NCBI RefSeq assembly: GCF_034479635.1
Contig: NZ_CP140153.1
Span: 751,501-815,500 of the forward strand
Reading direction: 5' to 3'
DNA length: 64,000 nucleotides
Origin: Guyparkeria halophila
GTDB taxonomy: Bacteria; Pseudomonadota; Gammaproteobacteria; Halothiobacillales; Halothiobacillaceae
In this document: piece after piece, positions 1 through 64,000 of the stretch
How the letters are laid out: each line of letters starts with the position of its first letter
How positions within the stretch are numbered: position 1 is the first letter of the stretch
Made by a program: the position numbers and the translations under genes
Notes under the pieces: generated by a model
What the model was told of the DNA's origin: nothing
What the model saw: only the letters and a program-made list of their open reading frames with translations
Database searches by the model: none

Positions 1-2
1 CC

Positions 3-569
3 CCGGTTATAAAGAATTACCAGGACGTTCAGAACCGGGTGGGCGCCCTGTCCTACAAGATCCTTTTCTTCGTCTGGTTTGTTTATTTTATTTTGCATAT
101 GTTCATGCCGGGGCCCATGCATTCCCTGTCCGTGCTCATTTCCTTCTGGGTTCCCGGCATCGAGGGAATGGTCAAGGGGCGCAATGGGAGCGGCATGATC
201 CGTGTGCTTGTGGTGACGATCCTCCTGATCATGCCGTTCCAGCTTGTCCATTTCGTTCGGACAATGATCCCCCGGCTCCAGGATGAGAATCCCGGGGTTA
301 GGGAGTTGTTGAAAAGGCTTTGGAAGGCGTTTCTTGTCTCATTGTTTACGGGAACCATATTTCTTACGGCTTGGAATCTGCTCCTGACCCTTCCAGGGAA
401 AGACCGAGCTGAACTGGGTAGCTGGGCAGGGTTGTTTAAAACATTTTTTGAGATTGATTTGTTTTCTGGGGCTTTTTTGCTCCTTGGAACGAGTGGGTCC
501 ATGCAGGGTGTGGCGTATCTCGTGGTTGTCACGCAAGCATTGTTTTTCTATCCAGACAGTGAAAAGTGA
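3..569 (+). CDS. Hypothetical multi-pass membrane protein, probably 5'-partial
   Basis: The reading frame is open from the window edge to a TGA at 567-569. A GTG at 39 could start it, but codons upstream of it are also open, so the true start probably lies outside the window. The protein has about four hydrophobic segments (residues near FFVWFVYFILHMF, LVVTILLIMPF, FLVSLFTGTIFL and FLLLGTSG) separated by charged loops. I do not recognise the family. The stretch is more AT-rich than the genes after 1.5 kb and is followed by two further unrecognised ORFs. That suggests the end of an acquired region rather than core chromosome. Confidence 0.5.
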   Translation, partial: PVIKNYQDVQNRVGALSYKILFFVWFVYFILHMFMPGPMHSLSVLISFWVPGIEGMVKGRNGSGMIRVLVVTILLIMPFQLVHFVRTMIPRLQDENPGVRELLKRLWKAFLVSLFTGTIFLTAWNLLLTLPGKDRAELGSWAGLFKTFFEIDLFSGAFLLLGTSGSMQGVAYLVVVTQALFFYPDSEK

Positions 570-572
570 TTT

Positions 573-731
573 ATGTCAGATATGACAACGGATAACCAGG
601 GAGCGCATGCTGATCTGGGTCAATTCACTAGCAGCCTCTTTGACGCCACGGTTCGGGCCAATCCCAGCTCGAGAAAAAGCCCTACAGCGTTTTCAAACTT
701 CGATCTCGGGTTGGTTTCTGGTGATTATTAG
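573..731 (+). CDS. Small hypothetical protein (52 aa)
   Basis: An ATG at 573 lies three bases after the stop of the preceding gene, and the frame runs to TAG at 729-731. The product is polar and Ser/Thr/Asn-rich (MSDMTTDNQGAHADLGQF at the N-terminus), with no membrane segment or known motif. Its position, packed between two membrane-protein ORFs on the same strand, favours a real co-transcribed gene. A chance frame cannot be excluded at this length. The following ORF starts inside its last codons. Confidence 0.4.
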   Translation: MSDMTTDNQGAHADLGQFTSSLFDATVRANPSSRKSPTAFSNFDLGLVSGDY

Positions 732-1185
732 AAAATGCGACTACATTGGCGTTGCGGAATTCGTTTGCAGGTATCGGCTTTATTTTTTTATGGCCATCTG
801 TGTCTGGGTTGGTTTCGTTATCGTTGGCCCCGTTTTTAGTGGCTTCGCGAGGACGATCGTTTTCTCGACCCCGTTTCTGCGGCCTGTTCATTTCTTTTTC
901 TTGGGTATTGGCTTCTGGGTCATTTTCCCATTGTTTGTTTACTCCCTGATGTTGTATGTAGCGTTTCGTTTCAAGCCAACGGAGTTTCCGGGTGGTTGGA
1001 ATTATGAAGCTGAGGGTGCCATGCCGAAACCGTGCGAAGTTGTAGAAAGACGTCTGTTGCCTAGCAGCCTAACAGAGGAGTATGTTTTCATTACATGGCT
1101 GATCGGGGTTTTATTTATGACCTTCTGGATTCCCCAAATTGTCGGGGGATTGGTTTCTTTCTCAGTTATCACATGGATTAAGTGA
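721..1185 (+). CDS. Hypothetical membrane protein
   Basis: The frame is open from 607, but that stretch overlaps the 52-aa gene. A GTG at 721 that overlaps the preceding stop is the more economical start, though its ribosome binding site is weak. Three or four hydrophobic segments are visible (LYFFMAICVWVGFVIVG, FFFLGIGFWVIFPLFVY, FITWLIGVLFMTFW, IVGGLVSFSVITW). A soluble stretch of about 45 residues lies between the second and third. No family is recognised. Low GC and context match the gene at 3-569, so the three probably form one transferred unit. Confidence 0.45.
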   Translation: MIIRKCDYIGVAEFVCRYRLYFFMAICVWVGFVIVGPVFSGFARTIVFSTPFLRPVHFFFLGIGFWVIFPLFVYSLMLYVAFRFKPTEFPGGWNYEAEGAMPKPCEVVERRLLPSSLTEEYVFITWLIGVLFMTFWIPQIVGGLVSFSVITWIK

Positions 1186-1504
1186 TGCCTGATTTTTACA
1201 TTACTGACCCAGCGGGGATGGCTGCTAGATCGGATGCTGCCTGAAGCGGTGTCGGCGGCGGGGTCGGACCGAGGTGACCTTGAGTTTCCATTTATTTTTA
1301 ATAAAAAATCTGGCCTTGGGGCGCCTTAGGTTGCCTGAGGGGGTATGCCGTGCCCCAGGGCTGTTCGACGCACGCAAGCGCTATGGTCTTTGTGTACTCA
1401 ATCACACAGAACATCTGTGCTACCCCAATGCGCACGAAAGCGACAATCCGGTCCATCCGTTGTTCCTGGCCTGACCGCAACGGATTGTCGGGTGTCATGA
1501 AAAA
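1186..1504. other. Intergenic junction between accessory and core DNA
   Basis: No convincing gene. An ATG at 1185 overlapping the previous stop opens a 19-codon frame (MPDFYITDPAGMAARSDAA) that ends at 1244. It looks like the 5' remnant of a truncated gene. The rest is AT-rich around 1290-1310 and then returns to the high GC of the chromosome. No tRNA or insertion-sequence end was found. Confidence 0.4.
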
Positions 1505-1524
1505 ACCGCGCCTCCGCGCGGTTC
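1505..1524 (-). terminator. Intrinsic terminator after the EVE-domain gene
   Basis: A perfect 8-bp stem (AACCGCGC / GCGCGGTT) with a CTCC loop. On the minus strand it is followed by six T residues. It lies about 30 nt past the stop of the EVE gene. A weaker T-rich stretch on the plus side could also make it work in the other direction. Confidence 0.75.
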
Positions 1525-1555
1525 TTTTCGTTTCCAGGGCGTGGGAGCAGGTGCC

Positions 1556-2017
1556 TTAGTCCGGATCCTCCAGCGAGAGGATGTGTTCCCACTGATCCTC
1601 TGTCACCGGCATGATCGACAGGCGGTTGCCGCGGCGCACCAGCGGCATTTCCTCGAGGGCCGGGTCGGCCTTGAGTTCGGGCAGCGGGATCACGCGCTGG
1701 GTGTGGCGGACGTACTTGACGTCGACCAGCAGCCAGCGCGGCTTGTCCGGATCGGATTTCGGGTCGTAGTACTTCGCGTCGGGATCGAAGGCGGTGGGGT
1801 CGGGGCGCGCCTCGCTGACGATATCCATGATGCCGACGATGCCCGGTACCTTGGTGTTCGAGTGATAGAAGAAGGCGCGGTCGCCCGGCTTCATCTCGTC
1901 GCGGATCATGTTGCGCACCTGGTAGTTGCGGATGCCGTCCCAGGGTTCGATGCCGACGCGCTCGAGATCGTCGATGGAAAAGGCGTCGGGCTCGGATTTC
2001 ATCAGCCAGTAGGCCAT
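1556..2017 (-). CDS. EVE domain-containing protein
   Basis: 153 aa. The N-terminus MAYWLMKSEPDAFSIDDL is typical of the EVE family (related to PUA/YTH folds), which bind modified bases in nucleic acid; the exact substrate here is unknown. Further family features are WDGIRNYQVRN, FYHSN and GIVGIMDI. The frame is open another 18 codons upstream, but homology and the ATG at 2017 fix the start at MAYWL. It overlaps the end of fau by 16 nt, so the two are probably co-transcribed from the zapA/6S side. A clear terminator follows. Confidence 0.88.
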   Translation of the reverse strand: MAYWLMKSEPDAFSIDDLERVGIEPWDGIRNYQVRNMIRDEMKPGDRAFFYHSNTKVPGIVGIMDIVSEARPDPTAFDPDAKYYDPKSDPDKPRWLLVDVKYVRHTQRVIPLPELKADPALEEMPLVRRGNRLSIMPVTEDQWEHILSLEDPD

Positions 2018-2655
2018 GGCGTCTCCTGTGCGTCTTGGTACGGGGTCAGACCGACCCGGGATGGCCCGCACAAGCAGCGGGCATCGATTACCCCGATGTC
2101 GGTCACGATGTAGTCGAGCGGCTGGTCCCAGGGGTCGACCGGCAACGAGTCGACCTGCTGGCAGCCGAAGGCCACGCCGATCGCCAGTGGTCGCCGCCCG
2201 CGGCGTTGGGTCAGGGCGCGGTCGTAGAAGCCGGCGCCCATGCCGAGGCGGTTGCCGCGCGCATCGAAACCCACCAGCGGGATCAGTAGGGCGTCCAGGC
2301 TGTTGATGCCGCGGCGGCGAGGATCGTCGGACTCGATGATGCCGAACTGGTTGGTGCGCCGTCTCGGCATGCGGCGGTGCGAACAGGCCGTGAGCGGATC
2401 GGCGTGATGGAAGGCCAGTCGGCGGTCGGGCAGCACGCGCGGCAGCCAGATTTGACCGCGGTGGCGCTTGAGCCAGCCGTCGAGCTCGGGCTCGCCGTCG
2501 AAGGCGCAGTAGGCGGCTACAGCCTGAAGGGAAAGTCCGCGCGTCAGTCGTTCGAGGCGGGCCTCGAGTCGGCGGATGGCCTGGAATCGAGCAAAGCCGC
2601 CCAGCGCCTTTCGGCGCGCGCGCAGGGCTTTTCTCAGGGCGGCTTTATCGAGCAT
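2002..2655 (-). CDS. fau: 5-formyltetrahydrofolate cyclo-ligase
   Basis: Converts 5-formyl-THF to 5,10-methenyl-THF with ATP, recycling folate in the cytoplasm. The family pattern is present: N-terminal Lys/Arg-rich helix (LDKAALRKALRARRKAL), a central PLVGFD segment and the glycine-rich GNRLGMGAGFYDRAL nucleotide-binding signature. I use the ATG at 2655 (MLDKAALR) because family members begin there; an ATG at 2688 in frame is also possible. The gene follows 6S RNA, the same arrangement as ssrS-ygfA in Escherichia coli, so it is likely expressed in part by read-through of the 6S transcript. Confidence 0.9.
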   Translation of the reverse strand: MLDKAALRKALRARRKALGGFARFQAIRRLEARLERLTRGLSLQAVAAYCAFDGEPELDGWLKRHRGQIWLPRVLPDRRLAFHHADPLTACSHRRMPRRRTNQFGIIESDDPRRRGINSLDALLIPLVGFDARGNRLGMGAGFYDRALTQRRGRRPLAIGVAFGCQQVDSLPVDPWDQPLDYIVTDIGVIDARCLCGPSRVGLTPYQDAQETPWPTG

Positions 2656-2713
2656 CGTCACGATTCGATCAAAGAAGAAGGCCTGCACGCGGGCGGTGTC
2701 GCATTCGTGCAGA

Positions 2714-2922
2714 CCTTCTGGGGTGAGGTGTCTTCCAGGGCGCCGCTGGCGGCGCTACGACCTTGAACCGATAGGGTTCAAGTCGGGGACAACGCCCGGC
2801 TCATCAGGCTTTCCGCCCAGCTCAAGGCTTGGGCGGACATGCACACAGAACCGTTTTGTTGACCCCTGTGTCGCAAATTAAGGCTCAAGGGATAGAGCGC
2901 AACCTGGCGAACGTCCCAGAAG
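2714..2922 (-). ncRNA. ssrS: 6S RNA
   Basis: 6S RNA binds the sigma-70 RNA polymerase holoenzyme in stationary phase and mimics an open promoter. The minus strand between zapA and fau carries recognisable 6S blocks: GACGTTCGCCAGG near the 5' end, CCCTTGAGCC, a TTGAACC / GGTTCAAGG hairpin, a GCGCCGCC / GGCGGCGC-like hairpin near the 3' end, and a closing stem TTCTGGG / CCCAGAA. Flanking genes (zapA upstream, fau downstream) match the E. coli locus. The 5' end is placed from the closing stem and lies 10 nt after the -10 box. The ends are approximate to a few bases. Confidence 0.88.
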
Positions 2923-2931
2923 ACTGACCTA

Positions 2932-2960
2932 ATCGTAGGGCCGACGCCCCGGGCTTTCAA
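2932..2960 (-). promoter_or_regulatory. Sigma-70 promoter of 6S RNA
   Basis: On the minus strand TTGAAA (2960-2955) and TACGAT (2937-2932) are separated by exactly 17 nt. The predicted start, about 7-10 nt further on, coincides with the 5' end inferred from the 6S closing stem. Confidence 0.78.
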
Positions 2961-2995
2961 GCGGTGTCGAGTGGTACGGCGATCTGTTCGCCCGC

Positions 2996-3292
2996 TCAGG
3001 ATTGCTCCATGGCCTCGAGCAGACGGTCGATGCGGCCGGCCAGCTCGCCGTTGTCGAGGTCCGCGGGCAACTCGAGTTCGCGGCCTTCGAGCAGCTGGCG
3101 GGTAATGTTCAGCGCCGCGAGCACGGCAATCCGCTCGGTACTGAGCACCTTGCTGGTCTTGCGGATTTCGGCCATCTCGTCATTCAGATACTCGGCCGTG
3201 CGCAGCAGCATGCCCTGTTCTTCCGGCGGGCAGACGATTCGGTAATCCTTTTCCATCACCCGGACGGTGACGGGGTGGTTGCGCTGGCTCAT
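2996..3292 (-). CDS. zapA: Cell division protein ZapA
   Basis: 98 aa. ZapA binds FtsZ and bundles protofilaments at the division ring. The N-terminal domain (VTVRVMEKDYRIVCPPEEQGMLLRTAEYLN) is characteristic and is followed by a C-terminal coiled coil ending in DRLLEAMEQS. The position upstream of 6S RNA and fau is conserved in gammaproteobacteria. The gene starts 3 nt after the stop of the small coiled-coil gene upstream, so the two are translated from one message. Confidence 0.92.
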   Translation of the reverse strand: MSQRNHPVTVRVMEKDYRIVCPPEEQGMLLRTAEYLNDEMAEIRKTSKVLSTERIAVLAALNITRQLLEGRELELPADLDNGELAGRIDRLLEAMEQS

Positions 3293-3295
3293 GGG

Positions 3296-3514
3296 TCAAT
3301 CCTCGCGTTGGGTCTCGGCGGTCTCGTCCTCAAGACGCCGCAACTGGCCGGCCAGTTCCTCGATCCGGTCATGGCTGTGCCCGATCAGTCGGCGCAGTTC
3401 CCGGTTTTCCTCGGCCAGTGACGCCGCTTGCGCGCGCAGCTCGCCGCGCTCGGCATGGGCCCGCTCGGCGGCGGCGAGCAGTCGTTCGATCTTGTCGGCA
3501 AGCCCTTCGGCCAT
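3296..3514 (-). CDS. TIGR02449-type small coiled-coil protein (ZapB-like)
   Basis: 72 aa, almost entirely a heptad-patterned coiled coil (LADKIERLLAAAERAHAERGEL, then LAEENRELRRLIGHSHDRIEEL). Proteins of this family regularly precede zapA and resemble the division factor ZapB in size and structure. The division role is inferred from context only. The frame is open 10 codons further upstream, but the ATG at 3514 has a GGAG 10 nt before it and matches the family start. It is divergent from ygfB across 223 nt. Confidence 0.8.
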   Translation of the reverse strand: MAEGLADKIERLLAAAERAHAERGELRAQAASLAEENRELRRLIGHSHDRIEELAGQLRRLEDETAETQRED

Positions 3515-3737
3515 GGTGTCGAATCTCCGCGTGAATCGCCCCAACGCATCCGCTGGGATGCCGGGCGGGATGACGGGTGGGCCGGACCGCCCGAAGACAG
3601 GCGGACGAGCGCCCGGATCTCGGGCGGCAGTCTATCATTTGCCCGGCATAGCGGTGACAATGTCGCCACCCATCAGATCAAGGCCGTAGCAACGACGATC
3701 GGCAACGAGAACGGGCAAACACGCAACGAGACGCGCA

Positions 3738-4286
3738 ATGACCGAATATCAACGATTTCAGCAAGCCCTCGACTCCATCGGTGCGCTGGCCAATCCGGCC
3801 GAGGCACACGGGGTCCTGATCGGCATGTGGATCGGTGGCGGCCCCGCCGAGGAGTCGCGCTGGCTGGCCGAGCTGGTCGAGGAAGATCGGCCGCCGCAGG
3901 CGCCGCCAACGGCGCTCTCCGAGCTCTACCAGCGCCTGGTCGAGCAGGTCACCACGGCCGACAACCTCGGGCTCGACCTGGTGCTGCCCGACGAGGAGAC
4001 CAGCCTCAAGACGCAGGTCGAGGGGTTGATCGACTTCGCCCAGGGCGTGCTCTACGGCTACGCCATCGAGAACGGGCCGGCCCGTCGTGCACTGGGTGAC
4101 GATGCTCGCGAGGTATTCGATGATCTCGGCGATATCGCCCAACTCGATCCGGAGTCGGTCAAGACTGAGGATGATGCCTTCGACATCCACCAGATCGAGG
4201 AGTATCTGAGCTCCGCGCTGCTGGTGATGTACCTGCAATTGCACCCGCCGATCCCCGAGACGGCCGGCTCGCAGCGCCTCCAGTAG
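3738..4286 (+). CDS. ygfB: UPF0149 family protein YgfB
   Basis: 182 aa, the usual length. The family N-terminus YQRFQQALDSIGALANPAEAHGVLIGMW and the conserved GFAQG-like FAQGVLYGYA segment are both present. Molecular function is not firmly known; in Pseudomonas aeruginosa YgfB has been linked to regulation of beta-lactam resistance. It is the first gene of the ygfB-pepP-ubiH-ubiI cluster, with 47 nt before pepP. Confidence 0.9.
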   Translation: MTEYQRFQQALDSIGALANPAEAHGVLIGMWIGGGPAEESRWLAELVEEDRPPQAPPTALSELYQRLVEQVTTADNLGLDLVLPDEETSLKTQVEGLIDFAQGVLYGYAIENGPARRALGDDAREVFDDLGDIAQLDPESVKTEDDAFDIHQIEEYLSSALLVMYLQLHPPIPETAGSQRLQ

Positions 4287-4333
4287 CCCGACGCTTCCTT
4301 TAAAACACAACGATTCAGACCACGAGCGACGAG

Positions 4334-5686
4334 ATGCAATTGATCGGCCCTTCTCCGACCGAGCGCCGTGAATACCAGCGCCGCCGCAAGCGCCTGATCA
4401 AGGCCATCGGCAAGCGCAGTGCCGCCATCGTGCCGGCGGCCGTGGAACAGCAGCGCAACCACGACAACCCCTGGCCCTTCCGCCAGTCGAGCGACTTCTA
4501 CTACCTCACCGGCCTGGCCGAACCGGATGCCCTGCTGCTGATCTGTCCCAAGCGTCCGGAGGGCGAGGTGATCGCCTTCGTCCACCCGCGCGATCCGGAA
4601 CGCGAGCGCTGGGAGGGGCCGCAACTGGGCACGGAGCGAGCCCCGGCCGCGCTGGGGATCGATCAGGCCTTCGGCATCGACGAGATCGACGAGCGGCTGC
4701 CCGAACTGCTCAAGGGCTACAACAAGTGCTACCTGCCGTTCGATCAGCACGACTGGGTGGTGAACGCCCTGGGCTGGTTCGACGAACTGCGCCGTGGTGC
4801 CCGAGCGGGCGTCCAGCCGCCGGAAACGATCAAGGACGTCGCCGGCCCGATCCACGAGCAACGCCTGATCAAGTCGGCGCAGGAGATCGATCGGCTGCGC
4901 CGGGCGTGCGCGGTATCGGTCGAGGCGCACCTGGCGGCGGCACGCGGCGTGCACGCCGGGTTGTTCGAGTTCGAGATCGCCGCGATCCTGCAGAAGGTCT
5001 TTGCCTGCGCGCACGGCGAGCCGTCGTTCGCCCCGATCGTCGCCGGCGGCGCCAATGCCTGCGTGCTGCACTATCGGGCCAACGTCGCCGAGCTCAAGGA
5101 CGGCGACCTGGTGCTGATCGACGCCGGCGCGGAGGTCGACTACTACGCCGGCGACATCACCCGCACCTGGCCGGTGAGCGGCACGTTCAGCAAGCCTCAG
5201 CGCGCGCTCTATCAACTGGTGCTCGACGCGCAACTGGCCGCGATCGAGACGATCGCCCCCGGGGTGTCCTTCGATGCCCCCCATCAGGCCGCCGTGCGCG
5301 TGATCACGGAAGGCCTGATCGAGCTCGGCTTGATCGACGGGCCGGTCGATGAGGCGATCGAGGCCGGGCGCTATCGATCCTTCTTCATGCATCGCACTGG
5401 CCACTGGCTGGGATCGGACGTCCATGACGTGGGCGGCTATCGTGTCGATGGCGACTGGCGCGAGCTCGAGCCGGGCATGGTGATGACCGTCGAGCCGGGT
5501 CTCTACATCGACCCGCAGTCGGAGGCGCCGGAGGAATACCGCGGCATCGGCATTCGCATCGAGGACGACGTGCTGGTCACCGAGGACGGGCACGATGTGC
5601 TAACCCGCGGTGTCCCGAAGCAGATCGACGAAATCGAGGCGCTGTTCGCCGGGCGGCGCGATCCCGCCAGCCAGCCGCTCGAATAG
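4334..5686 (+). CDS. pepP: Xaa-Pro aminopeptidase P
   Basis: 450 aa, M24B metallopeptidase that removes an N-terminal residue before proline. The N-terminal creatinase-like domain covers about residues 1-170 and the pita-bread catalytic domain follows. All five metal ligands are visible in order: the two Asp in LIDAGAEVDYYAGDITRTW, the His in MHRTGHWLGSDVHD, the Glu in MTVEPGLYI and the Glu in GIRIEDDVLV. The ATG at 4334 lies after GAGCGACGAG. The next gene follows after 32 nt, in the conserved order seen with the ubiquinone hydroxylases. Confidence 0.95.
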   Translation: MQLIGPSPTERREYQRRRKRLIKAIGKRSAAIVPAAVEQQRNHDNPWPFRQSSDFYYLTGLAEPDALLLICPKRPEGEVIAFVHPRDPERERWEGPQLGTERAPAALGIDQAFGIDEIDERLPELLKGYNKCYLPFDQHDWVVNALGWFDELRRGARAGVQPPETIKDVAGPIHEQRLIKSAQEIDRLRRACAVSVEAHLAAARGVHAGLFEFEIAAILQKVFACAHGEPSFAPIVAGGANACVLHYRANVAELKDGDLVLIDAGAEVDYYAGDITRTWPVSGTFSKPQRALYQLVLDAQLAAIETIAPGVSFDAPHQAAVRVITEGLIELGLIDGPVDEAIEAGRYRSFFMHRTGHWLGSDVHDVGGYRVDGDWRELEPGMVMTVEPGLYIDPQSEAPEEYRGIGIRIEDDVLVTEDGHDVLTRGVPKQIDEIEALFAGRRDPASQPLE

Positions 5687-5718
5687 ATCCTGGAATACGC
5701 CCTGGAGTGAACCGGACC

Positions 5719-6942
5719 ATGACACGCAATGCGGCCCTGCACGACGAGGCATTCGACACCGACGTGATCATCGTCGGGGGCGGGATGGTGGGCGGCGTGC
5801 TGGCGCGTGCCCTGGCCGTCGATGGCTGGTCGGTCGAGGTGATCGAGCCGCGTCGGCCGGAGGAGTCGGCCAGTTTCGACCGCCGCCTGACGGCGGTGGC
5901 CGATGCCGGCTGGCAGTATCTCGACACGCTCGGCTTGATCGATGCGCCGCTGGCCGCCGCCGTTGAACGGATCCGCGAGGTGCGGGTCTTCGATCGCGGG
6001 CATTTTGGCCTGAGCCGCATTACTGCCCGGTCGGCCGGGGTCGAGGCGTTGGGGTACGTCATGCCCAACCGTGCACTGGGAGAACGCCTGGAAGCCCTGC
6101 TCGCCGAGCCGCCGGCGCGGGGGGGACAGATCCGTTACCACCGCCCGGCACGCTATGAGCGTCATGACAGCGATGCCGACGGCGCGACCGTCGTGCTCCG
6201 CGATGATGACGAGCGGGTCGTGACGCGCCGTGCGCGGCTGGTGGTGGCGGCGGACGGCGCGGATTCCGCGGTGCGCGAGCAGGCCGAGATGGGCATCAGC
6301 CGCCACGAGTATGGCCAGGTCGCCACGGTGACCACGGCCATGCCGGCACGGCCGCACGGCGGGGTGGCGTTCGAGTGTTTCACCACCGGCGGCCCGCTGG
6401 CGGTGCTGCCGGCTGCCGAGGGACGGGTATCGCTGGTCTGGGTGGCGCGCCACGCCGAGGCCGAGCGAGTGGCCACGCTGGATGACGAGGCCTTCGCCCG
6501 GGCGGTGGACGAGACCTTCGGCCACCGTCTGGGTGGCTTTTCGGCGCTCACACCGCGCGGCCAGTATCCGCTTACCCTGGTGACCGCGAATGAGCCGGTG
6601 GCCGATCGACTGGTGGTGCTGGGCAATGCCGCTCATGCCCTGCATCCGGTCGCCGGTCAGGGTTTCAATCTCTGCCTGCGTGATATCCGCGATCTTGCCC
6701 GGGTGCTGCGGGCGGACCGGGGAGGCGCCGTCGATCCGGGCGATCCGGTTCGACTGGCGCGCTACCGTTCGCTGCGCCAGGCCGATTACCGGCGCACCAT
6801 CGGATTGACCGACGGCCTGGTGCGCGGTTTCTCGCTGGACCTGCCGGGACTGGGGCACCTGCGCGGCGCGGCACTGTCCGTGTTCGACGGCATGCTGCCA
6901 TTCAAGAATCGCCTGGTGCGCGCCACGCGGGGCATCGCCTGA
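5719..6942 (+). CDS. ubiH: 2-octaprenyl-6-methoxyphenyl hydroxylase (FAD monooxygenase UbiH)
   Basis: About 407 aa flavoprotein of ubiquinone ring hydroxylation. The N-terminal FAD motif IIVGGGMVGGVLARALA, the central DGADSAVREQ motif and the second FAD motif LVVLGNAAHALHPVAGQGFNLCLRD are all intact. I place the start at the ATG 5719, 11 nt after GGAG; a GTG at 5707 is an in-frame alternative. The stop shares one base with the next gene's ATG (TGATG), so translation is coupled to the second hydroxylase. Assignment as UbiH rather than UbiF/UbiI rests on position after pepP. Confidence 0.88.
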   Translation: MTRNAALHDEAFDTDVIIVGGGMVGGVLARALAVDGWSVEVIEPRRPEESASFDRRLTAVADAGWQYLDTLGLIDAPLAAAVERIREVRVFDRGHFGLSRITARSAGVEALGYVMPNRALGERLEALLAEPPARGGQIRYHRPARYERHDSDADGATVVLRDDDERVVTRRARLVVAADGADSAVREQAEMGISRHEYGQVATVTTAMPARPHGGVAFECFTTGGPLAVLPAAEGRVSLVWVARHAEAERVATLDDEAFARAVDETFGHRLGGFSALTPRGQYPLTLVTANEPVADRLVVLGNAAHALHPVAGQGFNLCLRDIRDLARVLRADRGGAVDPGDPVRLARYRSLRQADYRRTIGLTDGLVRGFSLDLPGLGHLRGAALSVFDGMLPFKNRLVRATRGIA

Positions 6943-8132
6943 TGGCCGGCGTGCAGCAGGTGGACGTGATCGTCGTCGGTGGCGGCATGGTCGGCGCCGC
7001 CGCGGCGCTGGCACTCGCGCAGCAGGACCTCGAGGTCGCGCTGATCGAGCGCGAACCGCCGGCGCCGCTGGGTGGAGACGATCCCTTTGACCTGCGGGTC
7101 TCTGCACTGGCACCGGCGAGCATTGCCTTGCTTGAGCGGCTGGGCGCCTGGCCGGCTATCCGCGCCGAGCGCGCCGCGCTCTATCGACGCATGCGCGTCT
7201 TCGATGCCGCCGGCCCGGGTGACCTGACCTTTGACGCCGCGGAGGTGGGGCGACCTTACCTTGGCTACATCGTCGAGAACCGCCGCGTGCAGCTGGCGCT
7301 GTGGTCGCGATTGCGCGAGTTCGACAACGTCGACTGCCTGACCGGCAGCGAGCCCCAGCGGCTCGACGTGCGCGATCGTGACGTGTCCCTGACCCTGGCG
7401 GACGGGCGGGAACTGCGCGCCGAACTGGTGATCGGGGCCGACGGGCAACGCTCCTGGGTACGCGAGACGGCGGGCATCGGCGCGAGCAGTCGGGACTATT
7501 CGGTGGCCGCGCAGATCCTCTCGGTCGAGACGGCCTACCCGCAACAGGACATCACCTGGCAGCGATTCACCCCGGACGGTCCGCAGGCCTTCCTGCCGCT
7601 GGCGGGCAATTGCGGCTCGCTGGTGTGGTACGACGCCCCGGATCGGGTGCGCGCCCGCCACGCGCTCTCGCCCGAGGCATTGGGGGAGGCGGCGATGGCT
7701 GCGTTTCCCGAGGAGCTCGGCGAGATCACGCGAGTGGCGGGCCAGGCCTGGTTTCCGATCCGCCGCCTGCACGCGCATCGCTACTGGGCCGATCGGGTGC
7801 TGCTGGTCGGTGACGCCGCGCATTCCATCCACCCGCTGGCGGGGCAGGGCGCGAACCTCGGCTTTGCCGATGTGGCGGCGCTGATCGCCGTGGTCGAGTC
7901 GATGGCAGATCGGGGATTGGGCGATGCGCGTCTGGCACGCGCCTACGAGCGACGTCGCCGGGCCGACAACCAGCTGATCCAGTCGCTGATGGATGGTTTC
8001 GACTGGGGTTACCGTCGCCGCGACCCGCTCACCGTCGCCACGCGTACCGTCGCGACCCAGCTCGTGTCCGGTGTGCCGCCATTGCGCCGCTGGATGACCC
8101 GAATGGCAGGAGGTCAGCGCCTTGGCGGATAG
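6942..8132 (+). CDS. ubiI: UbiI/VisC-family ubiquinone biosynthesis hydroxylase
   Basis: 396 aa paralogue of the preceding enzyme. It has the FAD motif VIVVGGGMVGAAAALALAQQ, the middle GADGQRSWVRETAG motif and LLVGDAAHSIHPLAGQGANLGFAD near residue 290. The locus equals visC of E. coli, whose product hydroxylates C5 of the ring. Which ring position this copy acts on cannot be told from sequence alone. The start overlaps the ubiH stop, and its own 3' end overlaps the following channel gene by 11 nt. Confidence 0.88.
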   Translation: MAGVQQVDVIVVGGGMVGAAAALALAQQDLEVALIEREPPAPLGGDDPFDLRVSALAPASIALLERLGAWPAIRAERAALYRRMRVFDAAGPGDLTFDAAEVGRPYLGYIVENRRVQLALWSRLREFDNVDCLTGSEPQRLDVRDRDVSLTLADGRELRAELVIGADGQRSWVRETAGIGASSRDYSVAAQILSVETAYPQQDITWQRFTPDGPQAFLPLAGNCGSLVWYDAPDRVRARHALSPEALGEAAMAAFPEELGEITRVAGQAWFPIRRLHAHRYWADRVLLVGDAAHSIHPLAGQGANLGFADVAALIAVVESMADRGLGDARLARAYERRRRADNQLIQSLMDGFDWGYRRRDPLTVATRTVATQLVSGVPPLRRWMTRMAGGQRLGG

Positions 8133-9021
8133 ACCCTTTGTCGAGTCGCCCGAAAAGCACACGGCGAGGCTGCTGATCAGTTGGGGCGTGCGGTTTACCC
8201 GACTGCTTGGCATCGGTGGCGTGGCCGATCACGAGAATCGAGCGGCGCAGCGTTGGGCCGTTCGTCTGGAGTTGCCCCTGCTGCTGATTTCCCTGTGGAT
8301 CCCGGTGCAGTGGTATCTGGAGCATACCGGTCAGGTCGAGGCGGGGCAGGGATTCTGGGTCGATCAGCTCATCTGGGGTTTTTTCCTGGTCGAGCAGCTG
8401 ATGCTGCTCGCCTTGGTCAAGGACAAGCTCTTTTACTTGAAGACCAACTGGTTGCTGGTTGCCGTGGTGGCCATTGGTTTGCCGCTGATCCTGATCGAGG
8501 CCGTGGCTTTCATGCTTGGCCTGCGGTTACTGCGTGTCTTGCTGGTGTTGATTACGGCACTTCGGCTCGGACGCCGTTACTTTCGTGAGCTGGGCCGGCA
8601 CGTGTTCTTCGCCATCGGTCTGATGACGGCCTTCCTGCTGGTGCTGGCCGGGTCACTCATGCCCGTGCTGGACCCGCAGACCTTCGACGATTTCAGCGAC
8701 GGGGCCTGGTGGGCGCTGGTCACGTTGTCGACGGTCGGCTACGGGGATCTGGTGCCTCAGACCGCCGCCGCCCGCGCGATGGGGTTCGTCTTCGTTGGGG
8801 TCGCCGTGGTCTGGCTTGCCCTGATCAGTGCCTCGACCGCCGCCTTCCTGGTCGGTCTGAGAATGGAGGCGAGCAGCCAGGACGAAGAGCGTATCGACAT
8901 GCAGATACTGCGTCGGCTCGACCGCATCGAGTCGTTGCTGGAGCAGGAGCGCGCTGCGCGACAGGAGCAGGGGGACCGTGGAGCCGACAGCGGAACGGGC
9001 CACGAACCGCCGGGACGGTAG
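8122..9021 (+). CDS. Voltage-gated-type potassium channel protein
   Basis: 299 aa. Hydrophobic segments span roughly residues 50-66, 82-100, 108-132, an Arg-spaced S4-like helix (R135 to R152) and 160-182. A pore loop follows with the K+ selectivity filter TVGYGD at 204-209, then a last membrane helix and a charged cytoplasmic coiled tail. The layout is that of a six-helix Kv-like tetrameric channel. The start is a TTG at 8122, strongly supported by AGGAGG eight bases upstream; it lies inside the end of ubiI. Gating and physiological role are unknown. Confidence 0.87.
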   Translation: MADRPFVESPEKHTARLLISWGVRFTRLLGIGGVADHENRAAQRWAVRLELPLLLISLWIPVQWYLEHTGQVEAGQGFWVDQLIWGFFLVEQLMLLALVKDKLFYLKTNWLLVAVVAIGLPLILIEAVAFMLGLRLLRVLLVLITALRLGRRYFRELGRHVFFAIGLMTAFLLVLAGSLMPVLDPQTFDDFSDGAWWALVTLSTVGYGDLVPQTAAARAMGFVFVGVAVVWLALISASTAAFLVGLRMEASSQDEERIDMQILRRLDRIESLLEQERAARQEQGDRGADSGTGHEPPGR

Positions 9022-9029
9022 ACAGCGAT

Positions 9030-9929
9030 TCAGTCTGGCCGGCGACCCGCCACCAGTGCCCAGTCACCCAGCTCCCGGAAGGTGGTGACCTCGTTGCCGG
9101 CCGCCGTCCAGGCCGCGGCCACGGCGTCGGCCTGATGCGTGAGGATGCCGGAGAGGGCAAAGCGGGCCCCCGGCTTGAGATGCCGACTCAGCATCGGGGC
9201 CAGTTCGATCAGGGTCGGGGCGAGGATGTTCGCCAGCAGCCCGTCGACCTGCCGGTCGGCGGGATACTCCTCGGCCAGGTACAGCGACAGGCTCGACGGG
9301 TCGATGTCGTTGAGATCGGCGTTGCCGCGGCTGGCGGTGAGCGCCTGCGGATCGATGTCGGTCCCGTCTACCTGGGCCGCGCCCAGCCGTAAGGCGGCGA
9401 TGGCGAGGATCCCCGAACCACAGCCGGCATCCAGCCAGTGTTGCCCGGTGATTTCCTCCGACTCCAGCCATTCCAGGCACAGGCGCGTGGTCTCGTGCTT
9501 GCCCGTGCCGAAGGCCAGCCCCGGGTCGAGTCGGATCGGGAGGCGACCGGCAGGGGCCGCGCTGTCTTCCCAGGCCGGCTCGATCACCAGCCGCTCGCCG
9601 ATCGGCATGGCGGTGAAGTCGGCCTGCGTGCGACGCACCCAGTCGTCCTCGTCGAACACCGCATGGCCCAGCCGGTCGAGCAGGGCGGGGCGCAGCAGCC
9701 CGTGCAGCGTGCCGACGATCATCGCCGGCGAGACGTCCCCTGTGAACAGGCCGACCACGCGGGTCTCGGCCCACAGCGGAGCCTCGCCCGGCTGCGGTTC
9801 GAGCACCGGCTCGTCACCGAGTTCCTCGAGGGTGACCGACAGCGCGCCGGCGGCCAGCAGGCCGTCTTCGACCGCCTCGACGTCGTCGCGCGGTACCTCC
9901 AGCCAGAGGTGCTGCCACTCGTCGGCCAT
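9030..9929 (-). CDS. prmA: Ribosomal protein L11 methyltransferase
   Basis: 299 aa SAM-dependent enzyme that trimethylates ribosomal protein L11. It has an N-terminal L11-recognition domain (WLEVPRDDVEAVEDGLLAAGALSVTLEE) and a C-terminal Rossmann domain with the SAM motif WLDAGCGSGILAIAALRLGA. The PrmA-specific GLAFGTGKHETTRLCL and NILAPTLIELAPML are present. I use the ATG at 9929, 7 nt after GGGGT; a GTG three codons upstream is possible. It is convergent with the channel gene, only 8 nt apart. Confidence 0.95.
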   Translation of the reverse strand: MADEWQHLWLEVPRDDVEAVEDGLLAAGALSVTLEELGDEPVLEPQPGEAPLWAETRVVGLFTGDVSPAMIVGTLHGLLRPALLDRLGHAVFDEDDWVRRTQADFTAMPIGERLVIEPAWEDSAAPAGRLPIRLDPGLAFGTGKHETTRLCLEWLESEEITGQHWLDAGCGSGILAIAALRLGAAQVDGTDIDPQALTASRGNADLNDIDPSSLSLYLAEEYPADRQVDGLLANILAPTLIELAPMLSRHLKPGARFALSGILTHQADAVAAAWTAAGNEVTTFRELGDWALVAGRRPD

Positions 9930-10074
9930 TAGGGACACCCCGAAAAAACTGTTGCGTCACCCGATTGCTGCGTCACGTGCTCGCTCACTCCTCACCTATC
10001 CGCTTGATATGTCTCGTCGTTCGCTGCGCGGTTCCTTGCACTCGGGCGACTCACGACGTTTTTTCGAGATGTCC

Positions 10075-11418
10075 TTAGGAGATGCCGAGCCGCTTGTGCA
10101 GGAAGTGGATATCCATGCCGCCGGCGATGAAGTTCGCGTCCATCATCAGTTCGCGGTGCAGCGGGATGTTGGTCTTGATGCCGTCGACCAGCATTTCCTC
10201 GAGCGCGCCGTGCATGCGGCGGATGGCCGCCTCGCGATCACCGGCATGGGTGATCAGCTTGCCGATCATCGAGTCGTAGAACGGCGGCACCGAGTAGCCG
10301 TTGTAGATGTGCGAGTCGACCCGCACGCCCAGTCCGCCCGGGAAATGCAGGTTGGTGATCTTGCCCGGACTGGGGGCGAAGGTGGCCGGGTCCTCGGCGT
10401 TGATGCGGCATTCGACGGCGTGACCGCGGAATTCCACCTGGTCCTGGGTCAGTTGCAGCGGGATGCCGGCGGCGATCGCCAGTTGTTCCTTGACCAGGTC
10501 GATGCCGGTGACCATCTCGGTGACCGGATGCTCGACCTGCAGGCGGGTGTTCATCTCGATGAAATAGAACTCGCCGTTCTCGTAGAGGAACTCGAAGGTG
10601 CCCGCCCCGCGGTAGTTCATGCGCTTACAGGCCGCGACACAGACCGCGCCGATCTCGGCGCGCTGCTCGGCGGTAATGCCCGGTGCCGGCGCTTCCTCGA
10701 TCACCTTCTGGTGGCGACGCTGCATCGAACAGTCGCGCTCGCCCAGGTGGATGGCGTTGCCCTGGCCGTCGGAGAGCATCTGCACCTCGATGTGCCGCGG
10801 GTGCTCGAGGAACTTCTCCATGTAGACCTCGGGATTGCCGAAGGCCGCCCCCGCTTCGCTCTTGGTCATCTCGATGGCGTGGTGCAGGTGGGCCTCGGTG
10901 TGCACCACCCGCATGCCACGGCCACCGCCCCCGCCGGCCGCCTTGATGATGACCGGGTAGCCGATATCGCGCGCCAGTCGATGGTTCTCGTCGGGGTCGT
11001 CGGTCAGGGCGCCCTCCGAGCCGGGCACGCAGGGCACGCCGGCGGCCCGCATGGTCTCCTTGGCGGTGACCTTGTCGCCCATCATGCGGATGGATTCCGC
11101 GGTCGGGCCGATGAAGATGAAGCCCGACTCTTCGACCCGCTCGGCGAAGTCGGGGTTCTCGGAAAGAAAACCGTAGCCGGGATGGATGGCCGAGGAATCG
11201 GTCAATTCGGCGGCAGCGATCAATGCCGGCACGTTGAGGTAGGACTCGTTGGACCGGGGGCCGCCGATGCAGACGGATTCGTCCGCGAGGCGGACGTGCT
11301 TGAGATCACGGTCGGCAGTGGAATGGACGGCCACCGTGCCGATGTCGAGCTCGCGGCAGGCGCGCAGGATGCGCAGCGCGATCTCGCCACGGTTGGCGAT
11401 CAGGACCTTGTTCAGCAT
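10075..11418 (-). CDS. accC: Acetyl-CoA carboxylase, biotin carboxylase subunit
   Basis: 447 aa, the normal length. AccC carboxylates the biotin on AccB with ATP and bicarbonate, the first half-reaction of fatty acid synthesis. It has the N-terminal domain ([24 protein letters not shown]), the ATP-grasp glycine loop [34 protein letters not shown] and the active-site [18 protein letters not shown]. It lies 58 nt downstream of accB, the standard accBC operon. Confidence 0.97.
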
Positions 11419-11476
11419 CTTGGGAAAACTCCTGGGAAGACGAAAGCGGCTGGCTGTGGGTCGAGCAGGCGGGGCC

Positions 11477-11929
11477 TTACTCGATCACGAACAGCGGCTG
11501 GTCGTATTCCACCGGCTGGCCATTCTCCACCAGGATCTCCTTGATCGTGCCGTCGACCTCCGCCTCGATCTGGTTGAACATCTTCATCGCCTCGATGATG
11601 CAGATGGTGTCGCCCTTGCTCACGGTGGTGCCCACCTCGACGAAGGCGCTCGAATCGGGTGACGAGGCACGATAGAAGGTGCCCACCATCGGCGAATTGA
11701 TGGTCTTGCCGCGGGCCTCCGGCGTCTCCCTGGGTGCGGGTTCACCTGACGCCGCCGGAGCGGGGGCAGCCGGTTGCGGGGCAGGCGCCGGCGCGGCCGC
11801 CTGCATCATGGGCGGCTGCTGGGAGTGGCGCGAGATGCGTACCGACTCCTCGCCCTCCTTGATCTCGATTTCGGCGACGCCCGACTCCTCGAGCAGTTCG
11901 ATCAGTTTCTTGACCTTGCGAATATCCAT
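11477..11929 (-). CDS. accB: Biotin carboxyl carrier protein of acetyl-CoA carboxylase
   Basis: 150 aa. N-terminal helix region ([25 protein letters not shown]), an Ala/Pro-rich linker (about residues 40-70), then the biotinyl domain. The domain carries the biotinylation motif [15 protein letters not shown], with Lys of AMKM as the modified residue, and ends in YDQPLFVIE. It follows aroQ by 30 nt and precedes accC, giving the common aroQ-accB-accC order. Confidence 0.97.
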
Positions 11930-11959
11930 GACGTGGGTCTCTTGCGTTATGCGTGCGAA

Positions 11960-12409
11960 TCAGGCGGACGATGCGTCCAGATGAGCGATCAGGGCGGTCA
12001 GGGCCAGTTCGTAGCCCAGCGCCCCCAGCCCGACGATGCTGCCGACGGCCACATCCGAGAAATAGGAATGCTGCCGGAAGGCCTCGCGGGCGTGAATGTT
12101 GGAGAGGTGAACCTCGATGAACGGCCGGTCGATGGCGAGCAGGGCATCCCGCAGCGCGACGCTGGTGTGGGTCCAGGCGCCGGGGTTGATCAGCACCCCG
12201 TCCAGCCCATCGTCGGCCGCATGATGCAGCCGGTCGATGGCCTCGCCCTCGTGGTTGCTCTGGAAGTGTTCCAGCGCCGCCCCTTGTCCTTCGGCGGCCC
12301 GGTCGAGGCGTTGGCCGATGTCGGCCAGCGTCAGTCGCCCGTAGCGCTCGGGCTCGCGGGTGCCGAGCCGATTGAGGTTGGGGCCGTTGAGTACCAGGAT
12401 CCGTTTCAT
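11960..12409 (-). CDS. aroQ: 3-dehydroquinate dehydratase, type II
   Basis: 149 aa. Catalyses the third step of the shikimate pathway. Type II signatures are present: [23 protein letters not shown] with the catalytic Tyr, [31 protein letters not shown] and [14 protein letters not shown]. The frame continues 34 codons upstream, but the family N-terminus and the ATG at 12409 define the start. First gene of aroQ-accB-accC. Confidence 0.96.
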
Positions 12410-12606
12410 GGAGACTCGCTCTCGTCGACGGGCGGAATGACCGGGTCCCCGCCGGGTCCGTCCCCGACGAGTCAATGCCCGCATTGTGCCGGTTGGGGGT
12501 GCCGAAGTCACGTGTTCGGCGTCGTTTTTTTGTCAATCGCCACCCATTGGCGGATTTTTCACGAAGTTATACCCCGGCAACAAAAGATGGGCCGCGGAGA
12601 TGCAAA

Positions 12607-12629
12607 GAGCCCCGCGCAGGGCGGGGCTC
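12607..12629 (-). terminator. Intrinsic terminator after dsbD
   Basis: A 9-bp perfect stem (GAGCCCCGC / GCGGGGCTC) with a 5-nt loop, followed on the minus strand by TTTGC. It lies 8 nt beyond the dsbD stop. The U-tract is short, so efficiency is uncertain. Confidence 0.6.
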
Positions 12630-12637
12630 GAAATCGA

Positions 12638-15001
12638 TCAGCGGTTCGAGACGGCCGTGACATGGCCGAGGAACTCGTCGGGTGGCTGATACCCGACCAC
12701 CCAGTGCTGACGCACCCGTTCGCCCGAGGCATCCCAGAAGATGATCCCCGGCGGGCCGTACAGGTCGAAACGCTTGAGCAATGCCTTGTGGTCGGCGTTG
12801 TTGGCGGTCACGTCGGCCTGCAGCACCAGAAAACCGCTCAGCGCCTCGATCACGCGCGGATCGCTGAAGGTGTTGTGTTCCATCTCCTTGCAGGAGATAC
12901 ACCAGTCGGCGTAGAAGTCGAGCATCACCGGCTGGCCGGCGGCCCTGGCCTGCTCGAGTGCCTGGTCGAGTTCCTGTTCATCGTTTACCTGGCGGAACTC
13001 GAGCTCGGCGATCTGGCCGCCACCGCCACCCAGCGACAGGCCGGTAAGCGGCGCGAACGGGGTGCCCTTGGCCCCGGCGGCGACGCCGATCAGCATCAGC
13101 GCGCCCCAGAGGAGCAGCACCAGTCCCAGCGACTTCCAGAGGCGCAACCAGCCCGAGGCGGTGTCACGCAACGATTCGGTCGCCCCCATGTAGACCGCCG
13201 AGGCGATCAGCAGCACGGCCCACATCAGCTGGGTGATGGCCGGGGACAGGAAGCGCTCGAGCATCCAGATCGCCAGGCCGAGCAGCACCACGCCGAACAC
13301 GGCCTTGACCGCATCCATCCAGCCGCCGGCCTTGGGCATGTACTTGCCGCCCAGCGTGCCGACCAGGATCAGTGGCAGGCCCATGCCGATCGACAGGGCG
13401 AACAGCGCCAGCCCGCCGATCACCGCATCGCCGGTCTGGCCGATATAGATCAGGGCGCCGGCCAGCGGTGGGGCCATGCAGGGACCGACGATCAGGGCCG
13501 AAAGAAAGCCCATCACCGCCACGCCGGTGAGTGTGCCGCCCTGTTGGCGGTTCTGCACCTGCATGATCCGCGACTGGATCGAGGAGGGCAGCTGGAGTTC
13601 GAAAAAGCCGAACATCGACAGGGCCAGCGCGACGAAGATCGCGGCGAACACGCTCAGTATCCAGGGGTTCTGGAAGGCGGCCTGCAGGTTGGCACCGAAC
13701 AGCCCGGCCAGTACCCCGGCCACGGTGTAGGTGACCGCCATGGCGAGGACGTAGACCACCGAGAGCACGAAGGCCTTGCGGGTGGTGATGTGCTCGCCCT
13801 GGCCGGCGATGATGCCCGAAAGGATCGGGATCATCGGGAAGACGCAGGGCGTGAACGCGAGCAACAGGCCGAAGATCAGAAAGCCCAGGATGATCGCCCA
13901 GGGGCTGCCGTCGATCAGGCGCTGGGTAATCATGTCCGTTTCCGAGCCCGTCTGGGCGGCGGCCTCGGTGGCGGTGTCGGTCGATGGGCCGCTGCCGGCC
14001 GGTGCCTCGCCCCGGTCATCGCCCCGGTTCTGGCCGAGTGACGGCATGTCTTCCAGCGGGGTCAGCTCGCCGGCATCGCCGGGTACCTCGTCGAGGCGCT
14101 CGGCGTCGCCCGCGGCCGGATCGATCCGCCAGGCCTTCTCCATCGGCGGATAGCACAGGCCCATGTCGGCGCAGCCCTGGTAGCCGATCACCAGGGTGTA
14201 CGGCGCATCGGCGTCGATCGACAGTTCGGTCTCCAGCTGGTCGTGGAAGACCCAGACGGTGCCGAAATTGGGATCGTCCTTGCGCTCGCCCTCGCCGATG
14301 TGCGTGGCGCGGATGGATGCATCGCCCGCCACGGCCGCCTTGGTGCGATCGCGATACAGGTAGTACTCCGGGGCGATGTCGAAGCGGACGAACACGCTCC
14401 CGTCATCGACGATCACCTCGGGGACGAACGCCTCTTCGGGGTCCATCGGTTCGTTGCTGCTGCCGAAGCCACCCAGGCTGATGCCGCCATCGCGCGAATC
14501 GGCGCCGGAGGCGTCTGATGCCGCATCCGCCGAGGCGCTGGCATCTATCGGCGGCAGGTCGACGGAAAGCTCGTGCGTCTCCGGCGGGTAGCAGACGCCG
14601 TGGATGTCGGAGCAACCCTGGTACTCGACCGTGATGCGCGCCTCGCCGCCGGGAGCGGATTCCACCGGTACGCGGGCGGTGAAGTCATCCTTGTAGACGG
14701 GGGTCTCGCCGAAGACCGGGTCGTCCTCGATCACCGCCTCGGGCAGTTGCGGCTCCCCGAGTTCGACCGAATCGCCGCCACGGATCTTCAATTTGTCCTG
14801 GTAGAGGTGGTAGCCCTCCACCACGCGGAAGTCGAGGCGCAGTTCGCCGTCGTCGTGGCTGACCTCGACACCGAAGGCCTCTTCCGGTCCCAGCAATTCG
14901 GGCTGGGCACTGGCCGCCGTCTGCCAGGCGAGGGCGACGGTGACAAGCAGGAAGGCGGCGATTCGCACCCAGGGTGCGGTCAGGGAGTGGTTTGAACGCA
15001 T
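12638..15001 (-). CDS. dsbD: Thiol:disulfide interchange protein DsbD with duplicated N-terminal domain
   Basis: 787 aa inner-membrane electron carrier that passes reducing equivalents from cytoplasmic thioredoxin to periplasmic DsbC/CcmG-type acceptors. It begins with a signal peptide ending ...TAASAQP. Two DsbD-alpha domains follow in tandem, each with its Cys pair (QGCSDIHGVCYPPE and QGCADMGLCYPPME). Next come eight-helix DsbD-beta with TPCVFP and VGPCMAPP, and a C-terminal thioredoxin domain with ADWCISCKEME. E. coli DsbD has only one alpha domain. An ATG at 15013 is an alternative start. The gene overlaps the end of cutA. Confidence 0.93.
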   Translation of the reverse strand: MRSNHSLTAPWVRIAAFLLVTVALAWQTAASAQPELLGPEEAFGVEVSHDDGELRLDFRVVEGYHLYQDKLKIRGGDSVELGEPQLPEAVIEDDPVFGETPVYKDDFTARVPVESAPGGEARITVEYQGCSDIHGVCYPPETHELSVDLPPIDASASADAASDASGADSRDGGISLGGFGSSNEPMDPEEAFVPEVIVDDGSVFVRFDIAPEYYLYRDRTKAAVAGDASIRATHIGEGERKDDPNFGTVWVFHDQLETELSIDADAPYTLVIGYQGCADMGLCYPPMEKAWRIDPAAGDAERLDEVPGDAGELTPLEDMPSLGQNRGDDRGEAPAGSGPSTDTATEAAAQTGSETDMITQRLIDGSPWAIILGFLIFGLLLAFTPCVFPMIPILSGIIAGQGEHITTRKAFVLSVVYVLAMAVTYTVAGVLAGLFGANLQAAFQNPWILSVFAAIFVALALSMFGFFELQLPSSIQSRIMQVQNRQQGGTLTGVAVMGFLSALIVGPCMAPPLAGALIYIGQTGDAVIGGLALFALSIGMGLPLILVGTLGGKYMPKAGGWMDAVKAVFGVVLLGLAIWMLERFLSPAITQLMWAVLLIASAVYMGATESLRDTASGWLRLWKSLGLVLLLWGALMLIGVAAGAKGTPFAPLTGLSLGGGGGQIAELEFRQVNDEQELDQALEQARAAGQPVMLDFYADWCISCKEMEHNTFSDPRVIEALSGFLVLQADVTANNADHKALLKRFDLYGPPGIIFWDASGERVRQHWVVGYQPPDEFLGHVTAVSNR

Positions 15002-15315
15002 TGCTGAACCCATTCGGAGTAAGACTGGCTGCTTTCGGCCGGCAGGATAACCACCTCGGGGCAGTCGTAGGGGTGATATTGCTCGATCGCGTCCTTGAGG
15101 TCGTCGATGCGGTCGAGGCTGGTCTTCATGTGAAGCTGGTATTCCTCATCGCGGCACAACTCGCCCTGCCAGTGGTAGGCCGAGCGAACCGGGCCGAGGA
15201 TGTTCACGCAGGCCACCAGACCGTCGGCCAGCAGGCGCGCGCTCAACTCATCGGCCGCGCGGGGGTCGTCCAGTGTCGTGATGACCAGTGCTATTGTGCT
15301 TTGCTCGATCGTCAT
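14980..15315 (-). CDS. cutA: Divalent-cation tolerance protein CutA
   Basis: 111 aa small trimeric protein linked to metal tolerance. Family marks are VITTLDDPRAADELSARLL, LVACVNILGPVRSAYHWQGEL, DEEYQLHMKTS and HPYDCPEVVILP. cutA immediately upstream of dsbD is the same order as cutA1-dipZ in E. coli. The dsbD start lies inside its last codons, so the two are probably translationally coupled. Confidence 0.94.
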   Translation of the reverse strand: MTIEQSTIALVITTLDDPRAADELSARLLADGLVACVNILGPVRSAYHWQGELCRDEEYQLHMKTSLDRIDDLKDAIEQYHPYDCPEVVILPAESSQSYSEWVQQCVQTTP

Positions 15316-15493
15316 TATCGTGATTGCGTCAGGTCGTTGAGTCGGTGTTCGGCCTTGCCCGTTCCAGCCGGCCCGGCCTTGGGCCGGTCGATGGGCCGCA
15401 AGTTCCGCGGGTCGGCTCTACGGCGGCCCGATGAGCCAAGGTAGCCAGATGCGTGTCATGGGTCGCCCGAGCCCCTGGCTCGATACCTGGTGT

Positions 15494-15509
15494 ATTCGCC
15501 GCGGCGAAT
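15494..15509. promoter_or_regulatory. 16-bp perfect palindrome between cutA and fxsA
   Basis: ATTCGCCG / CGGCGAAT is a perfect inverted repeat without a spacer, lying in the 271-nt region between divergent cutA and fxsA. It has the form of a dimeric repressor site. No binding protein can be named from sequence. Confidence 0.3.
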
Positions 15510-15586
15510 TCCAGCCGGTTGTCGACAGGAAGCCTAGCGCTGCAATCGTTAGACGGCAAACAAATCCATCGTAACCCCGAGAAGTC

Positions 15587-16087
15587 ATGCGAAAACTGTC
15601 CGGTTTCATCCTCTTCCTGCCCCTCGTCGAGCTGGTGCTCCTGATCGCGATGGGCGCGGCCATGGGGTTTCTTGTCACGCTGCTGTGGATCGTCGCCACC
15701 GGTGTCTGGGGGGCGTGGCTGATGCGCACCGCCGGGCCCAATGCCATGGCGCGCGCCCAGCGTGACGTGGCGGCGACCGGTCGGGGCGAAATCGACGGGT
15801 TGGGCGTGGCGGCCAATTTCCTCGGCGGGTTGATGTTGCTGTTGCCGGGGCCGCTGACGGACCTGCTGGGGCTGGTGCTGGTGACGCCGTTCCTGCGTCG
15901 CCTTGCCTTTGGCGCGTGGCTTGCCGGACGGCTGCAACAGGTCGTGGTCGAGCGTGGCGGGTTCGGGACCGGTCCGCGGGGGCCGTTCGGTCCCGGTGCG
16001 GACGGCAATGTCTACGATGCCGACCCGGACGATATCCGGCGGGACGAGCCGCGCGACCCGCGTCGCATCGATCGCGACCGCGACTAG
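15587..16087 (+). CDS. fxsA: FxsA family membrane protein
   Basis: 166 aa. The N-terminal half has the family membrane helices (LSGFILFLPLVELVLLIAMG and GFLVTLLWIVATGVWGAWLMR) and the GLMLLLPGPLTDLLGLVLVTPFLRR core. The C-terminal tail is polar and Gly/Asp/Arg-rich. In E. coli FxsA relieves F-plasmid exclusion of phage T7 when overproduced; its normal function is unknown. In E. coli fxsA precedes groESL near dsbD-cutA, and all of these are nearby here, so neighbourhood is conserved though rearranged. Confidence 0.9.
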   Translation: MRKLSGFILFLPLVELVLLIAMGAAMGFLVTLLWIVATGVWGAWLMRTAGPNAMARAQRDVAATGRGEIDGLGVAANFLGGLMLLLPGPLTDLLGLVLVTPFLRRLAFGAWLAGRLQQVVVERGGFGTGPRGPFGPGADGNVYDADPDDIRRDEPRDPRRIDRDRD

Positions 16088-16129
16088 TTCCTGCCGGGGC
16101 GATGGCCCGGGTGATTGTCAGGGCACTTA

Positions 16130-16159
16130 CCCGGGCACTTGTCTGAGTGCTTGCCCGGG
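16130..16159. terminator. Hairpin between convergent fxsA and hemY
   Basis: CCCGGGCA (16130-16137) pairs with TGCCCGGG (16152-16159) around a 14-nt loop. It lies midway between two convergent stops. There is no T-tract on either side, so it may act only as an mRNA 3' structure. Confidence 0.4.
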
Positions 16160-16185
16160 CGCCGCGGGAGCGCTCGCCCGTCAGG

Positions 16186-17607
16186 TCAGTGTTCGCCGTC
16201 GAGAATCCGCCGGGCGAGCGCCTGACCGTTTTCGAGACAATCACCCACCGCGATGCCCTCGCGCCAGTTGCCGATCAGCGACAGGCCGGGGTAATGCTCG
16301 AGTGCCTGATCGAGCCGTTCGATCCGGGCCAGGTGCCCCAGCTCGTACTGCGGAATCGCGCGCGGCCAGCGACTGACGCGCTGCCAGACCGGCTGTCCCT
16401 CGATGCCGAGCAGGTCGCCCAGGTCCTTGCTGACCTGACGGGCCAGCTCGGCATCGCTCATCTCCAGTGCCTCGGGGTCCTGTCGCCCGCCGATGAAGGC
16501 GGTGATCAGCTTGTGGCCGTGCGGCGCACGATTGGGAAACAGCGTCGAGGAGAACAGGGCACCCAGCGTCCGCCGACGTTCGCGGCGGGGAATCAGGACG
16601 CCGAAGCCGTCAAGCGGGTGGGCCAGCACGCCGGGGGGGAAGCCCAGGGCGACGGCGGCGACCGGCGGGTAGACGATTTCGTCGAGCGGCTCGGCGAGCA
16701 GTGCGTCGAGTGGGCGCAGTAGCGAGGCGCTCACATGGGCCGGCGTGGCCAGCACCAGCCGCTTGGCCTGCCAGGTGGTGCCGTCCTGGTCGATCGCTTG
16801 CCAGCCGCCATCCTCCGGCTGAACGGCCTGCACGCGTCGGCCACAGGCGATCGTGCCGTCGGTTGCCGCGTCGATGTCCGCCGCGAGCCGGTCGGTGAGT
16901 GTCTGGATGCCGCCGGGAAAGCTGATCAGCTTGCCACGCCATTCGCGCGGCATGGGCTCGGTCCCTTCGCGGCGCTCCCGCTTGGCCCGTTTCATGGCGG
17001 CGAATCCACCGCGGATCAGCGAGCCATGCTCACGTTCCATGGCGGCGAGCTTGGGCATGGCGGCCTGAACGGACAGCCGGGCCGGATCCCCCGCGTAGAC
17101 CCCCGAGACGAATGGGTCGACCAGGTAATCGAGAATGTTTCGGCCCAGGCGGCGCTCAACGAAGTGGGCCAGCGTCTCCTCGCCCGTTCCCCGGCGCACC
17201 CAGGGCTCGCGCAGGATGCGGCCAATGCTGCGCGGGCCGAGCAGCGGATTGAAGGGGGCATTGAGCGGATGGGTGGGCAGGGCGAGCACCCGCTTTCCCT
17301 TGGCGATATAGCGTTTCTTGCCCGCCTCGCCGGCGAAGATCGCCTCGTCGGTCAGGCCCAGTTCCTTGAGCAGCCGATAGAGCGGCGGCTTGACCATCAG
17401 GGTGTTCGGCCCGATCTCGACCTGCCATTCCCCGTCGCGGCGGCTCTGGATATTGCCGCCAGGCACGTCGCCCGCCTCGAGCACGGTGACCCGCTGGCCG
17501 GCCCGCGCCAGCGCCCAGCCGGCAGCCAGCCCGCTGGCGCCCGCGCCGATGATCAGCGTGTCGGTCGTTTGCGTCTTGCCGGGGGCGTCGTGGTCGCTTG
17601 CTGTCAT
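16186..17607 (-). CDS. hemY: Protoporphyrinogen oxidase, HemY type
   Basis: 473 aa FAD enzyme that oxidises protoporphyrinogen IX to protoporphyrin IX late in haem synthesis. The N-terminal dinucleotide motif TLIIGAGASGLAAGWALARAG is followed by GGNIQSRRDGEWQVEIGPNTL, the PPOX signature region, and VSGVYAGDPARLSVQAAMPKL. The C-terminus has the FAD-contacting LSLIGNWREGIAVGDCLENG. This is the oxygen-dependent type, unlike HemG/HemJ. It is convergent with fxsA and divergent from the next gene (125 nt). Confidence 0.9.
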   Translation of the reverse strand: MTASDHDAPGKTQTTDTLIIGAGASGLAAGWALARAGQRVTVLEAGDVPGGNIQSRRDGEWQVEIGPNTLMVKPPLYRLLKELGLTDEAIFAGEAGKKRYIAKGKRVLALPTHPLNAPFNPLLGPRSIGRILREPWVRRGTGEETLAHFVERRLGRNILDYLVDPFVSGVYAGDPARLSVQAAMPKLAAMEREHGSLIRGGFAAMKRAKRERREGTEPMPREWRGKLISFPGGIQTLTDRLAADIDAATDGTIACGRRVQAVQPEDGGWQAIDQDGTTWQAKRLVLATPAHVSASLLRPLDALLAEPLDEIVYPPVAAVALGFPPGVLAHPLDGFGVLIPRRERRRTLGALFSSTLFPNRAPHGHKLITAFIGGRQDPEALEMSDAELARQVSKDLGDLLGIEGQPVWQRVSRWPRAIPQYELGHLARIERLDQALEHYPGLSLIGNWREGIAVGDCLENGQALARRILDGEH

Positions 17608-17732
17608 GGCATCTCGTGGCGTGGCAGGGCAAGTTCGCGTGCTTGCCGTGCTCTGGGTTGCTATGTCTGTTCGGGGCTCGAGTGTACTCTACCGGTTCGA
17701 TCAATTTCGGCAGATGCACTGTCAGGGACGTT

Positions 17733-18743
17733 ATGGACGAATCGCACGCCGTTGGCGGCAGCAATAGACCCGAGGGCCTGCCTCGGGCCGTGGTATTGGG
17801 CGGGACCGGCTTCGTGGGCCGGCACCTGGTGCGCGCACTTTCCCAGCGGGGCTGGGAAGTGGTGGTGCCAAGCCGTCACGCGGCGCGTCACCGGGACATG
17901 GGGCTCTGGCCGAGCGTGGTGCTGGTCGACATGAACCCCCCGGCTCGATCGGACCTGGCTACCCATCGTGGCTCCCCGGAACTGGCCGAACTGCTCGAGG
18001 GGGCCGATCTGCTGGTCAACCTGGTCGGCATCCTCAACGAGCGCCGACACAACGGCAAGGGCTTCGAGCGGGTGCATATCAAGCTGACCAAGGCCGCCCT
18101 GCGTGCCGCCGCCGATGCCGGCGTGCCGCGTTATCTGCACATGAGCGCGCTGGGGGCGGACGAGGAAGAAGGCGTCAGCCACTACCAGCGCAGCAAGGGC
18201 AAGGCGGAGAGCTGGGTGCATCGCTTCGGTCGCAAGCACGACATTGCGGTAACCAGCTTCCGCCCGTCGGTGATCTTCGGGCCGGGTGACTCCTTTCTCA
18301 ACCGCTTTGCCGACCTCGCGAAGCTGATGCCGGGCATCTTTCCGCTGGCCTGCGCCGGTGCGCGCTTCTCGCCCGTCTATGTGGGCGACGTGGTGCGTCG
18401 ATACGTCGAGGCCATCGACGACCCGCAGGCCGATGGCGCGCGTTATGATCTCTGCGGTCCGCATGACTACTCGCTGGGCGAGTTGGTGCGCTACGCGGCG
18501 TCGACCAGCGGGCATTCGCGCTGGGTGGTCGGCCTGCCGATGTGGCTGTCGCGCATCCAGGCGCGGGTGATGGAATGGTTGCCGGGCAAGCCGTTCAGCC
18601 GTGACAACCTCGACTCCCTGCAGCGGGACAATACCTGCTCGCCGGAGTGCCCGCGTGAGCCCACCCGCCTCGAGGACGTCGCCCCTGGGTACCTCGCGCC
18701 GGGAAATGGCGGCCCCGGCAAGAGCGCGCCCCGTCGCGGCTGA
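17733..18743 (+). CDS. NAD(P)-binding SDR protein, complex I NDUFA9-like
   Basis: 336 aa atypical short-chain dehydrogenase. The Rossmann motif AVVLGGTGFVGRHLVRAL is near residue 20, then LVNLVGILNERRHNGKGFERVH and the SALGADEEEGVSHYQRSKGKAESWV active-site-like region with Tyr/Lys. This pattern is that of the NDUFA9 / NAD-dependent epimerase family. The substrate is unknown. The frame is open 45 codons upstream, but the ATG at 17733 sits after CAGGGA and matches family starts. Confidence 0.82.
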   Translation: MDESHAVGGSNRPEGLPRAVVLGGTGFVGRHLVRALSQRGWEVVVPSRHAARHRDMGLWPSVVLVDMNPPARSDLATHRGSPELAELLEGADLLVNLVGILNERRHNGKGFERVHIKLTKAALRAAADAGVPRYLHMSALGADEEEGVSHYQRSKGKAESWVHRFGRKHDIAVTSFRPSVIFGPGDSFLNRFADLAKLMPGIFPLACAGARFSPVYVGDVVRRYVEAIDDPQADGARYDLCGPHDYSLGELVRYAASTSGHSRWVVGLPMWLSRIQARVMEWLPGKPFSRDNLDSLQRDNTCSPECPREPTRLEDVAPGYLAPGNGGPGKSAPRRG

Positions 18744-18768
18744 GCCGGTGGTAGGATAGTCCCATATC

Positions 18769-18795
18769 CGCCCCGGCTCTCCGGGGCGTTTCATC
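18769..18795 (+). terminator. Terminator after the NDUFA9-like gene
   Basis: CGCCCCGG / CCGGGGCG (8 bp) with a CTCT loop, followed by TTTCATC and five T. It lies 25 nt after the stop. Confidence 0.55.
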
Positions 18796-18823
18796 GTTTT
18801 TGACCATTGATCGAGGCCCAGCC

Positions 18824-19366
18824 GTGGAATCGGAAAAACCCACCCCCGCCCCGCGTCGCTCGAGTAACGCCGAGCACTACTTCGAACACTTCCTGTTCGG
18901 CAGCCGTTGGATCCTGGCCCCCGTCTACCTGGGGCTGGTCGGCGCGATGCTGATCCTGCTGGTGAAGTTCGGCTCCGAGCTCTGGCACCTGCTCAGCCAC
19001 GCCTTTTCCCTGAGCGAGTCCGAGATCATTATCGGCGTGCTGACGCTGGTGGACGTAGCGCTGATCATGAATCTGCTGATCATCATCATCTTCTCGGGCT
19101 ACGAGAACTTCGTCTCGAAGATGGATGACCTGCACAGCCACCATGACCGCCCCGAGTGGATGGGGCATATCAGCTTCACCGATCTCAAGATCAAGGTGAT
19201 TGGTTCGATCGTCGCCATCTCGGGGATCGAATTGCTCAAGTCCTTCATGAACGTCGAAAATCTGAGCGACCGAGAGATGGCCTGGATGGTGGGTATCCAC
19301 CTGACCTTCGTCGTCTCCGGTGTGCTCTACGCCGTGATGGACCGCTTGCAGGGCAAGGGGCACTGA
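18824..19366 (+). CDS. YqhA (UPF0114) family membrane protein
   Basis: 180 aa. Family pattern: FEHFLFGSRWILAPVYLGLVGAMLILLVKFG, DVALIMNLLIIIIFSGYENFVSK, HISFTDLKIKVIGSIVAISGIELLKSFMN and a last helix LTFVVSGVLYAVMDR, giving four membrane helices. Function is unknown. I choose the GTG at 18824 because GAGG lies 7 nt upstream; a TTG at 18800 is in frame but has no ribosome binding site. A strong bidirectional terminator follows. Confidence 0.87.
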   Translation: MESEKPTPAPRRSSNAEHYFEHFLFGSRWILAPVYLGLVGAMLILLVKFGSELWHLLSHAFSLSESEIIIGVLTLVDVALIMNLLIIIIFSGYENFVSKMDDLHSHHDRPEWMGHISFTDLKIKVIGSIVAISGIELLKSFMNVENLSDREMAWMVGIHLTFVVSGVLYAVMDRLQGKGH

Positions 19367-19393
19367 CCAACCCGTCGGCGATTCCAAATAGCG

Positions 19394-19419
19394 AAAACCC
19401 CGCCATCCGGCGGGGTTTT
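19394..19419. terminator. Bidirectional intrinsic terminator
   Basis: An 11-bp perfect stem (AAAACCCCGCC / GGCGGGGTTTT) with an ATCC loop, A-rich on the left and T-rich on the right. It sits between the convergent yqhA-like gene and nrsF and should work on both strands. Confidence 0.85.
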
Positions 19420-19448
19420 TCGTCAGGGCGACGAATCCGTCGGCATTG

Positions 19449-20093
19449 TTACCAGTGCAGCAGGCGCGGCCCGAGCCAGGCGCCCAGGGTTGTCGGGATC
19501 GCGACCCCGAGCAGGTACCACAGGGCGATGAAGGGGGCGGTCATCTCCGGGCAGTGCAGCGAGTAGACCAGCGCGGCAAGCGACCCCGAGAACAGCCCGG
19601 CGGACGCGCCGGCCAGTCGCAGCCGGGTCGGCGCCATGCCGCGCATCGCCCACAGGGTGCTTGCCAGCAGCGGGGCGGCCAGCAGGGCGATCAGGAAGGC
19701 GCAGCTGCTCCAGGTCTCGCCCAGCAGCAGGGTGACGCGCTGTGATGGCGTCGCCTGGCTCAGTGAGGCGAGGGCCAGCAGCCATAGCAGCAGCACCGGC
19801 AGGGCGGTGGTCGACGGCGGCAGCCTGCCCAGCTTGATCCCCGGCCGGCCCAGTCGCCAGGTGGCGAGCAGACCGGCGACGATCAGCAGGCCGGCAAAGC
19901 CGATCTTGACCCAGAACATCGGGTCCATGGCCGCCTGGGGCAGGTCAGATCGGATCCCGAGCAATCCCAGCATCAGGGCGATGCTTGCGAGCAGGCCAGC
20001 CGCGGTCGCCAGTGCCAGTCGGCTCGGAAGCATGCGGCGGGGCACGGCCACCTCGCCGGCGGCGAGTAGGGAGACCAGTTCGTCTGTCTTCAT
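19449..20093 (-). CDS. nrsF: NrsF-type anti-sigma factor (DUF1109)
   Basis: 214 aa with six predicted membrane helices, the DUF1109/NrsF layout. NrsF proteins hold their ECF sigma factor at the inner membrane and release it on oxidative or chlorine stress. Two cysteines, C131 (WSSC) and C181 (SLHC), are the positions I recall as conserved and needed for signalling in the Caulobacter protein. The start overlaps the sigF stop by 4 nt (ATGA), so stoichiometric synthesis is likely. Function is assigned from the family plus the linked YedY1/MrpX genes. Confidence 0.88.
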   Translation of the reverse strand: MKTDELVSLLAAGEVAVPRRMLPSRLALATAAGLLASIALMLGLLGIRSDLPQAAMDPMFWVKIGFAGLLIVAGLLATWRLGRPGIKLGRLPPSTTALPVLLLWLLALASLSQATPSQRVTLLLGETWSSCAFLIALLAAPLLASTLWAMRGMAPTRLRLAGASAGLFSGSLAALVYSLHCPEMTAPFIALWYLLGVAIPTTLGAWLGPRLLHW

Positions 20094-20632
20094 GCGTTTT
20101 GCCCCTGGATCAGTTTGGACAGTGCCTTGAGGCCGCGATGGACGCCGACCTTGACGGCCGATTCGGACATGCCGGTGCGCTGCGCGGTCTCGGCGACCGA
20201 CAGTCCCTCCAGCTTCATGTGCCGGATTGCCACGCGCTGGCGTTCCGGCAATCGGGCGAGCAGCCGGTCCAGATCTCGGCCCGCCATCTCGTCGTGCTCG
20301 GGGGCGCTTGGTTCCAGCGCCGTTTCCATGTCCAGTGAGTCGGTCCGCTGCTCCCGTCGTTGTCGTCGTCGCAGCAGGTCGGCGAGCTTGTAGCGGGCGA
20401 TCGCGTAGAGCCAGGCGGTGACCGGCAGGGTCGGGTCATAGGTCTGGCGCTTGTCGTGGATCGCCAGCAGCGAATCCTGTACCAGGTCTTCCACCTCGTC
20501 GGGCAGGCTGCCCAGTCGGCGATGGAAGTAGTGCCGCAGCAGGTCGCCGGTGGCCTGCAGGAAGGCGTGATAGGCGCGATTGTCCCCGGACAGCCCATTC
20601 AGCAACCGTCTCCGCAGCTCCGCCTCGCTCAT
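20090..20632 (-). CDS. sigF: ECF sigma factor, SigF type
   Basis: 180 aa. Sigma region 2 (YFHRRLGSLPDEVEDLVQDSLLAIHDKRQTYDP, then AWLYAIARYKLADLLRR) and region 4 (LPERQRVAIRHMKLEGLSVAETAQRTGMSESAVKVGVHRGLKAL) are complete. The start is the ATG at 20632, 5 nt after GGAG. The ATG at 20656 overlaps the -10 box of the promoter found here and so cannot be in the transcript. The gene is cotranscribed with nrsF and divergent from the yedZ1-yedY1-mrpX genes, its likely targets. Confidence 0.92.
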   Translation of the reverse strand: MSEAELRRRLLNGLSGDNRAYHAFLQATGDLLRHYFHRRLGSLPDEVEDLVQDSLLAIHDKRQTYDPTLPVTAWLYAIARYKLADLLRRRQRREQRTDSLDMETALEPSAPEHDEMAGRDLDRLLARLPERQRVAIRHMKLEGLSVAETAQRTGMSESAVKVGVHRGLKALSKLIQGQNA

Positions 20633-20655
20633 CTTCTCCCCACCATGCCCCTTCA

Positions 20656-20681
20656 TTCGTCCGCACCATGGGTCTGGTTAC
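20656..20681 (-). promoter_or_regulatory. SigF-type ECF promoter for sigF-nrsF
   Basis: On the minus strand GTAACC (20681-20676) and CGAA (20659-20656) are separated by 16 nt. The same bipartite element occurs on the plus strand 60 nt away, supporting autoregulation. Confidence 0.8.
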
Positions 20682-20740
20682 ATCCGCGATTGTAGGCCCC
20701 CCGGTTTTTGTCGCGCCATGCCATCGATCGAGCCATGCTT

Positions 20741-20766
20741 GTAACCAACTGCCGGCCAGCGGCGAA
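20741..20766 (+). promoter_or_regulatory. SigF-type ECF promoter for yedZ1-yedY1-mrpX
   Basis: GTAACC (20741-20746), a 16-nt spacer, CGAA (20763-20766). It is identical in both boxes and spacing to the divergent element before sigF. The ATG at 20766 overlaps the -10 box, which rules it out as a start codon. Confidence 0.82.
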
Positions 20767-20837
20767 TGAAAGGGTACGTCCATCATCGCGAGGGTCGGGC
20801 CGCTGGCTCGACAACCGAGCGTTTCAGGAGGCCGCCC

Positions 20838-21479
20838 ATGAACGCAGAGCCCGTCAGGGCCGGTTCGGTCCGAGCCGGCAAGGCCACCGGAGATGTGCCG
20901 CCGGTTCATCCGCTGTGGCTGCGGCTGACCCACTGGCTCAATGCGCTGGCGGTGGTGCTGATGGTGATGAGCGGCTGGCGGATCTACAACGCCTCGCCGT
21001 TGTTCGATTTTCGCTTTGCCGACGAGATCACGCTCGGGGGCTGGTTGGCCGGCGCGATCCTGTGGCATTTCGCGGCCATGTGGCTGCTGGTGGTCAACGG
21101 GGTGCTCTACCTGAGTATCAACACGGCCACCGGCCGGCTGTGGCGGCGGTTCTTCCCCCTTTCGCCACGCGGGTTCGTGGCCGACCTGAAGGCCGCCTTC
21201 CACGGCCGGCTCTCCCATGCCGATCCTCGCCGTTACAACACGGTGCAGCGGGCCGCCTACCTGTTCGTGATCCTCGATCTGGTGCTGCTGGTGGTCTCCG
21301 GGCTGGTGCTGTGGAAATCGGTGCAGTTCCCGCTGCTGCGCGAGCTGATGGGCGGCTACGAGGCGGCGCGCTACGTCCATTTCTTCACGATGGCGGCCCT
21401 GGTCGGCTTCGTCGCAATCCACGTGGCGATGGCGCTGCTGGTGCCGCGTTCGCTGCTGCACATGATTCGTGGTCGATGA
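20838..21479 (+). CDS. yedZ1: b-type cytochrome membrane subunit (YedZ1-like)
   Basis: 213 aa, cytochrome b/b561-like. Four membrane helices carry candidate haem ligands H32 (LTHWLN), H77 (LWHFAAMW), H181 (YVHFFTM) and H195 (AIHVAMAL). It is predicted to feed electrons from the quinone pool to the periplasmic molybdoenzyme encoded next. The start ATG 20838 has CAGGAGG 6 nt upstream; the longer upstream frame would begin inside the promoter. It lies 13 nt before yedY1. In Azospira the equivalent is YedZ1; the symbol is given by analogy. Confidence 0.8.
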   Translation: MNAEPVRAGSVRAGKATGDVPPVHPLWLRLTHWLNALAVVLMVMSGWRIYNASPLFDFRFADEITLGGWLAGAILWHFAAMWLLVVNGVLYLSINTATGRLWRRFFPLSPRGFVADLKAAFHGRLSHADPRRYNTVQRAAYLFVILDLVLLVVSGLVLWKSVQFPLLRELMGGYEAARYVHFFTMAALVGFVAIHVAMALLVPRSLLHMIRGR

Positions 21480-21492
21480 CCGAGGAGCTGGC

Positions 21493-22242
21493 ATGAACGA
21501 TCGACAGAAACGAATGTGCGAAATGGAGATGGGTCCGGAGCAACCGGATCGGCGGCGTTTCCTGCGTGGCTCGCTGGCGCTAGGCGCATTGCCGCTGCTG
21601 GGCGGCTGCTCGGTCAGCGACGAGCCGATCGTCGAGAAGGCGTTGCTGCAGGTTTCTCGATTCAACGACCGCGTGCAGGCCTGGCTGTTCGATCCCGAGC
21701 AGCTCGCGCCGACGTACCCCGAGTCGATGATCACCCGGCCGTTTCCCTTCAACGCCTATTACTCGCTGGACAAGGTGCCGCAGATCGACGGCGAACGCTT
21801 TCGTCTGCAGGTCGGTGGCCGGGTCGCCGACCAACGTCCATGGTCACTGGCCGAACTGCGCACCCTGCCGCAGGCGGATCAGGTCACCCGCCTGATCTGC
21901 GTCGAGGGCTGGAGTGCGATCGGCAAGTGGGGCGGGGTGCGCTTCTCGGACTTCCTGGAGCGCATCGGCGCCGACCTCGAGGCCCAATACGTCGGCTTTC
22001 GCTGTGCCGACGGCTACTACACCAGCATCGACATGCCCACCGCGCTCCATCCGCAGACGCTGCTGACACTGACATTCGACGGGCAGGTCTTGCCCGCCCG
22101 CTACGGTTTTCCGCTCAAGCTGCGCATGCCGACTAAGCTTGGCTACAAGAACCCCAAGCATGTCGAGGCGCTGTTCGTCACCAACAGGTACCCCGGCGGC
22201 TACTGGGAGGATCGTGGGTACAACTGGTTCGGCGGCAGCTGA
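21493..22242 (+). CDS. yedY1: Tat-exported molybdopterin oxidoreductase, YedY1-like methionine sulfoxide reductase
   Basis: 249 aa sulfite-oxidase-fold protein. The N-terminus has the twin-arginine motif RRRFLRGSLALGAL (R20-R22) and then LPLLGGC with C39, a lipobox-like end, so it may be a Tat lipoprotein. The molybdenum ligand is probably C136 in RLICVEGWSAIGKW; the family GVRFSDFLE, GYYTSIDM and PLKLRMPTKLGYKNPKHVEAL are present. Start ATG 21493 follows GAGGAG. Expected role: reduction of methionine sulfoxide in MrpX and other periplasmic proteins. Confidence 0.85.
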   Translation: MNDRQKRMCEMEMGPEQPDRRRFLRGSLALGALPLLGGCSVSDEPIVEKALLQVSRFNDRVQAWLFDPEQLAPTYPESMITRPFPFNAYYSLDKVPQIDGERFRLQVGGRVADQRPWSLAELRTLPQADQVTRLICVEGWSAIGKWGGVRFSDFLERIGADLEAQYVGFRCADGYYTSIDMPTALHPQTLLTLTFDGQVLPARYGFPLKLRMPTKLGYKNPKHVEALFVTNRYPGGYWEDRGYNWFGGS

Positions 22243-22316
22243 GCATTGGGCTCGGCTGCGCTGAGGCATGGCACTGCCGCCATGCACCATTAGCGTAACG
22301 ACAAGAGGGTATTCCC

Positions 22317-22655
22317 ATGAAGACGATGACGGTATCGATGATCTGTGCCGGCCTGATGACCATGGGCACCGCCGCTATCGCGGCCGAGCCCATGCAGCAG
22401 GATGTTTACACCACCCTTGCCATGTCTCACGAGGACGGGGAGAAAAAAGACGGCATGGGCCATGACGAAATGGGCGGTGGCGAGATGTCCCGCGAGGAAG
22501 TGGGGGACGAGATGTCCGGCGACGAGATGGGCCAGGACGCCATGGAAAAGGACGAGATGGGCCACGGCAGCATGGACCAGGACGGCATGGACCATGACGG
22601 TATGGACAAGGATGACAAGATGGGTGACGAAATGGGCGGTGGCATGGGCGAGTAA
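22317..22655 (+). CDS. mrpX: Periplasmic methionine-rich peptide, MrpX-like
   Basis: 112 aa. A Sec signal peptide (about residues 1-23, ending TAAIAA) is followed by a mature chain of about 89 residues with 15 Met spaced every four to seven residues among Asp, Glu and Gly (DEMGGGEMSREEVGDEM as an example). It has no cysteine and no predicted fold. Methionine-rich peptides in this position act as sacrificial sinks for hypochlorite and are re-reduced by YedY1. A copper-binding role is an alternative, given Met/His content. It lies 74 nt after yedY1 and is followed by a terminator. Confidence 0.82.
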   Translation: MKTMTVSMICAGLMTMGTAAIAAEPMQQDVYTTLAMSHEDGEKKDGMGHDEMGGGEMSREEVGDEMSGDEMGQDAMEKDEMGHGSMDQDGMDHDGMDKDDKMGDEMGGGMGE

Positions 22656-22680
22656 GCTCGCCACCCTCGACCCATTCGAG

Positions 22681-22714
22681 CCCGCCGCGGTCCTGGCGAC
22701 CCGGCGGGTTTTTT
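22681..22714 (+). terminator. Terminator of the yedZ1-yedY1-mrpX operon
   Basis: CCCGCCG pairs with CGGCGGG around a 14-nt loop, followed by six T. It lies 25 nt after the mrpX stop. Confidence 0.75.
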
Positions 22715-22744
22715 CGTGGCGTGCCTGTGGCGCGGGCACAAAAA

Positions 22745-22764
22745 AACCCCGCCGAAGCGGGGTT
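22745..22764 (-). terminator. Terminator of groES-groEL
   Basis: An 8-bp perfect stem (AACCCCGC / GCGGGGTT) with a CGAA tetraloop; on the minus strand it is followed by six T. It is located 44 nt beyond the groEL stop. Confidence 0.82.
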
Positions 22765-22807
22765 TCGTCGCAGCGGTGTCCGGCCTTTGCGACCGGATCG
22801 TCCGTTC

Positions 22808-24469
<1,662 letters not shown>

Positions 24470-24514
24470 TTAATTCGATTCCGGGGTAGAGCGTTAGCGC
24501 TTTCCGCGGGCAAC

Positions 24515-24805
24515 TCAGTCTTCGATGACGGCGAGGATGTCGTCTTCGCCCATCATCAGCAGTTCGTCGCCTTCGACCTTCACCTTGGTGCCGGCGTACT
24601 GGCTGAACAGCACCTTGTCGCCGACCTTCACGCCGATCTGGCGGACTTCGCCCTTGTCATTGGACTTGCCCGGACCGGCAGCGATGATCTCGCCACGGTT
24701 CGGCTTCTCGGCAGCCGAGTCCGGCAGAACGATGCCAGAGGCGGTCTTGCGTTCTTCTTCTTCGCGCTTTACCAGCACACGATCATGCAAAGGACGGATT
24801 TTCAT
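24515..24805 (-). CDS. groS: Co-chaperonin GroES
   Basis: 96 aa. Heptameric lid of the GroEL cage. It shows [29 protein letters not shown], the mobile-loop region [16 protein letters not shown], and [25 protein letters not shown]. First gene of groES-groEL; a sigma-70-type promoter and a CIRCE operator lie about 90 nt upstream. Confidence 0.98.
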
Positions 24806-24893
24806 GCGGTTACTCCATGCGTTGACATAGAAAAAGGATTTTCGACGGTGTTTGTTCGCGTCGGGACCGGCAAACTCGACGATGCCGCCGTTG

Positions 24894-24920
24894 TTAGCAC
24901 TCGCCCGACTCGAGTGCCAA
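24894..24920. promoter_or_regulatory. CIRCE operator of groES-groEL
   Basis: TTAGCACTC, 9 nt, GAGTGCCAA: one mismatch from the CIRCE consensus inverted repeat. It starts at the -10 box and covers the likely transcription start, the expected repressor position. The cognate repressor gene hrcA is at 52.6 kb. Confidence 0.93.
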
Positions 24921-24947
24921 TAGTAGGAGCGGCCCCGTTGATTTCAA
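24920..24947 (-). promoter_or_regulatory. Promoter of groES-groEL
   Basis: On the minus strand TTGAAA (24947-24942), a 16-nt spacer and TACTAT (24925-24920). The -35 extends to CTTGAAA, so a heat-shock sigma could also read it, but the -10 resembles sigma-70. Confidence 0.65.
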
Positions 24948-25116
24948 GGGGCGGGGAAGAAAAAAAATTCGCCGACCGGGTCGACGGCGGGAACGCCCGT
25001 GGGATGGGGCCTTTCGGCTTGCCTCGGCGGGATCACGTGAATCGGTATAATGCCGACCAACTCGAGCGGGGCCGGTCGGCCGTCTGCCAAACACGCATCC
25101 AGCCAGGAGAGAGCAC

Positions 25117-26373
25117 ATGAGCTTCGACAAGATCACCATCCCCGAGGGCGACAAGATCACCGTCACCGCCGATGGCACCTTGACCGTGCCGGATCGGCCG
25201 ATTATCCCGTTCATCGAGGGTGACGGCATCGGCATCGACGTCACGCCGGTGATGAAAAAGGTCATCGACGCGGCCGTCGAGAAGGCCTACGCCGGCAAAC
25301 GCCAGATCTCATGGATGGAGGTCTACGCCGGCGAGAAGTCGACCGACGTCTATCCGGACGGCAGCGGCCTGCCGGCCGAGACCATGGAAGCGATCCGCGA
25401 CTACGTGGTCTCCATCAAGGGGCCGCTGACCACGCCGGTCGGCGGCGGCTTCCGTTCCCTGAACGTGGCCCTGCGCCAGAAGCTCGACCTGTACGTCTGC
25501 CTGCGCCCGGTGCGCTACTTCACCGGCACCCCCAGCCCGGTCAAGCACCCGGAGAAGACCGACATGGTCATCTTCCGCGAGAACTCCGAGGACATCTACG
25601 CCGGCATCGAGTGGGCCGCGGGCACCCCGGAAGTGAAGAAGGTGATCGACTTCCTGACCAAGGAAATGAATGTCGAGAACATCCGCTTCCCGGAGAGCTC
25701 GGGCATCGGCATCAAGCCGGTCTCCGAGGACGGCACCAAGCGCCTGGTGCGCCGGGCGATCGAATACGCGATCGCCAATGATCGCGAGTCGGTCACCCTG
25801 GTGCACAAGGGCAACATCATGAAATTCACGGAAGGGGCCTTCAAGAACTGGGGCTACGAGCTCGCGAAAGAAGAGTTCGGCGCCGAGCCGCTCGACGGCG
25901 GCCCGTGGATGAAGTTGAAGAACCCCAACACCGGCCGCGACATCGTCATCAAGGACTCGATCGCCGATGCCTTCCTGCAGCAGATCCTGCTGGTGCCGGA
26001 AGAGTACGACGTGGTCGCCACGCTGAACCTCAACGGTGACTACGTCTCGGATGCGCTGGCCGCGCAGGTCGGCGGCATCGGCATCGCGCCGGGCGCCAAC
26101 CTCTCCGACACCGTCGCCATGTTCGAGGCCACCCACGGCACGGCGCCGAACATCGCCGGCAAGGACCTGGCCAACCCGTCGTCGGTCATCCTCTCGGCCG
26201 AGATGATGCTGCGCCACCTTGGCTGGACCGAGGCGGCCGATGCCGTCATCAAGGCGATGGAAGGCGCGATCGCCAGCGGCAACGTCACCGGCGATCTCGC
26301 CCGCCTGATGGACAAGCCCAACCAGGTCGGCTGCAAGGCCTTCGGTGAGGAGCTGATCCGCCAGATGGGCTGA
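25117..26373 (+). CDS. icd: Isocitrate dehydrogenase, NADP-dependent
   Basis: 418 aa TCA-cycle enzyme converting isocitrate to 2-oxoglutarate. E. coli-type features: [18 protein letters not shown], the substrate loop with the regulatory serine ([24 protein letters not shown]), [34 protein letters not shown] and [36 protein letters not shown] precedes the ATG. A TATAAT hexamer at 25046-25051 is a probable -10; no good -35 at normal spacing was seen. Divergent from groES. Confidence 0.97.
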
Positions 26374-26402
26374 TCCTTACCCCGACAACGAGTGACAAAC
26401 GA

Positions 26403-26436
26403 GCAGGCGCGTCCGGGTATTTCCGGGCGCGCCTGC
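26403..26436 (+). terminator. Hairpin after icd
   Basis: GCAGGCGCG pairs with CGCGCCTGC (9 bp) around a 16-nt loop. It lies 29 nt after the stop and has no run of T, so it may be an mRNA end structure rather than a true terminator. Confidence 0.45.
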
Positions 26437-26487
26437 TACGCTTCTGGGGCAGGGAAATCGCCCTGTTTTGTCCCCGGGAGGCCCGCC

Positions 26488-26676
26488 ATGGAACCACTCA
26501 TCGACGCCAGTGCCGTCTGCCCCTACTGCGGCGAGCCGGTCGACTTCTCGATCGACACCAGCGCCGGCGAGCAGACCTTCGTCGAGGACTGCAGCGTCTG
26601 CTGCCAGCCGATCGTGGTGACTATCAAGTGGACCGCCGAGGGCCCGACACTGGAACTGCACCAGGAGAACGAGTGA
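26488..26676 (+). CDS. CPXCG motif-containing cysteine-rich protein
   Basis: 62 aa. Two Cys pairs, VCPYCGEPVDF and DCSVCCQPIVV, form a probable zinc ribbon; the end is acidic. This matches the small CPXCG family of unknown function common in gammaproteobacteria. The ATG at 26488 has CGGGAGG 6 nt upstream; the longer frame to 26392 lacks such support. It lies between icd and tRNA-Arg. Confidence 0.85.
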   Translation: MEPLIDASAVCPYCGEPVDFSIDTSAGEQTFVEDCSVCCQPIVVTIKWTAEGPTLELHQENE

Positions 26677-26740
26677 GGCAGTGGCCGTCTGTCTGGAGGG
26701 CGCTTCGGCACGCGTGTTACCATCCCCGCGCCTTCCGACT

Positions 26741-26817
26741 GCCCATGTAGCTCAGCTGGATAGAGCAACCGCCTCCTAAGCGGTAGGTCGCAGGTTCAAA
26801 TCCTGCCTTGGGCGCCA
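26741..26817 (+). tRNA. tRNA-Arg (anticodon CCT)
   Basis: 77 nt with encoded CCA. Acceptor GCCCATG pairs with CTTGGGC except for one U-U mismatch, D-arm TAGCTCAGCTGGATAGAGCA, anticodon stem ACCGC/GCGGT around CTCCTAA (anticodon CCT), T-arm GCAGG TTCAAAT CCTGC. Genes of this isoacceptor are frequent integration sites, and an AT-richer module follows. Confidence 0.96.
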
Positions 26818-27128
26818 GATTCCTACATGACCTACTGAACTTCGGTATACGCCTGCACTTTTACGTTACTGCCTCTGTTGCGCAGCCGTTTTTCAGCAGA
26901 TCGGGTGCCCAGTTCCAAGTCTGTTGCCGCTTGGCCTTTGTTCTTCCCTCGCGCACCGCGGGGCTGAGCTGTGAGGGCACTATGTGCACCTGGATGGGAA
27001 GCCGGTGGCTCCCCCGTGGGTTCGCTGTAAAAGGCACCTATTTCGGGACGGCTCCAAACCTTATGATGCGGGTCGAAAATTGGTTAAGCTACGGAGCTTC
27101 AGGCTCGCTTCCTGTTGAGGGGTGGTTG
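26818..27128. other. Non-coding stretch between tRNA-Arg and the HipA-like gene
   Basis: About 310 nt of mixed composition. The downstream gene's frame is open through it, but no start with a convincing ribosome binding site or family homology was seen before 27129. ATGs at 27063 and 27066 are possible alternatives. I see no integrase fragment and no second copy of the tRNA end. Confidence 0.4.
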
Positions 27129-27863
27129 TTGGTAGTCCAAATTACCGAGGTCGTACGTCGTGCTGAGCAGGGGGTGACGCGGCCCTTCATTTGTCGTGAT
27201 GACGAAGGGGTCACCTACTTTGTCAAAGGCATCGGTGCTGGACGTAAGAGTCAGCTTTCCGAATGGCTTTGTGGCAAGTTTGCTGAGGCGATTGGGCTGC
27301 CTGTGGCTCCTTTCAAGATTGTGGAAGTGCCTGAGGAACTGCTCGAGTTTGATAACGGCATGGATCTGTCGGACCTCGGTTCTGGCCCGGTCTTTGCTTC
27401 CGAGAAGCAAGAAGTCATAGAGCTTACCGGAGCAGCGATAGACGAAATTCCCGATGAGGTTCAACGAGATGTTCTGGTGTTCGATTGGTGGGTAAGGAAC
27501 TCGGATCGGATGTTCAGTACCGAGAATGGTGGGAACCCGAACTTGTTTTTGCGTCCGCGATCACACGAACTAGTAGTGATTGATCACAACCAAGCCTTCG
27601 ATGAGGACTTTAGTCCGGAAGAGTTCCTTGAATATCATATATTTGCGCATCAGGCGGAAGGTGTCTTCGGTGACATGTTTCGAAGGGACGCGTACAACAG
27701 CCGATTTGCCTCTATTCTCGATCAGTGGGATGTGATTCGGCGAACTGTTCCGCCTGAGTGGGGATACACAGACCCTGAGATGACCGTTCCAGTCAGTTTC
27801 GGCCTAGAGGATGCTTATAGGGTGTTGAGTCAGCACGATCAGGTTGGCTTTTGGGATCGGTAA
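27129..27863 (+). CDS. HipA-like kinase domain protein
   Basis: 244 aa, resembling the HipA_2 group of kinase-fold proteins. Family opening: VVQITEVVRRAEQGVTRPFICRDDEG followed by YFVKG with the presumed ATP-binding K33. The catalytic region reads WVRNSDRMFSTENGGNPNLFL with D126 and N138, then VVIDHNQAFD with metal-binding D152, so the kinase looks intact. No HipB-type antitoxin is adjacent. I choose the TTG at 27129, 8 nt after GAGG; the start is uncertain. The stop overlaps the next ATG (TAATG). Lower GC than the chromosome and a tRNA-proximal site suggest acquisition. Target unknown. Confidence 0.75.
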   Translation: MVVQITEVVRRAEQGVTRPFICRDDEGVTYFVKGIGAGRKSQLSEWLCGKFAEAIGLPVAPFKIVEVPEELLEFDNGMDLSDLGSGPVFASEKQEVIELTGAAIDEIPDEVQRDVLVFDWWVRNSDRMFSTENGGNPNLFLRPRSHELVVIDHNQAFDEDFSPEEFLEYHIFAHQAEGVFGDMFRRDAYNSRFASILDQWDVIRRTVPPEWGYTDPEMTVPVSFGLEDAYRVLSQHDQVGFWDR

Positions 27864-28708
27864 TGAAGAATTTTGCATGCCAATACGTAGTGGTTCGCTT
27901 CTCTCCGTTCGTTGAGACGGGGGAGTTTGCGAACGTAGGGATCCTCATGATGGCGCCTCGGAAGCGATTCTTCGCCTTCGAGTTGCAGACGCGTCGCTAC
28001 AAGCGTGTGACTCACTTCTTTGATGACCTCGACCCAGGGTTGTATCGAGCGGCTCTTCACCAAGTTAAGGAGGAGTTGGAGAGAGTTCGTGGACTTTTAA
28101 TGGAACATGGATTCGACCGACGCCGAAAGGAAGTCGATACGGATTTTGCGAAGCATGTTTTTCATGAGGTTGTTCGTCCCCGAGAAAGCATTATTCGGTT
28201 TAGTGAGCCGAGGGTTGTTTTGACGGATGATCCAAAGAAAAAGATCCAAGACTTGTACAAGTTTTATGTTGAGCGGAATTTTGTAACGAAGGAATATCAG
28301 GAGGCAGTGCTCGAGAGAGGTGTCCGTAAGTTATTAACGAGCGCTAATCTTCAAGATCGCTTCCACCAAAAGAAAATTGGTGACGAAGAGTTTAATGCAA
28401 ACTTTCCTTTTGTAGAGGAAGTTAAAGGGCGGGCTGTGAAGATAATTAAGCCACTGAATTTGGCGCAAGATAGACCCAGCCAAATTTTAGAGCATGAAGC
28501 CCTTTGGCAATTCCGCTTGTCGGAGTTGAAAAATAAGAAGTTGCTGCCTGATAGGATTCTGTTTGCTGTTGGAGGGCCGGAGGAGTCGCATGAGGACGCC
28601 CGTCATGACGCTTTCTATAAGGCCATGGATCGTCTCAGGAAATTCGGTGTGGAAACCGCAAAAATAAATGACGAACGAAAGGTCATCGACTTTGCGCGGG
28701 CGAACTAG
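27863..28708 (+). CDS. DUF3037 domain-containing protein
   Basis: 281 aa. The N-terminus CQYVVVRFSPFVETGEFANVGILMMAP is the DUF3037 signature; the rest is charged and helical (RLRKFGVETAKINDERKVIDF at the end). Function is unknown. It starts on the last base of the HipA-like stop, so the two are translated together. The pairing of a HipA_2-like kinase with DUF3037 is, as I recall, recurrent in bacterial genomes, and a joint function is likely. Low GC matches its partner. Confidence 0.8.
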   Translation: MKNFACQYVVVRFSPFVETGEFANVGILMMAPRKRFFAFELQTRRYKRVTHFFDDLDPGLYRAALHQVKEELERVRGLLMEHGFDRRRKEVDTDFAKHVFHEVVRPRESIIRFSEPRVVLTDDPKKKIQDLYKFYVERNFVTKEYQEAVLERGVRKLLTSANLQDRFHQKKIGDEEFNANFPFVEEVKGRAVKIIKPLNLAQDRPSQILEHEALWQFRLSELKNKKLLPDRILFAVGGPEESHEDARHDAFYKAMDRLRKFGVETAKINDERKVIDFARAN

Positions 28709-29009
28709 ATTGCCTTTCGCGTCAGTGCTTTAGACAGTCATCTCGGTTTGATATAGCGCGGACCTTCGCCGTCATTTTTTACTTTAGGTATTCTTGGTAA
28801 AGATGAGGCTCATCAATCGCTGGCTACACTACTAGGCGAGTGCCTAAATGTTTTGGCAAAGCAAAACAACCTACATATGCGTGTCACATAGCCACGGCAC
28901 AGTAGCCACGTGGCTGGCCGATTGCCGGCCATGAGCGGATGCCTGCCTCCTTCAGGTGCCCCATCGGGGCCGCTCTCGCTTGGTGATTTTTTCTCTCACT
29001 CCTTGTTTG
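28709..29009. other. Intergenic region after the HipA-like/DUF3037 module
   Basis: No gene seen. AT-rich up to about 28885, then high GC. It contains a perfect 12-bp palindrome AGCCACGTGGCT (28904-28915), immediately followed by a hairpin TGGCCG / CGGCCA (28915-28920 with 28926-28931). The composition switch here marks the probable right edge of the acquired segment. Confidence 0.45.
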
Positions 29010-29034
29010 CCCCGCCTTGTGCGGGGTTTTCTTT
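29010..29034 (+). terminator. Intrinsic terminator facing ytoQ
   Basis: CCCCGC / GCGGGG (6 bp) with a 5-nt loop, followed by TTTTCTTTT on the plus strand. It would end transcripts coming from the HipA-like/DUF3037 side, 300 nt after the DUF3037 stop. Confidence 0.6.
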
Positions 29035-29058
29035 TGTCGGCTTCCGACGGAGCCCGCG

Positions 29059-29499
29059 TCAGTCGCGCATGACGTGCTTGAGAATGCCGACCACCTGTTC
29101 CGGCGTGGTCGCCCAGGCCATGGCGGCGGCATCGACTTCCTTGAGCGGGTGGACGATGTCTTCGTCGTGCAGGGTGATGTAGGGCGTGCCCATGGCGGCG
29201 CAGTAGCCGGCGTCGAAGGCGGCGTTCCACTGCTTGTACTTGTCGCCGAAGCGCACCACGACCACGTCGGCCTGTTCGAGCAGGGTCTTGATGCGGATCG
29301 CGTTGACCTTGGCGGACTTGTGGTCGCGCCAGAACTGCTTGTCCTCCTCACCCAGCAGGTCGCCGGCGGCATCACTGGCGGCGTGGTCGGTGACCGGCCG
29401 GGTGAAGGTGATGTCGAGGCAGGCGTCCTTTGCCCCTTGCTCGATCTGTTCGCGCCAGTCGGTGTGGATCTCGCCGGAAAGGTAGACGGTCAGGCTCAT
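29059..29499 (-). CDS. YtoQ family protein
   Basis: 146 aa, usual length. Pattern: LTVYLSGEIHTDWREQIEQG, FTRPVTDHAASDAAGD, LLEQADVVVVRFGDKYKQWNAAFDAGYCAAMGTPYITLHDEDIVHPLKEVDAAA. It belongs to the nucleoside 2-deoxyribosyltransferase-like fold group; the reaction is unknown. It lies 24 nt downstream of ilvD and is probably cotranscribed with it. Confidence 0.85.
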   Translation of the reverse strand: MSLTVYLSGEIHTDWREQIEQGAKDACLDITFTRPVTDHAASDAAGDLLGEEDKQFWRDHKSAKVNAIRIKTLLEQADVVVVRFGDKYKQWNAAFDAGYCAAMGTPYITLHDEDIVHPLKEVDAAAMAWATTPEQVVGILKHVMRD

Positions 29500-29523
29500 C
29501 GCAATGCTCCTCGTTGATTCGAT

Positions 29524-31212
<1,689 letters not shown>

Positions 31213-31425
31213 GCGGTTGCTCCTGGAAAGTCGCTGGGCCTACCTTAGCAAGGGGGCTGGGCAAAGGGGGCTGGCTCCGACGGGCATGGCGGCTCGTCGC
31301 GCCGCAGATGCTATAACAAGCGGGACGGAGTGCGATCAAGGGTGACCGACGCCTGGGCGCGCGTCGACCGGCCCGGCTTTCGGTCGGGGTAGGGCGGGAA
31401 TGACAAGGGATGAGGTGCCGTCATC

Positions 31426-32763
31426 GTGAAAGCGCAGCTGTTCAAGTACTGGGAGGCCTTGCGCACCAGTTTCTGGTTCATCCCGTCGATCATGGTCTTG
31501 GGGGCCGTGGCGCTGTCGATCGCTGCCACTCAAGCGGACAATCTGGCGATACGCGAGGGGTGGCTGACCTGGGGGTGGGCATTCACTGGTGGCCCTGACG
31601 GGGCCAGTGCGGTGCTGAGCCTTATTGCCGGGTCGATGACGACCATTGCCGGTGTCGTGTTCTCCATGACTCTGGTGGTGCTTTCCCTGGCCTCGTCGCA
31701 GATGGGCCCGCGTCTGCTGCGCAGCTTCATGCGCGACCCGCCGACCCAGATCGTGCTCGGGACGTTCGTGGCCACGTTTCTCTACTGCGTGCTGGTGGTG
31801 CTCACCATTCGGCGTGGTGAAGAGGACGCGTTCGTGCCGCACCTGTCGGTCACCCTGGGGGTGCTGTTGGCGGTGATCAGCATGGGGGTGTTGATCTACT
31901 TCATCCATCACGTGGCCATTTCCATCCAGGCGAACCAGGTGGTCGCGCGAATCGGCCGTGAACTGATCGATGTGTTGGAGAGCCTGTACCCCGAAACCAT
32001 TGGTCAGGGGCCGGCGGGGGAGTCCGCGCGGCCCGCGGATGCGGCCTTCTTGCAGCGCTTTGATCGAGAGGCCGAGCCGGTGTGTTCCTCGGGCGACGGC
32101 TACCTGCAATTCATCGATGCCGATGCCCTGATGGCCCTGGCCGTGCGCCAGGATGTGGTCGTTCGTATTGAGTGTCACCCCGGCCATTACGTGGTTGCCG
32201 GCGGATCCTTGCTGCGGGTCTGGCCTGCTGGCCAGCGGAGCGACGAGTTTGACCGGGAGGTCAACGCGGCCTTTGCCCTGGGCAATCAGCGCACCGCCGG
32301 CCAGGACATCGAATTCGCTCTCTTCGAGCTGGTGGAGATTGCCGTGCGGGCGTTGTCGCCGGGGATCAATGATCCGTTCACCGCCATTGCCTGTGTCGAT
32401 CGACTCGGTTCGGCGTTGTGCCGACTGGCCACGCGCGACATGCCATCTCCGTATCGGCATGACAGTGAGGGACCGTTGCGGGTGATTGCTCCCTCCCCCA
32501 GTTTCCCGGCGATGCTCGACGCCGGGTTCGACCAGATTCGGCAATACGGGCGATCGAGCGTAGCGGTGAGCATTCGGTTGATGGAAACGCTCGTGCTGAT
32601 CACGGCCTTTACACATCGACCGGCCCACCGGGCGGCAGTCCTGCGGCAGGCCGAGATGATCCGGCGGGGAGCGTGGCTGAGCTTTGCCGAACAGGAGGAC
32701 CGTGAGGCACTGGAGACGCCCTATCGGGCGGTAAAGCAGGCGCTGGCCACGCCGGTGCCGTAA
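31426..32763 (+). CDS. DUF2254 family membrane protein
   Basis: 445 aa. Four N-terminal membrane helices (SFWFIPSIMVLGAVALSI, IAGSMTTIAGVVFSMTLVVLSLASSQMGPRLL, LGTFVATFLYCVLVVL, LGVLLAVISMGVLIYFIHH) precede a large soluble domain. SQMGPRLLRSFMRD and ALSPGINDPFTAIACVDRL are hallmarks of DUF2254. Function unknown. Start is the GTG at 31426 with GAGG 11 nt upstream; TATAAC near 31311 may be its -10. A terminator hairpin follows. Confidence 0.86.
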   Translation: MKAQLFKYWEALRTSFWFIPSIMVLGAVALSIAATQADNLAIREGWLTWGWAFTGGPDGASAVLSLIAGSMTTIAGVVFSMTLVVLSLASSQMGPRLLRSFMRDPPTQIVLGTFVATFLYCVLVVLTIRRGEEDAFVPHLSVTLGVLLAVISMGVLIYFIHHVAISIQANQVVARIGRELIDVLESLYPETIGQGPAGESARPADAAFLQRFDREAEPVCSSGDGYLQFIDADALMALAVRQDVVVRIECHPGHYVVAGGSLLRVWPAGQRSDEFDREVNAAFALGNQRTAGQDIEFALFELVEIAVRALSPGINDPFTAIACVDRLGSALCRLATRDMPSPYRHDSEGPLRVIAPSPSFPAMLDAGFDQIRQYGRSSVAVSIRLMETLVLITAFTHRPAHRAAVLRQAEMIRRGAWLSFAEQEDREALETPYRAVKQALATPVP

Positions 32764-32782
32764 GGCCGTGTGAGGAGACGCA

Positions 32783-32811
32783 CCAAAGCCCGACGTCATG
32801 CCGGGCTTTGG
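32783..32811. terminator. Hairpin terminator between DUF2254 and the DJ-1-like gene
   Basis: CCAAAGCCCG / CGGGCTTTGG, 10 bp perfect, with a 9-nt loop. It lies 20 nt after the DUF2254 stop between convergent genes. U-tracts are weak on both sides. Confidence 0.6.
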
Positions 32812-32837
32812 TTGGGTCAGGCCAAGGTGCTCGCCAA

Positions 32838-32885
32838 GGCAATCACCGGGGCAATCACCGGGGCAATCGGCAGAGCAATCGCCAG
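32838..32885. repeat. Four tandem copies of a 12-bp unit
   Basis: Unit GGCAATCACCGG, copies 1 and 2 identical (32838-32861), copies 3 and 4 diverged in the second half. It lies between the terminator and the stop of the DJ-1-like gene, outside any gene I accept. Confidence 0.6.
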
Positions 32886-32908
32886 GGTGATCGAACGGCT
32901 CGAGGGCG

Positions 32909-33451
32909 TCACCCTGCCGCGATCGTCTCGATCAACTTGGCGTTGAAGGCCGGCAGGTCATGGGGGTTGCGGCTGGTGATCAGGCCGTTATCCACCACCA
33001 CCTCCTCGTCGACCCAGACGGCACCGGCGTTCTTCAGGTCGGTCTGGATGCTGGGGTAGGAGGTCACGCGCCGGCCCTGCAGTACGTCGGCCTCAGCCAG
33101 CGTCCAGCCACCGTGACAGATGGCGGCCACGGGCTTGTGCTGATCGAAGAAGCTCCGGACGAAGGCGACGGCCGTCTCGTTCTGGCGCAACGCATCCGGG
33201 TTCATCACCCCGCCGGGAAGTACCAGGGCGTCGAAGTCCGCCCCGCTGGCCTCATCCAGTGGCACGTCGACGTCAAAGGCATCGCCCCAGTCGGTGTGCT
33301 GCCAGCCCTTTACCTGACCGTCAGCCGGCGAGACGATCTGGGCGATCGCGCCCGCTCCCTCAAGCGCACGCTTGGGTTCGGCCAGCTCGACCTGCTCGAA
33401 GCCGTCCGCAACCAGCAGGGCGACACGTTTGCCATTGAGTTGTTCGCTCAT
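32909..33451 (-). CDS. DJ-1/PfpI family protein (class I glutamine amidotransferase-like)
   Basis: 180 aa. Family order: KRVALLVADGFEQVELAEPKRALEGAGA, FDALVLPGGVMNPDALR, and the nucleophile elbow PVAAICHGGWTLAEADVLQGRRVTSY with C-H-G. These proteins act as stress-related protease, chaperone or glyoxalase-type enzymes; which applies here cannot be said. Divergent from the alpha/beta hydrolase by 172 nt. Confidence 0.9.
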   Translation of the reverse strand: MSEQLNGKRVALLVADGFEQVELAEPKRALEGAGAIAQIVSPADGQVKGWQHTDWGDAFDVDVPLDEASGADFDALVLPGGVMNPDALRQNETAVAFVRSFFDQHKPVAAICHGGWTLAEADVLQGRRVTSYPSIQTDLKNAGAVWVDEEVVVDNGLITSRNPHDLPAFNAKLIETIAAG

Positions 33452-33623
33452 GGGTTGCCTCCTCGAGAAAAATCATGGGAAACCTGTGTCAATCCTAGAA
33501 GACGAAGCGGGTGTCTTCAGGTGCTGGATTGGCCGTTGGCGATCGGCCCCGGGTGGCATCGTGCCCGGCTTCAATCCGTCGGATCGACTACGCTTCGATC
33601 ACCGGTTTACGAGGCCCGTACCC

Positions 33624-34628
33624 ATGTTTCGATTGATGCGTGTCGATCGCGTTGCCCATGCGCTGATGATCTCGATCGCGCTGATTTGCCTGCTTGCCGT
33701 GCCATCGGTTCACGCGGGTTACTCCACGCCAGAACAGACCGTCTGGGTTGGTGATCAGACAGTGCGATATCACCTGATGGGGGATGCCGGGGCGCCGGTG
33801 GCGATCGTGCTGGGCGGCGGCCCCGGCTTTTCCAGCTGGAACCTCGAGCCGGTGCAGCGTCGGCTCGCCGAGCTTGGCTACCAGGTGGCCATCATGGACA
33901 TGCTCGGGGTGGGTGAGAACGCCACCCAGGGGGAGCCACCGACGGGACAAGCCCTACTAGATGCCTGGGTGGAACAGGTCGAGGTCTTGCGCCGGGCGGT
34001 GGCCGACGATCGGCCGGTGGTGCTCCTGGGGCATTCCTGGGGGGCGCTGATGGCGCTGCTCTACACCCGGGCGCATCCCGATGCGGTGCGCCGGCTGGTG
34101 CTCCTGAATCCCGTCGACCCCGAGCGCCGGGCGATGCGTGATGTCGCTGAGCAGATCGATCGGCGCCGAGCCCGGGAACGGGGCGAGGCCTGGGACGACG
34201 AGCGTGCCTGGGAGCAGCGCATGGGCAGCGACGACGACCCGACAGCGGCCGCGCGACACCAGATCGAGCGCTCGTTGCCGAGCTACTTTCTGGACTACCG
34301 CCAGGGCCAGCGCTACGCCGAGCAGTTCGATGCCTCGGACTTCTCGCCCCGACTGAATATCGAGGGCTGGCGGGCCTACCGGGACAACCCGGTGAACTAC
34401 GCGACCATTCGCGCCTGGGGCCTGCCGATCGACGTGATCGGTTGTCGGCGGGACCTGCTCATGCCGGTGAATATCGAGGCGTTGCAGGCCAACCTGTCGT
34501 TGGGGCGGGTCGAGTTGCTGGAGGGCTGCGTGCACTTCCCCTGGGAGGAGGTGCCGGAGGCATTCGGCAAGGCGCTCGCCCGGGTGCTGTTGCGTGTCGC
34601 CGGCCCGGAAGCCGCGCGAGCCCCCTGA
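33624..34628 (+). CDS. Secreted alpha/beta hydrolase, proline iminopeptidase-like
   Basis: 334 aa. Signal peptide (HALMISIALICLLAVPSVHAG, cleavage near residue 33). The oxyanion region GGGPGFSSWNLEPVQ resembles proline iminopeptidases. Nucleophile Ser is in LLGHSWGALMALLYTRAH, and the late His is in GCVHFPWEEVPEAF. Substrate unknown. The upstream frame extends to 33372, but the ATG at 33624 directly precedes the signal sequence. Confidence 0.82.
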   Translation: MFRLMRVDRVAHALMISIALICLLAVPSVHAGYSTPEQTVWVGDQTVRYHLMGDAGAPVAIVLGGGPGFSSWNLEPVQRRLAELGYQVAIMDMLGVGENATQGEPPTGQALLDAWVEQVEVLRRAVADDRPVVLLGHSWGALMALLYTRAHPDAVRRLVLLNPVDPERRAMRDVAEQIDRRRARERGEAWDDERAWEQRMGSDDDPTAAARHQIERSLPSYFLDYRQGQRYAEQFDASDFSPRLNIEGWRAYRDNPVNYATIRAWGLPIDVIGCRRDLLMPVNIEALQANLSLGRVELLEGCVHFPWEEVPEAFGKALARVLLRVAGPEAARAP

Positions 34629-34631
34629 GGG

Positions 34632-34787
34632 TTATTGTTCGCTCTCGTTTTCGTTCTCGCTTGCCGCCCCCTCGATCGAGCCACCGAGGTTCTGGATGTC
34701 CTCACCCAGGCCCTTCATGGTGTTGCAGCCGGTGGTCAGGGCCAGCAGGCCGGCAAGGAAGGTCGCGCTGATGAGTCGCAGGATCAT
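34632..34787 (-). CDS. Entericidin-type small lipoprotein
   Basis: 51 aa. Lipoprotein signal ILRLISATFLAGLLALTTGC with the lipobox Cys, then NTMKGLGEDIQNLGGSIEGA, the entericidin A/B core. E. coli entericidins are small outer-membrane lipoproteins linked to stationary-phase bacteriolysis. The start ATG 34787 has GGAG 8 nt upstream; the ORF continues upstream without support. It ends 3 nt from the convergent hydrolase stop. Confidence 0.8.
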   Translation of the reverse strand: MILRLISATFLAGLLALTTGCNTMKGLGEDIQNLGGSIEGAASENENESEQ

Positions 34788-34896
34788 GGCAGGGTCTCCG
34801 TGTGGTTTGACGGGCGTTCGTGCCTCAGCGGGCAAGTGCCCATCGCCGACATCAATGTGGTCGTCCATGGCGACGCCGAGGCAGTCGGGATCAAAA

Positions 34897-34924
34897 AAGG
34901 CCACGCCGTGTCTGGCGTGGCCTT
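34897..34924 (-). terminator. Terminator between the two entericidin-type genes
   Basis: An 11-bp perfect stem (AAGGCCACGCC / GGCGTGGCCTT) with a 6-nt loop. On the minus strand it is followed by six T. It lies 24 nt after the upstream lipoprotein stop, so the second lipoprotein gene probably needs its own promoter. Confidence 0.82.
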
Positions 34925-34947
34925 TGTCTCGCCGGATCGAGCGGGGG

Positions 34948-35100
34948 TCAATCGTGCTCTTCGGCTTCACTCTCGATCGACTCACCCAGTTCTTCGGTGT
35001 CCTGTCCCAGGCCTTCCATGGTGTTGCAACCGGAGAGGAAGGCGAGGGGGCCCGCCAGAATGACGAGCAGGCTCATGCGCTTGAGAGTGGTAATCATCAT
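34948..35100 (-). CDS. Entericidin-type small lipoprotein (second copy)
   Basis: 50 aa. Signal with lipobox SLLVILAGPLAFLSGC, then NTMEGLGQDTEELGESIES, clearly paralogous to the gene at 34632-34787 (same GCNTM and GLG cores) but with a different, more acidic tail. Start ATG 35100 has GGAGAAG 4 nt upstream. The two resemble the ecnA-ecnB tandem, with a terminator between them. Confidence 0.8.
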   Translation of the reverse strand: MMITTLKRMSLLVILAGPLAFLSGCNTMEGLGQDTEELGESIESEAEEHD

Positions 35101-35215
35101 GTCGCTTCTCCTTTCTTGCTTTTGTGCATGTGGCAAGGACTAGGATAGACGCTGGGCGGAAAGGTTCCCGGGCTGGCCCGTCGACACCGCGTCCGCCCCG
35201 AGACAAGGAGGATTT

Positions 35216-36418
35216 GTGGAGATACTGCTGATCGGCATATTGCTGCTCTCTGGGCTGGCCTTCGGCTCGGTGGGCAGTCACCTGTTAGGGGTGCCCCGCG
35301 TGGTGGGCTACATCCTGATCGGGATGCTGTTCGCGCCGGCTCTCCTCGGCGGGCAGCTGGGCATGACCGATACCGAGTGGACTCAACCGCTCGTATCGGT
35401 GGCCCTCGGCATCATTGCCTACGTGATCGGCGGGGCCATCTCTCTGGGGCAGTTGCGCCGTCTCGGCTGGAGCATTGTTGGGGCGACGCTGGGCGAGGTG
35501 TCTGGTGCCTTCCTGGCGGTGTTTGGCGCCGTCCTGCTGCTTGGGCTGACGGTGGCCGATCTGCCGCTGTGGTCGTTCGCCCTGGTACTGGCCGCCGTCG
35601 CCCCCGCCACCGCTCCCGCGGCCATCGTGGCGGTGGTGCACCAGTATCGAGCCCGCGGGAAATTGACCACCACGCTGCTCGGCATGGTGGCGATCGATGA
35701 TGCGTTGGGAATCCTTATTTTCGCGCTCGTGCTGGCCGCCCTGGGAAGCGGCTCACTCGGCGGTGCGCTGGGTATGGCCTTCTGGGAAATCGGCGCGGCC
35801 CTGATCGCCGGCGGTCTTGGCGGCTTTCTGATCGAGCGCCTGTCGCGCCGGTTTCATGAGCAGAGCATGCTGGTGCCGTTGTTGCTGGGAGGGATTCTCC
35901 TGATCGTCGGGCTGGCCGAATGGGCCGAGTTCTCGGCGCTGCTGGCGGCGATGGTGCTCGGCGTTTCGGTGCGCTGGTTTTGCGGCTCGCACGCCGAGCG
36001 ACTGCTCGAACCGATCGAGGATCTGGAAGAAGCGGTCTTCGTCGTGTTCTTCACCTTCGCCGGCATGCACTTTGACCCGATGGCGGTGGTCGACTATTGG
36101 CCACTGATGCTGGCCTATTTCGTTGCCCGCGCGGTTGGCCTGTTCCTCGGTGGCGGCAGCGGCGCTCGATTGGCCGGAGCGCCCCGGGAGGTCTGGTCCA
36201 ACGTCGGCTTCGGCCTGTTCCCTCAGGGGGGCGTCGCCATCGGGCTCGCGCTGCTGCTGACCCACCGACCCGGGTTCTCGCAGGCCGGCGAAATTATCGT
36301 CAACCTGATCACGGCCACGACACTGCTGACCGAATCGGTCGGGGCGATCTCGGTGCGTTATGGTCTGAGTCGGGCGGGTGAAATCGGTCTTGAACAGGCC
36401 GGGGGGAAGGCGAAATGA
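35216..36418 (+). CDS. Cation:proton antiporter (CPA2/NhaP-KefB-like)
   Basis: 400 aa with about 12 membrane helices, Na+/H+ exchanger domain. Conserved regions: GVPRVVGYILIGMLFAPALLGG, ALVLAAVAPATAPAAIVAVVHQYRARG, GMVAIDDALGILIFALVL with the paired Asp typical of electrogenic members, and EAVFVVFFTFAGMHFD. There is no C-terminal TrkA domain; instead the next gene supplies a CBS protein. Start GTG 35216 follows AAGGAGG. The last 4 nt overlap the CBS gene. Confidence 0.88.
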   Translation: MEILLIGILLLSGLAFGSVGSHLLGVPRVVGYILIGMLFAPALLGGQLGMTDTEWTQPLVSVALGIIAYVIGGAISLGQLRRLGWSIVGATLGEVSGAFLAVFGAVLLLGLTVADLPLWSFALVLAAVAPATAPAAIVAVVHQYRARGKLTTTLLGMVAIDDALGILIFALVLAALGSGSLGGALGMAFWEIGAALIAGGLGGFLIERLSRRFHEQSMLVPLLLGGILLIVGLAEWAEFSALLAAMVLGVSVRWFCGSHAERLLEPIEDLEEAVFVVFFTFAGMHFDPMAVVDYWPLMLAYFVARAVGLFLGGGSGARLAGAPREVWSNVGFGLFPQGGVAIGLALLLTHRPGFSQAGEIIVNLITATTLLTESVGAISVRYGLSRAGEIGLEQAGGKAK

Positions 36419-36855
36419 AGATCACCGACTGGTTGCAACGCCATCCGGTGAGCGGGGTGACGGTCGAGCGTGATGCCTCGCTCGAGCAAGCGGCGCAGGC
36501 CTTGCTCGAGGAACCCGAATGTCGCGATATCTACGTTATCGATGCCGATAGGCGTGTTGTCGGGCACTTGGGATTCCGGCACCTGGCCGGGGTGTTGCTG
36601 TCAGCGCACCGGCCGACACACAGCCGTCGCCAGATGCTAAATCGGGTGGCCCGTGGTCCGGTGCATGAGTTCATGGATCAGCGGTTCATTGCCGCCCGTC
36701 TGGATGAGAGCGTCCACCACGTGCTGCATGCTCACATGGAGCGGCGGATCGAGGATATCCCGGTGTTGGACGAAGAGGGGCGCCTTGAAGGCGTGATCCG
36801 GCTGGTGGACCTGGTCCGTGCGGCTATCGAGCCGTCGGACGACAGCATTGGCTAA
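36415..36855 (+). CDS. CBS domain protein
   Basis: 146 aa with two CBS motifs: VERDASLEQAAQALLEEPECRDIYVIDADRRVVGHLG and FIAARLDESVHHVLHAHMERRIEDIPVLDEEGRLEGVIRLVDL. CBS pairs bind adenosyl nucleotides and regulate partner proteins; overlap with the antiporter (ATGA) suggests it modulates that transporter. Its TAA stop forms the first bases of repeat element 36854-37055. Confidence 0.86.
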   Translation: MKITDWLQRHPVSGVTVERDASLEQAAQALLEEPECRDIYVIDADRRVVGHLGFRHLAGVLLSAHRPTHSRRQMLNRVARGPVHEFMDQRFIAARLDESVHHVLHAHMERRIEDIPVLDEEGRLEGVIRLVDLVRAAIEPSDDSIG

Positions 36856-37055
36856 GGAAACTCTGCACGAATCCGATACCGCTCTGCGCGCCTTGCACCC
36901 GCCCGCCGCAAGGCGCGCCCTACGGGGCTAGGCGAGCCGCCCGTGCTCGGTGTTGCGCCGCCTTGCCGTGGCCACCGGCACGTCGGCGACGCCGCGCCTT
37001 GATCACGAACGGCTCGAATAGCCGGAGCACTATCGGATTCGTGCAGAGTTTCCCT
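36854..37055. repeat. Cruciform repeat element, copy 1
   Basis: About 202 bp bounded by perfect 23-bp inverted repeats (36856-36878 and 37031-37053). An inner 10-bp hairpin GCGCGCCTTG / CAAGGCGCGC lies at 36886-36918. The central part is nearly identical to copy 2. The element exactly fills the space between the convergent stops of the CBS gene and the zinc protease. No coding capacity is accepted for it. Confidence 0.8.
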
Positions 37056-37060
37056 AGGCC

Positions 37061-37519
37061 TCAGCCGCGCGGTTTGCCGGTGAGATACGAGGCCGAGGGG
37101 TCCACCAGAAAACGCCCCTCCATCGCCTTGCGCCCCAGCAGCATGCGAAAGCGCATGGTGTCGCGATCGGTCAGGGTCAGTTCGATCGGCTGCTCGCTCT
37201 GGCCGATCACCAGTCGCGTGGCGATCACGTAGCGGTTCTCGCGGTGCCCGCCGGAGTCCGATACCTGGCGGCGGTCGAGCAACGGGGCCTCGCATTGCAC
37301 GACCGTTTCGTTGTCTCCCTGGATGGGGTGGATGCCGATACGGACCCAGTCGCGCCCCTCGCGCCGGAACGGTTCGACGGCAAAGGCGTGCAGCGCCGAG
37401 GTGCGTGCGCCGGTATCCACCTTCACCTTGATCCGCCGGATGCCGAGATCGGGCAGCGCCACCCATTCGCGCCAGCCCAGGTGGGCGAGTCGCTCGGTCG
37501 TGTCCTCGTCACGGGTCAT
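37061..37519 (-). CDS. ATP-dependent zinc protease-like protein (RimK-associated)
   Basis: 152 aa, pepsin-retropepsin-like fold family PF05618. Motif [15 protein letters not shown] holds the aspartic-protease-like [37 protein letters not shown] and [20 protein letters not shown] follow. Members are regularly linked to rimK, as here. Despite the name, activity is not established for most. The longer frame upstream is rejected; ATG 37519 matches family starts. Confidence 0.88.
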
Positions 37520-37541
37520 GTGTGCTGATCCGTCATGCTGC

Positions 37542-38573
37542 TCAGTCCTCGGAGGCGTCCTCGTCGTCGGTGTGGTTGGCCTGGAAGTCCTCGACCTTGC
37601 CGGCGACCTCGCTGACGTCGCCCTTGAAACGAGCGATGTGGTAGACCGCGTCACCCTCGTGGACCAGTGGGCGTTCGAGCCGGCCGATCACCACCCCGTC
37701 GCTGGGCGAGACGATCGATTCGCGTCGGCCGCTGTAGGCGTCGTCGACGTAGCCGAGCGTCTCGCCGCGGGCGACCTGGGAACCGAGTCTCACCACCGTG
37801 CCCAGCATGCCGCTTTCCGGGGCGCGCACCCACAGGCTGCGCCGGGAGACGAACGGCTCCGGGCGGGCGGTCTTGCGTCGTGTCGGCGCCAGCATGTTGA
37901 GCGCACGCATCACGTTGAGCACGCCCTGGGTGCCCGCCCGAATGGAAACCTCGTCGAAACGCAGCGCTTCCCCCGCCTCGTAGAGGAGGGTGGGAATGCC
38001 GAGTTCGCCGGCCGCTGCCCGCAGGGAGCCGTCGCGCAGGGACGAGTTGAGCAGCACGGGCACGTCGAAGGCCCGCGCCAGTCGCAGGGTCTCGGGATCG
38101 TCGAGGTTGCCGCGGATCTGCGGCAGGTTGGTGCGGTGGATCGCGCCGGTGTGCAGGTCGATGCCGTGGCTGCAACGGCTGACGATCTCCTCGAGGAACA
38201 GGTGGGCCAGCCGGGCGGCCAGCGATCCCTCGTCGGAGCCCGGAAACGAGCGATTGAGGTCGCGCCGGTCGGGCAGGTAGCGGCTTTCGTGGATCAGGCC
38301 GTAGGCATTGACCACCGGCACGGCGATCAGGGTGCCGCGCAGGCGCTGCAGTGTCGGGGTCTTTAGTACGCGGCGGATGATTTCCACGCCGTTGAGTTCG
38401 TCGCCGTGGACGGCGGCGCAGACGAACAAGGTCGGGCCGTCGCGCCGACCGTGGATCACGTGCACCGGCATGGAAAGCGCGGTGTGCGAACTCAGGCGCG
38501 GCATTTCCAGGTCGACCAGGGCGCGTCGCCCCGGTTCGATGCGCCGCCCGGCGATCTCGAAGGCCTGGCGCAT
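37542..38573 (-). CDS. Succinylglutamate desuccinylase/aspartoacylase family zinc hydrolase
   Basis: 343 aa. Zinc-binding carboxypeptidase-like fold: [12 protein letters not shown] with His/Glu ligands, [29 protein letters not shown], and the third ligand region [19 protein letters not shown]. The C-terminal domain binds as in AstE/aspartoacylase. Substrate unknown; the rimK linkage suggests a role in processing glutamylated products, which is inference. ATG 38573 lies 4 nt after the rimK stop. Confidence 0.88.
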
Positions 38574-38577
38574 GCCC

Positions 38578-39498
<921 letters not shown>

Positions 39499-39612
39499 GG
39501 GTCAGTTCGGTCCAGGGAGAGAAATGGGTCGGGTGACTGGATGACCCAACTGTAGGAAAGATCGCGCCGGATTGGGCGTTGTCTGGATCGACCGGGAGAT
39601 CGGATCGGGATC

Positions 39613-39699
39613 TGGTGCGGGTGGCCGGACTCGAACCGGCACGGCCTTTCGGCCTGCAGATTTTAAGTCTGCTGTGTCTACCAATTCCACCACACCCGC
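39613..39699 (-). tRNA. tRNA-Leu (anticodon TAA)
   Basis: 87 nt including encoded CCA. Acceptor GCGGGTG / CACCCGC, anticodon arm CAGA CTTAAAA TCTG with anticodon TAA, a long variable arm GGCCGAAAGGCC-type, and T-arm CCGG TTCGAGT CCGG. The long variable arm confirms a class II tRNA. Confidence 0.96.
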
Positions 39700-39781
39700 G
39701 ATGGGACTCGGCCGGGCGGGGTGCCCGGCGGCGGGCATTCTATCGCCTTTCGTCGGTGTCGGCGAACCGCATGCATGGGCG

Positions 39782-40055
39782 TTAAGGAGCCTCTACGCGA
39801 ATGCCATACCGCTCTGCGTGCCTTGAGCCGGGTAGATGCAAGGCGCTCGTCCGCCGCGGAAGGGTGATTCCCTTTCCAAGGAGGACAACGCAGCAGATGC
39901 CCGGCTCAAGGCGCGCCCTGCGGGGCCTGGCGAGCCGCCCGTGCTCGGTGTTGCGTCGTCTTGACGTGGCCACCGGCACGCCGGCGACGACGCGCCTTGA
40001 TCACGAACGGCTCGACAGGCCAGAGTGGCATGGCGTCCGCGTAGAGGCTCCTTAA
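39782..40055. repeat. Cruciform repeat element, copy 2
   Basis: 274 bp bounded by perfect 18-bp inverted repeats (39782-39799 and 40038-40055), with pairing continuing at 8 of the next 11 positions. A nested 12-bp inverted repeat CCTTGAGCCGGG / CCCGGCTCAAGG (39821-39832, 39900-39911) encloses extra sequence absent from copy 1. The right half shares about 95 bp with copy 1 with only a few changes. It lies between tRNA-Leu and the divergent protease gene. Confidence 0.82.
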
Positions 40056-40112
40056 GGTGCGTTACACTCACGCGTTCGATTCATTCAGCACAGCCCGGAG
40101 TTATCCGCGATC

Positions 40113-43043
40113 ATGTCAGAAGCCAACGGTTCCCATGCCAAGGGCCACCATCCCGCGTTCAGCCTGGTGCGCTCGGTACCCATCGAGGCGCTCAACCTGA
40201 CCGTCGACGAGTATCGGCACGACAAGACCGGCGCCCGGCACTACCACCTGGCCACCGACGACGACCAGAACGTGTTCCTGGTCGGCCTGCGCACGGTGCC
40301 GGAGGACTCCACCGGCGTGGCGCACATCCTCGAGCACACCGCGCTGTGCGGCTCGGAGCGCTTTCCGGTACGCGACCCCTTCTTCATGATGATCCGCCGG
40401 TCGCTCAACACCTTCATGAACGCCTTCACCTCGAGCGACTGGACGGCCTACCCGTTTGCCTCCTGCAACGAGAAGGACTACTACAACCTGCTCGACGTCT
40501 ATCTCGACGCGACGTTCTTCTCGCGCATCGACGAGCTCGATTTCCGCCAGGAAGGCCACCGGGTCGAATTCGAGCAGTGGGATGATCCGAGCACGCCGCT
40601 GACCTTCAAGGGCGTGGTATTCAACGAGATGAAGGGCGCGATGAGCGACCCGACCTCGGTGCTCTGGCAGACGCTCTCGCGTGAACTGTTCCCCGATACC
40701 ACCTATCACCACAATTCCGGTGGCGACCCGGAGCGGATCCCGGATCTGACCTACGAGCAGATGGTGGCGTTCTACAAGCGCTTCTACCACCCGTCGAACG
40801 CGGTGTTCATGACCTACGGCAACCAGCCGGTCGAGCGCTTGCAAACCGAGTTCGAGGAACGAGCCCTGGCGCGTTTCGACGAGATCGACCCGGATTCGGC
40901 CGTGCCGCTGCAATCCATCTTCGCCGGCCCGAAACAGGTCGAGGACATCTATCCGCTCGACGACGAGGACACCAGCGAAAAGACCCACGTCAATATCGGC
41001 TGGATGCTCGACGAGAGCGCCGACCTCGACGCGCGTCTCGAGGCCCAGCTGCTCGAGGGTGTGTTGCTGGAAAACAGCGCCTCGCCGCTGCTGCGCGCGC
41101 TGGAGACCACGGATCTGGGTGCCGCGCCCTCGCCGGTGCTGGGGCTGGAGGATTCGCAGCGCCAGATGGTGTTCGTCGCCGGGCTCGAGGGCAGCGAGGC
41201 CGACCGCGCCGAGGCGGTCGAGAAGCTGGTCCTCGATACGCTCACCGAGGTGGCGGACAAGGGCGTCGACCCCGACATGGTCGAGTCGGTGCTCCATCAG
41301 CTCGAGCTCGAGCAGCGCGAGGTGACCGGCGATGGTTTCCCCTATGGCCTGCACCTGATCGTCCAGGCGCTGCCGGCGGCGATCCACGACAGCGATCCGA
41401 TCAACCTGCTCGATCTCGAGCCGGCCCTCGAGCGCCTGCGCGCCAAGGCCGCTGACCCGCAGTTCATCCCCAACCTCGTCCGCCGGCTGCTGCTGGACAA
41501 CCCGCATCGCGTGCGGCTGGTATTGAAGCCGGATACCGAGCTCTCCGCGCGCCAGCTGGCCGCGGAGAAGGCCCGTCTGGCGGCGATGCAGGACACGCTG
41601 ACGGCGGATGACAAGCAGCGCATCGTCGATCAGGCCAAGGCGCTGGCCGATCGCCAGGCCGAGGAGGGCGACCTGTCGCTGCTACCGACGGTAACCCGCG
41701 AGGACATCCCCGAAGACATCGACATCCCGCAGCCCGAGCAGTTCGTGCACCAGCCGTCGAGCCAGCGTTGGTACAACCGCAGCACCAACGGCCTGTGCTA
41801 CCTGCAGCTGGCGATCGACCTGCCGCATCTGGATCGTGACGAGCTCGAGCTGATGCCGGTCTACACCAGCCTGCTCACCGAGTTGGGGGCGGGCGATCGC
41901 GACTACGTCGCCATGGCCGAGGCGGTGACCGCCAAGACCGGCGGTTTCTCCTCGGGTGCCTCGGTGCGCGCCGGTATCGACGACGTGCACCGGACCAGCG
42001 GCTTCTGGCTGCTGTCGGGCAAGGCGCTGGTGCGCCACGCCGATGCGATGGTCGACCTGTTCCACCAGCATCTCGATGCGGCGCGCTTCGACGAGATCGA
42101 CCGCATTCGCGACCTGGTCAGCCAGATGCGTTTCGGCACCGAGCAGGGTGTCTCCGGCCGCGGTCATGTCCACGCCATGATGCTGGCCTCGTCGGGCATG
42201 TCGGCCCGCGCGGCCATGCGGCACGACACCGCCGGCGTCTCGGCCGTGCGTCGCATCAAGGCGATGGACGACGGGCTCGAGCAGGCCGAGTCGCGCTACG
42301 ATCTGGCCGAGCGGCTTGCCCGCCTGCACGAGAAGCTCAAGGGCGGCCTGCGTCATTACAACGTGGTCACCGAGCAGCGGCATTTTGCCGAGATGGCTCA
42401 GGCCCTGCGCCCGCACATGCACCAGGGGCAGACGGACCAGCCGTTTGCGCTGGGGCATCACGAGGCGCGGGTGCGCGAGGCCTGGATCGGCAACCTTGCG
42501 GTCAACTATTGCGCCAAGGCCCATGCCTGCGTGCCGCCCAAGCACCCGGATGCGGCCGCGCTGGCCGTGCTGGGTGGCTTCATGCGCAACGGCTTTCTGC
42601 ATACGGCGATTCGCGAGAAGGGCGGCGCCTACGGTGGCGGGGCCGGCTTCGATGCCGAGTCCGGCAGCTTCCGCTTCTTCTCCTACCGCGATCCGCGTCT
42701 GGCCGAGACGCTCGACGACTTCGATCGCGCCGTCGACTGGGTGGTGGACAATACCCACGAGGACCGCACCGTCGAGGAGGCGATCTTCGGCGTGATCGCC
42801 TCGATCGACAAACCGGGTTCCCCGGCCGGCGAGGCGAAGAAGGCGTTCATGGACACGCTGCACGGGCGTACGCCGGATGACCTGCGCGAGATCCGGGCCC
42901 GGGTGCTCGATGTCACCCAGGACGATCTCAAGCGGGTGGCGGAAACCTATCTCAAGCCCGAAACGGCGTCGGTCGGTGTGCTTGCCGGTCCGTCGCGCGA
43001 AGAGGACCTCAAGGCGCTGGATCTGCGGATCGAGCGCATCTGA
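40113..43043 (+). CDS. M16C insulinase-family metalloprotease (PreP-like)
   Basis: 976 aa two-part peptidasome. The inverted zinc motif HILEHTALCGSERFPVRDPFF is near residue 70, with the downstream ligand Glu expected in KGVVFNEMKGAM. Four M16 repeats cover the length, with late motifs GGFSSGASVRAG and REKGGAYGGGAGFDAESGSFRFFSYRDPR. This is the presequence-protease subgroup that degrades unstructured peptides. Cytosolic by lack of signal peptide. AI-2E transporter gene follows 5 nt later. Confidence 0.9.
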   Translation: MSEANGSHAKGHHPAFSLVRSVPIEALNLTVDEYRHDKTGARHYHLATDDDQNVFLVGLRTVPEDSTGVAHILEHTALCGSERFPVRDPFFMMIRRSLNTFMNAFTSSDWTAYPFASCNEKDYYNLLDVYLDATFFSRIDELDFRQEGHRVEFEQWDDPSTPLTFKGVVFNEMKGAMSDPTSVLWQTLSRELFPDTTYHHNSGGDPERIPDLTYEQMVAFYKRFYHPSNAVFMTYGNQPVERLQTEFEERALARFDEIDPDSAVPLQSIFAGPKQVEDIYPLDDEDTSEKTHVNIGWMLDESADLDARLEAQLLEGVLLENSASPLLRALETTDLGAAPSPVLGLEDSQRQMVFVAGLEGSEADRAEAVEKLVLDTLTEVADKGVDPDMVESVLHQLELEQREVTGDGFPYGLHLIVQALPAAIHDSDPINLLDLEPALERLRAKAADPQFIPNLVRRLLLDNPHRVRLVLKPDTELSARQLAAEKARLAAMQDTLTADDKQRIVDQAKALADRQAEEGDLSLLPTVTREDIPEDIDIPQPEQFVHQPSSQRWYNRSTNGLCYLQLAIDLPHLDRDELELMPVYTSLLTELGAGDRDYVAMAEAVTAKTGGFSSGASVRAGIDDVHRTSGFWLLSGKALVRHADAMVDLFHQHLDAARFDEIDRIRDLVSQMRFGTEQGVSGRGHVHAMMLASSGMSARAAMRHDTAGVSAVRRIKAMDDGLEQAESRYDLAERLARLHEKLKGGLRHYNVVTEQRHFAEMAQALRPHMHQGQTDQPFALGHHEARVREAWIGNLAVNYCAKAHACVPPKHPDAAALAVLGGFMRNGFLHTAIREKGGAYGGGAGFDAESGSFRFFSYRDPRLAETLDDFDRAVDWVVDNTHEDRTVEEAIFGVIASIDKPGSPAGEAKKAFMDTLHGRTPDDLREIRARVLDVTQDDLKRVAETYLKPETASVGVLAGPSREEDLKALDLRIERI

Positions 43044-43048
43044 CAAGG

Positions 43049-44158
43049 ATGAGCGACATGACGACCAGGGCAAGTGCTGCGACGCGCTGGATGATCGGGA
43101 TCGGCCTGGCCGGTCTGCTGCTGGTGGCATATTTCCTGTTGCCGATCCTGAGCCCCTTCGTGGTGGGCTTTATCATTGCCTACCTGTTCAGCCCGCTGGT
43201 GACCCGGCTCGACCGGCACGGCATCTCACGGACATGGGGGACCTCGCTGATCTTCCTGGTCGGCGCGCTGTTGTTGCTGGTCGGCCTGATCGCCTTGATC
43301 CCGGTGCTGATCGAGCAGACGGCGCGACTGGTGCGGGTCTTTCCGCAGTTGCTCGACATCGTCCAGCAGCGGGTAATCCCCTGGGTCAATCAGACCGTCG
43401 GGGTCGAGCTGCATGTCGGGCAGTTGCGTGACCTGTTGGTCAAGCACGGCGAGGCAATCGGCAAGATGCTCGCCGACGGCCTGTCGAATGTGTCGGCAAC
43501 CGGGGCGGCGGTGTTCGTCGCGGTGATGAACCTGCTCCTGATTCCGGTGATTGCCTTCTATCTCTTGCGCGACTGGCCGCGGGTGGTCGAGCGCGTCGAA
43601 GAAATGCTGCCGCGTCATCGAGTCGTTACCGTGGTCGAGCTGGCCCGCGAATCCGACCGCATGCTGGGCAACTTCCTGCGCGGTCAGCTGGCCGTGATGA
43701 TCGCCAACGGGGTGACCTACTCGATCGGTCTGACCCTGATCGGTCTGAATACCGGCGTGGCGATCGGCCTGTTTGCCGGGCTGGTGAGTTTCGTGCCCTA
43801 TCTGGGGACGATCACCGGCGTGGCGCTGGCTCTGATCGCGATGTATATCCAGGCAGACAGCCTCTGGCCGCTGCTGCTGGTGCTGGGGGTGTTCGGCCTC
43901 GGGCAGGTGCTGGAGACGGTGGCCTGGCAGCCGCGTCTCGTCGGCAACGAGATCGGCATGCATCCGGTGGCCGTGATCTTCGCCGTGATGGCCGGTGGCC
44001 AGTTGTTCGGTTTTTTCGGCATCCTGCTCGCGCTGCCGGTCTCGGCGGTGCTGATCGTGCTGGGCAAGCACGCCCTGGAGTCCTATCAGCAAAGCCGTTA
44101 CTACCGCGCCGACAACGAGCCGGCCCTGCCACCGGGCGATGACCGGGCCGGGGACTGA
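43049..44158 (+). CDS. AI-2E family transporter (PerM/TqsA-like)
   Basis: 369 aa, seven or eight membrane helices. Pattern: LLLVAYFLLPILSPFVVGFIIAYLFSPLVTRLDRHGISR, a long periplasmic/helical stretch, VMNLLLIPVIAFYLLRDWPRVVER, GQLAVMIANGVTYSIGLTLIGLNTGVAIGLFAGLVSFVPYLGT and a C-terminal helix pair. The substrate is not predictable. It is followed 5 nt later by hda, an order (perM-like before hda) seen in other gammaproteobacteria. Confidence 0.9.
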   Translation: MSDMTTRASAATRWMIGIGLAGLLLVAYFLLPILSPFVVGFIIAYLFSPLVTRLDRHGISRTWGTSLIFLVGALLLLVGLIALIPVLIEQTARLVRVFPQLLDIVQQRVIPWVNQTVGVELHVGQLRDLLVKHGEAIGKMLADGLSNVSATGAAVFVAVMNLLLIPVIAFYLLRDWPRVVERVEEMLPRHRVVTVVELARESDRMLGNFLRGQLAVMIANGVTYSIGLTLIGLNTGVAIGLFAGLVSFVPYLGTITGVALALIAMYIQADSLWPLLLVLGVFGLGQVLETVAWQPRLVGNEIGMHPVAVIFAVMAGGQLFGFFGILLALPVSAVLIVLGKHALESYQQSRYYRADNEPALPPGDDRAGD

Positions 44159-44163
44159 GCCGG

Positions 44164-44859
44164 ATGCAGCAGATCCCGCTGGCGCTCGACCTGGTCACCC
44201 CGACGAGTTTCGAGGGGTTCATCGGTAACGAGAACCTGTTGCTCAAGGCGACCCTGGCCAAGCAGGCCACCGGTGCCGGCGAGGAGCAGGTGCTGATCCA
44301 TGGACCGAGCGGCGCGGGCAAGTCGCATCTGGCCCAGGCGGCCTGTTATCACGCCGGCTCGATGGGGCGACCGGCCGCCTACTGGCCGCTGCGCCAGCTG
44401 GGTGGGCAGCTGGCGGCGGCCAGCGAACAGATCGAGGCCTTCGCCCTGGCCGTGATCGACGATGTCGATGCCGTGATCGGTCAGGCCGAGGGCGAATTCA
44501 TGCTGTTCGACCTGATCAACCGGGCGCGCGAGGCCGGGGTGCCGCTGCTGCTGACGGCCTCGCACCCACCGACCGAGTTGCCGGTGAATCTGGCGGATCT
44601 GGCCTCGCGCCTGACCTGGGGCGCGGTGATGGCCGTCCACCTGCCGGGGGACGGCGAGAAGATCGAGTTGCTGCGGGCCCGAGCGCAGGCGCGGGGCCTG
44701 GAAATGCCGCATGGCACCGCGCAGTGGATGCTGGGGCATTTGCCGCGTGACGTCGGCACGTTGCTCGAGGCGCTGGACCGGCTGGATCGCGAGTCGATGA
44801 TCGCCAAGCGCCGGCTGACCATCCCGTTCGTGCGCGAGGTGCTGGTCGAGGCCGACTGA
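44164..44859 (+). CDS. hda: DnaA regulatory inactivator Hda
   Basis: 231 aa AAA+ protein homologous to DnaA domain III. With the beta clamp it triggers ATP hydrolysis by DnaA. The N-terminal QQIPLALDL is the clamp-binding motif; Walker A-like GPSGAGKSHLAQAAC, Walker B-like LAVIDDVDAVIG, and the DnaA-type VNLADLASRLTWGAVMAVHLP follow. Confidence 0.93.
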   Translation: MQQIPLALDLVTPTSFEGFIGNENLLLKATLAKQATGAGEEQVLIHGPSGAGKSHLAQAACYHAGSMGRPAAYWPLRQLGGQLAAASEQIEAFALAVIDDVDAVIGQAEGEFMLFDLINRAREAGVPLLLTASHPPTELPVNLADLASRLTWGAVMAVHLPGDGEKIELLRARAQARGLEMPHGTAQWMLGHLPRDVGTLLEALDRLDRESMIAKRRLTIPFVREVLVEAD

Positions 44860-44873
44860 GCCGGAGTGGCCCG

Positions 44874-45353
44874 TCAGATGGTGTGGCGGACGATGCGCGC
44901 CTTGTCGCGTTTCCAGTCGCGGTCCTTGAGGGTCGCGCGCTTGTCGTGGGCCTTCTTGCCCTCGCCCAGCGCGATCTCGAGCTTGACCCTGCCGCGCTTG
45001 AAGTACATCGCGGTGGGCACGATCGTGAACCCCTTGCGCTCGACCTGACCGATCAGGCGGGCCAGTTCGTGCTCGTGCAGCAACAGCTTGCGGGTGCGGG
45101 TCGGGTCAGGTTTCACGTGGCTGGAGGCCTGCAGCAGCGGGGTGATCACCGCGCCCAGCAACCAGGCCTCGCCGTCCTTGACGATGACGTGCGCGTCGGC
45201 GATCTGGGCCTTGCCGGCGCGCAGCGCCTTGACCTCCCAACCCTCGAGCACCAGGCCGGCCTCGATGCGATCGCCGAGGAAGAAGTCGAATTTTGCCTTC
45301 TTGTTCAGCGCGATGGTGGACTGGCCGGTGGTGGGCTTGTTGTTCTTGCTCAT
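44874..45353 (-). CDS. smpB: SsrA-binding protein SmpB
   Basis: 159 aa partner of tmRNA in trans-translation. Signatures: [110 protein letters not shown]. It is divergent from the symporter, and ratA-rnfH lie just beyond. No tmRNA gene was seen in the window. Confidence 0.97.
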
Positions 45354-45517
45354 GCGCGCATTCTAGCAGGATCTGCGCCGCTTCCCCTTGTCTGTGGCCA
45401 GTTACGCTGCCCGGCGAAGCCGCTTGGCTGCGGCGGCGCCATGGTGGTAGTTTTCAGCGATTCGCCCGGTTCCCGCGGACAGGGAACGCCGTCCGTCCAA
45501 ACCGAAGAGGAAGTCCG

Positions 45518-46879
45518 GTGTCCGCACAGCATCTCGAGAACCACCCGGAATGGAGTGGCCGGTTGGCCTTCATCCTCGCCTCGGCCGGTTCGGCCGTCGG
45601 CCTGGGGAATATCTGGAAGTTTCCCTACATCATGGGCGACAACGGTGGCGGTGCGTTCGTGATGATCTACCTCGCCTGCCTGTTGATCGTCGCGACCCCG
45701 ATCCTGATCAGCGAGGTGATGTTGGGGCGCCGCGCCCGCTCCAATCCGATCATCGGCATGGGCAAGCTCGCCGACCAGGCCGGTGTGAGTCGCGGCTGGC
45801 AGGTGATCGGCTGGATGGGCGTGCTCACCGGCTTTCTCATCCTGAGCTTTTACTCGGTGGTGATGGGCTGGGCGCTGTCGTACGTGGAGAAGGCCGCCAA
45901 CGGTGCCTTCGTCGGGGCCTCGCCGGATACCATCAAGGGGCTGTTCGACGGCCTGGTCGGTAATCCGGGGTCCCTGCTGTTCTGGCACACGGTTGCCATG
46001 GTCATGACCGTGGCGGTGGTGGCGCGCGGCGTGCGCGGCGGGCTGGAGCTGGCGACGCGGATCATGATGCCGCTGCTGATCGTGATCCTGGTGCTGCTGT
46101 TCGGCTACAACATCGGCACCCCGGGGTTCGCTCCCGCCATGGAATTCATGTTCGCGCCGGACTTCTCGCGGGTGACCGCCGAGACCTTCCTGGTCGCCCT
46201 AGGCCATGCCTTCTTTACGCTGAGTCTCGGCATGGGCGCGATCATGGTCTACGGCTCGTATATGCCGCGGGGCACCTCCATCGTGCGGGCCGGTATCTGG
46301 ATCATCGTGCTGGATACCGGTATCGCCCTGCTGGCCGGCATGGTGATCTTCCCGATCGTGTTCTCCAACGGCATGAGCCCCGAGCAGGGTGCCGGTCTGA
46401 TCTTTCAGACGTTACCGTTGGCGCTCGGGCAGATGGAATGGGGCTATTGGCTCGCCATCGTGCTGTTCGTGCTGGTATCGATCGCCGCCTGGACCTCGGC
46501 CATCTCGCTGGTCGAGCCGGCGGTCTCCTACCTCTGGGAGCGATTCGGCATCCGCCGACTGCATTCGGCGATCGCCGTGGGCCTGTCGACCTGGTCGCTG
46601 GGCGTGCTGGCGGCCCTGTCGTTCAACCTGCTCGGTGATCTCACCTTGTTTGGCAAGAATGTCTTCGGCCTGCTGGAATTCACCACCGCCAACATCCTGC
46701 TGCCGGCCGGCGGCATGCTGATCGCACTCTTCGCCGCCTGGCGGATGCCGCGCGCCGATTCCGCCGAGGAACTGGGTCTGACCGGCTGGCGCTACCGCTT
46801 GTGGTGGTGGCTGGCGGCCATCGTCGCCCCGCTGGGCGTGGCACTGGTGTTCCTGAACGGGTTGGGCGTGTTCGGCTGA
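45518..46879 (+). CDS. Sodium-dependent transporter (NSS/SNF family)
   Basis: 453 aa with about 11-12 membrane helices. The sodium-site region WSGRLAFILASAGSAVGLGNIWKFPYIMGDNGGGAF is the NSS hallmark; ALGHAFFTLSLGMGAIMVYGSYM is the second sodium/substrate region. Likely an amino-acid:Na+ symporter; substrate unknown. The frame extends upstream into smpB, but the GTG at 45518 after GAGGAA matches family N-termini. Confidence 0.9.
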   Translation: MSAQHLENHPEWSGRLAFILASAGSAVGLGNIWKFPYIMGDNGGGAFVMIYLACLLIVATPILISEVMLGRRARSNPIIGMGKLADQAGVSRGWQVIGWMGVLTGFLILSFYSVVMGWALSYVEKAANGAFVGASPDTIKGLFDGLVGNPGSLLFWHTVAMVMTVAVVARGVRGGLELATRIMMPLLIVILVLLFGYNIGTPGFAPAMEFMFAPDFSRVTAETFLVALGHAFFTLSLGMGAIMVYGSYMPRGTSIVRAGIWIIVLDTGIALLAGMVIFPIVFSNGMSPEQGAGLIFQTLPLALGQMEWGYWLAIVLFVLVSIAAWTSAISLVEPAVSYLWERFGIRRLHSAIAVGLSTWSLGVLAALSFNLLGDLTLFGKNVFGLLEFTTANILLPAGGMLIALFAAWRMPRADSAEELGLTGWRYRLWWWLAAIVAPLGVALVFLNGLGVFG

Positions 46880-46957
46880 TTCGGCTGTCGCCCGGGTGAT
46901 GCGGCGGCTTTGCTAGAATGCCCTTTTGAGCACTCCAAACGGCGGACCTTCCCCGGT

Positions 46958-47422
46958 ATGAGCACCACCATCGAGCGACAGGTCGATGTGCCGTTTTCGG
47001 CGCTGCAGATGTACGCGCTGGTCAACGACATCGACGCCTATCCCGACTTCCTTCCCTGGTGCGAGCAGACGCGCATCCTGCAGGCATCGGGTGACGAGGT
47101 CGAGGCCAGCATCACCCTGAAGAAGGGCGCGATCCGCAAGACCTTCGTGACTCGCAATCACAACGAGCCGGGCTCGCGCATCGTGGTCACCCTGGTCGAT
47201 GGACCGTTTCGTCATCTCGATGGTTTCTGGGGCTTCGAGGACCTGCCCGATGGCGGGTCGCGGGTGACGCTCGACATGCGCTTCGAATTCTCCAACCGGC
47301 TGCTGGAACGCGCGATTGGCCCGGTGTTCCGCGAGATCGTCAAGAATCTCGTCGGCTCCTTCCGCAAGCGGGCCTTTGAGGTCTACCCACGCGAGCCATC
47401 CGGCGGGGGTGACGGGGCGTGA
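46958..47422 (+). CDS. ratA: RatA family START-domain protein
   Basis: 154 aa. START/coenzyme Q-binding fold: TTIERQVDVPFSALQMYALVNDIDAYPDFLPWCEQTRIL, SITLKKGAIRKTFVTRN, FRHLDGFWGFEDLPDGGSRVTLDMRFEFSN. Homologues have been described both as the 50S-binding toxin RatA and as a Coq10-like ubiquinone carrier; sequence does not decide. It overlaps rnfH by 4 nt (GTGA). Confidence 0.9.
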   Translation: MSTTIERQVDVPFSALQMYALVNDIDAYPDFLPWCEQTRILQASGDEVEASITLKKGAIRKTFVTRNHNEPGSRIVVTLVDGPFRHLDGFWGFEDLPDGGSRVTLDMRFEFSNRLLERAIGPVFREIVKNLVGSFRKRAFEVYPREPSGGGDGA

Positions 47423-47793
47423 AGGCCGAAGTGGCCTACGCCCGCCCCGACGTGCAGCTGATTCTCGAGGTGGATGTGGCCGAGGGGGCGAGCGTCGAAG
47501 AGGCGATTCGTCTCAGCGGCATTCTGGAACGCTTCCCCGAGATTGACCTGTCGAACCAGAAGGTGGGTGTGTTCGCCAAGGTCGCGCCACTGTCGCAGGC
47601 GTTGCGCGAGTGGGATCGCGTCGAGATCTATCGCCCGTTGATCGCCGATCCCAAGGCGGCGCGTCGTCAGCGTGCGCAGGAGGATGGCGCCCGGAAGGAT
47701 GGGGCCAAGAAGGATGAGGCTCGGGCTGGACGAAAATCGGCACCGCCCAAGCAGGATCAAGCATCTGCGGACACGAAAAAACCGGCGGAGTAG
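47419..47793 (+). CDS. rnfH: RnfH family ubiquitin-like protein
   Basis: 124 aa. Beta-grasp core KAEVAYARPDVQLILEVDVAEGASVEEAIRLSGILERFPEIDLSNQKVGVFAKVAPLSQALREWDRVEIYRPLIADPKAARRQR is the RatB/RnfH signature. The Lys/Ala/Asp-rich tail (about residues 90-124) is a lineage-specific low-complexity extension. GTG start overlapping ratA. Function unclear. Confidence 0.92.
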   Translation: MKAEVAYARPDVQLILEVDVAEGASVEEAIRLSGILERFPEIDLSNQKVGVFAKVAPLSQALREWDRVEIYRPLIADPKAARRQRAQEDGARKDGAKKDEARAGRKSAPPKQDQASADTKKPAE

Positions 47794-47825
47794 GCCTCTC
47801 GCCGTTTCGTGAAATGGTTGCCAGT

Positions 47826-47853
47826 GCCCGGTAAACCGGGCGGCCGGCTTTTT
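47826..47853. terminator. Terminator region between convergent rnfH and bamE
   Basis: GCCCGG / CCGGGC hairpin (47826-47841) followed by GGCCGGC and five T on the plus strand. Short stem, moderate support. Confidence 0.45.
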
Positions 47854-47865
47854 AGCGGTCCGTGA

Positions 47866-48387
47866 TCAGAGCGGATCTTGGGCCGGCGGTGTCTGCGGCA
47901 GGGGCTGGCCGTCGTCCTGCGTTTCCAGATCGTAGGGGCTGTCGCCGCCCCCAGCGCCCGGGGCCGGGCCCGTCGGGGCGTTGCTCGGCGAGGCGGCCTC
48001 GGCCTCGTCGGGGAGCTCGGCGCTGTTCATCGACGGCGCCTCGGCCAGCTCCATGCCGTCACGGCGGATGGCATCCACGCGGCCGGTTGAGTCGTATTCG
48101 ATGACCAGCGTGTGGCGGAAGGCTTCCTGCTTGCCGCGCTTGTCGTAATAAACGTAGGTGTCACGCTGGCCCTGGTGGAAGATGTCGTTGAGGCTGGGCG
48201 TGCCGAGGATCGAGCGCACCTGGGACTGGGGCATACCCTCGCGCAGCCGCTCGATCTGCGCCTCCTCGTAGATATTGCCCTGCTGGATATCCGGCTGGTA
48301 GACCTGGATGAAGCTGGGCACGTAAACCGACGAGCAGCCGGCTAGCAGGGTGGCGACGAGCGGTAGCGTGAGAAGTGAGCGCTGCAT
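47866..48387 (-). CDS. bamE: Outer membrane assembly lipoprotein BamE
   Basis: 173 aa. Lipoprotein signal LLTLPLVATLLAGC with lipobox Cys, then the BamE core SFIQVYQPDIQQGNIYEEAQIERLREGMPQSQVRSILGTPSLNDIFHQGQRDTYVYY. The C-terminal part after about residue 115 is an acidic, Pro/Ala-rich extension. The ATG at 48387 directly precedes the signal; ATG 48426 is an alternative. Divergent from fur. Confidence 0.93.
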   Translation of the reverse strand: MQRSLLTLPLVATLLAGCSSVYVPSFIQVYQPDIQQGNIYEEAQIERLREGMPQSQVRSILGTPSLNDIFHQGQRDTYVYYDKRGKQEAFRHTLVIEYDSTGRVDAIRRDGMELAEAPSMNSAELPDEAEAASPSNAPTGPAPGAGGGDSPYDLETQDDGQPLPQTPPAQDPL

Positions 48388-48578
48388 GATCCTGGGAAAC
48401 CTGTTCCTGATGGTCTGTATGGGCATTCGACTGCGCCACAATGATACGCCGTCTGTCCGTTGATGCCAGCCTGCGGATTGTTGCACACCGATATCCACGT
48501 GGCGCTCCGGTTCTGGCGGCATCTTCGGTTACAATCTGAAAAGATTCGGACAAGTGAACGCAATCGAGGGCAGAAGTT

Positions 48579-48995
48579 TTGGATTCCAGCGAACTCAAGA
48601 AGGCCGGACTGAAGGTCACTTTGCCACGAGTGAAGATCCTCGAGATCATCGAGGCGAATCAGGACTGGCACATGAGTGCGGAGGACGTCTACAAGGAATT
48701 GCTCGCCCGCGGCGAGGAGATCGGTCTGGCGACCGTCTACCGCGTGCTGACCCAGTTCGAGACCGCCGACATACTCAAGCGTCACCAGTTCGAGGGCGGC
48801 AAGGCCGTGTTCGAGCTGATCTCCAAGGGCGATCACGATCACCTGGTCTGCGTGAAGACCGGCCAGGTGGAGGAATTCCACGATCCGATCATCCAGGAGC
48901 GGATCGCCATGATCGCCGATGAATTCGAGTTCGATCTGACCGATTACTCGCTGGTGATCTACGGCATCAGTCGCAAGGCGACCGGCAAGAAGTAA
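48579..48995 (+). CDS. fur: Ferric uptake regulator Fur
   Basis: 138 aa Fe(II)-dependent repressor. The N-terminal winged helix (ELKKAGLKVTLPRVKILEIIE, AEDVYKELLARGEEIGLATVYRVLTQFE) and dimer domain with HDHLVC are clear. Only one Cys of the usual CxxC is present (VCVKTG), as I recall for Pseudomonas-type Fur, so a structural zinc at that site is unlikely. The start is a TTG at 48579. TACAAT at 48530-48535 is a probable -10. Confidence 0.95.
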   Translation: MDSSELKKAGLKVTLPRVKILEIIEANQDWHMSAEDVYKELLARGEEIGLATVYRVLTQFETADILKRHQFEGGKAVFELISKGDHDHLVCVKTGQVEEFHDPIIQERIAMIADEFEFDLTDYSLVIYGISRKATGKK

Positions 48996-49017
48996 GCGAC
49001 TCGCGCTCGCCACATGA

Positions 49018-49054
49018 CGACGCCCGCCCGGGTTCTCCGGGCGGGCGTCGCGCG
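49018..49054 (+). terminator. Terminator after fur
   Basis: A 14-bp perfect stem CGACGCCCGCCCGG / CCGGGCGGGCGTCG with a GTTCT loop, then CGCGTTTT. It lies between convergent fur and recN. Confidence 0.8.
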
Positions 49055-49088
49055 TTTTGCTCCCGGCGTGCCGGGCTGGGGGAGGTAA

Positions 49089-50777
49089 TCAGGCCGAACT
49101 GGCCAACAGTTCGCGGGCATGGGCCCGTGTCTGATCAGTGACCTCTCGGCCTCCCAGCATGCGCGCGAGTTCCTCGACGCGCTCGTCGGCATCCAGGCCG
49201 CGCACCCAGGTGCGGGTCGAGTCGGCCTGTTCGTCCTTCTCGATCCGTGCCTGGTGGTGGCCATGCGCGGCGACCTGCGGCAGGTGGGTGACGCATAGCA
49301 CCTGGCGCGAGTCGCCCAGTGCACGCAGGTGCGCGCCGACGATCGCGGCGGTGGCCCCGCCGATCCCGGTATCGACCTCGTCGAAGATGAACGTGCCCAC
49401 CGGGTCATCGCCGGCGGTCAACGTTTTCAGCGCCAGGCTCACGCGGGCCAGCTCGCCGCCCGAGGCGATCTGGTCGAGTGGGGCGACCGGCTGGCCGCGG
49501 TTGGCGCTGATCAGGAAGACGACCTCGTCGATGCCGCGCTCGCCGCGGCGCTCGGCCAGTGTCCCGGGGTTGGTCAGCCGCACCTCGAATTCGCCGTTGG
49601 GCATGCCCAGCTCGCGGATCGAGGCCTTGAGACGGTCGGCCAGCTTCTTCGCGCCGCGCTGGCGTTTCTTGCTGACCTCGGCGGCAAGCCGGTCGTAGGC
49701 GGTGCGATTCTCGGCCAGCCGCGCCTCGACCTCGCCCAGCGTGCTGCCCGCCTGTTCGAGTTGCTCGTATTCCTCGCGCAGATCCCGGATGTGCTGCTCG
49801 AAGGCCTCGGGCGCGACACGGTGCTTGCGCGCCAGTTCGTGCAGTGTGTCGAGCCGGGCCTCGACGGTGGCCAGACGCTCGGGGTCGGCCTCGGCCGATT
49901 CGAGTCGGTCACGCAGGGTGTCGACCGCCTCGGCGATCTGGATCTCGGCGGACTGCAGTGTCTCGATGACCGGACCGAGCGACTCGTCGAGATCCGCGAT
50001 CCGCGAGAGCGACTGTTCGGCGGCGCCGATGCGGTCGTGGGCGTTGCCGTCGTCGTCGAACAGCGCGGCCATCTGCTCGGCCAGTACCTGCCGCCACTCG
50101 TCGAGCCTCGAGAGGCGTTTGAGCTCGGCGTGCAGCTGGTTGAATTCGTCGGGCTGCGGGTCGACTCGCTCGATTTCCTCGAGCTGGAATTCCAGGAAGG
50201 CGAGCCGGTCGGCCCGCGAGGCCTGTTCGGCCTGGTGGCTGGCCAAACGTTCCTCGTCGCCATGAATCTGGCGGCTCAGGCGGCCGATCTCGTCGACTGA
50301 TCCCTTCAGGTCGCAGAAATGATCCAGCAGGGCGAGCTGGGTCTTGGCCTGCATCAGCCGCTGGTTCTGGTGCTGGCCGTGGATGTCGATCAGGTGCCGC
50401 CCGATCCCCTTGAGGGTCTGGCCCGGCACGGGGCGGCCGTTGATCCAGGCCTTGGAGCGCCCGTCACGGGACAGGAGCCGGCGCACGATCAGCGGCAGCT
50501 GCTCGCCTTCCGGTTCCTCGCCCAGTTCCTGTTCCTCGAGCCAGCGTGCCGCCGGGCTGTCCAATGGCAACAGGAACTCGCCGGTGACCTCGCCCTGGTC
50601 GCAGCCGGCGCGCAGCAGGTTCATGTTGGCCCGATCGCCCAGCAACAGCCCGATCGCGTCGATCAGGATCGACTTGCCCGCGCCGGTTTCGCCCGTGAGC
50701 GCGGTCATGCCGGCGGCGAAATCGAGCTCGAGTTGATCGATCAGGGCGATCTGGCGGATCGAGAGGGTAGTCAGCAT
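49089..50777 (-). CDS. recN: DNA repair protein RecN
   Basis: 562 aa SMC-like ATPase of double-strand break repair. Walker A GETGAGKSILIDAIGLLLGDRA at the N-terminus, long coiled-coil arms (about residues 150-370), signature IASGGELARVSLALKTL and Walker B FIFDEVDTGIGGATAAIVG at the C-terminus. Full length. Order bamE, (fur), recN, nadK is conserved. Seventy-five nt separate it from nadK. Confidence 0.97.
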   Translation of the reverse strand: MLTTLSIRQIALIDQLELDFAAGMTALTGETGAGKSILIDAIGLLLGDRANMNLLRAGCDQGEVTGEFLLPLDSPAARWLEEQELGEEPEGEQLPLIVRRLLSRDGRSKAWINGRPVPGQTLKGIGRHLIDIHGQHQNQRLMQAKTQLALLDHFCDLKGSVDEIGRLSRQIHGDEERLASHQAEQASRADRLAFLEFQLEEIERVDPQPDEFNQLHAELKRLSRLDEWRQVLAEQMAALFDDDGNAHDRIGAAEQSLSRIADLDESLGPVIETLQSAEIQIAEAVDTLRDRLESAEADPERLATVEARLDTLHELARKHRVAPEAFEQHIRDLREEYEQLEQAGSTLGEVEARLAENRTAYDRLAAEVSKKRQRGAKKLADRLKASIRELGMPNGEFEVRLTNPGTLAERRGERGIDEVVFLISANRGQPVAPLDQIASGGELARVSLALKTLTAGDDPVGTFIFDEVDTGIGGATAAIVGAHLRALGDSRQVLCVTHLPQVAAHGHHQARIEKDEQADSTRTWVRGLDADERVEELARMLGGREVTDQTRAHARELLASSA

Positions 50778-50852
50778 GATGGCGGGCGTTTCCTTTTACC
50801 GTGGCTCCGTGATCCTTGGTACTGGCTTGACCGGGGCGCGACGCGTCATTGG

Positions 50853-51770
50853 TCAGAACCGCTGTTCGCTCCAGCAGAGCTTGTCACGCAACAGGGAGTA
50901 ATGGTCGTGACCGACCGGGTGGATCAGCCGGATGTCGTGCTCGTATTTGGAGATGGCGAGGACGTCGCCGCATTTCAGCGGCTGGTTGAGCTGGCCGTCG
51001 AAGCTGACGACACCGCCGCCACGCGAGCCTTCGACCGGACGGATCTCGATCAGGTGGCGGGCATCGACCACGATGGGTCGGTAGCTGAGCGTGTGCGGGC
51101 AGATCGAGACGATCCCCACGGCGTGGAGGTCGGGGGCGATCAGCGGGCCACCGGCCGAGAGGGCATAGGCCGTCGAGCCGGTTGGGGTGCACACCACCAC
51201 GCCATCGGAGCGCTGCTGGTTGACCAGCGTGCCGTCGATGCACATCTCGAATTCGACCATCCGGGCCGGGTCGCGCATCTTGAAGGTGATGTCATTGAGC
51301 GCCACCGACTCCATGATGCGCGTGTCGTTGCGCATCAGGCTGCCCTGCAGCAGAAAGCGGCGTTCCTCGCAGTAGCGGCCCTCGAGAATGGCCGAGAGGT
51401 GCCGCTGCACCTCGACCGGGCTGACGTCGGCGAGAAAGCCCAGCCGGCCGAGGTTGACGCCCAGGATCGGCACGTCGTGCAGGCACAGCGAACGCGCGGC
51501 GTTGAGCATGGTGCCGTCGCCACCGATCACCACGATCAGGTCGCGATCGATCCGATCGCGCGAAAAGCGCGCCGCCGTGATCGACGGGGCCGGGTTTTCG
51601 GCGTCTTCCTCCAGCGCCCAGGCGACGTCGTGGGCCTCGGCGACCGCGATCAGGTTGCGGTAGACCTCGGCCAGCGCCTCGCCGCCGTTGGGTTTGACGA
51701 TGATGCCCAGACGCGTGAAGGCGGGAGTGCCGTCGGGCTGTTCGCTGGCTGACGAGGAGGAAGGATTCAT
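50853..51770 (-). CDS. nadK: NAD kinase
   Basis: 305 aa. Phosphorylates NAD+ to NADP+. Motifs: IVVIGGDGTMLNAARSL (the GGDG site), ILGVNLGRLGFLADVSP, LNDITFKMRDPARMVEFEMCIDGTLV, DGVVVCTPTGSTAYALSAGGPLIAPDL. The N-terminal 20 residues are Ser-rich and not conserved, so the true start may be slightly downstream of 51770. Confidence 0.96.
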   Translation of the reverse strand: MNPSSSSASEQPDGTPAFTRLGIIVKPNGGEALAEVYRNLIAVAEAHDVAWALEEDAENPAPSITAARFSRDRIDRDLIVVIGGDGTMLNAARSLCLHDVPILGVNLGRLGFLADVSPVEVQRHLSAILEGRYCEERRFLLQGSLMRNDTRIMESVALNDITFKMRDPARMVEFEMCIDGTLVNQQRSDGVVVCTPTGSTAYALSAGGPLIAPDLHAVGIVSICPHTLSYRPIVVDARHLIEIRPVEGSRGGGVVSFDGQLNQPLKCGDVLAISKYEHDIRLIHPVGHDHYSLLRDKLCWSEQRF

Positions 51771-51798
51771 GGCGTGTGCGCTCTTTCTACCTGACGAC

Positions 51799-52125
51799 TC
51801 AATGATTGCCGGAGGACCACTTCAGTCCGATGATGCCCGCCACGATCATGGCGATGAAACCGAGTCGCGCGAGCGATGCCGGTTCCTTGAACCAGAGGAT
51901 GCCCAGGATCGCCACGCCGGTCGCGCCGATGCCCGTCCAGATCGCATAGGCGGTGCCCATGGGAATCTCGCGCATGGCCAGGGCGAGCAGGTAGAAGCTC
52001 AGCCACGCGAGGGCGAGTACCGCCACCGTGGGCAGCAGACGCGAAAAACCGTCGGTAAAGCGCAGCCCGGTTGCCCAGACGATTTCCAACAGGCCGGCGG
52101 CCAATAAGATGAGCCAAGCGTTCAT
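51799..52125 (-). CDS. gdx: Small multidrug resistance family guanidinium exporter Gdx (SugE)
   Basis: 108 aa, four membrane helices. Opening helix AWLILLAAGLLEIVWATGLRFTDGFSRL with the essential Glu, then MGTAYAIWTGIGATGVAILGILWFKEPASLARL and IVAGIIGLKWS match SugE/Gdx closely, rather than EmrE. Gdx exports guanidinium in exchange for protons. ATG 52125; the frame continues 12 codons upstream without support. A hairpin in the leader is listed separately. Confidence 0.9.
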   Translation of the reverse strand: MNAWLILLAAGLLEIVWATGLRFTDGFSRLLPTVAVLALAWLSFYLLALAMREIPMGTAYAIWTGIGATGVAILGILWFKEPASLARLGFIAMIVAGIIGLKWSSGNH

Positions 52126-52138
52126 GTCGTGGTGTGAT

Positions 52139-52170
52139 CCTCGAATACGGTTCGGTCGCATCCGTCGAGG
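52139..52170 (-). promoter_or_regulatory. Leader hairpin before gdx
   Basis: On the minus strand CCTCGA (52170-52165) pairs with TCGAGG (52144-52139), with an inner ACGG/CCGT pairing. The right arm includes the GAGGA that could serve as the ribosome binding site 12 nt before the ATG. It does not match guanidine riboswitch classes I, II or III as I know them. Confidence 0.35.
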
Positions 52171-52210
52171 GCCGGCGATCGGCCGCCGCGATGCGGAATG
52201 CGGCCCAGTC

Positions 52211-52480
52211 TAAGGAAGGTCTGCGCGAATAGCCAACGCCTCTGCGGGTCGCCAGGCGTCCAGATGCAAGGCGCAGTGCGCTGCCCTATGGCTGTGGTCA
52301 TTGGCAAGCGCTGCAACACCGCAGATGGTCGCCTGGCGGCCCGCCCTGCGGGGCTTGCCGGCTTGCCCGCCCTCGGTGTTGCCGATCCTCGCCGGGCAAT
52401 GAGCCCGCCTTCGAATCGGCGCCGTGATGGCTAACAAGCCGGTAAGCCAGAGGCATTGGCTATTCGTGCAGACCTTCCCT
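52211..52480. repeat. Cruciform repeat element, copy 3
   Basis: About 270 bp with terminal inverted repeats matching at 22 of 23 positions (52214-52236 and 52456-52478), extended by seven further paired bases. A nested inverted repeat at 52247-52258 / 52330-52341 matches 11 of 12. The central part is more diverged from copies 1 and 2 but keeps CCGCCCTGCGGGGCT-like and CTCGGTGTTGC blocks. It lies between divergent gdx and hrcA. Confidence 0.8.
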
Positions 52481-52523
52481 GGCAAAGGAACCCGCGTTTG
52501 AATCCGACCGCCGTGCGGCGCGC

Positions 52524-52550
52524 TTGGCACTCTCCTTGGCCGAGTGCTAG
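52524..52550. promoter_or_regulatory. CIRCE operator of hrcA
   Basis: TTGGCACTC, 9 nt, GAGTGCTAG: an inverted repeat close to the CIRCE consensus, 75 nt before the hrcA start. It supports autoregulation by HrcA. Confidence 0.88.
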
Positions 52551-52624
52551 TTTAGAAACCCATTGTAAGCGTAAGCGGGCCCGCGCGATTGCCGCCAACC
52601 AATCAGAGGTTTTCAAATTCGCGT

Positions 52625-53674
52625 ATGACTGACGCCTGGAGTGCACTCCCCGAGCGGGCACAGACCCTGCTGCGGGTGCTGATCGATCGCTACACCGACG
52701 AGGGCGCGCCGATCGGGTCGCGTGCGCTCGCGCGCATGTCCGATCTCAACCTCAGCCCGGCGACGGTACGCAACGTGATGGCCGATCTCGAGGATCTCGG
52801 GCTGGTGCGTGCGCCGCATACCTCGTCGGGACGCGTGCCCACCGAGCTGGCGTATCGCCTGTTCGTCGATTCGTTGCTGACCGCGCCCGGCAAGGCGCCG
52901 GTGGATGCCCGTCGCCTGGAGCGCATCCTGCGCGAGGCGGCCGAGGATGATCCGCAGCAGATGGCGGATACCGCCTCCAACCTGCTTTCGAGCCTGACCC
53001 AGTTTGCCGGGGTGGTCACCATCCCGTCGCGGGCCCGCGCCTTGTTTCGCCAGATCGACTTCGTCTCGCTCTCGCCCGGCCGGGTGTTGATGGTGCTGGT
53101 CACCAATGACGGCGGGGTGCAGAATCGCATCATCCACCCCGACAAGCGCTACAGCCAGGACGAGCTCACCCGATTTGCCAACTTCCTCAACGAGCGGCTC
53201 AACGGCCAATCCATCCAGGGATTGCGCGAGACGCTGGTGGCTGAACTCAAGAGCACGCGCGCGCAGATCGAGGGCAATCTTTCCGAGGCGATCACCCTGG
53301 CCGAATCCGCCGTCGAGGCGGTCGAGGACGAGGCCGGCGTGGCGGTGGCCGGCCAGGTGAATCTGATGGGTATCGACGAGCTGGGCGATGTCGATCGCAT
53401 GCGGCGATTGTTCAATGCCTTCGCCGAGAAACGCGAACTGGTCAGCCTGCTCGATCAGTGCGAGCGTGCCCAGGGCGTGAAGATCTTCATCGGCCGCGAG
53501 TCGGGCTCGCCCACCTTCGATGAATGTGGGGTGGTGGGGGCCTCCTATGGCGTCGACGACGAGGTGGTGGGCGTGCTGGGCGTGATCGGTCCCAAGCGCA
53601 TGCCCTACGACCGGGTGATCTCGATCGTCGACGTTACCTCGCGCCTGCTTTCGAGTGCCCTGTCCCGCCAGTAA
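52625..53674 (+). CDS. hrcA: Heat-inducible transcription repressor HrcA
   Basis: 349 aa. N-terminal winged helix (LPERAQTLLRVLIDRYTDEGAPIGSRALARMSDLNLSPATVRNVMADLEDLGLVRAPHTSSGRVPTELAYRLFVD) and the GAF-like dimer domain ending with IGRESGSPTFDECGVVGASYGVDDEVVGVLGVIGPKRMPYDRVISIVD. It represses CIRCE operators, two of which are in this window. The ATG at 52625 is the family start; the frame is open 12 codons upstream. Confidence 0.96.
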   Translation: MTDAWSALPERAQTLLRVLIDRYTDEGAPIGSRALARMSDLNLSPATVRNVMADLEDLGLVRAPHTSSGRVPTELAYRLFVDSLLTAPGKAPVDARRLERILREAAEDDPQQMADTASNLLSSLTQFAGVVTIPSRARALFRQIDFVSLSPGRVLMVLVTNDGGVQNRIIHPDKRYSQDELTRFANFLNERLNGQSIQGLRETLVAELKSTRAQIEGNLSEAITLAESAVEAVEDEAGVAVAGQVNLMGIDELGDVDRMRRLFNAFAEKRELVSLLDQCERAQGVKIFIGRESGSPTFDECGVVGASYGVDDEVVGVLGVIGPKRMPYDRVISIVDVTSRLLSSALSRQ

Positions 53675-53719
53675 GGTTCTTCGCTCCCATCGCCCTTTGC
53701 AGCGGCCAGCCCCCTTCCC

Positions 53720-53746
53720 CTTGAAAAGATCGCGGATGCCCCAAGA
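53720..53746 (+). promoter_or_regulatory. Sigma-32-like promoter before grpE
   Basis: CTTGAAA (53720-53726), 12 nt, CCCCAAGA (53739-53746). It is close to the RpoH consensus; the spacing is at the short end. It would give heat-shock expression of grpE-dnaK independent of HrcA. Confidence 0.55.
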
Positions 53747-53833
53747 GTCCGGGCATCGGCAGGGAGCGGTCGGCTCAATCGGCGGCTCCCGAGACACACG
53801 AGACACACCAAAACGCTTTTCAGGAGAGCTTCG

Positions 53834-54397
53834 ATGACGGACAAGCCGGTCGATCACGACGACATGAACCAGGAACAGCCGGAGCAGAACGTCGAGGACG
53901 GCGACCAGGCCCAGGCGGGCGATGCCGGCGAGCAAGGCGAGCTTGGCGAGGTCGAGCAACTCCAGGCGCAACTGGCCGAGAAGGACGAGGAGCTGCTGCG
54001 CATCGCCGCGGAGATGCAGAACGTGCGTCACCGCGCCGAGCGCGATATCGAGTCGGCCCGCAAGTTCGCGCTGGAACGATTCGTCGAGGGGCTCTTGCCG
54101 GTGGTCGATTCGCTCGAACTGGGTATCCAGGCGGCCGAGAACGAGAACGCCACGCTGGAGAAGATCAAGGAGGGCGACGAGATGACCCTCAAGATGCTGA
54201 TCCAGACGCTGGAGAAGTTCGGCGTTCAGGCCGTCCATCCGATCGGCGAGCGCTTCAACCCCGAACACCACCAGGCCATCAGCCTGCAGCCGCACGACGG
54301 CGAGCCGGACCACGTCGTCGACGTGATGCAGAAGGGGTACCTGCTCAAGGACCGCGTCGTCCGTCCGGCGATGGTGGTGGTCTCGAAGCCCGAGTAA
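53834..54397 (+). CDS. grpE: Nucleotide exchange factor GrpE
   Basis: 187 aa. Acidic, disordered N-terminus (about 40 residues), a long coiled coil (VEQLQAQLAEKDEELLRIAAEMQNVRHRAERDIESARKFALERFVEGLLPVVDSLELGI) and the beta-wing VHPIGERFNPEHHQAISLQPHDGEPDHVVDVMQKGYLLKDRVVRPAMVVVSK. It releases ADP from DnaK. Preceded by AGGAGAG. Confidence 0.97.
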   Translation: MTDKPVDHDDMNQEQPEQNVEDGDQAQAGDAGEQGELGEVEQLQAQLAEKDEELLRIAAEMQNVRHRAERDIESARKFALERFVEGLLPVVDSLELGIQAAENENATLEKIKEGDEMTLKMLIQTLEKFGVQAVHPIGERFNPEHHQAISLQPHDGEPDHVVDVMQKGYLLKDRVVRPAMVVVSKPE

Positions 54398-54546
54398 GGG
54401 TTTCGCGGCCGGATTTCCCGCGGGTGGCTTGAAAAATCACGGCTCGCCCGCAAGTCCAAGCACAAGGGCGGGTCCGGTGGTCCTCGAGGCCGCGGGCCGC
54501 GCCAACCGAATTTCGCATTCACGACAGAACTCTGGAGACATGATTT

Positions 54547-56472
<1,926 letters not shown>

Positions 56473-56495
56473 GTCGTCGACATCCTGACCAACGG

Positions 56496-56526
56496 ATCAT
56501 CCGCCCTTCGGGGTGGATGATTTTTT
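56496..56526 (+). terminator. Intrinsic terminator after dnaK
   Basis: ATCATCCGCCC / GGGTGGATGAT with one G-T pair and a TTCG tetraloop, followed by six T. A textbook terminator 23 nt after the dnaK stop. Confidence 0.88.
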
Positions 56527-56662
56527 GTGCCTCGCGATCCGGTTGCGTGGCACACCTATTTCCAAGACGGGTCGGCCCTTTTGTGGTGCGGCCTGTCACC
56601 GTATTCAGTCTCGTGCGGCGCTGCCGGACGGGCGAAAACGAAGACAGCCCTAGAGATCGACC

Positions 56663-57811
56663 ATGGCAAAACGTGACTACTACGAGGTGCTGGGGGTCAG
56701 CAAGAATGCCTCGGCCGACGAACTGAAGAAGGCCTATCGCCGCCTGGCGATGAAGCATCACCCGGATCGCAACCCGGGCGACGAAGAGGCCGAGACGCTG
56801 TTCAAGGAGGCCAAGGAGGCCTACGAGGTGCTCTCCGATCCGCAGAAGCGCTCGGCCTACGACCAGTTCGGTCACGCCGGCGTCGACGGCCAGGGTGCTG
56901 GCGGCTTCGGTGGCGGCGGCTTCGGCGGCGGTGCCGGCTTTGCCGATATCTTCGGTGACGTCTTCGGCGATATCTTCGGCGGTGGACGCGCCCGGGGCGG
57001 CGCCTCGCGCGGTGCCGACCTGCAGTACAACCTCAAGCTATCGCTCGAGGAGGCGGTGCGCGGCACCACCGTCGAGATCCGCATCCCGACGACCGAGCCC
57101 TGCGAGACCTGTGACGGCAGCGGCGCCAAGCCGGGCACCGGCAAGACCACCTGCTCGACCTGTGGTGGCCAGGGCGCCGTGCGCATCCAGCAAGGCTTCT
57201 TCTCCATCCAACAGCCTTGCCCGGACTGTGGTGGCGAGGGGCAGAAGATCGAGGACCCCTGCACCGATTGCGGTGGCACCGGCCGGATCGAGACGCAGAA
57301 GACGCTCTCGGTCAAGATCCCGGCCGGGGTCGACACCGGCGACCGCATCCGCCATTCGGGCGAAGGCGCGCCCGGCGAGAAGGGCGGACCGCCGGGCGAT
57401 CTTTACATCCTGATCGACATCAAGCCCCACCCGCTGTTCCGGCGCGACGATGCCGACCTGTTGTGCGACATGCCGATCAGCTTCACCACGGCCGCGCTTG
57501 GTGGTGAGATCGAGGTGCCGACGCTCGACGGCAAGGTCAGTCTCAAGATTCCGGCCGAGACCCAGACCGAAAAGGTGTTCCGCCTGCGTGGTAAGGGCGT
57601 CCGGCCTGTTCGCGGCGGCACCCAGGGCGACCTGCTGGTGACCGTGCATGTCGAGACGCCGGTCAAGCTCAACGACGAACAGCGCGAACTCCTCGAGGCC
57701 TTCGAGCGGTCGCTGGGCAGCGGTGAAGGCGTGGCCAAGAAGCATCGGCCGCGACAGCACTCGTTCCTGGATTCGGTCAAGCGGTTCTTCGACGATCTGC
57801 GAGGCGATTGA
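56663..57811 (+). CDS. dnaJ: Chaperone DnaJ
   Basis: 382 aa. J-domain with HPD ([15 protein letters not shown]), a Gly/Phe-rich region (about residues 75-115), a zinc domain with four CxxCxGxG repeats ([32 protein letters not shown]) and the C-terminal substrate domain. It stimulates DnaK ATPase. Confidence 0.98.
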
Positions 57812-57973
57812 CCGTCTAGGCGTCGCCGGCGGCGGGGCGACTCGTGTGCCGGGCAAAGGCTCGTGGAGCCGGAACCGCGGCGCGGGTCGCGGGGCCTGTC
57901 CAGCCTCCCGGCGACAGGGGTGACGCCGGAGAATAGGATCGACTGCCGACCCGTGGTCCATCCCCGTGTCGGA

Positions 57974-58002
57974 TTGACTTTGGCGGGCGTTGTCTTTATA
58001 TT
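57974..58002 (+). promoter_or_regulatory. Promoter of the rimP-nusA-infB operon
   Basis: TTGACT (57974-57979), exactly 17 nt, TATATT (57997-58002). Strong sigma-70 pattern; transcription should begin near 58009. The 160 nt between dnaJ and this promoter hold no gene. Confidence 0.78.
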
Positions 58003-58040
58003 CCGGTTCCCGCGAACATTGGCTTTAAGAGTGATGCCGG

Positions 58041-58064
58041 GCCCCATATGGGGCTTTTTTATTT
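58041..58064 (+). terminator. Leader terminator/attenuator upstream of rimP
   Basis: GCCCC ATAT GGGGC hairpin followed by six T, A and four T. It lies only about 30-50 nt past the predicted transcription start and before rimP, so it would end most transcripts unless overridden. The flanking CCGGG (58037-58041) and CCCGG (58066-58070) could pair instead. Confidence 0.65.
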
Positions 58065-58122
58065 TCCCGGCTCCCGGTCTTGCGAAAAGGGCGGGCATAA
58101 CCACCAGAGGGTGCAGGCAGAC

Positions 58123-58632
58123 GTGCAGAGAATCCCGGCGGCGATCGAAGACATGCTCAAACCGGTGGTCGAGGACCTCGGTTTCGAGTGGGTCGGCGGC
58201 GAGTTCCGCGGCGGCCCGTCCGGGCTGTTGCGTGTGTACATTGACCACCCGGACGGGATGACGCTCGAACACTGCGCCGACGTGAGTCGAGCCCTGGCGG
58301 GCGAACTCGACGTCGAAGACCCGTTCCCGGGTGCGTACCGGCTCGAGGTTTCCTCGCCGGGCGTCGAACGGCCGATGTTCCGTACCGAGGATTTCGCCCG
58401 TTTCGTCGGGCACCGTGTGCGTCTGCGGCTTTACAAGCCGGTGGCGCAGCAGAAGAAGTTCGAAGGCGTCATTCAGGGCGTCGATGGCGAGGACATTACG
58501 GTCCTCGTCGATGAGGTGGGTGACTTGGTTTTCCGTTTCGAGGAAGCCGAGAAGGCCCACCTTGTCTATGAATTTGCCGACAACACCAAGCGTGGCCGCA
58601 ACAAGCGCAAGAAGCGCACGGCGCGGAAATAG
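58123..58632 (+). CDS. rimP: Ribosome maturation factor RimP
   Basis: 169 aa, needed for 30S assembly. Family features: IEDMLKPVVEDLGFEWVGGEF, GLLRVYIDHPDGMTLEHCADVSRALAGELDVEDPFPGAYRLEVSSPGVERPMFRTEDFARFVGHRV. Start uncertain: I use the GTG at 58123 (AGG 5 nt upstream); the GTG at 58111 is also possible, and the open frame upstream runs through the leader terminator. First gene of rimP-nusA-infB-rbfA-truB. Confidence 0.92.
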   Translation: MQRIPAAIEDMLKPVVEDLGFEWVGGEFRGGPSGLLRVYIDHPDGMTLEHCADVSRALAGELDVEDPFPGAYRLEVSSPGVERPMFRTEDFARFVGHRVRLRLYKPVAQQKKFEGVIQGVDGEDITVLVDEVGDLVFRFEEAEKAHLVYEFADNTKRGRNKRKKRTARK

Positions 58633-58650
58633 AGCGATCTGGCTAGCAAC

Positions 58651-60144
58651 ATGAACAAAGAAATCCTTTTTGTCGTCGATTCGGTTTCCAACGAGAAGGG
58701 CGTCGATCGCGACGTGATCTTCGAGGCAATCGAGGCCGCGCTCGCCCAGGCGGCGCGCAAGCGTCACGGCGGTGACATCGAGACGCGCGTCGAGATCGAC
58801 CGCGAAGACGGCAGCTACCGCACCTTCCGTCGCTGGCTGGTGGTCGAGGGTGAAACCTCCGAGCATCCCGAGCGCGAAATGATTCTCGAAGCTGCCCAGA
58901 TGGACGACCCGGAGGTGCAGCTCGGGGATTACATCGAGGAGGAGATCGAGTCGGCCGAGTTTGGCCGGATCGCCGCCCAGGCCGCCAAGCAGGTGATCGT
59001 GCAGAAGGTGCGCGAGGCCGAGCGCCGCCAGGTGGTCGATGCCTACATCGATCGCAAGGGCACCCTGATCATGGGGCTGGTCAAGCGCATCGATCGCGGC
59101 AACGTCATCCTGGACCTGGGCGGCAACGCCGAGGCGATGATCCCGCGCGACGAGATGATCGGCCGTGAGGCCGTCCGTCCCGGCGATCGCCTGCGGGGGT
59201 ACGTCACCGACGTGCGCCACGAGCCGCGTGGCCCGCAGATCTTCGTCTCGCGTACCGCGCCGGAATTCCTGATCGAGCTGTTCAAGCTCGAGGTGCCGGA
59301 GATCTCCCAGGGGTTGATCGAGATCGTCAACGCCGCTCGCGACCCGGGCCTGCGCGCCAAGATCGCGGTGCTGTCCAACGACCCGCGCATCGACCCGGTC
59401 GGCACCTGCGTCGGCATGCGTGGTTCCCGTGTCCAGTCGGTGACCAACGAGCTCTCCGGTGAGCGGATTGATATCATCGTCTGGGACGAGAACCCGGCCC
59501 AGTTCGTCATCAACGCGATGTCCCCGGCCGAGGTCGTCTCGATCGTCGTCGACGAGGACACCGGCAGCATGGACGTGGCCGTCAGCGAGGAGAACCTCTC
59601 CAAGGCGATCGGTCGCGGTGGCCAGAACGTCCGCCTCGCCAGCCAGCTGACGCGCTGGCAGATCAACGTCATGAGCGAAGAGCAGGCGATCGAGAAGGGC
59701 GAGACCGAAACGCGCCGGATCGTCGAGCAGTTCATGGAAGCGCTCGACGTCGACCAGGAGGTCGGCGAGGTGCTGGTCGAGGCCGGTTTCACCACCATCG
59801 AGGAAATCGCCTACGTGCCCACCGAGGAGCTGCTAGAGGTTGAGGGCTTCGACGAGGGCATCGTCGAGGAACTGCGCAACCGGGCGCGCGATGCCTTGCT
59901 CACCATGGCGATTGCCGGTGGCGGCGAAGCCGAGGAAGAAACCGAATCCTCCGGCGAGGCGCTGGCCCTCGAGGAGCTCGACGGGATGTCGGCCGAACTG
60001 GCCGCCAACCTGCGCGAGAACAACATCAAGGACTCGGAAGACGTTGCCGAGCTCTCCATTGATGAGTTGACGGAATACGAAGGCGTGGACGAGGAGCTTG
60101 CCGGGCGGTTGATCATGGCCGCACGCGCACCCTGGTTCGCCTAA
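58651..60144 (+). CDS. nusA: Transcription termination/antitermination factor NusA
   Basis: 497 aa. N-terminal RNA polymerase-binding domain, S1 domain (about 130-200, GLVKRIDRGNVILDLGGNAEAMIPRDEMI), two KH domains (GMRGSRVQSVTNELSGERIDII and AIGRGGQNVRLASQLTRWQINV) and two C-terminal helix-hairpin repeats (after about 360), as in E. coli. NusA can regulate its own operon; the leader terminator upstream is a plausible target. Confidence 0.97.
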   Translation: MNKEILFVVDSVSNEKGVDRDVIFEAIEAALAQAARKRHGGDIETRVEIDREDGSYRTFRRWLVVEGETSEHPEREMILEAAQMDDPEVQLGDYIEEEIESAEFGRIAAQAAKQVIVQKVREAERRQVVDAYIDRKGTLIMGLVKRIDRGNVILDLGGNAEAMIPRDEMIGREAVRPGDRLRGYVTDVRHEPRGPQIFVSRTAPEFLIELFKLEVPEISQGLIEIVNAARDPGLRAKIAVLSNDPRIDPVGTCVGMRGSRVQSVTNELSGERIDIIVWDENPAQFVINAMSPAEVVSIVVDEDTGSMDVAVSEENLSKAIGRGGQNVRLASQLTRWQINVMSEEQAIEKGETETRRIVEQFMEALDVDQEVGEVLVEAGFTTIEEIAYVPTEELLEVEGFDEGIVEELRNRARDALLTMAIAGGGEAEEETESSGEALALEELDGMSAELAANLRENNIKDSEDVAELSIDELTEYEGVDEELAGRLIMAARAPWFA

Positions 60145-60233
60145 TTGGTCGGCGAAGACCGGCCCGTCGCCATCGGCAGTTGCCGAGGCGTGAAATCTCT
60201 ATTTGATAGTTTGCAGGACCACAGGAGTCGTTA

Positions 60234-62861
60234 ATGTCCGAGGTCACGGTTAAAGATTTGGCAAAAGTGGTAGGCGCCACCCCCGAACGGCTGCTTGAGC
60301 AACTGGCTGAAGCGGGCGTTTCGGCGTCTTCCGTGGATGCCAGTGTCAGTGACGACGACAAGATGAAGCTGCTGGCCCATCTGCGTAAGTCGCGCTCATC
60401 GGGTGAAGGGGAGGCGAAGTCGCCTTCCTCGCGGATCACGCTCAAGCGTCGTTCCCAGCAGGAAATCAAGGTCGGCGGCGGTGGCCGTGGCGGCAAGACC
60501 GTCGCGGTCGAATACCGGCGCCGCAAGACCTATGTCTCGCGTGACGAGGTCGAGCCGACCGAAGAGACCGAGCAAGCCGAGCAGCCGGTCGAGGAAGTGA
60601 CCCAGGCGGCGCCGGTGGAAGAGCAGCCGGCCGCCGAGGCCGCGCCGTCGGTCGAAGAGGCGCCCAGCACGACGGCCGAGGTCGAGCCGGCCGAGCGCGA
60701 CGAGTCGCCTGCCGAACCGGTGGCAGAGCCTGAGCCTGAGCAGGCCCCTGCCGAACCGGTCGAGCCTGCCGCTGAGGAAACGCCGGTTGAAGAGCCGGCG
60801 GCCGAGGAGAGCGCTCCCGTCGAGGAAGCGACCGGTGACGAGGGCGAAGACAAGGAAGACGGCAAGAAGAAGTCCCGTCTGCGTATTGTCGCGATGCCGG
60901 AAGAGGCGCCGGGTATCCCGGTCTCGGCCGACGAAGGCCGTCCCAAGCGTGGCAAGCATGGCGGCAAGGGTCGACATGCCCGCGAGAGCGCCCGGGAAGA
61001 ACTGCACCTGGGTGCCGGCGCCGGCCGTCGACGCAAGAAAGGCAAGAAGGGCGCGGCGTCCAAGACCGCCGTGGCCACCCGTCATACCTTCGAGAAGCCG
61101 ACCGCCCCGGTCGTCCGCGACGTCAATGTTCCCGAGTCGATCTCGGTCGAGGAACTGGCCCAGCGCATGGCCGTCAAGGGCGTCGATGTGGTCAAGGTCC
61201 TGTTCAACATGGGCGTGATGGCCACCATCAACCAGGTGCTCGATCAGGACACCGCGATCCTGGTGGTCGAGGAGATGGGGCATACGCCGCACGCCGAGTC
61301 CGAGACCGCGATCGAGGACGAAGCGCTCGAGCAGGTCGAGCAGGGCGAGGCCATGGCACGTCCGCCGGTGGTGACCGTCATGGGTCACGTCGACCACGGC
61401 AAGACCTCGCTGCTCGACCATATCCGTCGCGCCAAGGTCACCGCTGGCGAGGCCGGGGGCATCACCCAGCACGTGGGTGCCTATCACGTCGACACGCCGC
61501 GCGGCACCGTCACGTTCCTCGATACCCCGGGCCACGAGGCGTTCACCGCCATGCGTGCCCGTGGGGCGAGTGCAACCGATGTGGTCGTGCTGGTCGTGGC
61601 CGCCGATGACGGTGTCATGCCGCAGACCAAAGAGGCGATCCATCACGCTCGTGCCGGCAACGTGCCGATGGTGGTGGCCGTCAACAAGATCGACAAGGAA
61701 GGCGCCGACCCGGAACGGGTGCGTGCCGAGCTCTCGCAGGAAGAGGTGATCTCCGAGGAATGGGGTGGCGACACGCAGTTCGTGCATGTCTCCGCACACA
61801 CCGGTGAAGGGATCGATCAACTGCTCGAGGCGATCCTCCTCCAGGCCGAGCTCCAGGAGCTCAAGGCGCCGGTCGAGGGTCACGCCATCGGTACCGTGGT
61901 CGAGTCTTCTCTCGAGAAGGGCCGGGGCCCGGTCGCGACCATCCTGGTCCAGAGCGGCACCCTCAAGAAGGGCGATACCGTGGTCGTGGGCAAGGAATAC
62001 GGCCGGGTGCGTGCGCTGCTCGACGAGAACGGCAAGCAGGTCAAGTCGGCCGGCCCGTCCATCCCGGTGGTCGTGCTGGGTCTTTCCGGTACGCCGGAGG
62101 CCGGTGACGAGCTGGTGGTGATCGAGGACGAGCGCAAGGCGCGCGAGATCGCCGAGTTCCGCGAGGCCAAGCAGCGCGATTCGCGCCTGGCGGCCCAGCA
62201 GGCGGCCAAGCTCGAGAACCTGTTCGACCAGATGAAGGAAGGCGAGGTCGAGTCACTGAACGTGCTGGTCAAGGCCGACGTGCAGGGCTCCGCCGAAGCC
62301 ATCCGCGACAGCCTGCAGAAGCTGTCGACCGACGACGTCAAGGTCAACGTCCTGATGAGCGGCGTGGGCGGGATCAACGAGTCGGACATCAACCTCGCGG
62401 CCACGTCGAGTGCGATCGTGATCGGCTTCAACGTCCGTGCCGATGCCGCTGCGCGCAAGACGGCCGGCGAACAGGATGTCGAGATCCGCTACTACTCGGT
62501 CATCTACGAGATGCTTGATGACGTCAAGGCCGCCATGACCGGCCTGCTGGGCACCGAGACCCAGGAGAAATTCGTCGGTCTGGCCGAGGTGCGCGACGTG
62601 TTCCGCTCGCCGAAGCTGGGCGCGATCGCCGGCTGCATGGTCACCGAGGGCGTGGTCAAACGGAACAACCCGATCCGCGTACTGCGCGACAATGTCGTCA
62701 TCTACGAAGGCGAACTCGAGTCGCTGCGTCGCTTCAAGGACGATGCCCAGGAAGTCCGCTCCGGCATGGAGTGCGGCATCGGCGTGAAGAACTACAACGA
62801 CGTCAAGGTCGGCGACCAGATCGAGGTCTTCGAGCGCTTCGAGGTCCAACGGACCCTGTAA
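60234..62861 (+). CDS. infB: Translation initiation factor IF-2
   Basis: 875 aa. IF2 N-terminal domain ([24 protein letters not shown]), a long Glu/Pro/Ala and Lys-rich linker (about residues 90-280), a second N-domain ([24 protein letters not shown]), then the GTPase domain with GHVDHGKT near residue 385, DTPGHEAF and [10 protein letters not shown], and beta-barrel/C-terminal domains. It places fMet-tRNA on the ribosome. ATG 60234 follows CAGGAGTCG. Confidence 0.97.
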
Positions 62862-62871
62862 GGCGGACGTT

Positions 62872-63306
62872 ATGGCACAGGGTTTTCAGCGCCACAAACG
62901 AGTGGCCGGCCAGATCAAGCGCGAGATCGCCGAGTTGATCCGTGATTCCGGCGTGGACAGTGGGCCGAATGCGCCCTTGACCATGCTGACTGTCACGGAC
63001 TGCGAGGTCTCTCGCGATCTCGCCCATGCACGCATTTTCTACAGCGTGCTCAACGCCGACGAGCAGCCGATCGCCGAGCAATGGCTCAACGAGGCGGCCG
63101 GTTTCCTGCGGGGCGAATTGGGCCACCGGATGCGCCTGCGCATCGTCCCGCAGCTGTCCTTCATCTTCGACAACTCGATCGAGCAGGGCATGCAGATGGA
63201 TGCCCTGATTCGTGCCGTGCGTGACAAGGATGGCGATGCCGAGCACGCAGGCACCGACGAGAACGGTGCCGATCGGGACGAATCCGAGGAAGACGACCGG
63301 CGTTAA
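62872..63306 (+). CDS. rbfA: Ribosome-binding factor A
   Basis: 144 aa KH-fold protein for late 30S maturation. Core: RHKRVAGQIKREIAELIRDSGVD, LTMLTVTDCEVSRDLAHARIFYSVL, GFLRGELGHRMRLRIVPQLSFIFDNSIEQGMQMDALI. The last 20 residues are strongly acidic. Ten nt after infB. Confidence 0.95.
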   Translation: MAQGFQRHKRVAGQIKREIAELIRDSGVDSGPNAPLTMLTVTDCEVSRDLAHARIFYSVLNADEQPIAEQWLNEAAGFLRGELGHRMRLRIVPQLSFIFDNSIEQGMQMDALIRAVRDKDGDAEHAGTDENGADRDESEEDDRR

Positions 63307-63324
63307 GCCGGTTCCGTCCGTCGT

Positions 63325-64000
63325 ATGGCACGCAAGCGTCGCGGTCGCGAGATCAATGGCATCGTCCTGTTCGACAAGCCCTTGGGCTTGAGCTCGAATC
63401 AGGCGCTGCAACGTGTACGGCGGTTGTTCGATGCCGCCAAGGCCGGTCACACCGGCAGTCTCGACCCGGCGGCTTCCGGCCTGTTGCCGGTTTGCTTCGG
63501 TCAGGCGACACGTATCTCCGGATTGCTGCTCGACGCCGACAAGACCTACCGGGTCACCGGCCGGCTGGGCACGCGGACCGACAGCGGCGATCTCGAGGGC
63601 GAGGTGATCGAGACGCGCGAGGTGCCGGCCATCGACAATGACGCGATGGAGGCGGTGCTAGGCCGCTTTCGCGGCCGCGTCGAGCAGGTGCCGCCGATGT
63701 ACTCGGCCCTCAAGCACGAGGGCAAGCGCCTGTACGAACTGGCGCGCGAAGGCAAGACGGTCGAGCGCAAGGCGCGGCCCATCGATTTTCACGAGATCAC
63801 GCTGGAATCGCTTTCGCGCACCGAATTCACGCTGCGCGTGCATTCGAGCAAGGGTGCCTACATTCGCACCCTGGTCGAGGATATCGGTGAGGCGATCGGT
63901 TGTGGCGCGGTGGTGACCGAGCTGCGCCGCATCGGCCTGGGTCCGTGGTCGATGGACGAGCAGCCGACTTACCGGCTAGAGGACCTCGAGGCGATCGCCG
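63325..64000 (+). CDS. truB: tRNA pseudouridine(55) synthase TruB, 3'-truncated by window end
   Basis: At least 225 aa; no stop before the window end. It makes pseudouridine 55 in the T-loop of tRNAs. Motifs: GIVLFDKPLGLSSNQALQRV, AGHTGSLDPAASGLLPVCFGQAT with the catalytic Asp of GSLDP, VPPMYSALKHEGKRLYELAREG and SSKGAYIRTLVEDIGEAIG. The ATG at 63325 lies 18 nt after rbfA. Confidence 0.95.
   Translation, partial: MARKRRGREINGIVLFDKPLGLSSNQALQRVRRLFDAAKAGHTGSLDPAASGLLPVCFGQATRISGLLLDADKTYRVTGRLGTRTDSGDLEGEVIETREVPAIDNDAMEAVLGRFRGRVEQVPPMYSALKHEGKRLYELAREGKTVERKARPIDFHEITLESLSRTEFTLRVHSSKGAYIRTLVEDIGEAIGCGAVVTELRRIGLGPWSMDEQPTYRLEDLEAIA

Follow-up and report, generated by a model that had tools for sequence, protein, structure and literature searches.

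A probable SigF/NrsF-controlled methionine-cycling defence cassette in Guyparkeria halophila

Does a cluster of five divergent genes in Guyparkeria halophila form a complete defence against reactive chlorine, and is it arranged in a new way? The first-pass annotation of the window, i.e. the whole 64,000-nucleotide stretch of DNA that was analysed, had proposed both for an ECF sigma/anti-sigma pair lying divergent to a cytochrome, a molybdoenzyme and a secreted methionine-rich peptide. All five genes were found, in the orientations and with the families given there. The minus strand carries nrsF (19449–20093), encoding a membrane anti-sigma factor of 214 aa (Pfam NrsF, 4.1e-68), and sigF (20090–20632), encoding an ECF sigma factor of 180 aa with Sigma70 r2 and r4_2 domains. 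The plus strand carries yedZ1 (20838–21479), encoding a cytochrome b561-type membrane subunit of 213 aa (Pfam Ni_hydr_CYTB, PF01292, 3.7e-25); yedY1 (21493–22242), encoding a Tat-exported molybdopterin enzyme (Oxidored_molyb, 3.4e-29, plus a Tat signal); and mrpX (22317–22655), encoding a secreted, acidic, methionine-rich repeat peptide of 112 aa. Pfam and NCBIfam back every part, with mrpX alone just under its family cut-off. The set is bordered by a UPF0114 (YqhA) gene upstream and a convergent groEL downstream. Elsewhere in the window, positions 27078–28708 hold an adjacent pair of genes of unknown role, for a HipA-like kinase (PF20613) and a DUF3037 protein.

The boundaries of the transcription units could be placed closely. 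For sigF the translation start is almost certainly 20632 (MSEAEL...), because the first ATG, 20656, sits immediately against the -10 element CGAA; experiments revealed the same kind of wrong start in ecfF of B. japonicum (PMC3420878). Likewise, yedZ1 starts at 20838 and not at its first ATG at 20766. The terminator previously assigned to mrpX is present at 22678–22711 on the plus strand, with a fold of -25.4 kcal/mol (z -3.8) that none of 200 shuffled sequences equalled.

Two features are added here to the first-pass annotation, namely a pair of ECF16-type promoters and a lipobox in YedY1. The promoters are two perfect GTAACC-N16-CGAA sites placed head-to-head in the intergenic region, one towards sigF-nrsF (20656–20681, minus strand) and one towards yedZ1-yedY1-mrpX (20741–20766, plus strand). 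They are the only two matches in the 64 kb, compared with 0.30 expected. Both are identical to the experimentally defined sigma-F site of Caulobacter (PMC3511200), and the 5′-RACE-mapped BcrS promoters of Brucella have the same hexamer and spacing (PMC8315932). Among 150 related yedZ1-yedY1 loci, both promoter copies occur in 36 of the 47 linked to SigF, in none of the 22 linked to a two-component system and in one of the 81 others, and the spacer is exactly 16 nucleotides in all 77 promoters. When the forward promoters of the family are aligned, the blocks GTAACC and CGAAT are invariant and the bases around them vary. At the level of sequence, the promoter pair tracks SigF across related loci. 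Genome-wide, the strict motif has six matches, and a relaxed form (GTAAC-N16-18-CGAA) has 30, the same number as its reversed control. Of the off-locus matches, those that we inspected fall within open reading frames or are unconvincing, and we claim no further SigF targets; the predicted SigF regulon looks local.

The sigma factor lies beside the gene for a six-helix DUF1109/NrsF anti-sigma factor, the arrangement that defines a SigF/NrsF (ECF16) pair, with NrsF scoring 166 bits against the NCBIfam equivalog, below the cut-off of 300. The two cysteines expected of such a protein, C131 (codon 19701–19703) and C181 (codon 19551–19553), are kept in 36 of 36 homologues. In Caulobacter NrsF the tested cysteines carry the same numbers, and mutating them derepresses the regulon (PMC3511200).

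Comparison with congeners indicates that the locus behaves as a unit. Two of them (G004 and G010), with flanks of 89–95% DNA identity to the window, lack everything that lies between yqhA and the groEL terminator, which points to gain or loss of the cassette in one piece. Those congeners that have the module on contigs reaching the flanks carry it at the same site and in the same order. The replacing sequence in G004 is a small gene for a cytidine/nucleoside deaminase (about 2100–2600 of locus L296, equivalent to about 19368–22738 of the window). The word 'island' therefore holds in the sense of joint presence and absence. It does not hold in the sense of a mobile element, since the cassette contains no mobility genes and its GC content of 65.8%, against 64.9%, is native and gives no sign of foreign origin.

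Both enzyme subunits keep their functional residues. In YedZ1, membership of PF01292 is joined by histidines 32, 77, 127, 181 and 195, each found in 129–131 of 131 homologues, as fits a b-type cytochrome partner. Histidines 32, 77, 181 and 195 presumably correspond to the two-haem ligand positions of formate dehydrogenase FdnI, to which the alignment is weak. YedY1 combines a Tat signal with a molybdenum-ligand cysteine (C136), as the molybdoenzyme of a methionine-cycling module should. Its twin arginine (RR20-21), C39, C136 and C171 are conserved in 131 of 131 homologues. Because the invariant C39 (codon 21607–21609) closes a lipobox, LGGC39, behind the twin arginine, we predict that Tat exports YedY1 as a lipid-anchored lipoprotein. 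No statement of such an anchor was found in the literature examined, and the prediction appears to be new. A lipobox-like cysteine is also present in a more distant YedY subfamily (loci L130, L131, L133, L135 and L136). The fold of an AlphaFold model of YedY1 best matches E. coli YedY/MsrP (1xdq); we take this as corroboration only, since the model is moderate (mean pLDDT 72), with a mostly confident core at residues 90–230.

Assignment of YedY1 as MsrP itself was rejected, as it scores 67.2 bits against the NCBIfam equivalog NF003767, whose cut-off is 207. The genuine MsrP of the same genome reaches 420 bits and belongs to a separate, true MsrPQ pair at about 2,350,700–2,352,500 of the contig. 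The genome thus encodes two systems for reducing methionine sulfoxide in the periplasm, MsrPQ and YedY1Z1.

MrpX scores 37.1 bits (2.2e-9) against TIGR02953, 'pentapeptide MXKDX repeat', slightly under the cut-off of 41; we nevertheless count it as a secreted methionine-rich peptide of the MXKDX type. Its mature part consists of 16.7% methionine and has a net charge of -23. In this genus the charge ranges from -20 to -29, whereas 89 other relatives average about +2 and nearly all relatives are close to neutral. Methionine content, in contrast, is 17.8% versus 17.5%, and the five-residue spacing accounts for 65% of methionine intervals in the genus versus 72% in the other relatives. A strongly acidic MrpX that keeps methionine content and period appears to be new. 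Since methionine is kept while the remaining sequence and the charge diverge, these data suggest that selection acts on the density and period of methionine.

Very probably, then, the locus is a periplasmic methionine-cycling defence under SigF/NrsF control. By analogy with relatives, SigF would be held at rest by the membrane protein NrsF, and an oxidant outside the inner membrane would alter NrsF through its two cysteines and free SigF. Free SigF would then fire both head-to-head promoters, raising its own operon (autoregulation) together with yedZ1-yedY1-mrpX. The exported MrpX would offer roughly 15 mature methionines for sacrificial oxidation to methionine sulfoxide, a role as a sink that is likewise known in relatives. 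YedY1, which Tat would export in folded form and which is probably lipid-tethered, would return these sulfoxides to methionine with electrons passing from the quinol pool through the two-haem cytochrome YedZ1. The first-pass annotation had suggested this electron route, and it remains the best reading of the gene set, the promoters with their co-occurrence with SigF, the functional residues and the all-or-none occurrence of the cassette. For this organism we infer the chemistry, the signal and the lipid anchor. Counting against the methionine-cycling reading, some SigF-linked loci have no detectable mrpX; moreover, YedY1 falls below the curated MsrP cut-off and the same genome encodes a genuine MsrPQ, which leaves the requirement for a further system unproved.

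The claim of a new gene order did not survive comparison with other genomes. In UPEC, c3566-c3567-c3568 encode a cytochrome b, an MsrP-like protein and, last, a methionine-rich peptide. They were shown to form one operon that adjoins the orhKR regulator genes and is not cotranscribed with them (PMC8550376). The target order of this OrhK/OrhR system is thus identical to that of the window and likewise lies beside regulator genes. It differs in having a two-component system in place of SigF/NrsF, a ROS phenotype, and weak termination after the peptide where the window has a strong terminator. The order yedZ1-yedY1-mrpX is also annotated, with a divergent two-component system, on pRAHAQ01 of Rahnella. 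Together with SigF/NrsF it is found in named genomes of Caballeronia, Paraburkholderia, Burkholderia, Formivibrio and Hylemonella. It is shared by at least five relatives of a genome from Rhodocyclales, to which Azospira also belongs. Among the sampled SigF/NrsF-linked loci the peptide is last in 29 of 36 and first in 6 of 36, in a non-random sample searched with a heuristic peptide finder. The locus is a sound example of a known defence system, with all of its parts and an ordinary gene order, in a lineage outside those treated in the literature examined.

Other characterized systems share different parts of this design. Azospira suillum PS, the source of the methionine-cycling idea, has the same five parts (Melnyk et al. 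2015, mBio e00233-15, as cited in PMC5748585 and PMC4623255). In Brucella melitensis, bcrS-abcS is an ECF16 pair divergent from genes for an MXKDX peptide, a cytochrome and a molybdoenzyme (bcrXQP), with promoters identical to those of the window; HOCl induces the operon, and the operon protects against HOCl (PMC8315932). There, however, the peptide comes first (X-Q-P), and the enzyme probably belongs to a more distant YedY subfamily. Caulobacter crescentus SigF/NrsF agrees with the window in promoter and in the NrsF cysteines and has YedY in its regulon, but its targets are scattered, no MrpX operon is reported and the response is to chromium and cadmium (PMC3511200). E. coli MsrPQ (YedYZ) shares the catalytic-subunit fold with YedY1 and likely the reaction. 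The window's YedZ1, in contrast, is a cytochrome b561 (PF01292) and not of the MsrQ family, and YedY1 has a lipobox whereas MsrP is soluble.

These relatives also bear on the signal. Reactive chlorine, as originally proposed, is one of several proven signals of this sigma group, which include HOCl, H2O2, dichromate and cadmium. Reactive chlorine is a plausible signal here, and others are compatible with the data, because homologues respond to H2O2 in UPEC and Bradyrhizobium or to chromium and cadmium in Caulobacter. The same machinery might have peroxide, or a different oxidant such as chromate, as its physiological trigger and target, which we consider somewhat less likely than not. UPEC c3566/c3567 confer protection against H2O2, which their authors set against the role of MsrPQ in protection from RCS (PMC8550376); Bradyrhizobium EcfF is H2O2-responsive (PMC3420878), and Caulobacter sigma-F responds to dichromate and cadmium (PMC3511200). 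The closest published systems that pair a methionine-rich peptide with ECF16, those of Brucella and, as far as the citing papers describe it, Azospira, are however tied to HOCl. Moreover, methionine is oxidised far faster by HOCl than by H2O2, which counts against peroxide.

A second question is whether MrpX is the main substrate. YedZ1-YedY1 could act in general repair of periplasmic methionine sulfoxide with MrpX as an independent sink, in line with the absence of a detectable mrpX from about half of the sampled two-component-linked yedZ1-yedY1 loci and many others, and with the repair of several periplasmic proteins by E. coli MsrP (PMC8550376). We regard this as rather unlikely, given that mrpX is part of the same unit in each of the seven module-bearing congeners and at most SigF-linked loci. 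It is highly improbable that MrpX is mainly a copper/silver sponge with YedY1Z1 repairing metal-catalysed methionine damage: methionine, histidine and Asp/Glu are metal ligands, the peptide has 4% histidine and 32% acidic residues, and Caulobacter sigma-F does respond to metals (PMC3511200), but the invariant feature of MrpX is a methionine at every fifth residue and not clustered methionines or histidine motifs, no copper/silver transport genes were seen next to the module at the loci that we looked at, and the Azospira homologue is described, in the account given by PMC8550376, as a sacrificial HOCl scavenger.

Methionine cycling stays the preferred reading, and the effector genes that would carry it out are found well beyond SigF. 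At about 57% identity or above, a YedY1 homologue is present in 29 of 399 sampled Pseudomonadota genomes; this group is sharp, most further matches lying near 45% identity or below. The yedZ1-yedY1-peptide module also occurs on E. coli and Klebsiella plasmids, e.g. CP088375.1 and NZ_CP151194.1 (58 Escherichia and 13 Klebsiella records matched the search), and the YedY1 of the E. coli plasmids is about 60% identical to that of the window. The first-pass annotation had made the relation of YedY1 to SigF-linked families a test of its reading, and the window's YedY1 does fall among SigF-linked relatives in a 116-sequence tree. Along well-supported branches of this tree the SigF label changes at least five times and the two-component label at least five times, with labels that are approximate as some contigs are cut and some regulators were possibly missed. 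These repeated changes indicate that the regulator was replaced several times around one effector. Such mutual replacement of unrelated regulators around the same genes appears to be new. A further regulator type is an unrelated ECF sigma factor, encoded divergently to yedZ1-yedY1 in Caballeronia telluris (4486–5070 of locus L147).

We give about even weight to a broader proposal, in which YedY1 is a distinct lipid-tethered Tat class, MrpX is a disordered array of methionines whose only defining traits are methionine content and a period of five residues, its charge being free to drift (near-neutral MxKDx elsewhere, strongly acidic here), and the three-gene cassette has repeatedly been taken up by unrelated regulators. 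It predicts that YedY1 is lipid-tethered to the membrane and that MrpX needs methionine spacing, and not a particular sequence or charge. Our analysis extends a published oxidant-defence circuit to another bacterial family, in which it behaves as an all-or-none cassette, and indicates that one three-gene effector operates under several unrelated regulators.
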